Assembly (NCBI RefSeq): GCF_019393635.1
Contig: NC_057866.1
Span: forward strand, 226,761,359-226,825,358
Direction of reading: 5' to 3'
Length of the DNA: 64,000 nt
Source: Dromiciops gliroides
Lineage: Eukaryota; Chordata; Mammalia; Microbiotheria; Microbiotheriidae
The notes below the pieces were generated by a model that was not told the origin of the DNA, did no database searches, and was given only the letters and a program-made list of their open reading frames with translations. The position numbers and the translations under genes were made by a program. Position 1 is the stretch's first letter. Each line of letters begins with the position of its first letter. Of this stretch, positions 1-64,000 are shown piece by piece.

Positions 1-656
1 GACTTCAAATCCTGGGAGACCCAGCCAAGTGGAAAATCCAGCAAAGCCATGGTGGAAACCAATCACCTTGCTAAAATGGAACAACCAGGTGTATTAAAAG
101 AGAATGGTGTGAGACTGGTTTCTTTCACTGAGCACAGCTATTCATTGTATAGAGAGATAAAAGAAATCTTTGTTACAAAAGCAGGAGACAAGGAGTATGT
201 GTATTTTAACTCTTACAAATATACACACACTGCAAATGTGGTTTTGGTCTGATAATGTGGCCAAAGCTAGATAACTTTTGTGTTGTCTCAATGCTGAGAA
301 GCACCTCAGTTGGATCTCTATTCTGCCTCTCATGTTTTTGTGTGGATGTACTCAGGGATTTTTTTTTCCCTTAAAGAAAATAGTTGCTTGTTTTATTTTT
401 CTTTCCTTTAGAGAATTTTCAAATATGAAATGCTATTGATGATGCAAAGTGAAGATCAGTGCCAAAGTATACATTTCAAGGTGGTGGTAGAGGTAAGAAA
501 TTGAAAGAAAAATTACTAAGGATCTTGGCCTAATTCTATCAAGCAATAATTTAGGTCAGGGTTGTTATTGCATTTTATATGACCAAAGTGCCTCCCTCAA
601 CTCAAAATTCCTACTTATCAGAATGAAATGTTTTAGGGAATCCTAATTATGCAAAT
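1..656. other. Unassigned intergenic sequence
   Basis: AT-rich sequence with no feature I can name. A 67-codon open frame at 49-252 (+) has no recognisable domain, no splice context and no family resemblance, so it is treated as chance. Confidence 0.4.
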
Positions 657-897
657 ATGGGGCAGTTAGCTGGTACAATGGCTAGACTCATCTTCATAAG
701 TTCAAATACAGCCTCAGACACTTACTAGCTGTGTGATCCTAGGCAAGTCATTTAACCCTGTGTCTCAGTTTCCTCATCTATAAGATGAACTGGAGAACAA
801 AATGGCAAACCACTACAGTATTTTTGCCAAGAAAAGCCCAAATGAGGTCACAAAGAGTTGGGCACAACTGAAATGGCTTAACAATAACAAATTATGC
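657..897 (+). mobile_element. Composite CORE-SINE with RTE-like tail
   Basis: The copy begins with the tRNA-like head 'ggggcagttagctggtacaa' and runs through the core 'ctagctgtgtgatcctaggc'. It ends with a tail ('aaatggcaaaccactacagt', 'tcacaaagagttgggcac') that resembles the 3' end of RTE/BovB-type LINEs. The same composite is seen at 42545-42740 and 48503-48743. A RTE-type tail would explain mobilisation by RTE rather than L1; that is inference from family knowledge. Confidence 0.7.
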
Positions 898-929
898 AAA
901 TATACACTCTATTTTCTACTACTCACCCT

Positions 930-1198
930 GTTGGGAGGGAGTAAGCATTTATTAAGTACCTACCGTGTGTCAAGAACACTGCTAAATACTTTAGATATAT
1001 TATCTCATTTGATTGCCCTGAGAGGTGGGTGCTATTATTAACCCCATTTTGCAGTTGGGAAATTTGAGACACACAGAGGTTAAAACACCTTGCCCAGAGT
1101 AACCAATTTAGTTAGCTGTCTGAGGCCAGATTTGAACTTGTTTTTTTCTGACTTCAGTCTCAGTGTTCTTTATCCATTGTGCCACCTCGCTGCCTCTT
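930..1198 (-). repeat. MIR-like ancient SINE
   Basis: The text 'taagcatttattaagtacct', 'attaaccccattttgcagtt' and 'ccattgtgccacctcgctgc' is the diverged reverse complement of a MIR/THER-type CORE-SINE. It is heavily mutated and has no visible target duplication. Confidence 0.7.
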
Positions 1199-1828
1199 TT
1201 TGTAGGAAATTCAAATCAAATAGCAAAGTTATTGAAACAGAACAGCAAGGTAAATTCCACAGGAAAATAAATGGTCAACTATCATTTTAACCACCTCTTC
1301 TTCTCCATCCTTATCCCTCTGTCCCCATACACATAATAGGTGCAACTTCTGACTTATTCACTTGGTGGTTAGGAGGTAAACAATTTTGGGGGAAACTTGT
1401 GTTAGTGGGGAAACAAACAGGCTTCAGGGAAACTCATGAGGCTGGTGAGAAAAAGTTAGGCTTTAGTTCTAGAATTAAAATCTGGCAAATGCTTTTGGCT
1501 CCTGAGATTTGTCTTGTCTCTGCCCTCTGGCTGCCAGCTTTGTCTATGTAGAGTAGATTTCCTAGGTTCTTCTCCATAGCATCTAGATCCTAAATTTGTT
1601 GATTGTTGGCAGCAAAACTGGCATCAACTGCTCAGGAAAATGTGTCTCATGAATGGTTTCAATGGCTAGAAAAAAAAGCTGTGCTAATGTATTTGTCTCA
1701 TCTATTCCTCCTTGCCTGTAAGTGACCTTCAGCTTCTTATATAATCCCTGCATTTAGGAACAACTCTCATCAGATTCTGATGTTCTAGGACTTCCCACAG
1801 TGAACAAGAGATTTCTCACTTTAGGCAT
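1199..1828. other. Unassigned intergenic sequence
   Basis: No coding signal, RNA gene or recognisable repeat found here. Confidence 0.4.
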
Positions 1829-2576
1829 TATGGATAATGAAGTGAGAGTTTGAAATGTCTCTACTACATCTGTTTGGAGACAAATGAATAACCCAAGAGA
1901 CAGAGTTTCTGTATAATGAATACAAAAGTTATTAATTAGGCTAGCTGTTAATCAGGAAACTGATGGTCACTGGTTTCTTTTGGTAACCAAAGACACCTAA
2001 TGGAGATACCGAATGCCTTAATATACTTTTAAAATTTTTTGGTGAGGCAATGAGGGTTAAGTGACCTCCCCAGTGTCACACAGTTAGTGTCAAGTGTCTG
2101 AGGCTGGATTTGAACTCAGGTCCTCCTGAATCCAGGGCCAGTGCTTTATCCACTTCACTAGCTAACTTCACCCTACTTTAATATGCTTTTAGAAAAGAAG
2201 GGTGTCCTTGACAGGTGAAAATCCTGATTGGTGAATAATTAATGAGAGAGTGGGCATATTAATGAGGAAAATGGGCTAGAAGTCTTCAGCTCCTCCTGTG
2301 GCTTGATCATGAGTCTCAGCTGCCTCCAGCAGTCTGGACAGAGGAATCCATCTCTACCTAGACCACTGTGGTTTGTTTTCTCCTTCATGGGCTAGGTTAC
2401 CCTAGCCTCCATTAGAGGGGTGCAAGGGTGCTTTGAGGTTGGAATTCACCTAGATTAGATTCTATTTATACTCTAAACAGAAGTAAGGTCTTACAGTTGG
2501 GTGGAGTTCCACCTAAGATGGAGGAGCATATTGCCAGAGAATTTGGGCAATCTCATCAAAGCTAATGCCTTGCTTT
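1829..2576 (-). mobile_element. Older LTR, left part, split by provirus
   Basis: This stretch and 6828-6934 together resemble the LTR at 21273-21801. Shared pieces are 'gattggtgaataattaatga' versus 'gattggttaataatgagaaa' on the left, and an 'aataattg.ct..taatat' block followed by a 'ctca' end on the right. A CORE-SINE lies within it at about 2036-2167. The provirus at 2577-6827 inserted into this older LTR. The left edge is estimated to within about 20 bases. Confidence 0.6.
2036..2167 (-). mobile_element. CORE-SINE (Mar1/WSINE1 type)
   Basis: Reads 'ggtgaggcaatgagggttaa' to 'tttatccacttcactagcta', the reverse complement of the marsupial CORE-SINE with tail side first. It is nested in the older LTR. 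Confidence 0.85.
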
Positions 2577-3072
2577 TGTGATGTTTAAAATCTATATTGT
2601 GTGATCACCTTAAATTAGAAGCTTCAGCACCAGTCTTTGGGCATTAAACATTTATTAAAGCATACAGGTATTAACATGGAGTTCAGAAGACAAGGTCTAT
2701 CTAGCCTAGAGTTCCAGCCTGGTTGGGTTCTTCTCAAGTCCTCCTCCAGGATCCTGCTTTAATCAGGAACTCCCCAGCAAGCTGATTGTGGAATCCTTTT
2801 ATAGGTCTGGAACAGAGGCGGTTCTTACCCACTGCTTCAAGCTGATTGGTTGGCGTCATCCAAATCCATTGGTTTTGAAGGTGTTCTCAAGTTGAGTTCA
2901 CAGTTTAGCTTCTGAGAACAATTCCTTCTTAAGGGCTAGCCAGGTGTGATTACAATCCAGTTAACTTGAAGTAGGCTAATCAGCAGTCAATCACTCTCAC
3001 TTGATTCAATCAGTCTAGATTAATTTCCAAGTGGGTCTTTGAGTATCTGCTAAATCTCATTATTTCATCACA
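2577..3072 (-). mobile_element. 3' LTR of chimeric Gag provirus
   Basis: About 496 bp with perfect inverted ends TGTGATG...CATCACA. On the minus strand it carries a TATA box (TATAAAAG, complement at 2796-2803) and AATAAA (complement at 2651-2656), giving U3-R-U5 order. Aligned by eye to the LTR at 6163-6827 it shows about 20 substitutions and one 5-bp indel over some 490 bases. The outer flank 'cttt' (2573-2576) is repeated at 6828-6831 as a 4-bp target duplication. Confidence 0.93.
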
Positions 3073-3083
3073 TTCCCCCCTTT
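3073..3083 (-). other. Polypurine tract of the provirus
   Basis: On the minus strand AAAGGGGGGAA directly abuts the TG start of the 3' LTR. This is the expected place for plus-strand priming in a retrovirus, and it confirms the minus orientation. Confidence 0.85.
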
Positions 3084-4186
3084 GTTTCTTATAGGAACAG
3101 GTGTTCCTAGATGAAACAGTAAAAAATAATTGTCTTTGGAAGTCTTTTCTCAGTTCTCTTGTCTTCTTGGAGTGGGTAAGATGTCATCAGGAGGAAGCTG
3201 GATTCTGCTCTGGAAAACTGAGCTCGGGGCTCTGGACTGAAAAGCTGGATTCTCTTCTTTAACGGTTTCAATTGCTGGATTTTTTACTAAACTTTAGCAT
3301 AGTGTTGTCAATGATCAAATTTAATACATTCCATTACATTCCCTCCTTTATATAATAGAGGGTGTAGGTAGTTATGCAATCTATAACACTTCTTACCACC
3401 AAGTGTCTGGATCAAAGCCAAATTTAGTATGTGTTCATGACACCTGAAAAATGTTATGGAAAGGTTATCATACCACATCTCATGGTTTTTGAGACAGCAA
3501 GTGATTGTGCTAGGCCACAGGTGATTAGACTGAGTGAGACAAAAAGGAAACAAGTTCAGTTAAATTAGGTTATTTTAGGAGGGAGAGAGGAAGGAACCGG
3601 ACTGTGTCTAGCAATTGTGCTCTACATAGTTGCCATCATAAGCAAACCATGGCCTTAGTATACCTGTCTCTCCTCTTGTTGAACATATATTCTTTTCAGG
3701 GCCTGCATTAAACTTCAGAGGAAGTTAATCTCTGAAATGATGTTTCCATAATTCATAAATCTCTTATTAATTTCACCAAATATAGTATGATGGTAAAAAT
3801 GCATGCTATGCTGCATAACTTCAGTTTACAAAATTGAGTTAAAAAGAAAGCAAAAGAAACAAAAGTCAAAAACAAAGCAAAACCAAAATCAAAAACGAAA
3901 AGCAAAAGATTTGCTAAGCACTCTTTTGTGCTCTTAATGAACTTAAAGGTCTTTTCAATGCCTTTCAAAAAACAAACAAACAAACTAAAAAAGATGGTTT
4001 AAAGGAACAAAGGTTAAGTAGGGGTAGGGGAAAGGGATGGGGGAGATTGAGGTAGGCCAGAAAACCAGGCCATGTGCTTCAGTGGTTTACCTGCAGAAGG
4101 AAAAGCTTGTTAAAGGTAAGTTATTATATTGCTAGAGTTTGGCGTACACCACACTGTTTTAACTGACTCCCCAATTCTCTGCATAC
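3084..4186 (-). other. Unassigned 3' internal region of provirus
   Basis: About 1.1 kb between the OTUD3-like segment and the polypurine tract. I find no pol, env or accessory reading frame on the minus strand; the longest frames (3753-3983, 3308-3553) look like chance. It could be env debris, captured host 3' UTR or element-specific sequence. A pyrimidine-rich stretch followed by CAG|GTAAAC near 4092 on the minus strand resembles a splice acceptor, but nothing else supports it. Confidence 0.4.
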
Positions 4187-4390
4187 CAAAGTGGCAGGGG
4201 TTTCTGAATTATCATTGATTCTTCCAATGCTGTCATAATGTTCTTTATGGTAGAAAATATGGAGTTCTTTAGCATCGGCTTTGTCTGTGCCACAGATTTG
4301 TCATAGGGGCTTATTCAACTGATGAATGATTACATTAGCTGGTTCTATTTTGCAAAGGCTACAATTGCATTGTTCCCAACAAAAGTACTA
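4187..4390 (-). pseudogene. Captured OTUD3 OTU-domain fragment in provirus
   Basis: Conceptual translation of the minus strand gives blocks matching human OTUD3 as I remember it: NAIVAFA, then IIHQLN, then KELHI, EHYDS and INDNSE. OTUD3 is an OTU-family deubiquitinase. The motif EHYD holds the family's catalytic His; the upstream Asp/Cys part of the active site is not present here. The segment follows the N4BP2-like segment directly, with a junction about 4386-4392. It is broken by TAG (4345-4347), a one-base frame slip a few codons on, and TGA (4301-4303). Similarity ends near 4187. It looks like captured host coding sequence, intronless over this span. The match is from memory of the protein and needs an alignment. 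Confidence 0.82.
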
Positions 4391-4985
4391 GCTTTTTTTC
4401 AGTATTACTTTCAAGCACCCTGGTTTAATTTCAGAGAACCTGAAGTTGTAGCTTGTGAGGTATTTAATGACTGCTGGTTTGATTCTAGCAACTCCTCCTG
4501 GACTATGCTTTCCTCTTCCCATAATCACAGAGAGATACGGTTTACCACCATTCTGCTTATGCTCTTCAGTTTTTTGTTGCAATACAGTTATTAAATGATT
4601 TATGGCTTCATCTACGTGGAGTCCATGGAGGTCCAAAACATTCTTTGGTAGTAGGGAAGCACTGACTTTCTCAAATATCTGCACAGCAGCAAGATGGTTG
4701 GCTTCTCTCATCTTCTCCTTGTGGAGACTACCCTGCTGCACATAAAATGTGGCAACATTTTTTTTTCCCCATGCGATAAGCTGCATTTGTCTTGCTATGG
4801 CATTCTAATCTCTTTTGATGGTGAAGGACAGCCTCTGCCCTATAGTCATCATACTTAGAGGTTTTGTGTTGACCTTTAGATGCCTGACCAGAAAGCGCTG
4901 GTGCCAGAATGCTCTGTTTAGGCTTATTCTCCTCATTTGACTCAAAGACATAGGTGGCAACTTCCTTAAGCCTATCTATAGTCAT
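4388..4985 (-). pseudogene. Captured N4BP2 C-terminus (Smr domain) in provirus
   Basis: The minus-strand frames 4985-4728 and 4786-4388 match the C-terminal part of NEDD4-binding protein 2. In order: KYDDYRAEA, a helical stretch with ANHLAA and IFEKV, then the Smr domain with its LDLHG motif, the GRGKHS loop and a terminal GCLKVILK. Smr domains bind or nick nucleic acid; in N4BP2 the domain sits at the extreme C-terminus, as here. The first ~20 codons (MTIDRLKEVATYVFESNEE) look instead like the end of Gag capsid, so the gag/N4BP2 junction is around 4910-4930. A frame slip in the A-run at 4758-4766 splits it. The Smr part alone is open for about 120 codons, with both signature motifs kept. No introns are seen, consistent with capture from a spliced transcript. 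Confidence 0.88.
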
Positions 4986-4991
4986 ATTTTT

Positions 4992-5975
4992 CTAGTCTGG
5001 ACATTGTGTCAGAAAATATTTGCGGATTTCTGGCAACGAATTGTAAACAAATGTGTTAAGTACAATATAGGAATCTCTCAAATCTAATGGATCCAATCTG
5101 GTGTACTGTCTAGTGGCCTCACAAAGTCTATCATAAAATCTGTTTGGTCTTTCATTAGCCTCCTGAGGTAGGCTTAAGAATTTCTGCCAGTTTTCAGGTT
5201 TTCTAGAGCAAGATTCCATCCCCTTCAGAAACGTTTCCCTAGCGTCTTTTAATTCTTGGAATTGCCTGTCGTTATTATAATTCCACTCTGGATCCTTTAG
5301 AGGCCACGGCACAACAGCCTGACCCTTCGCAACAAGGGCATTTCCTGTTGAGATAATATCTGCAATCTCAGTCGGGGATAGTAAAGTTTCCATAAGGCAA
5401 GTAACATCAGCCCAAGTGGGTTGATATGCATCAAATATAGTCCTTAACTGTGAAATTACAGTGTTTGGATTTTTCTCAAAACTAGGGATGATTGTTTTCC
5501 ATGCACTTAAGTCACTTGGTTTAAAGGGGCTATGTTTTCTGACTTGAATTGGCGCTTCTTTTTTGGTATGTTCTATAGTTTCCTGCAGGGGGAGCAGTTT
5601 CTGCTGATCTGATTCTAAACTTGGATCATCTCTAGTAGAAGGAGCCATCTTGGTGTCTCTCTCCATTTGTGACAATTTCCCCCATATTATAACAATGATA
5701 ATAGCAAAAATGAAATCCTTACTCATATGAACGATGGATGTGGTATTAAAAGGTATTTCAATTGCAGGCATAAAATTTCTACTTATATTAAATGTATTTT
5801 CCCAAAGATTCACACTTAGACTATTATACCAAAAACTTTTTGCTGCCTGAATGAGGAAAAAACCAATAATGTTATGAAGGACCATTGAGTAAACTATTCC
5901 TCTAAGTCGGGACATTATGCTGTCCCAATACATTCCAATGAGAAAAATCAAAGGGATAGCTGAATATTCAAGCAT
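4992..5975 (-). pseudogene. Gag-like ORF: hydrophobic leader plus gamma-type capsid
   Basis: An open frame of 327 codons. Residues ~149-327 are a retroviral capsid of gammaretrovirus/ERV1 type: PFKPSDL start, QPTWAD, WPLKDPEWNY, and a major-homology-like block (QEANERPNRFYDRLCEA, ~271-287) before YTRLDP. Residues 1-110 do not resemble a matrix domain. They contain hydrophobic segments at ~5-16, 27-43 and 87-98, and two N-glycosylation sequons (63-65, 77-79). A Met at 104 lies after the last hydrophobic stretch and could start a plain Gag. The frame ends at TAG (4992-4994) but continues downstream in the same frame into capsid-like sequence and then N4BP2. The stop could be a mutation or, as in MLV Gag-Pol, a read-through site; no read-through signal was identified. 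Nucleocapsid zinc knuckles are not seen. Confidence 0.88.
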
Positions 5976-6141
5976 GTTGCCCTTTAAACTGGGCTGGCTT
6001 TTCTGTTTAAAGCAAGGCTTTTAGAGGCTTAAAGCAAGGGAGATTAGGCAAATGAGGGAAAGTCAATGGGGGGATTTAAGAGAAAGTGCACTAAATTAGG
6101 TGGCTCTTGGCCAAACTAGGGAGAGTGGGAGGGTCCTTAAG

Positions 6142-6159
6142 GTCCCTTTGTGGTTGCCA
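6142..6159 (-). other. Primer binding site, tRNA-Arg-like
   Basis: Three bases inside the 5' LTR the minus strand reads TGGCAACCACAAAGGGAC. This is close to the complement of the 3' end of tRNA-Arg(UCG) as I recall it, with one or two mismatches. The TGG start and the spacing are typical of retroviral primer sites. Confidence 0.75.
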
Positions 6160-6162
6160 AAC

Positions 6163-6827
6163 TGTGATGTGTAAAATCTATGTTGTGTGATTGCCTTAAA
6201 TTAGAAGCTTCAGTGCCAGTCTTTGGGCATTAAACATTTATTAAAGCATACAGGTATTAACATGGAGTTCAGAAGGTCTATCTAGCCTAGAGTTCCAGCC
6301 TGGTTGGGTTCTTCTCAAGTCCTCCTCCAGGATCCTGCTTCTATCAGGAACTCCCCAGCAAGCAGATTGTGGAAACCTTTTATAGGTCTGGAACAGAGGT
6401 GGTCCTTACACACTGCTTCAAGCTGATTGGTTGGTGTCATCCAAATCCATTGGTTTTGAAGGTGTTCTCAAGTTGAGTTCACAGTCTAGCTTCTGAGAAT
6501 AATACCTTCTTTTTATTATTATTATTATTTTTTAGTGAGGCAATTGGGGTTAAGTGACTTGCCCAGGGTCACACAGCTAGCAAGTGTTAAGTGTCGAGGT
6601 CGGACTTGAACTCAGGTACTCATGACTCCAGGGCAGGTGCTCCATCCACTGCACCACTTAGCTGCCCCGAGAATAATACCTTCTTAAGGGCTAGCCAGGT
6701 GTGATTACAATCCAGTTAACTTGAAGTAGGCTAATCAGCAGTCAATCACTCTCACTTGATTCAATCAGTCTAGATTAATTTCCAGGTGGGTCTTTGAGTA
6801 TCTGCTAAATCTCATTATTTCATCAAA
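6163..6827 (-). mobile_element. 5' LTR of chimeric Gag provirus
   Basis: Partner of 2577-3072, with the same TGTGATG start and CATCAAA at the far end (one change from CATCACA). The TATA complement is at 6377-6384 and the AATAAA complement at 6237-6242. It is longer only because a CORE-SINE inserted at 6512-6668. Confidence 0.93.
6512..6668 (-). mobile_element. CORE-SINE inside the 5' LTR
   Basis: Bounded by a perfect 17-bp target duplication 'gagaataataccttctt' (6495-6511 and 6669-6685). The partner LTR lacks it, so it landed after the provirus integrated. Confidence 0.95.
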
Positions 6828-6934
6828 CTTTCAGAATGACATAAGGGGGCTGACCCCTGCATGAGGAAATAAAGAGAAAAAACCCTTAATCCTAATAATT
6901 GGCTATTAATATAATAGAAAAATAATTTCCCTCA
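6828..6934 (-). mobile_element. Older LTR, right part
   Basis: Resumes the LTR interrupted at 2576. The block 'ataattggctattaatataa' and the 'aaaaataatttccctca' end parallel 21762-21801. Confidence 0.55.
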
Positions 6935-7049
6935 GTTTAGGGTGACATATAATGATACTCCAAATCTACTAATAAGTGGTATGATATTCAAGTAAATTAA
7001 TTTAGAAAATAAGGAAAAAAGTGAGATAAGTATCAGAAATAGTCAAATT

Positions 7050-9175
7050 TACATTAGTTCTCTTTCTTGTTTTAACCTTTGTTTTATTTTTAATTTATGC
7101 AATAAAAACATTTCCATAACAGTGTAATAGATTATTGAAACTGCATGAAAACATGAAACTACAAAGCTACTGTGTATAACTTGTTATTCTTTTCAAATAT
7201 ACAATATTATTATGTAAATTTCTCTTTTCCCCTTTTCTGTCTCCATCTCCCCCTCCCCCACCCCTGACCATCCTAGGGATGGCTACCATTAGAAACAAAT
7301 AGCTATATATGTGTAAGATTGCTCTATACATACTGTTTATCATTTCTTTCTTGGATGAAGATAGTGTCTTTCTTCATAAATCCTTTATAGTTAATTTTGG
7401 ATTTTTTTTTGTATTTCTAATAGTCAAAATGACTTATTTGCTCAGTCTTTCTTAAAATAATATTGCTGTTACTGTATACAACGTTTGCTTGGTTCTGCTC
7501 ATTTTGCTCTTCATTATTGCATGCAAGTCTTTCCATCTTTTTCTAAACTTCTTAAACTCATCATTTCTTATCACAGTATTCCATCACACTCATATGCCAC
7601 AACTTGTTTAGTCATTACCCAATTGATGGGCATCTCTGCATTTTATTTTATTTTATTTTTAAGTATAAACATTTTAGAACAAAAGGTTCTTTTCCTTTTC
7701 CCCAATCATCTTTGGAAATAGACCAAGTAGTGGTATTGCTGAATCAAAGGGTAGTTTAATAACTCTTAGGGCATAATTCCCAATTGCTCCCCAGAATGGT
7801 TGGATTAGTTCACAATTCCAACAACAACGAGTTAGTCTCCCAATTTTTCCACATCCCCTCCAACATTTGCTACTTTCTTTTTCTGTCATTTTAGTCAATC
7901 TAGTAGGTGTAAAATGATATCTCAACTTTGTTTTAATTTTCATTTCTTAATCAATAATGATTTAGAGCATTTTTTTCATGTGACTATAAATTGTTTTGGT
8001 TTGTTCATTGGAAAATTACTTGTTCATATCCTTTGACCATTCATCAATTGGGCAATGACTTGTATTCTTATAGATTTGAGAAAGTTCTTTATATATTTGA
8101 GATGTGAAACTTTTATCTGATAAACTCTTTAAAATTTCCCTCCAAATTTTCTGCTTTCCTTCTGATCTTGGCTACCTTTGTTTTATTTGTACAAAACCTT
8201 TTTAATTAAATGTAATCAAAATTATGTATTTTACATATTTATCTTGTTTATTTATAAATCATTCAGATATCCATAAGTCTGATAAGTAATATGTTGCATG
8301 TTCTTCTAATTTTCTTGTACAATTTTTCTTTATATTTAGGTCATAAATCCATTTTGACCTTATCTTGGTAAATATTATGAGATATTAATTAGTCTATGCT
8401 CAGTTTCTGCCAGACTGCTTTCCAGTTTTCCCAATAATTGTTATTTTATTTTTTACCAAATTATGAATTCTTATCCCCAAATCTTATCTTTATACTTGTT
8501 GAACATAGTTATTATGCTTATTTGCTAGTATTTTATTTAGGATTTTTGCATCCATATTCATTAATGAAATTTTTCTATATTTTTCTTTTTCTGTTTTTAC
8601 CCTTCCTGGTTTAGGGTATGAGTATTATATTTGTTTCATAAAAGGAACTTGGTAGGATCTCTTCTTTACCTATTATTCCAAATAATTAAATATTGGAATT
8701 AGTTGATCTTTAAGTGTTTGCTAGAATACACTTGTAAATCCATCTGGTCCTGATGTTTTTTTCTTAGGAAGCTCATTTATAGCCTGTTCAATTTCTTTTT
8801 CTAAAATAAGTCTATTTACATATTTTATTTCCTCTTCTGCAACTTATATTTCTGTAAATGTTCTTCCATTTCACTTAGATTATTAATTTTAATAGCATAT
8901 AATTGGGCAAAATAACTCCTTATAATCACTTTAGTTCCATCTTCATTAGTGGTATAGTCACCATTTTCATTTTTGATACTAGTGATTTGGTTTTTTTCTC
9001 TTTTTAAAAATCACATTAACCAATTGTTTATCTATTTTATTTGTTTTTTTTCATAAAACGCAACTCCTAGTTTTAATGATTCATTCAGTGATTTTTATTA
9101 TTATCAATTTTATTAATATCACCTTTAATTTTTAGGATTTTCAATTTGGTGTTTAATTGGGGATTTTTAAACCAA
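7050..9175 (-). mobile_element. 5'-truncated L1, ORF2 3' half and 3' UTR
   Basis: Plus strand runs from 3' UTR (about 7050-7500) into ORF2. The minus frame at 7674-7943 carries WRGCGKIG, ELIQPFWGAIGN and FDSAIPLLGLFPK, the conserved L1 ORF2p C-terminus. Further upstream the minus strand has diverged RT-domain sequence up to about 9175. It is riddled with stops and is an old copy. The right edge is blurred by the SINE at 9176-9322. Confidence 0.85.
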
Positions 9176-9322
9176 TAATTTTTTTTTGCAAGGTAATTGG
9201 GGTTAAGTGATTTACCCAGGGTCAAACAGCTAGTAAGTATTAAGCACCTGAGGCTGGATTTGAATTTAGGTCCTCTTGACTGCAGGGCCAGTGTTCTATC
9301 CACTTTGCCACCAATCTGTCCT
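9176..9322 (-). mobile_element. CORE-SINE (Mar1/WSINE1 type), diverged
   Basis: Reads 'gcaaggtaattggggttaag' to 'tctatccactttgccaccaa', more diverged than most copies here. Confidence 0.85.
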
Positions 9323-10233
9323 CCCTCCCCCCATTTTAAAACACTAAAGTAGCTATCTATGGCTGAGTTCTTTTTCCTTTGCTTACTCATTTTTATTTTG
9401 TTTCATTTTATTCTTAATAGCTAATAATAATAGTTATTATTATTATAATCAAATTTTAATCCCTAGTTGTGAGTAGTGTTGCCCTAGGCTTCAGATCCTT
9501 CTTACTATTGTTTTCTGAATTCTGTCCAGTTTTCAAAATGCTCATTCCTTGGTGGAGTACTACAAAAAGATGATGACCCAAGATGGTTTCTCCATCCCTA
9601 TTAATCATGGCTTAAGTTTTCACTGCAGCTACCTGGAAGCAAAGGAGTAGGGAAATTTCTTCATCTAAGAACGTGACCTATAGCCCTGCAGAGAGGTTGC
9701 ACATGGGAAGAAATTGTGAGTGAATGGAAACTCTGGTTGAGTAGTGGAGGACATGTTTGTGGAAAACACAATAGATTCCTCTATACTTGTCTTGGGAAAA
9801 AGCTTTGCATGTTCAGCAAAGACTTTGTTCTCTGGCCTGCTTGCCTTTCTCTGGCGGCAAATCTTACCAGACATGTAGGAAAATCAGACTACCGCCCCTG
9901 CCCCCTTCACCCCAGACAATTACATGGTCCATTCTCAGCCCAAGGACTCCACTAGTTTGCTTAAACTGGTTATTTGATGGACTTGCCTACTACTTTCCTT
10001 CCCACAGAAACTACTAACATTTGCAGAATATGCCATAACCTCCTCCCTAATGTCATAATATGGTGGGCTGCTGATGTTAGAGTGGGAAAAGCCCCCTCTG
10101 GCCATCCGCCTTCTCCTTAAGGAATCAGCTTTCTGTTCCAGAAAATGGAGTCCCTAGTCCATAATGGGGCCCTCCCCCACATAGGTACAATACTGGAAGT
10201 TTCCAAGGAGCTCCAATCTTTCCTTTATAGAAG
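9323..10233. other. Unassigned sequence, possible retroelement debris
   Basis: Short open frames at 9716-9955 and 9787-10017 have no recognisable domain. Base composition is richer in GC than the flanking L1. See the separate finding on 9.5-11.3 kb. Confidence 0.35.
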
Positions 10234-10250
10234 CAAGAATGGTTATTCTT

Positions 10251-10396
10251 TTTTTTTTTTTTAGTGAGGCAATTGGGGTCAAGTGACTTGCCCAGGGTCA
10301 CACAGCTAGTAAGTGTTAAGTGTCTGAGGCCGGATTTGAACTCAGGTCCTCCTGACTCCAGGGCCGGTGCTCTATCCACTGCGCCACCTAGCTGCC
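10251..10396 (-). mobile_element. CORE-SINE, young copy
   Basis: Poly-T tail then near-consensus body ending 'gccacctagctgccc'. It is flanked by the perfect 17-bp duplication 'caagaatggttattctt' (10234-10250, 10397-10413). Confidence 0.95.
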
Positions 10397-10413
10397 CAAG
10401 AATGGTTATTCTT

Positions 10414-11330
10414 GAAGAAGGATGTGGGATGTGGGGGTAGAGGAAGGCTCAAGGACACCTTTCTCTTTGTCTCTCTAGCTATTTTTTTACTGTTACCTGG
10501 TAACATTATATACAAACCACCGTCTAGGGTCTGGCTATGGTCACCAGTCAGTGTCACCATGTTGGATCAGAAGCAACACCCACACCAATTTTCTCACAAG
10601 ATCTAGATCCATATTCTCTCCATCCTGGCACATGGGGGTGGGGGTGGCGGGGAGTGAGCAGGTGGTCGGCTCCTTGTTCTTTGGAGGAGGCAGGTGTGCA
10701 GCATTGCCCTCTGTCCTCCTTGTCTTTATGATTCCGGGAGCATGTTTGAGGTCCGCACAGCCCCTGGACATTGAAGCAGACATCATGGTGATTTTACCTA
10801 AACTTCCACTGTCACACTGGGCAGCAGCCATGGCCCTTGTGGACCATCTCCCAAATCTGATAAGAGAGGAGGTGGATGAAATGTCCAGACTCTTAACTGC
10901 TTTCAGACAGATCATGGAGATTGCAGGATCTGGGGAGGGGCCCTGTCAAAGTCTCTGTTCAGGTTACGTAGGGTGAGGTCCAAGAATACCAGCCTAGATT
11001 GGGACCAGTACTCATCTCAAGAGTCACTTCAGGCTCTTAGTGTTGGGCAGAGAAGAATGACAGAGTGCTTAGTTACTTTGAAGTTGGGCAGAGTACATTG
11101 CCCTATAAGGCCCCTTGCTATGAATTCTCAGTTCCTAGTGGAGAAGGTGATCGGGACTTGCCTCTGGCCCAGGGATTATGGCCTCCTCCATTGGCTGTTC
11201 TTTTGCCAGAGGCCAAGCCCATTCCAGAGATATCACAGTCTGGTTTGGTGGCTCCTGATCTTTCCTCCAGGTCTCATCAGGGACTCACCTATATACTTGT
11301 GGTGAAGGACTAGTAGAAGTTCCCTCTCTC
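10414..11330 (+). other. Unassigned, two open frames, possible ERV debris
   Basis: Frames at 10551-10976 (141 codons) and 11065-11313 (82 codons) are the longest non-repeat frames nearby. The second ends in QGLTYILVVKD, which recalls the first catalytic-Asp region of a retroviral integrase, but the match is too short to claim. The first is not recognised. No splice sites or poly-A signal tie them together. Confidence 0.3.
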
Positions 11331-12829
11331 TGCCTTAGCAGCTTTCTATCCTGCTCTGGGTATGGGGGAACTGAGCAGTTTATTATTTTATTGATAAGAT
11401 TTTCCATTTTCTTTCTAAGCTATTTATTTTCCTTCTAAGAACTCTAATTTCATTAAATTTTTTGTTTGTTCAAGACATAGACTTTATAATAATATATTAA
11501 TAATAATAAAGCATTAGAGAAAATGTTAGCAATGTGGATTAAACCTAAAAGTGTGTCCTGTGAACAATTCCCCCCCAAGATCTAGTTGTTAAATGTTTAC
11601 CAGTACAACTCTGAAGGTGGGTGTTCTTCAACACAAAGGCTGAAGGCATGAGTAAAAAAAAAGATTATTCCTAATATAATAAGAAATATTAATGGTTAAG
11701 AGAATACCCAGAAAATTCCATCAAAAAATAATTCTTCAATATTTGCAAATAGGCCCCAGAAAAAGAATGGATTGGTCATATGGACTCCATGGGTAGCTGG
11801 AAGAAATGATGGAAGCCTTGGAACAAAGAATGAAATTAGAGTTCTTAGAAGGAAAAGAAATAGCTTAGAAACAAAGTGGAAAACCTTATCAAAGCAGTGG
11901 ATGCCCTGAAAAGCAGAATGGAATAAACAGAATTCAAAAATTTAATAATATGAAAAGAAATAGAAGTATCAAAGTAATTAAATGACTGTGCCTTAATTCT
12001 TCATCCAGCTTTGCCGTTGTACTTTCTAGCACTCACTGTGGGCTTGCTCTCCTAACCTTCTCTTACACTCATAGACTGGGTTCTCAAGAGGGTGGCTGAG
12101 TACATCTCCTTTCTGGATGAACTTTCTAGGACTTTAACAGCTGACTCTTATATGTGTGCTCCCCATAATCAATCAATCAGTTGACATAAATTAGCTTTTC
12201 TAAAAGGGATTTACTGAGAAGATAGAGCAAGAACAGTTGACACAAAAACGATCCCTTCCCACATTACTGGGGCACATTTTCCCTTTGAATACACAAGGTC
12301 CCTGGGGATAGTGGGCGTAAAGGACAACGATGAGGCATATGTGTAGAGAACTCCTGTGCCAAAAAATTATCTTCCAGTTCCTGGACCCAAAGTCTTTTTC
12401 TTCCTTTGTGAAATCCCAATGATGTTTTCTTTGGTGTGGCTCTCTTCTGGGCCCAGGGCATCAGTGTCTTCCTAGCTTAAGGCCAACTTTTTGTATGCTA
12501 CTCCACACCGTCTCTCTCAAGTGCTATATAAAAGTCAATTTTTTAAGAGCTCTTGAAAACTCAGGGTCACCTCCCTGTCACGCTGAGGTGTCAGAGTAGT
12601 ACTGTGAAGACTAAGGGGGAGATGATTCTATGTTTCTGTGATTTTATATTTCTATAATGTGGGATAGCGACCAACATAACAGTATTAATTCTAGTCAACA
12701 GATGCCAGAAGAAATGGATCTCTTGCCACTTGACAACTGATTCCTTTATATGTTAGACAACCCAGATGCTTTTCACTTTGTAGTGTGAATTTTAAAATCC
12801 AGCTTTTCTTCAGCACTTGGTATCTGTGA
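11331..12829. other. Unassigned intergenic sequence
   Basis: AT-rich. The part at 11760-11990 reads on the plus strand with a coiled-coil flavour (ALKSRME) that could be decayed L1 ORF1, but this is weak. Nothing else recognised. Confidence 0.35.
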
Positions 12830-12844
12830 CCTTGTGATCTTGTG

Positions 12845-13070
12845 ACTTAACCTCTTGTGGAATCAGGATGACCTGAGTTTGAATTCTGTATCTATCATTT
12901 ACTAGCTATATGACTGTAGGCAAGTCACTTAACTGCTGTCTGCCTCAGTTTCCTCATCTGTAAAAGGGGGGGGATAATAGCACCTACCTTAGAGCCTTAT
13001 TGTGAGGATGCATATGTAAAGTTTTTGCAAACCTTAGACCATTATATAAGTGCTAGCTCTCAAGTAATAA
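12845..13070 (+). repeat. MIR-like ancient SINE
   Basis: Diagnostic words 'ctagctatatgactgtaggc', 'cctcagtttcctcatctgta' and 'gtgaggatgcatatgtaaag' give the MIR core followed by the MIR tail. Confidence 0.8.
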
Positions 13071-13453
13071 GCTTTTTAACCTTTCCCCTCACACCATACC
13101 CCTTATGGACTTCTGTTTTATTCTGGGCACCACTATCATTCCATTCACTTGTGTTCACAGTGTTGGTGTTGTCTGTGACTCATCTTCCCTCAGCCCATGT
13201 ATCCAATAAGTTGCCAAATATTGTCACTTTTTAACTTCTACAACATCTCTCATATGATTCCCTTTCTTTCTACTGATGTAGCCACCATCCATATTCAGGG
13301 GAATGTCTACCTCAATCATATGAAGACTTAACCTGGCAGAAAGGGCAGATGAGAACCATTTGTTCCAACCACCATGAAAGAAAGCAACTGAAGCAGGCAC
13401 TATGGAATGCTTAGAGATTGGTAAGACACCAAACACCAAGGTCATCCACTGCA

Positions 13454-13622
13454 TCTGGGGCCATCTCCAGTCGTCCTGATGTTTGTCTTGCCACTGGACT
13501 TTGATGACTCTAGGAGAGTGAGGTTGACAACTGTGCTGCTCTTCCTCGCTTAAATCTAATTCACTTGAAAGTCAAGATATCATCCCATGAGGTCACTGGT
13601 CCTCCTCAAAATGAAAGACAGG
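13454..13622 (+). repeat. RTE-type 3' end repeat, copy 1
   Basis: Shares 'ggccatctccagtc', 'aatctaattcactt' and a 'tgaaagacaggc' end with 25246-25432 and 44512-44690. I assign it to a marsupial RTE LINE or a SINE using its tail, from memory of that tail; the family name is uncertain. Confidence 0.6.
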
Positions 13623-13659
13623 CCTCTCTTTTCTCCAATCCATTCCCAGCACAGGTATC

Positions 13660-13925
13660 ACAGGTATCCTAGAGCCTAGGTCTAACCATATCACATTGTC
13701 TTCCTCAAATTCCAAGGACTCCCTATTATATCTAGGATCAAACATAAATTCCTCTATTCAGCTCCTCACCAGTTTGTTTCAATCTACCTTTCTAACATTT
13801 TTATACATTACTCCCCTTTTCACATTCTATGGTCCAGTCAAGCTGGATTTCTTTCTGTTCCTCACATATTCATATCCTTTCTTTGTACCTTTGTCCTGGC
13901 TGTCACCTAGCCTTAGGATGTACTC
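13660..13925 (-). repeat. L2/L3-like LINE fragment
   Basis: Words such as 'caaggactccctattatatc' and 'cacattctatggtccagtca' recur at 31080-31290. They look like old LINE 3' coding sequence in reverse. Confidence 0.5.
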
Positions 13926-14111
13926 CTGTGGGGGGAAAAAATCACCCCAACTGACCAAAAGAAGAAATATGAGGCAGAACTTGAGCCCAAAACACTTTAT
14001 TAAAGGGACCTGGCCCTCTCTAATGAAGCAGACCCCAGACCTTCCTCATGTTCTGAGATACCCCTTCTTCCAGTGCTTTATTTTATAAAGCTTATTTACC
14101 TGGACATTCTT

Positions 14112-14256
14112 TTTTTTTTTAGTGAGGCAATTGGGGTTAAGTGACTTGCCCAGGGTCACACAGCTAGTAAGTGTTAAGTGTCTGAGGCCAGATTTGAACT
14201 CAGGTACTCCTGACTCCAGGGCCGGTGCTCTATCCACTGTGCCACCTAGCTGCCCC
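14112..14256 (-). mobile_element. CORE-SINE
   Basis: 16-bp duplication 'ttacctggacattctt' at 14096-14111 and 14257-14272. Confidence 0.95.
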
Positions 14257-14681
14257 TTACCTGGACATTCTTAAGGAGCTATTCAAAATACAGAATTCCA
14301 TTGGTTGACATAGAGGCTATACTAAGTAAAAATGGTATGTCAGTAGGGTCATGGGATGGGTGATGCAGGGGGTGTTTCCACTGACTACATGGTCACAAGA
14401 GGGGTAGCTTCCTCTTCAGGTTGGGTGAAAGGAGATAATCCAAGAACATATTGGGGGGGTTTCTGTATATGGAGGGATTACATTATCATGCTACCCGTGC
14501 TTGACTTGCTTATAGAATTTAAGTAAAACAGGGTGGAGGCATCCATGCCAGCAGGTAACTGTTGTTGGTAAACAAGTAGTGGGAATTACTTTTAAGTTTT
14601 AGGTCTATTGTAGGGCCTTCTCTCAGAATCTATATTCCTATGTAACTTATACATAATATGGATTAATAAGTTATTTATTCT

Positions 14682-14840
14682 GGGGCAGCTAGGTGGTGCA
14701 GTGGATAGAGCACCGGCCCTGGAGTCAGGAGTACCTGAGTTCAAATCCGGCCTCAGACACTTAACACTTACTAGCTGTGTGACCCTGGGCAAGTCACTTA
14801 ACCCCAATTGCCTCACTAAAAAAAAAAAAAAGAGATAAGG
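14682..14840 (+). mobile_element. CORE-SINE
   Basis: Near-consensus plus-strand copy from 'ggggcagctaggtggtgcag' to an A-rich tail, with an 18-bp duplication 'taataagttatttattct' at 14664-14681 and 14841-14858. Confidence 0.95.
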
Positions 14841-14994
14841 TAATAAGTTATTTATTCTTATACCTATTATTAGATAATTGACTAAATATGTACTACTAGA
14901 TGAATATACTAAAATAATTTCCAATAATCAATACCCCTTATAGACTCATAATGGATTGACTAATACTGATTAGAATTTGAGGAGGGGTCCCCAG

Positions 14995-15262
14995 TAAGTC
15001 TTTCTCATTCCCACCTCACCTCAGCCTTTAAAATCTGTTTCCTTCAAAATTGTTCAAAGAACATCTCATACATGAAGCCTTTCCTAACTCCCCAACTACT
15101 CATGCCCTATCTTTCCCCCTCCCATATGCACATGCTGTTTCCCTTGTTAGCATGTTAGAATGTTCTTAAGAGCAAACTTTTTCACTTTTGTTTTTATATC
15201 TCCAGGGCCTAGCAGAGTGTCTAGTATACAGTAGGTCCTTAATAAATGCTTAATCGATTGTT
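14995..15262 (-). repeat. L2-like 3' end
   Basis: Ends with 'tccagggcctagcagagtgt' and 'ccttaataaatgcttaat', the familiar reversed L2/L3 3' end. Confidence 0.6.
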
Positions 15263-16308
15263 ATATCAGTTATTTTCATAGTTAGATTTAAGTATAAAAA
15301 CCTATCTTCAAGTTGAAAATATATTATTTTGGATTATCTACGACACTGTTGTGAAGAGTTAAGAGATCACCATGCATGGATGAAAAGTAGGATGATAGAT
15401 TTAAGACCGTATACCTGAAGGACCGTACACTATATTATTCTGACGCTAAACAGTCTAGAATTTACTTTACAAAACCAAAATATCAAATGAAATGAATATA
15501 TCATCTCATTATTTACTGTAGTAATTCTTTTCCTATGGCTTTGTGGCAATAAATCTATGGTGTTGTTAGAATTTGGCAGAAGTTTTCCCATTAAGATGCT
15601 TGCCATAAGTAGCTCTCAGCTCCTCACCAGACATTGAAAGTGGGTCAGTTCTTGTCATGATTACCACATGTGCTCTGTACATTTTGTCTCACCTTAATCC
15701 TCTGCAGATGGACCTCCCTTTTTAATCTTTTCTATTGCCTGTGCTCTGCCCCTTCTTTTAGGCTGCTTTTCCTCTTGTGTTTCCAGTAGGCTGGGATCAT
15801 CAAAGAGATTTTTTATGTGGGTGTGTGTGTGTATATACATATACATACATATAAACACACATATAAATTTAAACTTTGTCCAAATGGAAGATGCATTCAT
15901 CTTACCAAGCTTGCTCACTAACTGGAGACTACCTACTATAGTTCAAAGCACAATATCCTGACATTGGGGAACAGCCCCAGGATGTGTCTATTATTAGGGA
16001 ATAGGGACTAGACCTGTGATTTCCTTGCTATAGGGAATTCCTAGGAGAGGAAGTTCCCTTTACCAATGGACATTGGCAGCTTCTCTGCAACTCAGGTAAG
16101 TGACTTGCCCAGGGTCTCAACACCAGTGTGTATCAGAGGCAAGTCTCCAACTCCGTTCTTGTTGGCTTTGAGGCCAGCTCTCTCTTCATTACATCAGAGG
16201 TGTCAAAAGTGTGGCCTGCTGGTGGCCTACAACACCAATAAGTTGGACCCAAATCCGATGAAAGTGTAACTGGGAAATAAATCAGCCTGCAGCCTGCAAG
16301 GATCCTTG
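15263..16308. other. Unassigned intergenic sequence
   Basis: Contains a short alternating purine-pyrimidine stretch at 15820-15865 and a MIR-like fragment near 16090-16190. No gene seen. Confidence 0.35.
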
Positions 16309-16318
16309 TGTACATTTT

Positions 16319-16886
16319 TCTTTTTCAGAACCAAAATCTTTTATTAACTATTCGACACGTCCAGTGCCGCCCCGCCCCTGCTGCCACGTCCACAGGAAGC
16401 AACCGCAGCTTCAGGGACACGATTGGGAGGTTTGGTGGTGCTCTGTCCTGGATGCTCCGGATCTCCGGATCCCTGGGCACTGGCAACTGGTCACGGTGCG
16501 CCCTGCTCTTCGCTCGGGCCCACTGCTTCTTCAGCTCCTCTACCACCTGAACGGGCTCAGGGAACTTCAGTTTGGATCCCGCTCCAGAGCTCCGCTTGGG
16601 GGCCATCCGGCCGCCGCAGCGTCACCTTGAAGCGGCTCGGCGGGGCAGCCCTGGGCGGCCAAGGCAAAGCGCCTCGCCGACGGCCTCCGCGTGGCTTGCG
16701 TACACGTGTCAGCTTCAGCCCCGGGCCCGCTTCTCCGCTTTCTCGGCTTCCCGGCCGCCCGCACGTCCGTCCGCCTTGCGCTTCCTTCCGCCAGGAGCCG
16801 GGGCACCCGGGCCCTGGGAAGCGCGTGGAGCGGGCGTGGGTACCAGGCACGTGGAGATGGCCGAGCCCGAGACCCCGCGCCCCTTA
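16319..16886 (-). pseudogene. SELENOH: Processed pseudogene of SELENOH
   Basis: A GC-rich island in an AT-rich region, flanked by a perfect 10-bp duplication 'tgtacatttt' (16309-16318, 16887-16896). On the minus strand it ends in AATAAA (16345-16340) and an A-rich tail, so it is a retrocopy. Parts of selenoprotein H can be read in order: a basic GRKRKADG N-terminus, then TGA (16711-16709) followed by HVY and AEAVGEAL as after the Sec residue of the CxxU motif, then VTLRRPDG, AELWSGI, KLKFPEP and VVEELKK. These fall in different frames, so at least two frameshifts exist, and the normal stop after the last block is lost. The gene encodes a nucleolar DNA-binding thioredoxin-like selenoprotein. 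GTGA and TGA words with an AAACC between them in the 3' UTR may be SECIS remnants. No introns are seen. Function is not expected. Confidence 0.88.
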
Positions 16887-16896
16887 TGTACATTTT

Positions 16897-18060
16897 AGTG
16901 GGCCCATTTCAGTCGGAGTTGGATATCACTACCCTCTATCATGCTGCTTCCCACTCGATATTATTTGATCTAATTCCAATTTTCAAATAAATTCTTGATT
17001 TAAATAAGTAAGAATTTACTTTAATGGGAAATAAATTAATGGAAAAAAGGGAAAGTGTGTAGAAACATAGTCCGACCTAAAATTTTTCCATCTATGAAAG
17101 TGGGAACTCAAAAGTGACTGTTTTCACTGGCACCATTACTCCGTCAAGTTTATTTTAATATTTGTTAAAGCATCGCAGTATTGAGAAAGTTACTGTACTG
17201 AGACAGTCCAGAAAGCTGTCTGAGTAATGTGGTTGCATTGAGGCTTAAGGTAAGAAATAAAGAAGATTTGTCCTACCAGCCCATTCTGTCCAAGCCCATT
17301 AAACTTAGCCAGGACTCGCTGCCAGTGTGATTTTAGCAAAGAAGGGAGGAGATGAGGGAGAAAGCTTATGTTTAAATGATAAGGGAAGGAGAGGAGGTTA
17401 AGAGGGAGAAGCAGAGGCAATGCTCTGAAGATCGAGGTGGGGGTGGGGTGGGGAGAGGAGAGCAAGTGAAAGAATTAAAACTACCCGAAATACAAGTTTC
17501 CAGGACACTGCTACCTTCCAACACTAGAAACCTGGATAGTTATTGATGTTTTTCATTTATAAGAAATATATATATATATTTATTGGTGTTTTGGGTTTTT
17601 ATTCCATTGCTATAATTTCCAAATAATCCTACCACTACTTTAGAACCTTCTGTTAAGTTAGGCAGGGAGATATGAGGGAGGGAGGGAGGGATAGAGAGAG
17701 CGAGAGAGCGCGAGCGCGAGCAAGAAACAGACAGGGAGAGGCAAACTTTTAGTTTCCTCTAACCAACTCAACCCTTGGTATTTGTATAGAACAGAGAAGC
17801 ATGATAGGAAGAAGGTGTCATAGGGAAAGGAACTGAGGTTAAAAACAGTCCACTCACTACAATTTCACTCAGCAACTTTTCTACTTGATGAAGTAGACCC
17901 ATGGGAATGCTTGTCTCAGTCAGGAAGTATGATAACATCTAAGAATTAAAAAAGGTTCGTGACCACAAGGTAAATAAGAGTTGAATGGAAGGAGACAGAA
18001 GAGGAAATAGTTTAAAGATCAAGTATGAGTTTAATTTCTGTACCCATAGAAAAGTTTGTC
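16897..18060. other. Unassigned sequence with simple repeats
   Basis: Short (TA)n near 17568-17580 and a GGGA/GAGA purine tract at about 17672-17715. No gene or dated repeat recognised. Confidence 0.4.
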
Positions 18061-18165
18061 CAGGGTCATACTAGTAAGCGACTGAGGCACGATTTGAACC
18101 AAGGTCTTCCTGACCCCAAATCCTGGGCCTGACCCACAATACCATTCTGCTAGACACATTTTAAA
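18055..18165 (-). repeat. MIR-like fragment
   Basis: 'gtccagggtcatactagtaa' and 'gatttgaaccaaggtcttcc' are the reversed MIR core. Confidence 0.65.
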
Positions 18166-19039
18166 TTTTGGTTCTAAGTAGGCACTGTTGGTGATAGAGG
18201 AAAGGTCCTTTTGTGCCTATGGTGTTTTGCATTATTAACACATATTATTACTGTATTTTGTGAAAGTTTTTTCCCTGGATGCATTGATATAGCCATTGCT
18301 AAGTTCACAATGGATACTGTGAGTATTACCTGTTCTGTAGCCAGGCTTGAGGTTTGAATGGTGTTCTGTCTTGGTGGAACCTGCTTTTAATTAGGGGGAA
18401 TTAGACTTCCCTTTCTGGTCACATTTAGTTGACATTTTGTATGATCTTGACATTCTTCTAGGCTACCTTTTCTGCCTTATTACATGTATGCCGTAATCTT
18501 GTCAGACTGGCTTTTGTTTTTCTTTTCTGTTTCTCACACGCAGAATTCCGGTTCCCCATCTCTGGGAATATACATTCAAGGAGCTTACATTCTAATAAGG
18601 TAAGAGGAAACAAAAGGAAGCAGGCAGGAGAGAGCAGGAGAATTGAAGGTACGTGACATGGAGGCGCAGTAGAGAATGTCTGGAGAATTTGGAGTGCAGC
18701 CTAGAAAGGAATGAAGATGTGGCTGATCTGGGCATCCTCCTTAAAGAGAGGTTCTCAGTGGAACCAGGCAATCAGAGTGAGAGGCTGTGGGGGCGGGGGC
18801 ACTTCCAGTGTGTGAAGTGTAGGGGTGAAGTGAGCTTCCAGGGGTGGTAGAAAAAGTCTGGAGAACAAGGATTGCAACCTGAAGAGGAAAGAACAGATAT
18901 TGGGAATAAAAAGATCAAAGAGTGTGAAACCTAGGACTCCTCACAAAAAGAGTCATGGCAGGCATTCATGAAGAAACATCTGTAAGGCTTGGACTATGGA
19001 AACAGAGAGCAGAGCAAGGTGTAGCTCAGAGGATGCTGC

Positions 19040-19690
19040 CTTGTCAGCTGTTTCCACAACTTAGTGACATTCCTAAAGCCCCCATATTTTGTCTGCACGT
19101 AACTGTAAGGCACGTGCTCACCTGCCTTCTTAATATAAAGAAGCACATAAATTTAATATACTCATACCTTTGCAGGCATAAGTTTCATGTAGATAAGCTC
19201 AGCTGTGGCTGATGTGCCCTGGCCAGCTCACCGTGTGTGTGCCTAACCCCTCCCCTTACCCATAGTTTATACCCTTTTAAAGTGGTATAAAAGTGACCCA
19301 TGGCTTTGTCCACTGGTCAGCCAGCCTTCACTAGAGTAGCCGAGCCAGCTCGGCCACTGAGGCTGGTTCACTAGTGGGATGGGGAAGTCAACCTGACTCT
19401 GCCCAAGGAAAGCCATGATCTGGCCTTGCCAGTAGCCTTAATGGGGGTGATCCAGGATCCTTGAAGTACAGGCTGTGGCTTTCCCTCCTCAGGAGCAATC
19501 TCCACCCAGCTGGTGACCTGGCTTGGCTGGGAGTCTGGCACCTTCCTGTACCACTAAAAGTACCACCAGCTCTGGCCCAGCATGATACCTGGCCTTAGGC
19601 ATTGACACTTGCCATGATAATAAATATGTCATGTGTCGAGCATCACTATTGACTGCCCTGAGTCATTCTTGGCACCCGACCCATCAGGTT
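19040..19690 (+). mobile_element. Solo LTR-like element, edges uncertain
   Basis: A TATA box (TATAAAAG, 19286-19293) is followed about 330 bases later by AATAAA (19619-19624) and a short GT/CA-rich end. That is the U3-R-U5 layout of a gammaretrovirus-like LTR on the plus strand. The sequence is GC-richer than its surroundings. I could not find the 4-bp target duplication, so both edges are estimates and the family is unnamed. Confidence 0.6.
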
Positions 19691-20104
19691 TGGTGAGAGA
19701 AAATTGCCTCTGCCCCTAAGGAGCTTATTTCCAACTTTGTTCTGGCTATCTTTCCTCCTCATGTTCCTTTCTTCAAGACGGGAGTTTCCTTGAAGACTCA
19801 ACTAGAGTTCCAACTTCTGCAAGAGGATTCTTTCCCCATCCCCCCTACCTCCCATCCCCTTGTATCTGCTTTAAGTAGAATCCTTCCCCAGGGACATTGC
19901 TGTGGAGTTCTGGCAGGGTGGGAAAGCTAGTGCATCTGCATTATCTAGAGTTGTTTAACTTTCCAGGGTATGGTGGAATATGCAGGGAAGTGAGGAGAGA
20001 TGCAATTAAAGAGTCCAAGGAGGGATGCTGCCTGGGAAAAATACCAGCCACTTTTACCAGTCCAACCACTTCACTTCCCATTTATCCTATCTATGGGAGG
20101 AAAG

Positions 20105-20107
<3 letters not shown>

Positions 20108-20155
<48 letters not shown>
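20108..20155 (+). repeat. (GT)n microsatellite
   Basis: An uninterrupted dinucleotide run of about 24 units, likely polymorphic. Confidence 0.98.
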
Positions 20156-20157
<2 letters not shown>

Positions 20158-20384
20158 ACAACCCCCAGCCCTACCCCAGCTGCAGCCACTGGGGCTTCTA
20201 AGTGTAAGCCTGTTCCTTCAAATGCTTATCTGCATTTCTATGCTATTTTAAATTGCTGATAAAGTGAAGAGACATTTACAATTATTTTATTCCAAGTCTC
20301 TAAGTGTATCATATAAGACCGAGAGAAAAGGAAGGCAACGCAAAAAAGAGAAGCGATTTTCTTCAGCTGAAGAAAAGTTGGGGC

Positions 20385-20572
20385 AAGCTGATTAGAGATA
20401 AAATTTTTGACATTTTAATAAGCCCTGAGCTATTCATACCTCAGATTGCTTATGAAGCTGGAGAGCAAATCATTAAAGAAATGAGCTCGGTAGCAGTGAA
20501 AAATGGGGGTTGGTGTATTTATTTAGGTAACTACCTTGTATCCTATTAATGCCTCACCAGGCTATATGTATC
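20385..20572 (+). repeat. Unnamed interspersed repeat, copy 1
   Basis: Aligns with 25550-25748 through 'gattagagata', 'ctggagagcaaatc', 'aaagaaatgagc', 'gtagcagtgaaa' and a 'ctatctgttttg'-like end. The second copy has AATAAA in the matching place, so both may be the R-U5 part of an LTR. Family not recognised. Confidence 0.55.
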
Positions 20573-20775
20573 TATTTTGATTATAAGTGTATACTTATAT
20601 GTTGTTTTCCCCAATAGAATGTAAGTTCCCTGAGGGTAAGGACTGTGCCTTCCATGCCCCCATCCTCCCATCCCCCAATCCCCCACCTTTTAAAAAATCC
20701 CTACTGCTTAGCATATGATAACATAGTATACTAGGGACATAGTAAATGCCTAATAGATGTTTGCTGATTGATTGA
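20573..20775 (-). repeat. L2-like 3' end
   Basis: 'gaatgtaagttccctgaggg' and 'agtaaatgcctaatagatgt' are the reversed L2 3' end. Confidence 0.6.
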
Positions 20776-21004
20776 TGCCTTTACTCTAGTCCATTCCAGC
20801 TATCAAAGTGGCCTTACAAAAGCACATATCTGCACATATCACAGCTCCCCTTTCTTATTAGCTCCAGAAACAAATTAAAAACCCTCTTTTTAACTTAAAG
20901 CCTTTCATTACCTGGTCCCTTTTTACCTTGTTAGTATTCTTACACTTTTCTCCTCCATGTACTGGCTTCCTTGCCATTCCCAACACTCTTTCTTTTGAGT
21001 CTAT

Positions 21005-21272
21005 GCATTTTCTTCTTTAAAATTTTTAAAAATTAATTTAAAGATTTTAAAAATTTAAAGAATAAAACAAGCATTTCCACATCATAGTATAATAAAAAAG
21101 ATGATTGCACATGAAATTACAAATCTGTTATGTACAACTTTCTATCCCTTTAAAATATATAATAAAGTTATCGTGTAAATTTCTTTTTTCCCTTTTTTCC
21201 CCTCTCTCCCTGAACCTCCCCTGACCCCCTCCCCCCATGGCTACCATTAGAAACACATGTGTATATTTATGT
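21005..21272 (-). mobile_element. L1 3' UTR, interrupted by LTR
   Basis: Similar to 7050-7310, down to 'ggctaccattagaaac'. It resumes after the LTR at about 21802-21930, where the 'atagtgtctttcttcat' word matches 7363-7380. Confidence 0.75.
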
Positions 21273-21801
21273 TGTGGAATTTTAAGTTTGAGAGAAATGT
21301 TTTCTAGGGAATTTAATCATTTTGTCAATAATGCCAGTATTTTAATAAAAGGATGGTCATTTGGCTATCTTTCTCTTAGACCAAAGACCATCATGGTGGT
21401 GGGCTCACAGCTTATATACCCATTAGAAGGGGGTATATCTGAAGGTGGCAATCAACTCTGATTGGTTAATAATGAGAAAATGAATATTACAATGAGGGGC
21501 TGGACCTGAACTTTGATTATGTCATTTATGTCTAAATTATCCCCAGCCTTGGGCAACCCATTCAAAGAATTTATCTCCTCCCCAAGGCTGAGCAGAAGGG
21601 AGTTTCACCATAGATTAGAAGTCTGATCTAGCTGGGTAGAGTACCAATACCCAGAATAAGGAGAATATTAATCCTTTTTTTTTTTTTTCAGCAGCCCTGT
21701 CCTTGAGAGACTGGGCTTTGGACAAGGAAATAGAAAAGCTGTGGTCTCCCCCATTTTAATAATTGACTGCTAATATGAAAGAAAAATAAGAATTTCTCTC
21801 A
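21273..21801 (-). mobile_element. Solo LTR in L1
   Basis: Starts TGTGGAATTT and ends AATTTCTCTCA. It splits an L1 3' UTR whose uninterrupted version at about 7300-7330 shows the empty site. Flanks 'atgt' (21269-21272) and 'ctgt' (21802-21805) are a probable 4-bp duplication with one mismatch. It is the same family as the older LTR around the provirus (1829-2576, 6828-6934). Confidence 0.8.
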
Positions 21802-21939
21802 CTGTAAAATCATTCTGTGCACACTTCTTTTTATCAGTTCTTTCTCTGGAAGTAGATAGTGTCTTTCTTCATATGTCCTATGTAGTTAATTTGGGTATTT
21901 CGTCCTATGTAGTTAATTTGGGTATTTCCACTGGCTGTA

Positions 21940-22215
21940 ATGTTCTGCCTCCCCACTCCTGCCTTTTGGCTTCTCTGGCTTCCTACAGGTCTCAGCTAAA
22001 AGTTTACCTTTTCTGATTTCCCCTTATGTGAGTACCTTCTCTCTGTTGACCATCTCCAAGTCATTCTGTCTGTATCTAGCTTGTTCATACATTGTTGTTT
22101 GCATGTTGTGACTCCCATTTGATTGTGAGCTTCTTGAGGTCAGGGACTGTTTTTGCCTTTCTTTGTATTCCTAGCACTGGGTACAATCCCTGGCACATAG
22201 TAAGCACTTAAATTC
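21940..22215 (-). repeat. L2-like 3' end
   Basis: 'ttgtgagcttcttgaggtca', 'cctagcactgggtacaatcc' and 'catagtaagcacttaa' mark a reversed L2/L3 3' end. Confidence 0.65.
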
Positions 22216-22301
22216 TTGTGGATTTGAGAAGATAGAAGTTAGGGCAGGTAATAGAGGGTGAATGCCAAAAGTAGGGCACATTACTGTAAGAATAGTATCA
22301 G

Positions 22302-22449
22302 CAGGGGCAGCTAGGTAGTACAGTGGATAAAGCATTGGCCTTGGATTCAGGAGGAACTGAGTTCAAATCTAACTTCAGAGACTTGACACTTAGTAGTTGT
22401 GTTACCCTGGGCAAGTCACTTAACCCTCATTGCACCACCAGAAAAAAAA
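22302..22449 (+). mobile_element. CORE-SINE
   Basis: Flanked by 14-bp 'aagaatagtatcag' at 22288-22301 and 22450-22463. The tail reads 'ttaaccctcattgcaccacc', the 'caatgagg' subtype. Confidence 0.93.
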
Positions 22450-22644
22450 AAGAATAGTATCAGAGTTACAGCTCAGAATGAGCTAAGGAAAGCAGAGAAC
22501 AACAGGATTTTTTTCAAGCTATCTTAGGGAAAAGAGAAGGATAGGATGATAACAGAACAGAGAGAAGGTGAGAACTAGCTAATTCTTATTTTGCTTCTAT
22601 TTAATAAGGAGAATAATTTTTGTTTTGGAAAGGATAAAACAGAG

Positions 22645-22831
22645 GAAACTAGATAATCAGTAAGGCACTGGCCTTGGAGTCAGAAAGACTTGAGTTCAAA
22701 TTCTGCCTTGGACATTTACTAGCTGTATGACCAGGCAAGTCATCTTTGTGATTATATCTCTAGGATGGAGATATAATATTACCTATCTCCCAAAGCTGTT
22801 GTGGAGATCAAATGATATTACATTTGTAAAG
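22645..22831 (+). repeat. MIR-like ancient SINE
   Basis: 'actggccttggagtcagaaa', 'tttactagctgtatgaccag' and a 'catttgtaaagtg' end. The LTR-like element at 22832 cuts its 3' end. Confidence 0.75.
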
Positions 22832-23395
22832 TGTGAGAATTGGAATTGCACCCCCTGCTGGAGAGATACTATAGGGAAGCTCTGCCATGAGGAGAAAGCA
22901 TGTCATTTAGAGACCATGTGACTTTAGCATTTGGAAGTTACATCTATAGAACCACTTGTGGGACTCGTCAATCAGAGCTACCAGCCAATTATCTTGGAGC
23001 TGTGTGTGTGGACAGCCCTGCTTCCTGTTTCACAGCTGGCTTCTGGGAGAAGCCACTGAGGATTGGCCTCTTTTCGTCCAGAAATGAGTGTGGCGGCAGA
23101 TGGAGAACAAGGGGGGTCCTCTTAGTCGTTTGGACACCAGCGTGGTGGTGGTGGTGAGAGATTTCACGTGGGCTGCTAGGAAAGGAAATTGCTTTCTTTC
23201 TCTCTGGCTATACCGAATTAGGTCTGAGCTAGGATTTCCATGCTATAAGGAATCTGTTTTCAATCTCTCTCTCTTCACTAACTTATAATATATATTTTAA
23301 TAAATCTTTAAAAGCCTAAACTGTTGCTGAATTTATCAGTGATTTTAGCCAGCTTCCCCCCAAGACTGGGGTGGGGCAGATTAGAACCCACAATT
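22832..23395 (+). mobile_element. LTR of the 29.2-kb family, copy 1
   Basis: Matches 29172-29615 over 'aagctctgccatgaggagaa', 'aatcagagctaccagccaat' and an 'ttttaataaatctttaaaag' poly-A signal block. The right end has extra sequence and no target duplication was found, so the edge is approximate. Confidence 0.75.
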
Positions 23396-23399
23396 TAGA

Positions 23400-23546
23400 C
23401 TTTTTCCTTTTTGGTGAGGCAATTGGGGTTAAGTGACTTGCCCAGGGTCACACAACTAGTAAGTGTCAAGTGTCTGAGGCCACATTTGAACTCAGGTACT
23501 CCTGAATCCAGGGCCAGTGCTCTATCCACTGCACCACCTAGCTGCC
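23400..23546 (-). mobile_element. CORE-SINE
   Basis: Body 'ggtgaggcaattggggttaa' to 'ccacctagctgcccc' with a target duplication built on 'ccacaatttaga' (about 23388 and 23547). Confidence 0.9.
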
Positions 23547-23834
23547 CCACAATTTAGATTTTAAACAACAAATCATAAGGTGCTATATAAATGCTAGCTA
23601 TTCTTAAAAATTTTTTAAAAAGCACAATTGCCAATATAAATAAGGAGATAGAAAACATATTACCTGATATAGATGATATAAATGCATCCTAAAAGAACTG
23701 GTTGATCTTCACTATCAGTGATATGTGGGGCGGGGGGGAAAGCACGTGGAGAATGTAGACTTTCAAAAGAGAAGGGGAAGAGGAAGGCTATAAGCATTTA
23801 TATAGCAATATATATATATATATAAATATATGTG

Positions 23835-23985
23835 CCAGACACTGTGATAAGCACTTTACAAATATTATTTCATTTGATCCTCACAACAACCCTTTTAGGT
23901 AGGTGCCATTATCCACATTTTACATTTGAGGAAACTGAGGCAAATAGAGGTTAAATGACTTGCCTAGGCCTAGGGTCATAACAAA
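23835..23985 (-). repeat. MIR-like ancient SINE
   Basis: 'gataagcactttacaaatat', 'tgaggaaactgaggcaaata' and 'aaatgacttgcctagg' give a reversed MIR/THER fragment. Confidence 0.75.
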
Positions 23986-24052
23986 AGGAAGAGACTAGTC
24001 TACAAATATGTTAAAGGTTGACTTTGATTACATCCTAGAATGTATTTTTTTT

Positions 24053-24195
24053 GGGGGGGGGCTGGGAAATGAGGGTTAAGTGACTTGCCCAGGGTCACAC
24101 AGCTAGTGAATGTCAAGTGTCTGAGGCTGGATTTGAACTCAGGTCCTCCTGAATCCAGGGCTGGTGTTCTATCCACTGCACCACCTAGCTGACCA
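24053..24195 (-). mobile_element. CORE-SINE, first of three stacked insertions
   Basis: Flanked by 'ctagaatgtatttttttt' at about 24035-24052 and about 24195-24213. Confidence 0.92.
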
Positions 24196-24209
24196 CTAGA
24201 ATGTATTTT

Positions 24210-24880
24210 TTTTAAAGTAATAAGCATTTTTATTTATAGTTTTGAGTTCCAATTTTATCCCTCCTTCTCTCCTTCCTCTCCCCTCTGCCCCCTCCCTGAG
24301 GTAGTAAGCAATCAGATAGGTTATACATGTACGATTATGTAAAACATTACCATATTAATCATTTTGTACAAGAAAACTTGAATAAAAGAAAAAAAAATGA
24401 AAGAAAGTGAAAAATAGCATGCTTCAGTCTGTATTCCATCAATATCAGCTCTTTCTTTGGAGGTTGATAGTATGTTTCATCAATATTCTTTTGGGATTGT
24501 TTTAGATTATTGCATTGTTGAGTTTAGTCAAGTCATTCACAGTTCTTCATCAAACAATATCGCTGTCTCTGTGTACAATGTTCTCTTGGTTCTGCTCACT
24601 TCTCAAAACATTATTTCATACATGTCTTTCCAAGCTTTTTTGAAGTCATCCTGTTGGTCATTTCTTATAGCACAATAATATTCCATCACCATCATATACC
24701 ACAGCTTGTTTAGCCATTCCCCAATTGGTGGGCATTCCTTTGATTTCCAATTCTTAGCTGCTACAAATATTTTTGTACAAATAGGTCTTTTTCTCTTTTG
24801 GGGGATGTCTTTGGGATATAAACCTAGCAGTGGTATTGCTGGATCAAAGGGCATGTACAGTTCTATAGCCCTTTGAGCAT
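24210..24880 (-). mobile_element. 5'-truncated L1, ORF2 C-terminus and 3' UTR
   Basis: The minus frame 24854-24603 reads FDPAIPLLGLYPKD, IFVAAKNWKSKECPP, EWLNKLWYM and MEYYCAIRND, the C-terminus of L1 ORF2p. The rest is 3' UTR. It is flanked by the 'agaatgtatttttttt'-type target on both sides (24197 and 24881). Same L1 subfamily as 39060-39615. The frame is short only because the insert is 5'-truncated. Confidence 0.92.
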
Positions 24881-24898
24881 AGTAGGATGTATTTTTTT

Positions 24899-25054
24899 GT
24901 TTGTTTTGTTTGTTTGTTTGTGGGGCAATGAGGGTTAAGTGACTTGGCCAGGGTCACATAGCTAGTAAATGCCAAGCATCTGAGGCTGGATTTGAACTCA
25001 GGGCCTCCTGTATCCTAGGCCGGTGCTTTATCCACTGTGCCACCTAACTGTCCC
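24899..25054 (-). mobile_element. CORE-SINE, third stacked insertion
   Basis: Tail of GTTT units then 'gtggggcaatgagggttaag' to 'gccacctaactgtccc'. The right flank 'agtagaatgtatt' (25055-25067) matches 'agtaggatgtatt' (24881-24893). Confidence 0.9.
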
Positions 25055-25245
25055 AGTAGAATGTATTATTAAGGTAATAGGGGACATATAGCAAAGGAAT
25101 CAGTGATAACAGAGATTCAAAATGGCTTCAACAAGAAGCTTTGCCAAATTAAATTTATTACCTCCTTTCACTGTTTTACTAAAACTGGTAGATCATGAAA
25201 AAGCTGTAGAGATACAGTCTAGCTACATGGTGGTATACTTTAGCT

Positions 25246-25432
25246 GGGGGCCATCTCCAGTCCTGATCTACATCTTTCCACTACACCCAGATGGGGTGTA
25301 GTGGGGGTGGGGGGAGGAGTGAGGCTGGTGACTTTGCATAGACCTGCCTCACTTAAATCCAATTCACTGCAAGCCATGACATCATCTCCCCAATGTCATG
25401 GTCGTCTTTGAGAATGAAGGACAAAGCAACAA
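25246..25432 (+). repeat. RTE-type 3' end repeat, copy 2
   Basis: 'gggggccatctccagtcctg', 'acttaaatccaattcactgc' and 'gtcatggtcgtctttgagaa' followed by a CAA-rich tail. Confidence 0.65.
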
Positions 25433-25549
25433 CAAAAATAGTTTAGCTATAATATAGATTTAGTTTAGTTAGATTCAATCTCTGCAACAAATAACCACAC
25501 AAAAGCTGCAATGATGTTCATAGCTGTATTTTTGCCTATGCTTATAGGC

Positions 25550-25748
25550 AGGTTTGATTAGAGATAGAATTTCTGAAATTCTAGTGATCCCTGAGATACT
25601 CATATCCCAGACTGTTTATGAACCTGGAGAGCAAATCAATAAAGAAATGAGCCAGTAGCAGTGAAAGGCAGAGGTCGGTGTGTTTGTTTTGGTAACCATC
25701 CTGCATCCTATTAACTCTCCCACCAGGCTACATCTATCTGTTTTGTTT
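25550..25748 (+). repeat. Unnamed interspersed repeat, copy 2
   Basis: Partner of 20385-20572. It contains AATAAA at about 25638-25643 before 'gaaatgagccagtagcagtg'. Similarity starts abruptly at 'gattagagata', suggesting 5' truncation or a recombination edge. Confidence 0.55.
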
Positions 25749-28300
25749 GCCTCAGGTGCCCTGTGAGATGAAGTTTCTTGTTGCCTTTAGTTGCAGCGTG
25801 AAACAATTCCTTTAGTCTGGCTGCCACTTCTTTATGTCTTCTAGTTTCATTTACAAATTGAAGCTCTGTACTAATATAGTTCATTTCCTCCTATGATATA
25901 TAAATTAACAAGCAGTTAGTTATTAGTGCTTACTATGTGTCAGGCATTGTGCTGAGTCCTGGAGATATAAAGACAAAAGTGAAAGTAATCCTTGTCTTCA
26001 AGGAGTTTACATTCAATTTGTGGATATTGGATCAAGATCTCACAATTGGATTACCAACAATTGAGTTAATGATTATAGATGGTCTACATCTTCAAACCTG
26101 GCTGATTTTCTTCTTTTCTTTTTTTGTTTTTTTGTTTGACACTTTTTTTCCCCAGTCACTGAAAGGCCCATACAAGATTTGAGGGCCATTTGTCTTTGTC
26201 TTTGTCTTTTTTTTCTGGTCATTCTCCTAGGGAATATGGCAGCAGGGCAGGAATGAAAACCTTTTGAGCTTGGTAAAGTCTTTCAGACTTTGTCCCTTAC
26301 CGGCATACCCTTCTAAAACTCAGAATCCTCTCCGTGCCATGAAGAGGCATCAGAAGAGGATTTGCTGGACTTGAATGTCCCTGTTTTGTGAAATTAGAAT
26401 CATGGCACTTTGGAGCTGGAAGGGACCTTGGAGATCATCTAGTTGAACTCCCTGATTTTGCTGATGAAGAATGAAAATTAAGCTGAATTTTAAAAACTAT
26501 TAAAGGAACAACACAAGATCACTCACTTCAACAAGGAGGAATAAACCAAAAGGTGATTGTGAGTCTATAAACTCAGTGTATTTTTATCTCTACTTCTGCC
26601 CAGCTTGTTTTCCTGACCCTTTGCTTTTCTAAATTTGTGCTGCTAGAATTCTGGGTGATAGGTGGTTTTTTAAAAAATCTAAAGTGTAAATAAATAAAAA
26701 AATCATGGAGTAAGAGAGCACTAAAATATGCCTATTTATTTTTATGTTCATATGGAAAAATCCACTTTAGCCTCCTGGGTAAATATTCATTATCTTAATT
26801 GACTTCTGGCTAGTCAAGTCTTCGGTAGGATAAAAAATAGTCTGTGGGCTTAAATATACTTGCTGAAAAGTAAATGACTTGAATGAAAGCAGCATCTGAA
26901 ATTCACTCTGAAACCAGAAAATCTAATACAGTAGAAATGTTTTGCTGCCTTTTCCAGGAATTATCAATAAAGGAGGGGAAGTCAAGTATTACTTTGAGCA
27001 AAGGGGTTCAATAAACAATAAAGTGTAAGAGCCAAGAAAGAAATCAGAGCAACATTATATGGTAGCATGTATTGGAGAAAGGAAGACAAAACGGGAGTGA
27101 GGAGAGAAATGGCAAGAAACAAAACCGGTCCATTAAAAATGTGTTTAAGAGGCTTATTCTCCCTAGGTGTGCATGCATATAAATGCCATTAGTGTTAATG
27201 GGAGTGAAATGCATGACTTGAAGAATAGAGTGACTTGTGTGTGTGTTTAAATGAAGTCTAGAAAAAGTCAATTAAGACCCACAAATGGTAGTTTAAGAGG
27301 CTGATGAAGTTATAGGTATCTATAAGAGGAGCCCTTAATTTTAATTAATGGAATTGTGAGTTTCACTTTTGCTGAAGCAATAAACATAAAAATGGTAAAG
27401 GGAAAATAAAATTTTAAGAGTCCACATTTGGCTGTCAGAAGCCTGGGTTAAAGTTGTGGGGGGTATATACTTGAATTTCACATGGCAACATTGCATACAC
27501 TCTTGACACCCCCCTCCCTTCCTCCTTTCCCCATGAAAGCTTTACTTTATTTACTTTGCAAGTAAATAGGCACATTGGCTTCTTGAAGTAGGCTCTCATC
27601 ATTAGAAAGGATCTTCTGGTACAAGCAGTGACTGAATGGGAATCTCCTGATAATCCCAGACAAAGAATCATCTGGCCTCTTAGTGAGGAGCTCCTACAGT
27701 GGGGTGGGGCAGAGAAAGGGTACCTCCTAAGTTCCACCATTCCACTATTGGACAACTCTAATTAAGGAAGGTTTTCCTTTCAGTAAATTCTGCCTCTGCA
27801 ATTTCTACTCTTTGCTCCTAACTTTGCTCTCTGAGGTGAAACAGAAGTCAAATGACTCTTCCACAGGAAAGCCCTTTAAAGCCTGCATTTTACATGTCTC
27901 CTAAATCTACCTTCTCTAGGATATGCATTGACCTTTCTCCACCTCCCCCCTTCCTTCTGGTGATTGTTAATGTGGCCTGTTCTGCATTCCAGTCATTTTG
28001 TTCAAAGGAGATTCAATTTGTTCATGACCCTCCCAAAACATGGCACCCAGAACTGAACACAATACTTCAGATATGGTATGACAAGGGCTGAGGATAGCAA
28101 GACTATCCCTCCTCTTCTTCTGGACACCACCTCTCTTGGTGCTACTCAAGGCCACATTATGTTTTGGCTGAACTACAGCATTATTTACTCTATATAGATC
28201 TCGAAATCCACTAACCCTTCCTACTCCTAAATCTTTTTCAGAGTGTCAAGCCATACCTCCTCCATGTTTTATTTGAGAAAAAGATTTTAAAAAATGCATC
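25749..28300. other. Mostly unique intergenic sequence
   Basis: One MIR-like word block at about 25925-26010 ('gtgctgagtcctggagatat') and a 'ctggaagggaccttggagat' fragment at 26416-26470 typical of old mammalian SINEs. Frames at 27435-27755 and 27852-28091 have no recognisable domain. No gene supported. Confidence 0.45.
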
Positions 28301-28319
28301 TGTCTTTCCAGTAAACAGA

Positions 28320-28466
28320 CATCTTTTTTTTTTTTTTTTTTAGTGAGGCAATTGGAGTTAAATGACTTGCCCAGGGTTACACAGCTAATAAGTGTCAAGT
28401 GTCTGAGGCAGGATTTGAACTCAGATCCTCCTGAATCCAGGGCCACTGCACCACCTCGCTGCCCCT
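28320..28466 (-). mobile_element. CORE-SINE with internal deletion
   Basis: Flanked by 'tttccagtaaacaga' (28305-28319, 28467-28481). It lacks about 16 bases between 'ccagggcc' and 'actgcacc' compared with other copies. Confidence 0.92.
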
Positions 28467-28620
28467 TTTCCAGTAAACAGAAGAAAACAAATAGAAAAAA
28501 ATAACAACATATGATTAAATATCTGTAGTATCAGAAAATATTCTGGTCTCTGGTTATTTGCTATAGACGAATGACTTAGACCTCAAGCAAGAAGCAAACA
28601 CTTAATAAGTGCTACTCAAA

Positions 28621-28848
28621 TAGACAGCTAGATGGCTTAGTGGATAAAATGCTGGAACTGGAGTCAGGAAGATTTGAGTTCAAAACCAGACTCGGCCACT
28701 AGCTTTGTTTTTCTCAGTTTCCTCATCTGTAAAATGGGGGTAATCACACAGACCACTTCCCAGGGTTGTTGTGAAGCATCAAATGACATAATATTTGTAA
28801 AGCACTTTGTAAAGCTTAAAGCACACTGTGAATGCTATTATTAGTGAT
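28621..28848 (+). repeat. MIR-like ancient SINE
   Basis: 'cagctagatggcttagtgga', 'cctcatctgtaaaatggggg' and 'taatatttgtaaagcacttt' cover head, core and tail of a MIR-type element. Confidence 0.85.
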
Positions 28849-29171
28849 TAATTTTTAATTAATAAAATTGACATTAGAAATCAATTAGTAATAATTAATT
28901 AATAATAATTGCCCATTGCCTGCCTGCCTACCCACTGTAATTTTTGTCCATGCTCTCCCAAAGGATAGAGGATGGTGACCTCTTAGAGGCCTTTCTCATT
29001 TTCTTCCATGTCTATCCATACTTGTTCTCTCCTTCTCTTATCACAGGACCAGCCAATCTTCTTTTTGTGACATATGGTTAGTTTCTTGATGACATGCTTC
29101 ATTTGTGTATGTCTTTGGAGTTTCCCAATGCTTATCTCTAAGTAGCCTGTGAATACCCACTACTTGCCTTT

Positions 29172-29615
29172 TGTAATGATTGGAATGACGCCACCTGCTG
29201 GGGAGTTACTGTAGGAAAGCTCTGCCATGAGGAGAAGGCATCTGAGGGCAAGCCATGTGGTCAGGTCCTTGGCATCAGGAAGTGACATTTGCTCGTGGGT
29301 ACTGTCAATCAAGGCTACCAGCCAATTAGCTTGGAGATGTGTGTGCATGTGGATGGGATGTGGCGAGTTTCACAGGAGGCTTGTGGGATGAAGGAGGTGT
29401 GGCTTGCTCTCTTTCATGAGGACTCTTGTGGACAGTGGAGGTAAAATGTGCTCTCCCTTTGATAGATAGATGAATCTAGGCCTTTCTCTCTTCACCAAAT
29501 TCTTATTCTCCTTAATAAATGCTTAAAAGTCTAAACTCTTGCTCAAGTTTATAATTTATTGGCTACCACTCATTAGATATTTTAGACAGACTAGCTAGAA
29601 TTTTAGCCCCTTACA
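29172..29615 (+). mobile_element. Solo LTR, complete
   Basis: 444 bp with inverted ends TGTAA...TTACA and a perfect 4-bp target duplication 'cttt' (29168-29171, 29616-29619). 'ccttaataaatgcttaaaag' near 29510 is the poly-A signal region. Same family as 22832-23395. Confidence 0.9.
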
Positions 29616-31080
29616 CTTTCCATTGCCTTCTATAGTATATCCACCTTTAGTTCTTCAGAAGCAGTAGCATTCCACGTCTTGTCATACAACAATGCCAGAA
29701 AAATGTTGGCATTGAAAAGATAGGCCTTTGCTTTCATGGGAATCTTAGGTTCAGTAAAAGAACTTTTCAATTTCCTGAAAATAACTCAGACCCCTCCCCA
29801 ACTCGTTTTCATACATATACACACATATACATGCATACTTATACAAATATATGCATATGTATACACACATTTACATGATACTGTTGGACAGTGTCCATTC
29901 AGGTGCATGTGGACTCTATTAGGGAATAATAATCTGAGGCTGTCTTGTTTCAGCTAATATTGAATTTTAAATACATTTAGACCTCCTTAAACAGAGAAGA
30001 TATGAAATTAAAGTCTTCTCCCCTTTATAGAGACATCTATGAGATTCAGATTTCTTTGTTTAGTTCTGGTGCTGATGAAAAAACTTCCATTTATTTTAGA
30101 GTACTTTGACTAGAAGGAAAACCTCAGGGCCTGACAAGAGATAATTCCTTCATTAGAGGAAATGAGATAGGCAGCTTGTTTTGTGGAAATAGCTCTAAGT
30201 TTAGAATAGGAGGATCTATGTCTGAATCTTCATTTTGCTACTTACTTCCTATGTGACCTTGGATATGCTACTTTGCTGGTCAGCCTCAGTTTCTCCAGCT
30301 GAAAAATGAAGGAATTGGATGAGGTGAACTCTACAATCACCTAGCTTTTATTAAGGTTTTTATTAAAACCTGTGAGCTGAAAGATTCTTTGGGACCAGAA
30401 AACTCATCTATGCAGGCCAATATCCTCATTTAGCATATGAAATAATCCAAGCTCACACAAATTGCTAGAGAGAGCCAGCATACCTTGTATTGGTACACTG
30501 TTTATTTTGAAATCTATTGAGGGGCATTGTGTGATAGGGGATAAAATGCTAAATTTGGAGTCAGAAAAACCTGAGTTCATGTCTTATCTCAACCAATTAC
30601 TTAGCTGTGTGGATATTTTATACAGGTAGGTCTTTTTGCCTTTTTTTCTGATATCTTTATGATAAATTCCTAGCATCAGGGATCAGGACCTCTTTTTCTC
30701 TTCTGACCTCATGTCTGGCATCTCCAACTACCTACTGGACATCTTGAATTGGATGTGTCACAGATATCTTAAACTCAACATGTCCCAGACTGAAGCCATT
30801 ATTCCCCTCCTCTGCCTTCTGCTCCCTGAACCCTCCCTACCGTCCCTATTGTTCTCAAGGGCATTAATATCCTCCTGTTTACCCAGTCTTGCAAAGGAGG
30901 TGTCATCCTCAACTTCCCACTCGTTCTCACACCACCATATGCAATTTATTGCCAAGGCTTGTTGATTTTCCTTTCTAACATTTCTCAGAATGCCCTTCTG
31001 TACTCTGATCCTTCATCTCTTCACTCCTCACTCATGATAGCTTGCTGGTTGGTCTGCTTACTACTAGTCTCTTCTCATTC
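29616..31080. other. Intergenic sequence with MIR fragments
   Basis: An (ATAC)-rich stretch at about 29810-29875. MIR-like fragments at about 30175-30350 ('ctcagtttctccagctgaaa') and 30515-30610. No coding feature recognised. Confidence 0.45.
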
Positions 31081-31335
31081 CAGTCCATTCTCCATTCAGC
31101 CTTCAAAGTGATTTTCCTAAAGCACAGGTACTATGTCACCTGCTACTCAGTAACTCCAGTGGCTCCCTATTATCTCAAGGAGCAAATAGAAAACCTTCTG
31201 TTTGGCTTTTAGAGCCCTTCATAACCCAGCATTTTCTTTCCTTTCCAGCATTCTCATAACTTACTCCCTTCTATGTACTCTACAGTCCAGTGATGCTGTC
31301 TTTCTGGCTGTCCCTTACACAAGACAAATAAATCA
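31080..31335 (-). repeat. L2/L3-like LINE fragment
   Basis: 'gtggctccctattatctcaa' and 'agcccttcataacccagcat', related to 13660-13925. Confidence 0.5.
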
Positions 31336-31667
31336 AACCCTGATTTGTAGGGTTTGCCCATTTCCAAGGTGTACATAAGTGGTTACACTCAAAACTATCA
31401 ACTCTCACAAGGCTGAGTAGGCTTCAGCATACTTCTGGGTTGAGACTACCACATTTTTCCCATCTCGGTAAGCACTCATCAGGCACAGACCAGGGTAGTC
31501 ACAGGGCCAGTCTCTGTCCAGTATGAGAGGAGAATTCTGAATCAGAATTCATACAAGCATAAACTTGAAGGCCAAGTTGGGTTGTTACCAGGGTTTCTTT
31601 GTACTGCCAAGACTGAAATAGTAATAGCCAATAACTATTATTAACCTAAATAACTCCTACTATATGT

Positions 31668-31915
31668 GTTCAGCACTAGGCCAAGCTTTACAAATATCTC
31701 ATTTCATGCTCACAACAACCTTTCAAGGTAGATGCTGTTATTATCCCCATTTTACAGTTAAAGAAAATGAGAAAAACAGAGATTACATTACTAGTCTAAG
31801 CAATTACTTGGCCTTTTTTCCCCCCCGTGGAGAATCTGTCTAAAACTGGATTTGAACTCGGATCTTCCTGACTTCAGGCCCAGGACTCTATCCATTGTGC
31901 CACCAATCTGCTCCC
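31668..31915 (-). repeat. MIR-like ancient SINE
   Basis: 'aatatctcatttcatgctca', 'ttatccccattttacagtta' and 'ctatccattgtgccaccaat' mark a reversed MIR/THER copy with a poly-C interruption near 31823. Confidence 0.75.
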
Positions 31916-31919
31916 AAGA

Positions 31920-34900
31920 GGAACTCAGTCATAGCAACGGAGATTCAGGTCAGTACATTGGTACTGAATCAGGAGACAAGATATGTTGTAGATCAAAGTT
32001 ATTAAGCATTTATATAATTTAACCGTTCTCCTTAAAGCATCAAACTTGCACACCTTGAGTTCTTGGCCTTCCCCAGCCATGCCAATGTGGCCCCAGATAG
32101 GCTCCATCATGGCTTCTCTTAATTCACTGGTGCCAGTTGGGCTTAAGGTGTTTCTTTGTGGTCTGTCTTACTACTGGAGAGTATCCTTTCTGTCATTTAA
32201 AATGCCTCTAATGATGCTGTCACTACAGATTTATGAATTTTACTGCCTGAATATTCACTACCTGTTTATTAACTGGATTGTGAGCTCTTGTGGTCTCTTC
32301 TATTTTTATTCTCCTCATGCAGTGTGTTGCATTAAGGAGGCCCTCAATATGTTTGTTGAATAGCCTCTGAATGAATGAATGTATGAGTATGAACATGGGT
32401 GGAAAAAATGTATCATGTAACTTTCTTTCCATGTTAAGTATACTTATCCTTCCCCTGTACTTTGGAAAAAGTAGAAATGAGCAAGGAGGTTTGATTTTGT
32501 AGGAAAATGAAAAGGGAGGGTGGAACTAAGAGCTTCTTTGATTTCTTTTCCAGTGAAAGTGACTGAATTTTTGGAGAAGGATATGAATGAATTCTCTTTA
32601 GGATTGATTTAATAAGAAACTGATCCTGGAGAGACTCAGGGCTGTGCTCATTCATTGAGCTCTAATTCTGGGCTATAGGGTAACACCACCATTATGGTAT
32701 TAAAACTAGATTTATGGCTGTATCCTAGTATTCTTTCCATCTTAATGATGATAAATTTTTTTATTTTGAGTAATTTTAAACAGCTTTTTATATCCCAGAG
32801 TCCAATTTAAATGTGATTAAAAAAAGAAATATTATCATAAAACCCAGCCACTTAGCTGGGGTCTCCATAAGGGACAAGCACTTGAGACAATCGCTTGAGT
32901 TTTAGATGTCGATATTTGGACATAAGGGAGTGACCCCAAGCTCCCCAAACTTTAGGCTTAGTGACTTCCCCACCAAAATGATCTTATATTCATTTTTACA
33001 CATATTCAGGTTGTCTCTGCTGATAGATTGCCATTTCCATTCTGTTTCCTAGACTAGAAGGAAGGAAAAGTTGTAATATCTGATGAGAACAGATAGGAAA
33101 TAGAATTGATTACAATGGGAGGAATGTTTGGTTACTTTATTGGTGACACGTATATGCTATGTCCAGCTTTTATAGAATGAAATTTGTGTGACTATGTAAA
33201 GACTAGAGGAAAAAACACCAGAGTTCAACTCTAGCTTTATTGATCTTTTTAGTAAGATAGTTGTCATCAGTATTTATAGCTTTTCTTCCTCTGACATCTT
33301 TATTATGGCCATATTATGAGTCTACTTGTAAAAGAAACTGCATCAACAAATACTGCTTCTTCTATTTATCTTATCACAGTGCTTCTGACAACTTAAAAAC
33401 ATACTGACTGTCAAGAACCTGCAAGAATATGTTGTGATTTTCTGCACTAATATACAACTCTATGGTGAAATGTTTTATTTCATACTTCTGTAGTGCCTTC
33501 CCGGGGCTCATTCTTTCAACCTTCCATTTGAACTAACAGGTTGGATTTCCAGAGATGCTTGACTATTTCTCACCTCAGGGTTCTAGGGATGACCCTGATG
33601 GATTGGGGTTGACTTCTATTAGAATTATTCATGAGCTCCCATCTGGTGTACTCTAGTACTGATTATCCAGTTGATATATAACTAATGTTAACCAGCCAGA
33701 GTTAAATCATTTGTAGAACTGGGTCTTTACTAAATTTGGATGGTATGAACAATTGGTATAAAAACTTTCCAAAAAAATTCTGAGATCTACTTTCTCATAA
33801 GTATATATAGTCCAGGGAAAGTAGTCTTAACTTTAGAGGGTACATGTGGCAAAGGGTTAACTTACAACTCCTGGTAGGATGGAAGTTCCTTTTCTCTTTT
33901 TGTGGAAAGCTCATGAAGTTCTTCTGAGGTTTGTGTAGCTTTTTTCTGGGCCCTGAGGATTGGGGACCAGGACTCTCTATTGTGGAATTCTGAAACTGCT
34001 CTTCTTTTCCCCTGTCTAATTTGTCTTCTCTCAGCTTCCAGATGGATTCATTGTTTGTTATTGATCCAATCCATGCAGTGACAAAGTCAGATGGTCAAGG
34101 AGTAAGACACCCGCTCTGCTGAAATGCTTCTGCTATAATCTTCTCTCTGTACCTCAGTACTGTCCCCTGTCTATTTCTTTAAAACTAATCTCAATACATT
34201 GCCTTAATTAAGTTCATACTGTGGGTGAAGCACTTCACTTCTCTTACTTATTTTATACTTTCGAGATTGGTTAATTCAACAGACATGTCTGGGAATCGTT
34301 CACATCTAGTTTACATGTTTGATTGATTAGTTGATTCTGTAACTAACTCCTCACAAGATAAAGATACTGGATATAGTACAGAGGTATGAAACTCCCAAGT
34401 GTCCCTCAAAACTCCTTATGGGAGGGGGAAGCAGATTAAAGGAATTGGAAAAGTTTAATAAAATAATTAAAAACAAAATACAACCTAGATAATGTCAATT
34501 TGTGTTTTTCTTAGTCAATATGACCACCTTCCCCCATCATTTTCAGTGTTTTTATTTGAGTTTGACAAATGTAGTGTAGTACAGTACTTTGTTAGTTACA
34601 TTAATTAGTGGTGGGGGTGTTTGGTTCAATGGAGAAACCCAGGCCTTGTGTTGATTGGAGTGGTTTGTGAATAGGTAATCTCATTTATATGTGTACTCCC
34701 TCCAATTATCAGCTGGCTACCTATTCATATGTTCTCATTCTATAAAACTCTTTTCTATGTTCTCCTATCAATGTGTCTAGGAAGGTTGGGGTCTGCCCTC
34801 TGTATTCTTTTCTCTTGTCTCACCTGACTAGTCTCCTCTATTCTTTCTCCTCTTTCCCCCCCTTCCCCCTCTCTTAATCCTCAAATTTTTGAAGTGGTAA

Positions 34901-35340
34901 TGTTCCTAGAAATGGTGTGAAAGTAAAAATGCAAATGGTGATAATTTTACATTTACAGAGATGTTCCCATGACCACCAAAACCAGTAATCTTTCATTAGA
35001 GATTGACAAAAATATACTTTTTTGCATACAATTTTTATAAAAAACATTAATTCTGATAATATACATTTTCCTAACACAGTGACCATGTAATAACCTATAT
35101 ATAATAACAACAATAATGATTATCATTAACATATTATTATAGCAGCATACAAAATAAAATTGGTAACATGCAAAACATTTTTTCTCACTAGTAATTTCCT
35201 AGAATTCTGTGACCTTTTGGGCTAACCTCATGATAAGAAAGAACCACCACTGATTTCACACTATTTACTGTTTATAACACATGGAATCTATATTATTATA
35301 AATTCTGTACAACACATAAAATTCTTAAAACTAAATCATT
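31920..35340. other. Unique intergenic sequence
   Basis: About 3.4 kb with no named repeat, coding exon or RNA gene. An L2-like end lies near 32270-32390 ('gtgagctcttgtggtctctt', 'atatgtttgttgaatagcct'). The longest frames show no domain. If a regulatory element lies here it cannot be seen without cross-species alignment. Confidence 0.45.
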
Positions 35341-35341
35341 G

Positions 35342-35510
35342 GGGGCAGCTAGGTGGCACAGTGGATAAAGCATCAGCCCTGGATTCAGGAGGACCTGAGT
35401 TCAAATCTGGCCTCAGACAACTTGACACTTACTAGCTGTGTGACCCTGGGCAAGTCACTTAAGCCTCATTGCCTCACAAACAATAATAACAACAGCAACC
35501 CCCCTCCCCA
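35342..35510 (+). mobile_element. CORE-SINE
   Basis: Plus-strand near-consensus copy from 'ggggcagctaggtggcacag' to 'cattgcctcacaaacaataa'. Target duplication weak ('aactaaa'). Confidence 0.92.
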
Positions 35511-37580
35511 CAACTAAAAAACCTGAACCTTACCTTCCACTGTATCCAATGGCATTGTAAAGGCACAGTACTGTATAAAACACTGCTGTAAATCCCTCTA
35601 TCTTGGCAACCCTCTGAAAATCAAGGGAAAGGTTGTTGGGACTTCAGTCACTGATGTTGGAATGGAGAAAGCTCAATATCACCTCCAACACTCTGCCCTT
35701 CATGCTAGAAGATAGCACTGGAGATGGTGAAGGATGAAGCATCTTGAAATCATCTGTTAGTGACATTTGCTTTGTGTGCTGTTTGATCCTTAAGGATCTT
35801 GGAGTATGGGAGCAGAGGTAAGTGGATGTTTAAAGTCGAGGCTGCTAGCAGTGCTGGGATTGGTTGATGTCCCTAGCCAGTAGATTAATTTTGCCAAGCC
35901 ACCCTCATAGGACACCAGTCTCTCCACAGACTTGCAGGCATAGTGCCTCCCATTTTTTCCTCTATTGCACAAAGCCATGAATGTGCAAAATGGCCCACGA
36001 GAAGGGGAAAATGAGGTTACTAATCAAACCATGCCAATGCTTGAAGTAGAGAAAGTTAAACATGGGAATGTTGAGGATTGACTGTACATAGATTAATGTG
36101 GTGCCCTCTACAAAGTACTTTTCCTGAGTGTTTTCCCATTTAACTTTCACAACATCACTGTGAAGTTTTTTAGATTTCTTGATGTTGCAGGGATACGAAT
36201 ATAGCACGGGGGCAGTCTACCAACTATCTCTTGCTCTTTGTACAAGACTCGCTCAAAACCTCAGAGCCAAGAAGACCAGAGGTCAAGGCCCTTCTCTGAT
36301 GAATACTGGTTATGTGACCCTGAGCTAATTTCTTAGCTTGTCAGTATACCCAGGCAAATCTCTTGGGTTATAAATTGTAGAGTCAGTGTTGATCTGCTTC
36401 GGGAGAGGGAATTTCCTTATAGAGACTTAGTCAGAGATCTAGACCTCTCCTTCATGTCCTATCCCTCACCTCACCCCCCCCCCCCCCCCTTGCTTCTCTC
36501 CCATCCCCACCAAAGGCTGTAGTCTGTAACCTCCTTCCATTGTCTGGATTGCACTTCTTCCTTTCCTTCATGGCAGGAAATTCTCTTCTTACCTCTTGAC
36601 ACAACTCAAGCTCCATCTTTTCCACCAAAGCTTTCATGGTTCCCCTAATTGTTAGTGCCTTCTCTCCCTGTCTCAGTTATTCCATACATATTTAGTTAGC
36701 TTATACATCCTTGTCAATAATGAAGTTCCTTGGGATCAGGGATTGTTTTATTCTTTGTATTTGTATTTTGATGCTTAGTACCTAAGCACAGGTACCTGGG
36801 TCATTGCTATTTAAATGTTTATTTCCTTTCCCTTTTGTTTCAGGGTGAAGCTTGGAGCCATTAAATAACAAATACTACAAACGAATGTAGGAACTTTTCA
36901 TCTTTTTCATTAATCAATCACAATCAAGCTCTCTAATTCTATATTGGTGTATATTGGTCATTATCTCATCTGAGAACGGTGGGTATAGACACCTTGGATT
37001 TTCGCCATTCCATTTCTGGCTCTACTAGTGGTTTTTCCACATGGACATATACTGTTGGCCACAAAGCTTCTGCAACAACATTTTGACTCCCCTCTTCTAA
37101 TTGAGATGGACTTATTCTTATTGTCTTGCAGTGTTCTTGTCTAGTCAAATGAAAACCAAATCAAATGAAAGCTTCCTCTCAAGGAATCTTCAAAAATCTA
37201 GCCAACTCTCTCCTAATATGCCAGGGAAGGCATGGTTTTATGTTTTTTTTGTTTTTAGCATCAAGATAGGTTTGCTCTATCTTCTGGGAAAATTATTTTC
37301 ATCTGTCAGTCACAGTTGCATGCTGAAGATATACTTGGACAATGACTGCTGTGAATGAAAACACCTGGGTCCTGAATCCAATGCTAAAATGATTTAAGTC
37401 CACACTATTAAAGACTATGGAGAGGTAGAACTAGGGATCATTGGTTTCTACCACTGTCTTTGCACCAAAGATTTACTGAATTAATAAACTAGGTGGAACA
37501 CATCCAAAGAAACATGAATAGGATGGTGAAGCAGCCAGAAATCATTCTACAAAAAGCTGTCTTTAAGTCCTTCACATCCT
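35511..37580. other. Unique intergenic sequence
   Basis: Contains a run of 16 C at 36474-36489 and an L2-like 3' end at about 36540-36800. No coding feature recognised. Confidence 0.45.
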
Positions 37581-37586
37581 TAACAG

Positions 37587-37830
37587 CATCTAGGTGGCAC
37601 AGTGGATGGAACACGGGGCCTGGAATCAGGAAGACTTGAAGTAAAAGCTACCCTCAGACCAGTTGTGTGATTCTAGGCAAATCACTTCATCTATTTGCCT
37701 CAATCTCCTCATATACAAAATGGGGGTAATATTAGCACCTACCTAAGGTTGTTGTGAAGAACAAATGTGATAATATTTATAAAGTGATTAGTATAGTGCC
37801 TGGCACATAGCCGGTACTGTTTAAATGATT
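37587..37830 (+). repeat. MIR-like ancient SINE
   Basis: 'agcatctaggtggcacagtg', 'catatacaaaatgggggtaa' and 'ggcacatagccggtactgtt'. Confidence 0.8.
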
Positions 37831-37944
37831 TTTCCCTTCCCTTCTTTTTTCCCCCACTTAAAAATCATGGTTTCTCTCTTCCAGGCCAAACATACCCAGT
37901 TCTTTCAGCTAATCTTATTCTGGTATTATTTTTGGTCCCATTTT

Positions 37945-38128
37945 GTAGTGCATCATTTAATTAATTAATTAATTAATTAATTAATTAATTTTGTGGGGCA
38001 ATGAGGGTTAAGTGACTTGTCCAGGGTCACACAGCTAGTAAGTGTCAAGTGTCTGAGGCCGGATTTGACCTCAGGTCCTCCTGAATCCAGGGCCAGTGCT
38101 TTATTTACTGCGCCACTTAGCTGCTCCC
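37945..38128 (-). mobile_element. CORE-SINE with (TTAA)n tail
   Basis: The tail is a (TTAA)n run (about 37957-37991). The target duplication is built on 'ttttggtcccattt' (37930-37943, 38129-38142). Confidence 0.9.
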
Positions 38129-38220
38129 TTTTGGTCCCATTTGGAAGAAGGATTAGACTTAATTTTTTTGGTCCCATATGGAAGAAGAATTAGATTTATT
38201 CTTTTGGTCCCAAAGGGTGG
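38129..38220 (+). repeat. Short tandem duplication, ~40-bp unit
   Basis: 'ttttggtccca.ttggaagaa' occurs at about 38129 and 38168 with a third partial start at 38202, beginning at the right target duplication of the adjacent SINE. Confidence 0.75.
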
Positions 38221-39059
38221 AACCAGGAATGATGGGTAGAAATTGTAGAGAAGTAGATATCAGCTCATTGCAAATAGAAAATTCCAAACAATTAAAGCAG
38301 TCCCTGAGTAGAAATGCATTGCCTCTATAGGTTGTTAGTCCCTGGTTGATGGACGTTAAGCTGAAGCTGGGCAACCATTGATTGAACATACCATCCTATT
38401 GAGGTATTGGTTGGAAAAGATGCCTTCTAACTCTGTTCTACTGAAGGGAAGCCAACTGTGGCAACTTGCCTCCACACCACAGAGTTGCCAGGTACAAAGA
38501 AACAAACTGTAAAAATTTGGGGAATGGAGTCAGATGTTTTTGCTAGCTGCTCTTTTCTTCTCAGGCCCTTCAATCTGAGATGATCGATTTTTGGAAGAAA
38601 ATCACAGCAGGCATTGACAGAGGCTACATTGGAAAGAAGCCCAGATAACTCAGAAGGAGGCAAAGAGGTGAGGCAGTAGCAGCAGGTCTAGTACTACTGA
38701 TGAAAACAAAACGGAAAAAAAATATGAAAAAAACCAACATTCCACAAACTCTCTGCAAGCTTACCTCTTTTCTCTTTCCTAGCAAATGTTTTAAGGTGTT
38801 CTTTTGCTAGTTTTTCTTTTAGACTGTTTTCAGCCCATTTGGCAACTTGAAGGAGACATGAGAGGGGGCAGTTCTTTGGACTACACTAAACCACAAAGTT
38901 GGGAAGGGCTTCTTCCCCTTGTTGTGTTATGAGCTACTTTGGCAGTCCAGTGAAGCATATTGATGGACCCCCTTCTCTGAATCATATTAAAAATATGATT
39001 ATGTATAAAATACATAAGATTTCTTTTTTTCCTAAAATCTGGCAAAACACTCTTTTAAT

Positions 39060-39615
39060 TTTTTAAAGTAATAAACATTTTTATTTATAGTTTGGGTTCC
39101 AATTTTTATCCTTCCTTCCCTCTCTCCCTTTCCCCCCTCCCTTCCTCCCTCCCTGAGGCAGTAAGCAATCAGATATGGGTTATACATGTACTATTATGTA
39201 AAACATTACCATATTAGTAATTTTGTATAAGAAAACTTGAATAAAAGAAAAAAATGAAGGAAAGTGAAAAATAGCATGCTTCAGTCTGTGTTCTGTCAGT
39301 ATCAGTTCTTTCTTTGGAGGTGGATAATATGATTCATCAATAGTCTTTTGGGATTGTCTTGGATCATTGCATTGTTGAGAATAGTTAAATCTTTTACAGT
39401 TCTTCATTAAACAATATTGCTGTCTCTGTGCACATTGTTCTCTTGGTTCTGCTCTCTTCACTATACATCAGTTCATACAAGTCTTTCCAGGTTTTTCTGA
39501 AATCATTCTGCTTGTCATTTCTTATAGCACAATAATATTCCATCACCATCATATACCAGAGTTTGTTTAGCCATTGCCCAATTGATGGGCATTCCTTTGA
39601 TTTTCAATTTTTATA
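39060..39615 (-). mobile_element. 5'-truncated L1 3' end
   Basis: Close relative of 24210-24880, sharing 'ttatacatgtactattatgt', 'aaagtgaaaaatagcatgct' and 'ccaattgatgggcattcctt'. It covers the 3' UTR and the last ORF2 codons in reverse. Confidence 0.88.
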
Positions 39616-41600
39616 TGCATAATTACATATACATGTGTTTTCATGTATAAAATTCTATAGGATATTATAGAATAAATAAATGCCTAAATTATCCAGATAG
39701 TAGAAAGTACCAAAAGCATGAAAGTCAGGAGGGATGGAAGTTAGGAGCAGAAACAGAGACATGGGCAAGATAAGAGGCATAGTCTGAGATAAGAAGTGGT
39801 GAAAAGAAAGGTCCAGGTTCCATGCTGGTGTCAGGAAACAGAAGTCCAGCTGGACAAAAGGAGTAGGTTTAACTTGTTGCACAGAAAGGATGGATAAGCC
39901 CCTTCCACTTTCAGACTGAGACTCTGATCTCACTTTGATCTCCACACTTGCCCAAATTCCCATCAACCAAACAAGTCCTTGGGCTGCCATTATTTTTAAT
40001 TCTTCTGGAGTGTGTGGACTAAAACCTCACTCCTGCTATTGCCATGTGGTGCCCCCTGTACCACCTTGCTTTGCTGGTATTTGTAAGCTGGCCCATTATA
40101 CTGTTTGCTGCTCTTGAAGGAGGGAGGGAGGGAGAAAGCTGAGTGAGGATTCTTTGGGGTGCCTCTGTCTGGTGTTCTTGGGAAGCTTTCTTGTATGTCT
40201 ACATTTTTGTTTTCTTGTTTTTATGTACTGGGCTGTGCTATGCAAGTAGTTATCTGGGAACAGATAACACTGACGATTGGGCTCTGATGAATCTATGCGA
40301 CAGGGTGACAACAGCTGAAGCTTTGATGACACTTTCTAAGCCTTCCTTGCTTCTCTCAAGCATATTGATGTCAGAGGTCAGAGGTCCCCTGTAGTCAAAG
40401 GTCAAAGAATTTTAAGGCAGACTTAGGATCTAGGAAGATCATAGTGTTGGAAGGGACCCGAGAAAACATTCTAAAAAATCAAAAGCAATGGAAAATAGTA
40501 TAGGATCACATTCAAGCACGAGTAAAAAAGAAGTCAGATAAGGGAGAGATCATGTCCAGGTTCTACAACCCAAAGAAACTCATCCTCTTGCCGTTTGTCA
40601 CATTCAACATTTTATCTCTCTTCAGTATCTTGGAACAGGTTGACTCCCAGGTTTGGAACATCAGACATTATCTCCTCTCCTTCTTGGAGTTCTGTGTTTC
40701 CTTCAAAATTCAGCTCAGTTGCAACCTGCTATGAAAACCTCCCTGCTTTCTTCAGCTGTGAGTGTTCTACCTTCCCCCTCCTGTCAAATCATCTTGCATT
40801 AGTTTTGCATATATTTTGTATGAAAGACAGTTTTGCCTGATGGATGTAGAGCTGACTTTATTGACAGAAAGATCTGAGTTCAAAGTCCCTCTTCTGTCAT
40901 ATACTAGCTGTTATGATCCTGAATAAATACCTTGACCTCTGTGTCTCAGGTTCCCTGTTCCCTCTTCCTCCCTTTTGTTTCAGAAAAGTTAATAACTTAT
41001 GTCAAAGGATCCATGAGCTCACACAGGTGGGTATTCACCAATTCGCCAGTTTTTCTAAGTTCTAGAAAAGGTGGTGATCTGTTTTGGAAGAGGAAAGTGC
41101 TGTCCTGGATCTCCTAACACTGGTTGAATCACAGTTTGAAGGGGTGGGAAGCAATATATACATGCTGTTTTGCATAAAATGTGAGTTCCTTTAAGGCAGA
41201 GACTTTCATTAGAGCCTAGCACACAGTAGATGCTTAACAAATGAGAGTTGATTAACTGGGGATTGAAGTAACTAGATAGAAGGTTTTAAGATTCTGAGAG
41301 TTCCTCACTTGACTCAATCATTCTGTTAATTCTAACAATAGGCACATGATTTAGCTAAATGTTGTATTCTAGAAGAGACATGACTGTATAACAAAAGTAT
41401 ATTTGATTTTTCATTGGGCCACTTAACTCTTCTATCTCCTTGTTTCTTCTTCCTCTCTTTTGTTTTAATAACTTATAACATTAGTAACTTATTTCAGTGG
41501 ATAGATGAGCTCGCCCAAGTGAGCATAAACTTTCATCAATGCAGATCAGGAGCAAACTGTTACTTCTCTTGTGTAATTTTTGTCCTTTACTGAAGATTTA
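39616..41600. other. Unique intergenic sequence
   Basis: Old L2/MIR fragments near 40640-40960 and 41165-41250 ('gcctagcacacagtagatgc'). A frame at 39655-39990 has no recognisable domain. No gene supported. Confidence 0.4.
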
Positions 41601-41624
41601 CCCAATATGCTTCTAGATCCTTTA

Positions 41625-41905
41625 TTTTATTTTATTTAAATTTTATTGATGTTTTGTGTTTACATTTCAGACATTTTCAGATTACTCCATTCCCCAAGAA
41701 GTCTTCTGTAATGAAATGTAATAATAATTAGGCAAATTAACAATAGGCATATCATCTGAAAGTGCTTGCAACATTTCACATCTGTAGTGTCCCTCTATTT
41801 TGTGTATTTTTAATGAATAGAAATCAATGTTATCTCTCTTCCCCACTCCCACTCTGCTGAAAATAAAAAGGAAAATTCCTTATAACAAATATATATATAT
41901 ATATA
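41625..41905 (-). repeat. L1 3' UTR-like, old
   Basis: T-rich start and 'tctctcttccccactcccac' resemble L1 3' UTRs in reverse. A (TA)n run lies at 41888-41906. Confidence 0.45.
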
Positions 41906-41969
41906 TAATCAAGCAAAACAGTTCTCTCATTGGCTGTATACAAAAATATATGTCTTATTTCCTTTGATG

Positions 41970-42320
41970 CAGTTTGGGCTATACTCAAAAAAAGATAAAA
42001 GAAATGGGGAAAGGTTCTATATATGCAAAAATGTTCGTAGCATTTTTTATGGTAGTAAAAAGAACTAGAAACTAGAGGAATGCCCCTCAATTTAGGAATG
42101 GCTTTATAAATTGTGATATATGAATATGATGGAATACTAGTGTGCTATAGCAGATGAGGAAATAACTATTTTCAAAGAAATATGGGAAGATTTGTATGAA
42201 CTGATTCAGAATAAAGTGAGTAGAACCAGAAAAATGTATAAATAACAACATTGTAAATACAATGTAAATACAACATCCATGATTCCAGAAGACCAAGGAT
42301 GAAACACACTATGTACTTCC
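41970..42320 (+). mobile_element. L1 ORF2 C-terminal fragment, plus strand
   Basis: Plus strand reads 'tatgatggaatactagtgtg' and 'gaagatttgtatgaactgat', the L1 ORF2 3' end in sense orientation (family words WNT, YGKICMN). Many stops. Confidence 0.75.
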
Positions 42321-42362
42321 CTGGCAGCTTAGTGTTGCACTGAGCTTGGGAGCAGGAAGAGT

Positions 42363-42550
42363 CATCTTCTTTTATTTTGTCAATTACTTCTCCTATTTTT
42401 ATTTTCCCAAATTACATATAAATACAAATTTTGACATCAATTTTTAAAGAACTTTGTGTTCCAAATTCTCTTCCTCCGTCCCTCCCTGCCAAGAAGCCAA
42501 GCAATTTCAATATAAGCTATACATGAGCAGTCACGCAAAACATTTCTGCA
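42363..42550 (-). mobile_element. HAL1/L1 3' end fragment
   Basis: Parallels 52385-52720: 'ccaaattacatataaataca', 'agaactttgtgttccaaatt' and 'tataagctatacatgagcag'. Confidence 0.65.
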
Positions 42551-42554
42551 AGAG

Positions 42555-42740
42555 TCATCTTCATGAGTTCAAATTTGGCCTCAGACACTTACTAGCTGTG
42601 TGACCCTGGGCAAGTCACTTAGCCCTGCTTGACTCAGTTTCCTCATCTGTAAAATGAGCTAGAGAAGGAAATGTTAAACCCCTCCAGTATCTTGGTCAAG
42701 AAAACCCCAATTGGAGTCATGAAGAGAGTAAAGCAAACAC
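42555..42740 (+). mobile_element. Composite CORE-SINE with RTE-like tail, head missing
   Basis: 'cagacacttactagctgtgt' then 'aaatgagctagagaaggaaa' and 'accccaattggagtcatgaa'. The head is lost at the L1 boundary. Confidence 0.75.
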
Positions 42741-43162
42741 CAAATTGTGTTCTAAAGATTAAGACAATAAGTAAAATATTCAAGTAGGAAAATCAAGAAA
42801 TAATGCCCCCTATGGGAAAATTGGCTTCTATTTGGATTTTGAGCAGGATACCTTCCATGACAGTAGTAGACAATCTTGGTAACTATTTGTTTCCCTGATA
42901 TATATTTTGATTTGTACTGATTAACTAGAAGATTATCAAATAGACTTTCTGTGGTCGCATTTGTCAAAATATTTTATATAATCAACATCTAGGGAAGAAG
43001 TACCCTATTGTTTGAAAAACAGTACTGAGTCAGAGGCTTTTTGTTTTTATAATCAACAAACAATAAACCTACTAGGATATTATTATATTCTCTGTAGTCT
43101 CAGTAAATTTATGGCCAGATTAGGTTGGAGCTGCTGAAACTAAAAGCAGTGTTTAATCATCC

Positions 43163-43167
<5 letters not shown>

Positions 43168-43217
<50 letters not shown>

Positions 43218-43390
43218 ACGCACACTCACACACATACATATATACATATTTTTTAGTGAGGCAATTGGGGTTAAGTGACTTGCCCAGGGTCACACAGCTA
43301 GTAAGTGTTAAGTGTCTGAGGATGGATTTGAACTCGGGTACTCCTGATTCCAGGGCCAGTGCTCTATCCACTTTGCCACCTAGCTGCCCC
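43168..43390 (-). mobile_element. CORE-SINE with (CA)n tail
   Basis: A (CA)n microsatellite (about 43168-43235) occupies the tail position. The body runs 43252-43390. Target duplication imperfect: 'aatcatcctatac' and 'aatccttatac'. Confidence 0.88.
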
Positions 43391-43561
43391 AATCCTTATA
43401 CTTTTTAATAATTTGGAGTTGATTTTTACATTTGTTCTAACCAACAAGTGATATGACTACCCAGAGACAGCTTTTTCTAAAATGATACAACCAATTATAG
43501 AGAGTTAATCTCACATTTTGTGACATTTAGTATTCATCTAGCGGTTTCCAACTCTTTTCTT

Positions 43562-43728
43562 TTAATTTAATTAATTAATTAATTAATTAATTTAGTGAGG
43601 CAATTGGGGTTAAGTGACTTGCCCAGGGTCACACAGCTAGTAAGTGTCAAGTGTCTGAGGCTGGATTTGAACTTAGGTACTCCTGAATCCAGGGCCGGTG
43701 CTTTATCCACTGTGCCACCTAGCTGCCC
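43562..43728 (-). mobile_element. CORE-SINE with (TTAA)n tail
   Basis: 14-bp duplication 'ccaactcttttctt' (43548-43561, 43729-43742). Tail is 'taattaattaattaa'. Confidence 0.95.
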
Positions 43729-43834
43729 CCAACTCTTTTCTTGAAGAAAGTATTCATGATATAAAGGTGGGAGACTTTAGAGTCATCTAATAGACTTTTT
43801 GTTTCTTTTAATTCTTGATTCCTAATCTGTTCCA

Positions 43835-44850
43835 ACAGTATTTTTTCTGTTTTAAATGGAAACTTATTTTTTCAGTGAACAAAAATCTACTTTCTCTCCC
43901 ACCTCCCTACCCCCTATTGTGAAAAAGAAAGAACATCATTATCTTGGTAACAAATATACATCATCAGGCAAAACAAGTTCCCAAATTGACCACGTCTAAG
44001 AAATGTGTCTCAATCTGATGCTATCAGTTCAGTAGTCAGTCAATCATCTAGCATTTACTAAATGCCAGGCACTGTGTGAAATGCTGGGGATAAAATAGTA
44101 AAAACCAGGCTTTGAGGGCAGATAACATGCAATGGCTAACTATGTCCAAACAACATACATACAGGACAAATTCAGAGTAGTCTAAGAGGGAAGGCACTAG
44201 GATGAAGGGAGACGGGGGAAAACCTTATTACAGAAGGAGGTGATATCTGAAAAATCATCTCTCTCTACACATATGAATGGCATGTTTCATTATGAGTCCT
44301 CTTGAAATATGATGGGTCATTGAGCTGCCTCGAGTTCTTAAGTCTTTCCAAGTTTACCTTTACAATGTTCTTGTTACTATATAGATTGTTCTCTTGATTC
44401 TCTTTTTGTACTTCACTTTGCATCAGTATATCCAAGTCTTCCAGGTTTTTCTGACACCATTCCCTTAGTCATTTATTATGGCTCAAAAATATGCTATTGC
44501 ATTCACATAACATCTGAGGCCATCTGCAGTTGTCCTGCCACAACTGGACCCAGATGGTTCTGGAGGAGAAAGTGAGGTTGGTGACCTTGCACAGCCTTCC
44601 TTCACTTAAATCCAATTCAGTGCAAGTCGTGACATCACCTTGACATCATGGTTGTCTTTGAGAATGAAGAACAAGCAACAACAACAACAATATTCATATA
44701 CCAAAATTTGCTCAGCCATTCTCTCAGTTTGCAGTTCTTTGCCATCACATAAGTGTTCCTATCAATATTTTTGTACATACGAGTCCTTTTCCTTGCAATT
44801 GTATTTTTCACTAACGTCCCATGACCACCTTTGTAATGAAGTCTGATCTG
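43835..44850 (-). mobile_element. Old L1 3' part with nested repeats
   Basis: Reversed L1 3' UTR then ORF2 C-terminal words ('tccaagtcttccaggttttt', 'atttattatggctcaaaaat'), interrupted by a MIR-like piece (about 44030-44270) and an RTE-type repeat (44512-44690). Confidence 0.65.
44512..44690 (+). repeat. RTE-type 3' end repeat, copy 3
   Basis: 'aggccatctgcagttgtcct', 'cttaaatccaattcagtgca' and 'atggttgtctttgagaatga' then a CAA tail. Confidence 0.65.
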
Positions 44851-45088
44851 ATCAAGCTATATAGGTTGCCCTGGGAATAAGATCAATTAAAAAAATACTT
44901 CCATCTGTATTCAGATACCGTCATTTCTTTCTCTGTAGATGGATCACATTTTTCATAAGTCCTTCAGAGTTGTCTTGGATCATTGCATTGCTGAAAATAA
45001 CTAAATCATTCACAGCAGATCATCTTACAATATTACTGTTATTTTGTATACAGTACATTTCACTTTGCATCAGCTCATGTAAGTCTTT

Positions 45089-45214
45089 CCAGGGCAATGA
45101 GGGTTAAGTGATTTGCCCAGGGTCACACAGTGTCAAGTATCTGAGGCTGGATTTAAACTCAGGTCCTCCTGAATCCAGGGCTGGTGCTTTATCCACTATG
45201 CTACCTAGCTGCCC
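45089..45214 (-). mobile_element. CORE-SINE, tail-less
   Basis: Begins directly at 'gggcaatgagggttaagtga' without a poly-T tail and lacks a few bases after 'cacacag'. Flanked by short 'ctttcca' repeats. Confidence 0.8.
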
Positions 45215-45904
45215 TTTCCAAGTTTTTCTGATAGCATCTTGCTCACTTTTTTAAAAATAGTAAACTACATTTATATAGTTCTTGAAAGGGAGATTTCCTT
45301 GCAAAACACGCATGAGGTTGATTATTGCAACAACAATAATAGCTACCATTTATATAGTACTTTATACCTGACAAGGAATTTTCTCCACAATAGCTCAGCA
45401 AAGTAAGTACCCTCATCATTATCATCATACCTTAATCATAATCATCATCCTCATCTTACATTACTCTTGCCTCTGCTTAAATTGTTTTCACAGTTACTAT
45501 TAACTGTTTCCCTCCATCCTATTCCCCCCATGATATTTACTCTATTTTTCTATCTTCTTTCACCATTTCCCTCCTCAAAAGTGTTTTGCTCCTGACTGCA
45601 CCTCCCCCAATCTGCCCTCCTTTGCTTCCCCCTTCCTCCCTTATCCCCTGCCCCTCCCACTTCCCCGAAGGGCAAGATATATTAATATACTTGCTTGAGT
45701 GTGTATGTTACTCCCTCTTTGAGCCAATTCTTATAAGAGTAAGCCCCATTCACTCCCCTGCTCCTTCCCCATCTTCCCCTCCACTCCATTAGCTTTTTCT
45801 TGCTTCTTTTATGTGAGATACTTAACTCCATTCCACTTCTCCCTTTCCCTTTCTCCCAGTGCAATTCTCTCACCCCTTAATTTTATTTTAAAGATGTCAT
45901 CATG

Positions 45905-46060
45905 GGGCAGCTAGGTGACACAGTGGAAAAAGTATCCATCCTGGACCCAGGAGGACCTGAGCCCAAATCCAGCCTCAGACACATGCCACTCACTAGCTGT
46001 TTGACCTTGGGCATGCCACCCTACCCTGATTACCTGGCAAAACCAAAAACAACCCCCCAA
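45905..46060 (+). mobile_element. CORE-SINE-like module inside HAL1
   Basis: 'ggggcagctaggtgacacag' to 'ggcatgccaccctaccctga' opposite to the HAL1 strand. The same module lies at the matching place in the second HAL1 (54586-54700), so it was inherited with the element. Confidence 0.75.
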
Positions 46061-47904
46061 TAAACCAAAAAGAAATTATATATATATATAAAATCCCTTC
46101 ATAATCAATTCCCACCTGTGCCCTCTAAGTATACTCCATTAAGCTGCATTAATAAGATAGTTCTTATGGGTTAGAAGTATCCCCTTCCCATGTAGGAATA
46201 TAAATAGTTTAACCTTTTAATATCCCTCATGATTTCTTTTTCCTGTTTACCTTTTTATGTTTCTCTAGAATCTTGTATTTGAAAATCAAAGTTTCTATTC
46301 AGTTCGGGTCTTTTCTTCATGAATGACTGAAAGTCTTCTTCATTGAAGTTCCATTTTTCCCCCTGAAAGATTATATTATGTTTTGCTGGGTAGGTAATTT
46401 TTGGTTGTAATCCCAATTCCTTTGCCCTCTGATCCTTTAATGTAGAAGCTGCCAGATCTTGTGTTATTCTGACTGTGGTTCCACAATACTTGAATTGTTT
46501 CTTTCTGGCCTCTTGAAATATTTCCTCCTTGACCTGTGAGCTCTGGAATTTGGCTATAATATTCTTGGAAGTTTTTATTTTGGGATCTCTTTCAGGAGGT
46601 GGTCAGTGGATTTTTTCAATTTCTATTTTACCTTCTGTTTCTAGAATATTAGGGCAATTTCTCCTGACAATCTCTTGGAAGATGATGTCTAAGCTCTTTT
46701 TTTGATCATGGTTTTCAGGTAGTCCAATAATTTTCAAATGATCTCTCCTGGATCTATTTTCCAAGTCAGCTGTTTTTCCACAGAGATATTTCGCATTGCC
46801 CTCTATTTTTTGTGTCTTGATTTATATATTGATTTATTGTGTCTTGATTTCTCATAAAGCCATTAGCTTCCATTTGTTCAATCCTAATTCTTAAGCAATT
46901 ATTTTCTTCAGGGAGCTTTTCCATTTGGCTTTTCAAGCTGTTGACTTTTTTTCATGACTTTCCTGCATCACTCTCATGTCTCTTTCCATTTTCCCTCTAC
47001 CTCTCTTACTTATCTTCAAAGTCCTCCTATGGCCTGAGACCAATTAATATTTTTCTTGGAAGCTTTGGATGTAGGAGTTTTGACTTTGTTATTTACTTCT
47101 GAGGGTGTATTTTGATCTTCCTTGTCACAAAAGAAACCTTATATGGTCCACAACGTTTTCTGTCTGTTCATGTTCCTAGCCAATTTCTTGACCTTCAAGT
47201 CTTTCTTAAAGTGGGGCACTTCTTCCAAGGCACACTGTTCCAAGCTTCAGGGGGTCCCAGGTGGTACGATTTAAGGAGAGGCTTGTTCTCAGCTCACCTG
47301 GCCTGTGCTTGGGTCTATAAATACTCCCAGGCTTACTTGCTCTTTAACCTGGAAACAAAAAAAAATCTGTTTTGCTGTGGTTGTTAGCTCCAGTGAGCTT
47401 GTGCCCCTCAAGATTGCTTCCTGATTCCCAGCATGGGCAAAACAACTTAGTTCTGCCTCAGCACCAGCAGAAACCCCTGTAATCTCTCCAGGCCAGTCAC
47501 TCAGCCCTCTCACCAGACTGTGAGCTGAGTTCCAGAAGTAGCCATAGCCACAGCCAATTCAGAGGCTCTGGGGGTCTCTTTCTTTGGCCTGGCTTGCCTG
47601 GGGCTAGATCTGTGTTAGTGTGGCCATGGGGCTGTGCTTTGCTCTCACCCTGGTACAACAGATCTTTCCCACTTACCTTCTAAGTCATGTTTGGCTGGGA
47701 AATGATTTCATGCCATCCTTCTGTGGGTTCTGCTGCTCCAGGAATTGTTTTATGTTATTATTTGGAGGTTTTTGGAAAGATTTGTGTGGAGCCCAATTGG
47801 AGAAGTTACTGCCTTTCCTCAGCCATCTTAGCTCCCCTCCTGGGCATAAGATCTTGACAAGTTTTCAGTAATGTTTTTTTGCTCTTTCATAAGCTGCAAT
47901 GAAA

Positions 47905-48500
47905 TCTACTTCTCTTTCTGTGCAACAAATATGTAGATATATACATGTGTGATATATGCATGAGGTGTGTGTATGTAACATACACACATTTATTTTGCTT
48001 AGGCCCTTCATGAGGACTGCAAGGCAAAATGATCAAATAAACTCTGAAAGTATGTTTTTTGTTGTCTTTGAACACAGGATGAATCCAATTTTGCTGCTTC
48101 TATCAGTTTTCCTATAAGGAGAATCTTTGAGCAATATTTTCATTTAACTGTAACTTCTTTATAATTTCTGACTACAGCAAGAATGACAATATAGATATGA
48201 TTTGTTTCTGGTAAAGTATTAGCTTGTTTGTAGATCATTAATCAAACTCACATTTTGAGTGTCTACAACCTAAATTAATCTTTGTAAAAAAGTATAATTC
48301 TTGGGTTCCTTTGCTACCATACTGCCATTGTCCCTGAAGAAGCAGAAGATCTGCATTATTTTGTATTTTGATATTTTTTATGGAGTGCAGTGGCCAGAGA
48401 ATTCATCACCTACTGGCTAACCTGCTGATTATAAGCCTCTTAATACCAAGAAGTCAGACAAGGTTAGCCTTAGTTGCAATGGTTCAAAGCAGTGACAAGA
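47905..48500. other. Unassigned intergenic sequence
   Basis: No gene or named repeat recognised. Confidence 0.4.
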
Positions 48501-48502
48501 GC

Positions 48503-48743
48503 AGCTAGGCGGCGCCATAGAGTGCTGTACCTGGAGTTAGGAAGATTCCTCTTCCTGAGTTCAAATCCAATCCACAGACCAGCAGTGTGACCGTGGGCAA
48601 ATCACTTAACCGCTTGCCTCAGTTCCTTATCTGTAAAGTGAGCTGGAGAAGGAAATGGCAAATCACTTCAGTATCTCTGCCATGAAAACCCCAAATGGGA
48701 TCACAAAGAGACAGACAGGACTGAAATGATTGAACAGCAACAA
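48503..48743 (+). mobile_element. Composite CORE-SINE with RTE-like tail
   Basis: 'gcagctaggcggcgccatag', 'gtgagctggagaaggaaatg' and 'gggatcacaaagagacagac' ending 'gaacagcaacaaa'. Confidence 0.88.
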
Positions 48744-48983
48744 AGAAGTGCCACACTTTCTTGCTGAATGAGTTAAATTGGAAAAACCACTTATAACCAC
48801 CAGGTGGCCTTGCTGAATTTTTGGTGTTCTTGAATTGTTTCTTTAGTGTCTAAACCCTGTTGAATAGGGCAAACCAAGTGTTCTATAATTTTGGAACATG
48901 GGTCCAACTGCCTTTGCCCATGCCTTTGCTGTCTTACACCTCCCTTCCTTAACAGTCCATTCACATTCAAGAGTGTGGCTTTT

Positions 48984-49130
48984 GGGGCAGATAGGTGGCA
49001 CAATGGATAAAGCAATGGCCCTGAATTCAGGAGGACCTGAGTTCAAATCTGGCCTCAGACACTTGACACTTACTAGCTGTGTGACCCTGGGCAAGTCACT
49101 TAACCCTCATTGCCCTGCAAAAAAAAAAAA
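48984..49130 (+). mobile_element. CORE-SINE
   Basis: Flanked by 'agtgtggctt' (48972-48981, 49131-49140). A-rich tail, 'caatgagg' subtype. Confidence 0.93.
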
Positions 49131-49214
49131 AGTGTGGCTTCCCCTTTACAAGCAATTCACTTCCTCTCCCTTCATGTAGGACTCTGACTTTCTTTTCAAA
49201 GATCAGCAGTGATA

Positions 49215-49275
49215 TTCTTCTTCTTCCTTCTTCTTTTTCCTTCTTCTCCTTCTTTTCCTTCTCCCCCCGCCCCCA
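49215..49275 (+). repeat. Pyrimidine-rich CTT/TCC tract
   Basis: Low-complexity (CTTCTT/TCCTT) stretch followed by a short poly-C. Confidence 0.9.
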
Positions 49276-49594
49276 GTTTTTTTCTAGTTTGCATCTCAGG
49301 GGAATCTGATCCCAAAGATTGTTCTCTCCCTTTAATGTATTCTTATCTCAGTTCAGTACATGGTTTATGGATTGCCCAGGAAAATTTATTTCTCTGGCAA
49401 CTCCTATTTGGTTTTATAAATCCTCAGTAATTTAAATCTACTACCTTTTGAATTTCCTTCCCAATCACCTGTATGTACTCAAGTAAGCAAGACTAGCACA
49501 TATTTGGGTACTTACCTGGCTTTAAATACAGTGTCTCATGCACAAGAAAACATAAGCTGAAAATCAAAGGTTAAAGAGAGGAGTGTTCTAAAAA

Positions 49595-49598
<4 letters not shown>

Positions 49599-49626
<28 letters not shown>

Positions 49627-49627
49627 A
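49599..49627 (+). repeat. (TC)n microsatellite
   Basis: Perfect dinucleotide run. Confidence 0.95.
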
Positions 49628-49904
49628 GGAAGAAGTGGGGAGGTAAGAGGTTGTGAGGTTACAAGAATCAGGTTAGCTGCTTTGTCTTTCCTTTTGCCTT
49701 CCACAGGAGACCCTGGTGAAGGATGAGAGTAGACAAGGCAAGTATGCAGGGATTGGGTGCCTACTCAGAGAGGAGCTCAGGAGAGAATCTCTAATGAAGA
49801 CCCATTCTTCCATATCACATGAACCCTGATGGACTGTGGACTGTCCCTTTGCATGTTAATGTTATGACGTCTTCTGGGAATGGGCCTCCTTACTCCTCAC
49901 TACA

Positions 49905-50015
49905 TTAGAGGTTAAATGAATTGTCCAGGGTCACACAGCTAGGAAGTATCTGAGGCTGGATTTGAACTCAGGCCTTGACTCTAGTCCTGGAACTCTATCT
50001 ACTCTGCCATTTACT
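49905..50015 (-). repeat. MIR-like fragment
   Basis: 'taaatgaattgtccagggtc' and 'tttgaactcaggccttgact' mark a reversed MIR core. Confidence 0.75.
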
Positions 50016-51129
50016 GTTATAAGATATGAGATTGGACGAAGTATGGATGAGACTTGGGAACCAGAGGAAAGAAGGTAATAGGCTCATACATCTCCCCCCC
50101 ACCCCAACCCCCCAAATGATTGCCTCCAGGGAGAGCAGAAAATAGGTAGACTTTCACCACCGAGGAACTGGGAAGGTCTCAGTAAAAGCTTAAATAGTAA
50201 ACTGATGATTTACTGGAACAATGACACCTAAGGGTCTGGTCCAATGGAGCCAATGTGCAGCTGCTCTGTATAGCTGGGAAGGGTCTCAGCTGGGAGGGAT
50301 TAATTTTCCAGGACCAATAAAATCAGTTAGAAACTCCAAATGGAGACCATCTTTTGTCCCTTTGTATAGGTATGTAGAAAGGGAAGTGGTGTCCGTATGA
50401 ACTCATAAAGATGGATTCCTGTTGCAGCTAATAACCTGATGGGCTGGGGATGAGGTGATGTTCCTAAAGGAAATGGGTGTGATATATTGGGTCTTTTGGG
50501 CTTACTCCTCCTTTGGGCCAGTCTCTCTTTAGTCACATAATTATATAGGCACGAACAGATCAATGAGTAAAATCTGAACAGTAGGGCATGGCCAGGGCAA
50601 ACAGGAGCTCTGGCAGGGGAAGGCGCTGGAAGGCAATGAGCACTCCTTGAGGAAGCTTAAGTGAAGGGTAGCTTCCAAAGCCTGGGGCTGATAAGAAAGC
50701 CATCTCCAGCTGCCATGAAATCCAGCCCCTCAGAGTCACTCAAGCCTAAGGCACTTCCTTTTGGGCCCTTGCCCCATGTGGATATAAAAGGCTGCCAGAC
50801 CCTGGTGGCCAGGCTACCATTGCTCCCAGTGGGTCTATTGGGCACTCCAGTTTCCACAGTGGGGCTAAGCACAGTGTCATAGAGGGCAGACCGCTGGGGG
50901 AAGAGGAAGTTGTAACTGTATGAGCACCCTTCAGCAACCTCTATGTGTCCTATTGTGGTTAAGTCCAAACAAACTTGCCCAATCCATCACATTTAGTTAA
51001 TACCAAATAATACTGGGTCTTCAGGGACGTGAAAGATATGTCCTCTTTAGTGATGTAGATAAAGGAGGCCGGAGTACTTTGCTATACCAGCTTTCTTTAC
51101 AACAACCCCGGGTTGCCTCAGAAGAAGAA

Positions 51130-51960
51130 AGACAGTATGCCAAGGCTTAGAGTAGACTACAGGGAGCTGAAGAAGATGTCATGCCCATTGCTGCAGCTGT
51201 TTCTGCAACTGTGGTGGATCAGGTAGCTCAGGCCCAGGGTGAGTGGTATAGGGTTATCGGTCTCACCAGCACTTTTTTCCCCTCTGTTCATGAGATTGCT
51301 ACTAGTCAGAAGCAGTCTGCTGTCACCTGGGAAGAAGTCCAGAATACCTTTATTGTCTTTTCTTAGTGCTACCTAAACTCATACTGACTTATTTTGATAA
51401 GCAGTGACCTGGAAGAGGCTTTCCGTCTTCATGAAATCGATATACAAATGACATAATGTTGACCGAGCTGAACAAGGCCAGTGTTTGAAAACCCTTGGTC
51501 AGATATATAACAGCCCATATAAGGGGAGAAGGGTGGGGAATCACCCTAAGAAAATCCAGGGTCCAGCTGACTCAGTCAAACCTGAGGGAGTGCAGTGAAT
51601 AAGCTTGTGTCATGCACTTATTCACAATCTAAAGAAGGCTGGATGCTTATTGGAATCTTGGGGTTCTCAAGAACACACATTCCCTACTTGAGTATGCTGA
51701 TGGCCCCAATTTATTGAGTCAACCACAAGTTTACCTCTTTTGAATAGAGGCCAGGATAGGTTACAGCCCTGGAAGACTTAAAGTGGTTCATCCAGTAGTC
51801 TCCCTTTGGGCCCTTTTGTTCCTCTGAGGTCCATGTTCCACATGAGGTCCATGTGCATGCCTCTGTCCATAAAGACCTGGATGAGTAAAGCCTTTGGCAG
51901 GCACCTGGGGTGGGGGTGGCAGTGGGGGGAAGAAGCAGTTTCTGGAGCTGCAAGGGGAAG
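51130..51960 (+). pseudogene. ERV pol relic, reverse transcriptase part
   Basis: Translations in shifting plus frames show RT landmarks: VDYREL about 51150, GEWYRVI about 51240-51260, FTWEG-like WEEVQ and TFIV about 51330-51355, a degenerate DIMLT after the YxDD position near 51450-51465, then KIQGP about 51550 and LGVLKNTHIPYL-like words about 51655-51690. Class I (ERV1-like) RTs carry these in this order. Many stops and frameshifts; dead. The same pol resumes at about 57675 after a large insertion. The 600 bases upstream (50530-51130) may be more of the element but show no motif I can name. Confidence 0.75.
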
Positions 51961-51974
51961 GGGGGGGAATAAGC

Positions 51975-52185
51975 TTTTACATGTCATCTATCTAACATGT
52001 GCCAGACAGTGTGCTAAGCACTTTGTATGAATATTATCTCATGTAATCTTGAAAACAATTCTGAAAGGTAGGTGCTGGTATTACAAACCTGGACAGAGTT
52101 TAAGTGACTTGCCCAAGGTCATATAGCTAGCAAAGGTCTGAGGTGGGATTCCTTCCTGATGCCACTGTGCCACCTCAAACCAGCC
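51975..52185 (-). repeat. MIR-like ancient SINE
   Basis: 'cagacagtgtgctaagcact', 'ttaagtgacttgcccaaggt' and 'ccactgtgccacctcaaacc'. Confidence 0.75.
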
Positions 52186-52202
52186 ACTTCTATGTAACTT
52201 TT

Positions 52203-52354
52203 GTTTTGTTTTGTTTTTGTGGGGCAATGAAGGTTAAGTGAGTTGCCCAGGTTCACACAGTTACTAAGTGTCAAGTGTCTGAGGCCAGATTTGAACTCAG
52301 GTCATCCTGAATCCAGGGCCATTGATTTATCAACTGTGCCACCTAACTGTCCCC
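52203..52354 (-). mobile_element. CORE-SINE beside HAL1 insertion
   Basis: 'gtggggcaatgaaggttaag' to 'gccacctaactgtccc'. Its flanks 'tctatgtaactttt' (52189-52202) and 'tctatgtcactttt' (52355-52368) copy the HAL1 target site. Confidence 0.92.
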
Positions 52355-52463
52355 TCTATGTCACTTTTTTCCTTATTTATTTAAAAAATTTTTTAAAAAC
52401 TTTATTTATTTAGAGTTTTCCCCAAGTTACATGTAAAAAACAAATTTTTTCACATTGATTTTT

Positions 52464-52607
52464 TTTTTTTTTGCGAGGCAATTGGGGTTAAGTGACTTGC
52501 CCAGGGTCATGCAGCTAGTAAGTGTTAAGTGTCTGAGGTCGGATTTGAACTCAGGTACTCCTGAATCCAGGGCCGGTGCTCTATCCACTGCGCCATCTAG
52601 CTGCCCC
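52464..52607 (-). mobile_element. CORE-SINE in HAL1 3' end
   Basis: 13-bp duplication 'cacattgattttt' (52451-52463, 52608-52620). Confidence 0.95.
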
Positions 52608-53050
52608 CACATTGATTTTTAAAAAACTTTGCATTCCAAATTTTCTTCCTCTATCCCTCCTTGCCCCTCCCTAAGAAATCAAGCAATTCAATATAAGTTA
52701 TACATGTGTAGTCACATTAGTCAGATTGTGAAAGAAAATAGACAAAATAACTTTAGAAAGAGGAGCTAACAAATACAATTATACTTCATTCTGTATTCAG
52801 ATACCATCAGTTCTTTCTCTGTAGATGCATTGCATTTTTCATAAGTCCTTCTAATAGCATCCTGCTCATCATTTATTTCACAGTTACTATTGCTAACTGT
52901 ATTACCCTCCATCCTATTCCCTCCCCTTGATATATACTCTATTTTCTATCTTCTTTCACCTTATCCCTCCTCAAAAGTGTTTTGCTTTTTATTGCTCCCT
53001 CTACCAGTCTGCCTTCCCTTCCTTCACCTCTCCCCCAGGGAAAGATATAG

Positions 53051-54364
53051 ATATATCAAGTATTTTATTATTTTCCAGTTACATGTAAGGATAGTTTTCA
53101 ACATTTGTTTTCACAGGAATTTTAGTTCCAAGTTTTTTTCTCCCACCCTTCCTTTCCTCTCTCCTCCCCAAGATGGAAAGCAGTCTGATATAGGTTGTAT
53201 ATGTACACTCACATTACACATATTTCTACATTTGTCATCTAGTGAAAGAAGAATCAGAGCACAAGGCAAAAACCTCAAAAAAGAAGGAAAAAAAACAGTA
53301 CAAAAGTAGAAACAGTATGGTTCAATCTGCATTCATAATTCACAGTTCTTTTTTTCTGGATGTTGAGAACATTTTCTATCATGAATTCTTTGAAACTGTT
53401 TTGGATTGTTGCACTGTGCTGTTACTGTGTACAATGTTCTCCTGGTTCTGCTCCTCTCAGTCAGCATCAGTCCATGTAAATCCTTCCAGGTTTCTCTGAA
53501 CTCCTCCTGCTCATCGTTTCTTAAAGCACAATAGTATTCCCTTACCACAACTTTTTTAGCCGTTCTCCTATTGATGGGCATTCCCTCAATTTCCAATTCT
53601 TTGCCACCACAAAGAGAGCTGCTATAAATTTTTTGCACATGTGGGTCCTTTTCCCTCTTCTATTATCTCTTTGGGATATAGACCTAGCAGTGGTACCACT
53701 GGATCAAAGGGTATGAACAGTCCCATAGCCCTTTGGGCATAGTTCCAAATTGCTCTCCATAATGGTTGGATCACTTCACAGCTCCACCAACAATGCATTA
53801 GTGTTCCATTTTTCCCATGTTTCTAATATTTATTATTTTCTTTTTTTGTCATATTAGATAATCTGATAGGTGTGAGGTGGTACCTCAGAGTTGTTTTAAT
53901 TTGCAATTTCTCTGATCAATAGTGATTTAGAGCATTTTTTCATATGGCAATAGATAGCTTTGACCTCATCAGAAGTCTGTTCATTTCCTTTGACCATTTC
54001 TCAATTGGAGAATTACTTGGATTCTTATAAATTTGATTTAGTTCATGATATATTTTAGAAATGAGGCCCTTATCAGAAATTCTGGCTGTAAAAATTATTT
54101 CCCAGTTTTCTATCTCCCTTATAATTTTGGCTGCATTCCTTCTGTTTGTTTTTGTACCTTTTTAACTTAATGTCATCAAAGTCTTCCATGTTGCATTTCA
54201 TAATATTCTCTATCTCTTGTTTGGACATAAATTGTTTTCTTCTCCACAGATCTATGAGTTAAATTATTCCTTCCTCTCCTAATTTATCTATGGTATCACC
54301 CTTTATGTCTAAATCTTGAACCCATTTTGACCTTATTTTTGCATAAGGTGTAAGATGTTGGTGG
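53051..54364 (-). mobile_element. Nested 5'-truncated L1 (ORF2 C-terminus)
   Basis: Flanked by 'aaagatatag' (53041-53050) and 'aaagatatat' (54365-54374). The minus frame 53638-53333 reads YYCALRNDEQEEFRETWKDL, an ORF2p C-terminus. 3' UTR to the left, more ORF2 to the right up to 54364. It interrupts the HAL1 text, which is continuous between 53040 and 54375 when compared with 45670-45690. Confidence 0.88.
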
Positions 54365-54585
54365 AAAGATATATTACTATACCCACTTGAGTATATTATT
54401 TCCTCTTTGAGCCAATTCTGATTACAGTAAGGCTCACTCACTCCCCCACTCCTTCCCCATCTTCCTCTCCACTCCATAAGCTTTTTCTTGTTTATGTGAG
54501 CTACTTTTCCCCAATCCACCTCTCCCTTTCCCTTTCTTCCAGTGCATTTCTCTCACCCCTTAACTTTATTTTAAAGATGCCATCA

Positions 54586-54700
54586 TGGGTCAGTTAGGTG
54601 ACACAGTGGACAAAGTACCAGCTCTGGACCCAGGAGGCCCTGAGCCCAAATCCGGTTCCAGACATAAGCCACCTCTGCCTGCCCCCCAAAAGGATAAACA
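54586..54700 (+). mobile_element. CORE-SINE-like module inside HAL1, copy 2
   Basis: 'catgggtcagttaggtgaca' and 'aggaggccctgagcccaaat', colinear with 45905-46060 including the shared left neighbour 'attttaaagatg.catcatg'. Confidence 0.75.
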
Positions 54701-54979
54701 AAAAATAAATGCTTTACCGATATCACCTCTTCATATTCAATTCATATCTGTGCCCTCTAAGTATATTCCTTTCAGTAGCCCTAATACTAAGAAAGTTCTT
54801 ATGAGTTAGACATATCATCTTCCCATGTAGGAATGTAAACAGTTTAACCTTTTAACACCCCTCTTAATTTCTTTTTCCTGTTTACATTTTTATGCATCTC
54901 TAGGATCTTGTATTTGAAAGTCAAATTTTCCATTCAGTTCAGGTCTTTTCATCATGAATACCTGAACGTCTTCTTTTTC

Positions 54980-55130
54980 TTCTTCTTTTTTTTTTTGTGG
55001 GGCAATGGGGGTTAAGTGACTTGCCCAGGGTCACACAGCTAGTAAGTGCCAAGTGTCTGAAGCCGGATTTGAATTCAGGTACTCCTGAACCCAGGGCTGG
55101 TGCTTTATCCACTGCACCAACTAGCTGCCC
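54980..55130 (-). mobile_element. CORE-SINE in HAL1 ORF1 region
   Basis: 18-bp duplication built on 'ctgaacgtcttctttttc' (54962-54979; 55131-55148 with one change). Confidence 0.94.
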
Positions 55131-55712
55131 CTGAATGTCTTCTTTTTCATTGAAGTCCCTTTTTTTCCTCTGAAAGATTTTACTCAGTTTTGTTGGGTAG
55201 GTGATTCTTGGTTGGTTCCTTTGCCCTCTGTAATATATTCCATGCCTTTTAATGTAGAATCTGATAGATCTTGTGTTATCCTGACTATAGCTCCATGGTA
55301 CTTGAATTGTTTCTTTCTAGCTGCTTACAATATTTTCTCCTAGACCTGGATCTCTGGAATTTGGCTATAATATTTCTGGTAGATTTCATTTTGGAATCTC
55401 AGGAGGTGGTCAGTGGATTCTTTCAATTTCTATTTTATCTTCTGCTTCTAGAATATCAGGGCAATTTTCCCTGACAATTTCTTGGAAGATGATGTCTAAG
55501 CTCTTTTTTTGATCATGGTTTTCAGGTAGTCCACTGATTTTAAAATTATCTCTCCTGGATCTATTTTCCAGGTCAGCTGTTTTTCCAAGGAGATATTTCA
55601 TATTGCCCTCTATTTTTTTTATTAATTTGTATTTGCTTTATTGTGTCTTAATTTCTCATAAAGTCATTAGCTTCCATTTGCTCTATCCTAATTCTTAAGC
55701 AATAATTTTCTT

Positions 55713-56604
55713 TTTTTTTGTTTTCACAGGATTTTTATTTCCAAATTTTTCTCCCACCCTCCCTTCCCTCCCTCCTCCCCAAGACAGAAAGCAGTCTGAT
55801 ATAGGTTGTATATGTACAACTACATTAAACATATTTCTACATTAGTCATCTTATGAAAAAAGAATCAGAGAACAAGGGAAAAACTTCAAAAAAGAAGGGA
55901 AGAAAACAGTCCAAAAGTAGAAACAGTATGGTTCAATCTACATTCATAATTCAAAATTCTTTTTTTCTGGATGTTGAGAACATTTTCTACCATGAGTTCT
56001 TTGAAATTGTTTTGGATTGTTGCACTGCTAAGAACAGCCAAGTCTATCACCATTGTTCATCACACAATGTTGCTGTTACTGTGTACAATGTTCTCCTGGT
56101 TCTGCTCCTCTCAGTCAGCATCAGTTCATGTAAGTCCTTCCAGGTTTCTCTGAAATCTGTCTGCTCATTGTTTCTTTTCTTTTCTTCTTCTTCTTTTTTG
56201 TTTTTTTTTGGTGGGGCAATGGGGGTTAAGTGACTTGCCCAGGGTTACACAGCTAGTAAGTGTGAAATGTCTGAGGCCAGATTTGAACTCAGGTACTCCT
56301 GAATCCAGGGCTGGTGCTTTATCCACTGTGCCACCTAGCTGCCCCCTGCTCATTGTTTCTTACAGCACAATAGTATTCTATTACATTCATATACCACAGC
56401 TTGTTTAGCCATTCACCTACTGATGGGCATTCCCTTGATTTCCAATTCTTTGCCACCACAAGGAGAGCTGCTATAAATATTTTTGTACATGTGGGTTCTT
56501 TTCCCTTTTCTATGATCTCTTTGAGATACAGACCTAGCAGTGGTACCACTGGGTCAAAGGGTATGAACAGTCCCATAGCCCTTTGGGCATAGTTCCAAAT
56601 TAAT
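55713..56604 (-). mobile_element. Nested 5'-truncated L1
   Basis: Flanked by 13-bp 'caataattttctt' (55700-55712, 56605-56617). Minus frame 56576-56319 carries FDPVVPLLGLYLKE, IAAKNWKS-like VVAKNWKSRECP and EWLNKLWYM. A SINE (56177-56345) later entered it. Confidence 0.93.
56177..56345 (-). mobile_element. CORE-SINE in nested L1
   Basis: 16-bp perfect duplication 'ctgctcattgtttctt' (56161-56176, 56346-56361). Third nesting level: ERV, HAL1, L1, SINE. Confidence 0.95.
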
Positions 56605-57599
56605 CAATAATTTTCTTCAGAGAATTTATGTACCTCCTTTTCCATTTGGCCAATTTGGCTTTTCAAGTTGTTGACTTCTTTCCCCCATGACCCTCCTGCA
56701 TCACTCTCATTTATCTTTCCATTTTTTCTCTACCTCTCTTACCTTTCCCTCTACTTTTCTTACTTTATTTTCAAAGTCTTTTTTGAGCACTTCCATGGCC
56801 TGAGACAAATTCATATTTTTCTTCAAAGCTTTGGATGTAGGAACTTTTACTTTGTTACCTTCTTCTGAGTGTGTATTTTGATCTACCTTGTCACCAAAGA
56901 AACTTTCTATGGTCCACTGCTTTTTCTGCCTGCTCATCTTGCCTGCCTATTTCTTGGCTTTTAACTCCTTCTTAAAGTGGAGCACTGCTTCCAAATCTCC
57001 AAACTTCCAAACACACTGTCCCAAACTTCAGGGGGTCCCAGGTGGTACAATTTAGGGAGAGCCTTGTTCTCAGCCCACCTGGCCTGTAAATAACCAGGGC
57101 ATGCTTGTTTTTTAACCAGAAGCAGAAATCTGATTCTCTGTGGTAGCAAGCTTGACATGCCTGTGCCCCTCCCCCACTGGGACACTGCCACTCAAGTTCG
57201 CTTCCTGAGCAACACAGCAGCTCTATCAGAGACCCCTACTATTTTTCCCCGCCACCTCCCAGGAAACCGCTGAACCACCTCAGTGGTCAGTGACCCGAGT
57301 TTCAGAAGTAGCAGCTGATGCTGAAGATTCCAAGGCTTTGGAGGTGTGGCCTGCCTGGGGCTGGATCTGCCCTGCACACTGGGCTCCTCTTTCACCCTGG
57401 TACAGCAGACCTTCCCTGCTGCCCTTTTAAGAAGTCTTTGCCTGGAAAATGATCTCTGTTCTTTTGTGGGTTCTGCTGCTCCAAGAATTGTCTTATGGCA
57501 TTTTTTTGAAGGTATGTGGATGGATCATGTCGGGAGCTCTGAAAGTTACAGCCTTTCCTCTGCCATCTTCTCTAAATCATTCTATGTCACTTTTGAAAA

Positions 57600-58860
57600 G
57601 CAGTTGTTTGCCTGTTCCTTTCCTGTTGCCCTAGTTATTACTAAACAGATGATGCAGGTCATACAATCACCCTTAATCCAGAGTTTCCTATTATTAGTTG
57701 GGTGATGCAAGATGGCTTTTCTAGCAAGATGGTTAGGGCATCAGAGGCATCTATTGCTAAATGGGAAGGGTACATGTAAGCTCACATTCTCCCATGGCCC
57801 TTGCTTGTGAGTGCCCTTCATAAACAGGATTTGACATTTCAAATACATGCCTTGACATTGTCCTTTGTAGCCCAGTGAAGCCTTGCTTTTGACCACCTGG
57901 CTCCTGAGGAACACTGTTGCAGCAATTTTATTGTTATAACTTCAGCAGCCATTAATCTAGTAACAGTGGTTCCCTTGGGTACCTGATTAAGTCTCTACAG
58001 TGGACTAAGTTGTGGGGAGCATAACTCAAATGTGAGAAGACCCTGAGGGACAGGTCAGGTAAGACTTTCACCTTCAATGACTCCATGCTGTGGCCAAGTG
58101 GAGTGGGGACCCTATGGACTGGACAGATGCTGTGCAGGTCATCACAGTGTTCTGCCAACTGGACTTTTTTAGGGAGATGGAGAGGGCTGCACTCTTACTG
58201 AGCACTCTTTCTATGTTATGATTAAGTAAGCCTCCTTTTATTAACAGTTGAATGACCAGTTGGTGTCCTGTTTCATTCCAGTGTAAGACCTAAACTCCCT
58301 AGAGTCTGGTCTGAGTCAGAGCCAGCCAACCATTCACCCCCAAGATTAAAGCCAGAGGTGAGGTTCTGGCACATGGGTGAGATAAAATTGATCTCTTGTC
58401 ATTATTCTAAAGCTAGGGTTACTGATAATAACCATCTACAAAGGAATCAAGACCTAAGCACTCTTAGCTCTTTCTTGCTTTTCATTTAAGCAAATTCTGT
58501 CATTTTATTTAATTTATACATATATTAAGGTGGTCTTTCTAATTTGTTTTATAGCATATTTCCTGGCTAACCGAAGTCAAGGTGAGATGAGCAAAACCAG
58601 GAAAGATGATACTTGTCTCAAAGAAAGACTTTTACTTCCTCCAAAATATACCCCCCACAGAAATAGCCCATAGGTGTCAGAAAAATAAACAAAACTTACT
58701 TTCCATTATGCACTTCCTATTATGGGAAATCCTCTCTCCATTGATTGACAATAGATGGGGATTGACAATTGTTTCTGCTAACTTGCATGTTGTTACTTCA
58801 TTAATAAAATTCAATTAATTGTCCCCAGACTCAGCTCCTTTTCCTCTGTGTTATTTTGGT
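57600..58860 (+). pseudogene. ERV pol relic, continuation after HAL1
   Basis: From about 57675 one plus frame reads PEFPIISWVMQDG, SKMVRASEA and AKWEGYM, matching the RT connection/RNase H entry of ERV pol proteins where 'IxxWVLxDxxSxKVGxAxxxSIxKWKxY' is usual. Further motifs are not clear. A 'ttcattaataaaattcaatt' stretch near 58800 could be a 3' LTR poly-A signal, but no partner LTR was found upstream of 51 kb. Stops throughout. Confidence 0.65.
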
Positions 58861-59420
58861 TTCTGGGGTCCTCCAATCCCCACTTTCCCTTTCCTCCTAA
58901 CTTTTATTACAGCTCCTTTGTACGCCCAGATGAACCCAGTTACAGATATGGGAAGCTGGGGAAGTAAAAGGTTTTTTCGGTGATTGAATTTACAAGTAAA
59001 AACTCTGGGGTGAACAAATATAAGGAATTACTTAGGGTGTTGAGTGGTGATGGGGAAGGAGGTGGGGAGAAAAAGGAAGAGCAATAGAAGAAGAGGGTTC
59101 TTTCTCCCCCCTTTTGGGGAAGAATTTATTGGGAGGGAAAATGCTGCCCCCCAGACAAGTTGTCACCAGCTTGCATGAGAAGAATCAGGTAGGAAGACCT
59201 AGAGGTCTCCTTTTCCAATTCATCCCTCCTAGGTCCTTTTTTTTTTTTCAGTTGCACAAAATAGTGAATCAGGAAGATCCATTAGCAAGATAGAGAGCAG
59301 CCAGGGATCAGTAAGAAGGCAATCGGTGTCATAAAGGGGAAACCTGGTAGAGAGAACAAACTCTCAGGCTTTGCTACCTTCATCAAAAGATTTTGGCTGA
59401 GGAACAAACTGACTCCATGA
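58861..59420. other. Unassigned intergenic sequence
   Basis: No feature recognised apart from short homopolymer runs (T-run near 59238). Confidence 0.4.
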
Positions 59421-59427
59421 CTCCCAG

Positions 59428-59640
59428 AAATGCTGGAGGAAGAGGAGGAATGGGGGAGGAAGAGGAAGATGAGGAGAAAATTGGGGGAGTTAAAGGAGAA
59501 AGGGGGAAGGAAGAAAAGAGGGAAGGAGGAAGAATGGAGGGGAAGATGGGGAAGGATGAAGGGACAGGAAGAAATGGAGAGAGGAAGAGACAGAAAGGAG
59601 AATGGGAGAGGAGAAAAAGGAGAAAGGAGGGGGAAAAGTC
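59428..59640 (+). repeat. Polypurine (GGA/GAA) tract
   Basis: About 210 bases almost purely A and G with frequent GGGG/GGGGG blocks. It gives spurious Glu/Lys-rich frames. It lies ~130 bases upstream of the COL25A1 CpG-rich region. Confidence 0.92.
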
Positions 59641-59929
59641 GGTCTAATTTGAAAGTTAGAAGTGAAAATGAAGAGAGCACTCAGGCACTCACTTTTCCTT
59701 TAGGAGATCAGCACCCCATTTCTTCACGGTGATGTGCTGAGTCTTAGAAGCTAAAGGTCCTGAGGTCCTCACTCAGGCCAGTGCCTCTAGACCCCGCTAC
59801 CCTTTCTTGCCCCTTTCTAGCCCCGAGGGCACCTACCCAGAAAGTGGGAGTACAACAGCGAGGGGGATTTCTCTTTAGGGCGGGGCTGCGCTCTTGCATT
59901 CTTCTCCAATCCGCGCAACGGCTCCTTGG

Positions 59930-59937
59930 ATTTGCAT
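59930..59937 (+). promoter_or_regulatory. Octamer-like site 1 (ATTTGCAT)
   Basis: ATTTGCAT is the reverse complement of the canonical POU octamer ATGCAAAT. Confidence 0.55.
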
Positions 59938-59942
59938 ATATT

Positions 59943-59950
59943 ATGCTAAT
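59943..59950 (+). promoter_or_regulatory. Octamer-like site 2 (ATGCTAAT)
   Basis: A one-base variant of ATGCAAAT, 5 bases from site 1. The pair could form a dimeric POU site. Confidence 0.5.
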
Positions 59951-60071
59951 ACACAGACCGGCCTCTTTCTTTCCCTCCAGTTCCCGGGAGGTCTCTTTGG
60001 TTGGGGGTGGGCAGTGGTAGTGGTTGGGGGGCGCGGTGAGGGAGGGTGCACCAGGCAAAGGTGAATAAATT

Positions 60072-60079
60072 ATGCTAAT
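60072..60079 (+). promoter_or_regulatory. Octamer-like site 3 (ATGCTAAT)
   Basis: Same word as site 2 and preceded by the same 'aatt/tatt' context, about 130 bases downstream. Confidence 0.5.
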
Positions 60080-60272
60080 GAGTGGAGGTTCCCTTGCAGG
60101 AGGGGCGGGGAAGTGAGAGTTACAGCGCAGCGGCAGCGCAGCAGCAGCAGCGACCGCAGCTGGGGTACAGTATAGAGTTTAGTGAAGGGGGGGGCGTTCT
60201 GTGGTTCTAGCGCGCGCGCACACGCACATGCACACGCACACACACACGCACACACATTCTCTCTCTGAAGGA

Positions 60273-60280
60273 TATTTAAG
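60273..60280 (+). promoter_or_regulatory. TATA-like element (TATTTAAG)
   Basis: Weak TATA box positioned so that transcription would begin near 60303-60310, just after 'ctctcacacagggagctgc'. Confidence 0.4.
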
Positions 60281-61063
60281 GCTCTCACACAGGGAGCTGC
60301 AGATACAGTCGGGTAGCAGCTCCTCCAGTCTCGCGACTGGTGTTCTTTTTTTGGGGGGGTCATTGCCTTTCTTTCCTCATCTATCCTCTCCTTTTTGCTA
60401 CCCTGATTTTATTTTGCTTCTTTTTTGCATTTTCCTTCCCCCCTTCTCCACTTTTTTCCTCTCTTTTTTTGCGTTGAGCTGAATCAGCGTAGGAAAACAC
60501 ACAGCCCAGCCTGTGTTGAAACCCAAAAAGCCAATTAATAATAAAAAAGCGAGAACAAGCCTCGCCGTGACAGGTTGAGCTGGTCAGTATCGGATGAGAG
60601 CCAGTGCCGGGGCTCCTTGGGGCACTGCCTGCTCCCCAGGCGCCGGGACCCCTGCAGTCCCCGGGGGCCAGCTGCTCTGCGGACCACTCCCGGGCCACTG
60701 TGCCCAAGAGATACTCGGAGTGGACCCGGAGGTTCTGTGGGACTTGGTCTCCTTTAGAATTCTTACTCCCGCCGCAGCTCCCTCCTGCTAGCTGAGGGTG
60801 CTTTGGGCTCACTGCTGGGTGGGGTGAGCTAGGAAGAGGATGCAGTTTCTGGGCTCTGAGACGATCTAGCCGAGGACCATTTATTCTCTTCTCCCTGCCT
60901 CCGTGGTTCAGCAAACTAGCGCTGCAAACTCGACCTGAACTTTGGCGGAAGCCACCCTTTCCCTTTTTGTTTGATTTTTTTCTCTTCCTCTTATTTTCAA
61001 ATTATTCGTGGAGGTGCTAGGGCCGGAGTGAAAAATCAAACGGCCCAAACCGCCCCCCCCATC

Positions 61064-61360
61064 ATGCTGGGCCAGAACCAAGTAGGGAAGGGAGGACGTG
61101 ATGGGGCCGAGAAGAAGCCCAGCTCTTCTGCGGGGCAGCGCTGCCTCCGGACTTCGGCCCCTTGCTCCCTGCTGCCGGCTGTGCTGTCCGTGATGTGTGT
61201 GGTTGCCTGCTTGTACCTGGGGGTGAAAACCAACGAGCTGCAGGCGAGAATCTCGGCCATCGAGGCAGCCAAAGGGGAACTTCCTTCTCAGCTCCTGCCG
61301 GCTTCCTTGGATCAGTTGGAAGTAATGATGCAAGAAAAAATGGACCGGCTTCTGGCTCAG
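61064..61360 (+). CDS. COL25A1: COL25A1 coding exon 1 (N-terminus of collagen XXV)
   Basis: Encodes the first 99 residues of a type II membrane collagen, the precursor of CLAC found in amyloid plaques and needed for motor-axon targeting of muscle. Layout: short basic cytoplasmic tail (1-33, with KGGRDG and KKPSSS), one transmembrane segment (about 34-54, SLLPAVLSVMCVVACLYLGV), then a juxtamembrane coiled coil starting KTNELQARI and running to MDRLLAQ (99). Human COL25A1 as I recall it has the same LYLGVKTN.LQARI and ERLLAQ landmarks at equal spacing. The frame is open 31 codons further upstream; I chose the ATG at 61064 because it gives the conserved length and has A at -3. The exon ends in phase 0 at CAG|gtgcga. 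Expression is expected in neurons and developing muscle. Confidence 0.95.
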
Positions 61361-62393
61361 GTGCGATGGAAGCGTTGGTCATGAGGGGGTGAAACCTCTC
61401 ACTGACAGGGGTTGCGCCTCGCTCCAACTAGCATGTAGCATGTACGTGTGTGCGTTTGTCTGGGCAGGACCTGGTCTGGAAATCTTAGTGTGTAACGTTA
61501 TGTGTCCAAGTATCTCTGGTCCATTCAGTCACCAGAGCGAATGTATGCAGGCGTGCATGGGTGAGCGTGGGAGGGAAGTCGGAAAGTGCCCAGGGTTGGC
61601 TCTTGATTTAGTCATTTAGACTAAAATGCGTTTCTCTGCTCTCCAATCCACGGCAGTTATTCCATTCAGAGATTCTATCTGTATATTTCAATGACAAATC
61701 AGTACGGAAAAGATTAAGATGTTAATATGTTAATATTTCTTTAAAAGAGGAAATTTCCTCATACTTAAATCATAAAATATGCCAAAATGCCTTATGCTTA
61801 GTGCTCGTAAAGAAAAACACACACACACACACATAAGCAAACCTGTATGTGTTGTTTTAAGGGCCCTAGTACTTGGGAGTTTTATGACTGCAGAAGCCTT
61901 TGAGTTGATATTTGAAAAAAAGTTCCAGCTTATGGCTACTGGAGCTGAGGTTGGGTTGAGAACATTGTTGGTACTTGGACATTATTCTCTTGCGATAGAG
62001 AGTTTTAGTCGTCAGCACTCTGCTACTAAACACTTCAAAGTAGTTGACCTTCAGAAAGAAAATGTTGTCTGTTTCTTCATCATGTGTTTTCCCCAGAGAA
62101 CTGCAACATCTTGGTTCCAGGTTCTGTCCACTGCACATACTGGAAGTGGGGGAAGGGGATAGGACCGATGTTATACAAGTCCAGCAGCCTTGATAACATT
62201 TCAATTGTCATTTTCTTTTTTTAGGGCTGGGTTACTGTTACCTCTTGACAGAAGTCCAAGTACAGAAGTTAACTGTTAGTTATGCAGGCTATCAAATAGT
62301 GGCAAATCCCCTTTAAGCCCAAAGGGCCGCCAAATAATTCTATTCATAAAAGAACTGTTAAGCTATTGTTAATAGCTCCTCTTTCCCCCACAG
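61361..62393 (+). other. COL25A1: COL25A1 intron 1
   Basis: GT-AG intron of 1,033 bases with a good pyrimidine tract (ctcctctttcccccacag) at the acceptor. Contains a short (AC)n run near 61817-61834. No repeat copy is recognised, in contrast to the intergenic region. Confidence 0.88.
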
Positions 62394-62463
62394 AAATCCT
62401 ACGAGCATTTGGCCAAAGTAAGAATCGCCAGAGAATCACCTCTAGAGTGTAACTGCCCAGCAG
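62394..62463 (+). CDS. COL25A1: COL25A1 coding exon 2 (furin site, Cys pair)
   Basis: A 70-base exon giving residues 100-122 plus one base: KSYEHLAKVRIARESPLECN then CPA and the first base of Gly. It carries RIAR (109-112) immediately before ESP, the furin-type cleavage site that releases soluble CLAC in the human protein, at identical numbering. The CNC pair marks the start of the non-collagenous to collagenous transition. Exon phase 0 in, phase 1 out, donor CAG|gtaaaa. The next exon (PPGKRG... in other mammals) is outside the window. Confidence 0.95.
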
Positions 62464-64000
62464 GTAAAATAAAACTATTTGATAATCTTTTCTTTGTCTC
62501 AGATAAAAGAAAACCCTCATGGCTGTAAACTATAACTATAATGTTAATAATGATCAAGAATCCAGAACTAGTAGTTTAACAAAATGAATGTGTCCTAGTT
62601 GAGAGAATCAAAGCCCCAGGTATATTGTGTGGTATGTTCACTGTGAGAAAGCAGAGGAGATAAAAATAATCTTCGAGGTAAATTCGGGCAAGATGATGCA
62701 CAAACATAAATTCCATTGATATGAAGAATGAAAAATATTCTAGTGTATTAACTGGCTTTGGTGCCTATAGTGAAAATGGGTAAAAGGATTTTTTTTCAGA
62801 TTCTGTATTTACCAGTGGCTAAAGATAAATCAACAGAGTTTTCCATTTCTTTCCCACTTGTTAGGGTATTATTGACATTTTAAGTCACCTTCCCTCAGTC
62901 TCCCCCCCCCCCATTTTTGTTGTTGTTCAGAATGTTGAAAACAGGAAATGTCTCTCTACTCTCAGGTACAGTCAGGATACAGGACTAAAGTAGAAATCAG
63001 TGTTGTGCCTTCTGGCTTCCACTGCTTTCCTAATGTATGGCCAAAAGAAGGTGTTTCAGAGGTTGAAATCATTCTCCTGTGACTTTCTGGTTTTCAGTGT
63101 CTGTTACCCTTCTCTTCCCTACACTTCATTAGGAAGGGATCTAGGTTCATCACAGTAGAAAGGGAGGAGGAATACTGAAGCAAAGGAATAACTATCTTAA
63201 ATGAAGTAACAATATAGAATTAATTTGCAATAGATTTCCTAGCCTGTGGAGATATTTTTGGCCCTCTTAACTACTTCATAAACATGAATGTGGCCCTTGG
63301 GAAAATTCTAGTGGAGACCTACTGATAAAAACCATTCGTGAATCCCAGAGGACTTGTTCTTTCACTTTAAAAAAATACGCTAATTCATTCATTCATAAGC
63401 ATTTCATTCTTCATCAGTCTTGCAAAATTCAATCTTTCACACTTTCTAGAGTCTCCAGGACTTTTGAGACTGATCACTTGTAGAGAGAGAAAAATTATCT
63501 CTTGGATTTTTCCATATTCTGAGTTCCCCCCTTTCTGATGACTACATATTTTGACTTACAAAAGCTGAAGTTATGATAAAATGCCTTTTCTGATTTTAAT
63601 TCTACCATGTTCTGGGGAAGTGATGTAAGGCGAAGGCTTTAGAACTGAAAAATATCATAGGGATTCTAGTCCTGTCTTTTCGGTTTACAAATGAGGAAAC
63701 CAAGGGTGAGGGAAATTGAGTGATTTGCCAAAGGGCACACAGATTGTAAGGAAAAGATGCAGGATCAAAACTAAGTCCAAATCCAGTTGAATTTCCCATA
63801 CACCATGATGACTCTTAAAATTTTATGGTTGGGTTTCTCAAATATCTCATTGACTAGGACAAGCTTGGATTTGTCTTTAAAAATGAAGCTTTTCATTTAG
63901 AAGACACACACACATATTTTCTTTGAAAAACAAAGAGTTATGACTGGGCCTTTGTCAGCCAATCTTAGTTATTTTATGTTGTTGAAGACTTCAGAAGTCA
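62464..64000 (+). other. COL25A1: COL25A1 intron 2, 5' part
   Basis: Continues past the window edge. Only a MIR-like fragment at about 63680-63790 ('tttacaaatgaggaaaccaa', 'gggcacacagattgtaagga') and short poly-C/poly-T runs seen. No third exon recognised. Confidence 0.8.

What the first reader, a model, noticed from the sequence alone, without database searches (positions are those of the whole stretch)
2573..6831. ERV-like element with a Gag-N4BP2-OTUD3 chimera
Seen: paired LTRs, 4-bp CTTT duplication, primer site and polypurine tract enclose minus-strand sequence that runs gammaretrovirus-type capsid, then an N4BP2-like Smr domain, then an OTUD3-like OTU fragment. No pol or env is recognised. 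Known: acutely transforming retroviruses carry gag-host fusions lacking pol. N4BP2 and OTUD3 are unlinked in human. Inference: a defective element captured two host mRNA segments behind Gag, once forming a single Gag-Smr-OTU polyprotein that was spread by a helper. A nuclease-like domain plus a deubiquitinase piece attached to Gag is an unusual combination that I do not know from the literature.
Basis: partly seen in the sequence, partly recalled or inferred. Interest (0 to 1): 0.95.

Follow-up and report, generated by a model that had tools for sequence, protein, structure and literature searches.

The report
Retrovirus satellite carrying host RNA-cutting domain
A family of small endogenous retrovirus satellites has swapped the RNA-binding end of its coat protein, and its replication genes, for a piece of the host N4BP2 gene related to an enzyme that cuts messenger RNA on stalled ribosomes; full-length relatives carry a second host-like enzyme of the same pathway, so these elements may tamper with ribosome quality control.

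Summary
In detail: LTR pair, 4-bp duplication, gammaretrovirus-type capsid, N4BP2 DUF1771-Smr and an OTUD3-like fragment lie where stated. The window copy is a broken member of a multi-copy family. Of 31 sister loci fetched, 13 keep one open frame TM-Gag-DUF1771-Smr (526-571 aa); two have LTR pairs without substitutions. The N4BP2 part joins four host exons without introns, with the same junctions in 11 copies and the window, and shows purifying selection (omega about 0.40). Its Asp, His and Arg positions are kept in 20 of 20 open copies.

The genome also holds a very large related Gag family. Four of six loci looked at have an NC zinc knuckle; RT and integrase were found, and Pol of L050 ends in a complete OTUD3-like domain. 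One Gag-Smr copy is 98.6-99.6% identical to three of them from leader to capsid end. So Gag-Smr elements are probably satellites in which N4BP2 replaced NC and nearly all of Pol. The window's OTU piece is the scar of Pol-OTU, behind the Smr stop in 20 of 20 copies. Cue2 (N4BP2's yeast homologue) and OTUD3 act in ribosome quality control, hence the boldest open reading. Function is inferred, not shown.

The parts
6828..6831 (.). 4-bp target duplication, 5' side of element
   Evidence: CTTT equals 2573-2576
6163..6827 (-). 5' LTR, interrupted by a SINE (about 6512-6668) with a 15-bp duplication
6142..6159 (-). primer-binding-site-like 18-mer, tRNA not assigned
5976..6162 (-). leader; 77-95% identical in the 23 of 31 sister loci where it was found; no unusual RNA fold (z 0.22)
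5627..5975 (-). N-terminal Gag part with two hydrophobic segments and two N-glycosylation sequons between them (sequons read by eye), in place of a recognisable matrix domain
   Evidence: no Pfam or PDB match
5019..5516 (-). gammaretrovirus-type capsid (Gag_p30)
   Evidence: Pfam 9.8e-23, PDB
4859..4994 (-). end of CA and linker; in-frame stop in this copy
   Evidence: linker resembles the parent's CA-NC linker (by eye)
4397..4858 (-). N4BP2-derived DUF1771 (4667-4853) and Smr (4448-4636), one frame change inside DUF1771 in this copy
   Evidence: Pfam, PDB 2vkc, host exons
4184..4396 (-). OTUD3-like fragment, starting in another frame than Smr, with two stops and a frame change: scar of the parent's Pol-OTU
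   Evidence: parent shown through sister copies
3088..4183 (-). 3' region; its counterpart in sister copies L016, L020 and L028 matches the parent's pol end and post-pol stretch
3073..3087 (-). polypurine tract
2577..3072 (-). 3' LTR with CCAAT, TATAAA and AATAAA signals
2573..2576 (.). 4-bp target duplication, 3' side

Best explanation
SHOWN: the window holds a decayed copy of a multi-copy, pol-less class I type LTR element. Its coding unit is a Gag with hydrophobic N-terminal segments whose NC zinc knuckle is replaced by DUF1771-Smr from spliced host N4BP2 mRNA. In the copy compared (L016), front and 3' end are nearly identical to an abundant element of the same genome that encodes Gag(with NC)-Pol-OTU; the OTU fragment is the scar of that Pol-OTU. 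INFERRED: the element is a satellite mobilised by the relative's Pol. Its Gag-Smr co-assembles with helper Gag through CA, and the Smr unit supplies the RNA contact that NC gave, probably with RNA-cutting or ribosome-binding activity kept. My confidence is about 0.95 for the anatomy and origin, 0.85 for the satellite relation and 0.5 for Smr as a working NC substitute.
For: Multi-copy with shared architecture. 13 of 31 sister loci with a full open TM-Gag-DUF1771-Smr frame. 11 of 27 loci with an LTR pair have K2P of 0.01 or less in their longest aligned piece, two with no substitution. 4/4 target duplication in 14 of 24 testable loci, 0 of 552 mismatched pairings; the script could move the ends by about a dozen bases, a freedom the mismatched control did not have. 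Host exons joined without introns in the three sequences aligned and in the 20 copies open over 153 codons; same junctions in 11 copies plus the window. Smr omega about 0.40, LRT 15.7, and 13.0 without the host. LDLHG and GRG in 20 of 20. No zinc knuckle in 13 of 13 Gag-Smr frames, one in 4 of 6 parent-type loci (L046, L049, L050, L051; L047 and L048 are interrupted). L016 is 98.6-99.6% identical to L049, L050 and L051 from leader to CA end, less to L046, and 97% over 1284 bases to L052. RT in L049, integrase and OTU in L050.
Against: No expression, particle or activity data. Copies vs host alone are not all significant: L016 omega 0.52 P 0.19, L012 0.38 P 0.07. The codon model had no transition bias (kappa 1), which may lower omega, and the fixed-omega run did not print its omega, so I take it on the command given. 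The OTU control is short and also below 1 (0.53), only not significantly. 18 of 31 sister loci lack the full frame. Pfam did not score the NC piece of L049, so NC rests on the CX2CX4HX4C motif. The single-sequence Smr model was poor (pLDDT 37.9).
Confidence: 0.7

Rival explanations
1. Natural capsid-targeted nuclease: Gag-Smr enters helper particles and cuts helper or host RNA, so the element works as an interfering satellite or was kept as a restriction device.
For: Asp, His and Arg positions of the Smr domain conserved in 20 of 20 open copies, matching D1692, H1694 and R1731 named for N4BP2 in eLife.49117 (passages). Capsid-nuclease fusions have been engineered (CTVI review PMC5035972, listing and start of abstract only). 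Near-identity of CA to the helper.
Against: A nuclease inside the particle would also threaten the satellite's own RNA, yet the satellite has multiplied.
Confidence: 0.25
2. Passenger: N4BP2 replaced NC and pol by an accident of template switching. Mobility depends only on cis signals and helper proteins, and the open frame merely reflects youth or helps RNA stability.
For: All proteins could come from the abundant helper; many loci are broken.
Against: Missense constraint on Smr while the adjacent OTU scar diverges two to three times more (12-13% vs 4-6% in six pairs) with omega not distinguishable from 1. The frame is kept behind different Gag fronts.
Confidence: 0.2
3. Gag-Smr-OTU polyprotein from two captures behind Gag.
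For: OTU similarity is open without interruption in 2 of 20 copies read, L020 and L023, but in another frame than Smr.
Against: A stop closes the Smr frame before OTU in 20 of 20; L050 has the whole OTU at the end of Pol.
Confidence: 0.02
4. Assembly join or nested processed pseudogenes.
For: None found.
Against: Same junctions at many loci on several contigs; N4BP2 part ends at its last codon with no 3'UTR or poly(A).
Confidence: 0.01

Closest known systems
Host mRNA capture by crocodilian ERVs (KIT-ligand, nectin3; PMC4299795, passages seen)
   Same: Host mRNA captured by an ERV lineage, ORF reported under purifying selection, env lost in the nectin3 case
   Different: There ligand or receptor genes; KIT-ligand without loss of a viral domain, nectin3 in place of env. 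Here an RNA-nuclease-type domain stands in for NC inside Gag, and an OTU domain sits on the relative's Pol
Acutely transforming retroviruses with gag-host fusions (recalled, not read)
   Same: Gag fused to host sequence, pol lost, helper needed
   Different: Endogenous, repeatedly amplified, cargo is an N4BP2 Smr unit, not a growth-control gene
Gammaretrovirus-like marsupial ERVs MEGrv 1-3 (PMC11334065; outline with abstract, term search and section 7 seen)
   Same: Class I ERVs in marsupials, some with identical LTRs
   Different: The main text has no occurrence of N4BP2, Smr, OTUD3 or capture. Listed clades are 7.3-9.5 kb; Gag-Smr loci with a 4/4 duplication are 4.1-4.9 kb. Whether the parent element here is one of their clades was not tested
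Capsid-targeted viral inactivation fusions (PMC5035972, listing only)
   Same: Capsid protein fused to a nuclease
   Different: Engineered; here natural and with unknown effect

Membership tests
Class I (gammaretrovirus-like) ERV | Gag_p30-type capsid | tested here: met
Class I (gammaretrovirus-like) ERV | 4-bp target duplication, TG..CA LTRs | tested here: met
   window by eye; 14 of 24 sequences 4/4 by script, which missed the window's own because its outer LTR end differs
Class I (gammaretrovirus-like) ERV | own RT and integrase | tested here: not met
   none in the window element; RT found in parent L049, integrase in L050
Class I (gammaretrovirus-like) ERV | MA domain and NC zinc knuckle in Gag | tested here: not met
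   no Pfam hit in the N-terminal part of the window and L016, no zinc knuckle in 13 of 13 frames; motif present in 4 of 6 parent-type loci
Non-autonomous satellite of an autonomous ERV | lacks pol, multi-copy, near-identical to an autonomous relative in cis regions | tested here: met
   LTR identity of L016 is 87-92% to the 5' LTRs of L046 and L049-L051 and 97% to L052
Non-autonomous satellite of an autonomous ERV | mobilised in trans by that relative | not testable with these tools
   inferred from anatomy
N4BP2-type DUF1771-Smr unit | DUF1771 plus Smr, LDLHG and GRG motifs | tested here: met
N4BP2-type DUF1771-Smr unit | RNA cleavage | not testable with these tools
   none
OTU deubiquitinase (window fragment) | catalytic Cys and His in one frame | tested here: not met
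   Cys half absent, frame broken
OTU deubiquitinase (parent Pol C-terminus) | complete OTU domain with Cys and His motifs | tested here: met
   L050; of 6 further stretches 3 have it uninterrupted (L053, L055, L057), 1 split (L054), 2 no match at the guessed offset (L056, L058)

The most novel reading that the evidence does not exclude
One ERV lineage holds two host-type genes of the same pathway, ribosome-collision quality control: an OTUD3-type OTU on Pol (OTUD3 removes ubiquitin from 40S proteins and raises stall readthrough, eLife.54023, passages) and, in its satellite, the DUF1771-Smr end of N4BP2 (mammalian homologue of the No-Go-Decay nuclease Cue2, eLife.49117, passages). The elements would use them to tolerate or exploit ribosome stalling on their own RNA, and Smr doubles as an NC replacement.
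Probability: 0.3. Interest if true: 0.95.

Novelty: new variant of a known kind. Interest (0 to 1): 0.88.

Why it matters
Host-gene capture by retroviruses is known. I saw no report of a recently active satellite whose NC is replaced by a host RNA-nuclease-type domain, beside a relative with an OTU domain on Pol, in the listings (complete; 20 of 1,971 and 10 of 2,118 shown), or by term search in PMC11334065. It offers a natural test of what NC must do, of satellite-helper evolution by recombination, and of whether retroelements target ribosome-collision surveillance.

Tried and rejected
Gag-Smr-OTU polyprotein: rejected. Assembly artefact and nested pseudogene: rejected by shared junctions. 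OTU as a second capture behind Gag: my own working view until. Leader RNA structure: nothing (z 0.22). Viral contig scans with CA, Smr and the TM piece: no relatives. AlphaFold without alignment: TM piece two helices, pLDDT 73.8; Smr model unusable. NCBIfam: nothing above cut-off. A bacterial promoter scan was uninformative. The 161-aa and 127-aa frames in the 3' region had only hits below cut-off. One row (5627-5975) had a wrong end coordinate and is dropped. In one search the window, L012, L017, L021, L024-L027, L034 and L036 did not reach 4/4 (L025 and L036 3 of 4); they stay in the 24. In one search L023, L031, L038, L040 and L041 gave no LTR pair; the L034 pair (119 bases) is doubtful, and L027 has a second, more diverged 71-base piece. 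CA codon analysis used 13 of 14 open sequences, of equal length. In the OTU codon run 12 sequences (8 distinct) were used.

Not done: host OTUD3 gene, genome-wide LTR and TM counts. None of the genome-search runs with the OTU piece, the LTR or the TM piece was answered, so where and when the parent took its OTU is untested, and its host origin rests on similarity to human OTUD3. Parent copy number is a lower bound: 4212 first-look candidates, 150 scored. Species unnamed; a marsupial, probably a dasyurid, is my inference, not a result.
Full report
The window element. The LTRs are 2577-3072 and 6163-6827 and differ at 20 of 504 aligned positions (K2P 0.041; about 17 bases beside the SINE were compared twice). 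A SINE with its own 15-bp duplication sits in the 5' LTR. The 4-bp duplication CTTT flanks the element. The frame from 5975 starts with a 116-aa part holding two hydrophobic segments (two helices in a single-sequence model), then a Gag_p30 capsid. After an in-frame stop the same frame runs into DUF1771. A frame change leads to the Smr ORF 4388-4786, which matches human N4BP2 in the PDB at E 9.3e-60. Then come two collinear pieces of OTUD3. No pol or env was found.

A multi-copy family. The window's own genome is held (3.3 Gb). The Smr ORF finds 38 matches: the window, 31 other loci, three second matches of those loci, two host exons and one fragment. I fetched the 31 loci. By DNA match to the window pieces, 31 of 31 have DUF1771 (in part), Smr, OTU piece and 3' region, 30 have CA, 23 the TM part and 23 the leader; 11 match the window's LTR. 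In 13 of 31 the frame is open from the TM start to the end of Smr, 526-571 aa from the first Met. One more (L026) has a 787-aa frame with another Gag front and two Gag_p30 stretches ahead of DUF1771-Smr. LTR pairs were found in 26 of 31 plus the window. Eleven of these 27 have K2P of 0.01 or less in the longest piece, and L016 and L028 show no substitution. Exact 4-bp duplications were found in 14 of 24 testable sequences, none among 552 mismatched pairings, with the caveat that the script could shift ends. The family therefore moved very recently, while the window copy is older.

Origin of the N4BP2 part. The host gene lies on contig C6. In L028, L016 and the window three exon pieces match at 92-98%; the last exon matches 100% over 45 bases in L016 and about 80% over a longer stretch in the others. 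They are joined without their introns in the element, so the source was spliced mRNA. The 5' junction is in the middle of an exon and the 3' junction is at the last codon of N4BP2, with the host stop lost. Both are in the same place in the 11 copies and the window that I displayed, which points to one capture. Three amino-acid differences from the host are shared by all 20 open copies.

Selection. DUF1771-Smr is open and indel-free in 20 of 32 sequences (31 loci and the window). Between two subgroups of ten, defined by the stop directly after the last N4BP2 codon or a few codons later, pN/pS is 0.29. For six chosen pairs P for the low nonsynonymous count is 0.0004 to 0.046. Against the host two of four tested copies are significant and two are not: L016 0.19, L012 0.07. 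A codon model gives omega about 0.40 for Smr with LRT 15.7, LRT 13.0 without the host, and 0.25 for CA with LRT 75.6. The neighbouring OTU piece gives 0.53 with LRT 2.65, not significant, and diverges 12-13% where Smr diverges 4-6%. The model had no transition bias, and the fixed-omega runs did not print their omega. The residues that correspond to D1692, H1694 and R1731 of N4BP2 (eLife.49117, passages) lie in LDLHG and GRG, kept in 20 of 20 copies.

The parent. The CA piece finds 4212 first-look candidates; the 150 scored all match, many with identical scores, with open frames mostly of about 350-500 aa. At least 13 of the 150, besides the window, are Gag-Smr loci fetched earlier. Of six parent-type loci looked at, L046, L049, L050 and L051 have after CA a related linker and then a CX2CX4HX4C zinc knuckle; L047 and L048 are interrupted. 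The knuckle is absent from all 13 Gag-Smr frames. In L049 a pol frame follows the Gag stop in the same frame, with protease and RT motifs and Pfam RVT_1; in L050 gag and pol frames are open but offset, in L051 pol is interrupted. L050 shows integrase core and MLV-type integrase C-terminal domains, then a complete OTU domain with Cys and His motifs, closest to OTUD3 in the PDB (E 1.7e-59), ending the pol frame. Its two LTRs are identical over 507 bases, and no open frame above 144 aa was listed in L052 before the LTR, so env appears to be missing; that stretch was not scanned with Pfam. In six further stretches at the predicted offset, three have the full OTU uninterrupted (L053 belongs to L049, L055 to L046), one has it split, and two gave no match. 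Nonsynonymous/synonymous ratios among the four intact ones are 0.08-0.27 in the five pairs where defined, on few changes. Open gag and pol frames thus exist in this genome.

How satellite and parent relate. L016 is 98.6-99.6% identical to L049, L050 and L051 from leader to CA end (91-95% to L046), its 5' LTR 87-92% to the four, and it is 97% identical over 1284 bases of the 3' region to L052. The satellite's OTU piece aligns to the OTU end of the parent's pol. So N4BP2 sequence stands in for the stretch from NC to the middle of the parent's OTU. A closely similar linker-DUF1771-Smr cassette sits behind different Gag fronts (L016, L028, L033, L026), which I read as repeated recombination with current helper Gags.

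Mechanism. Shown: anatomy, origin, recency, constraint. Inferred: mobilisation by the parent's Pol; co-assembly through CA; Smr as an RNA-contact substitute for NC, possibly with active cleavage. Cue2, the yeast homologue of N4BP2, cuts mRNA at stalled ribosomes through its SMR domain (eLife.49117, passages); N4BP2 itself was not tested in the passages I saw. OTUD3 removes ZNF598-dependent 40S ubiquitin and increases stall readthrough; it was seen in 40S fractions, its inactive form also raised readthrough somewhat, and a multiple knockdown mentioned in the review letters had no effect (eLife.54023, passages). That one ERV lineage holds both is the basis of the ribosome-quality-control reading; the shared pathway could be coincidence.

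Literature. Listings (97, 108 and 118 show only the top of long lists), term searches in PMC11334065 and PMC4299795, and section 7 of PMC11334065 showed no Gag-N4BP2 or Pol-OTU ERV. OTU on Pol was not a search term of its own. Of the six papers holding N4BP2 and endogenous retrovirus, I looked inside one, where the hit is a neighbouring gene N4bp2l2. Subscription journals are mostly outside that library.

Noticed in passing
L050:6139-6738 and L053, L054, L055, L057: The parental ERV carries a complete OTUD3-like OTU domain fused to the C-terminus of Pol, with low nonsynonymous/synonymous ratios among four intact copies (few changes); this may be a finding of its own.
   Followed up: partly
L026 (frame on minus strand 2507-4867): DUF1771-Smr cassette behind a different Gag front, with a partial and a full Gag_p30 in one 787-aa open frame.
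   Followed up: partly
window 5627-5975 (minus) and the 13 intact copies: Gag starts with two or three hydrophobic segments and 1-3 sequons and has no Met-Gly start in the 13 frames, so it may be a membrane-inserted Gag without matrix domain.
   Followed up: partly
L047: A parent-type locus without Smr whose knuckle is cut short and runs into 3'-region-like sequence, perhaps another pol-less derivative.
   Followed up: no
L023:930-1115 (minus): Second OTU-like piece plus 3' region in one locus, as if part of the element were duplicated.
   Followed up: no
window 60971-61384 (+): Open frame in a stretch that resembles, from memory only, the N-terminus of a transmembrane collagen; no Pfam hit.
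   Followed up: no
L010 (C1:239018000-239020500): 72-base N4BP2 Smr match close to 100 bases of LTR, both in the same orientation.
   Followed up: no
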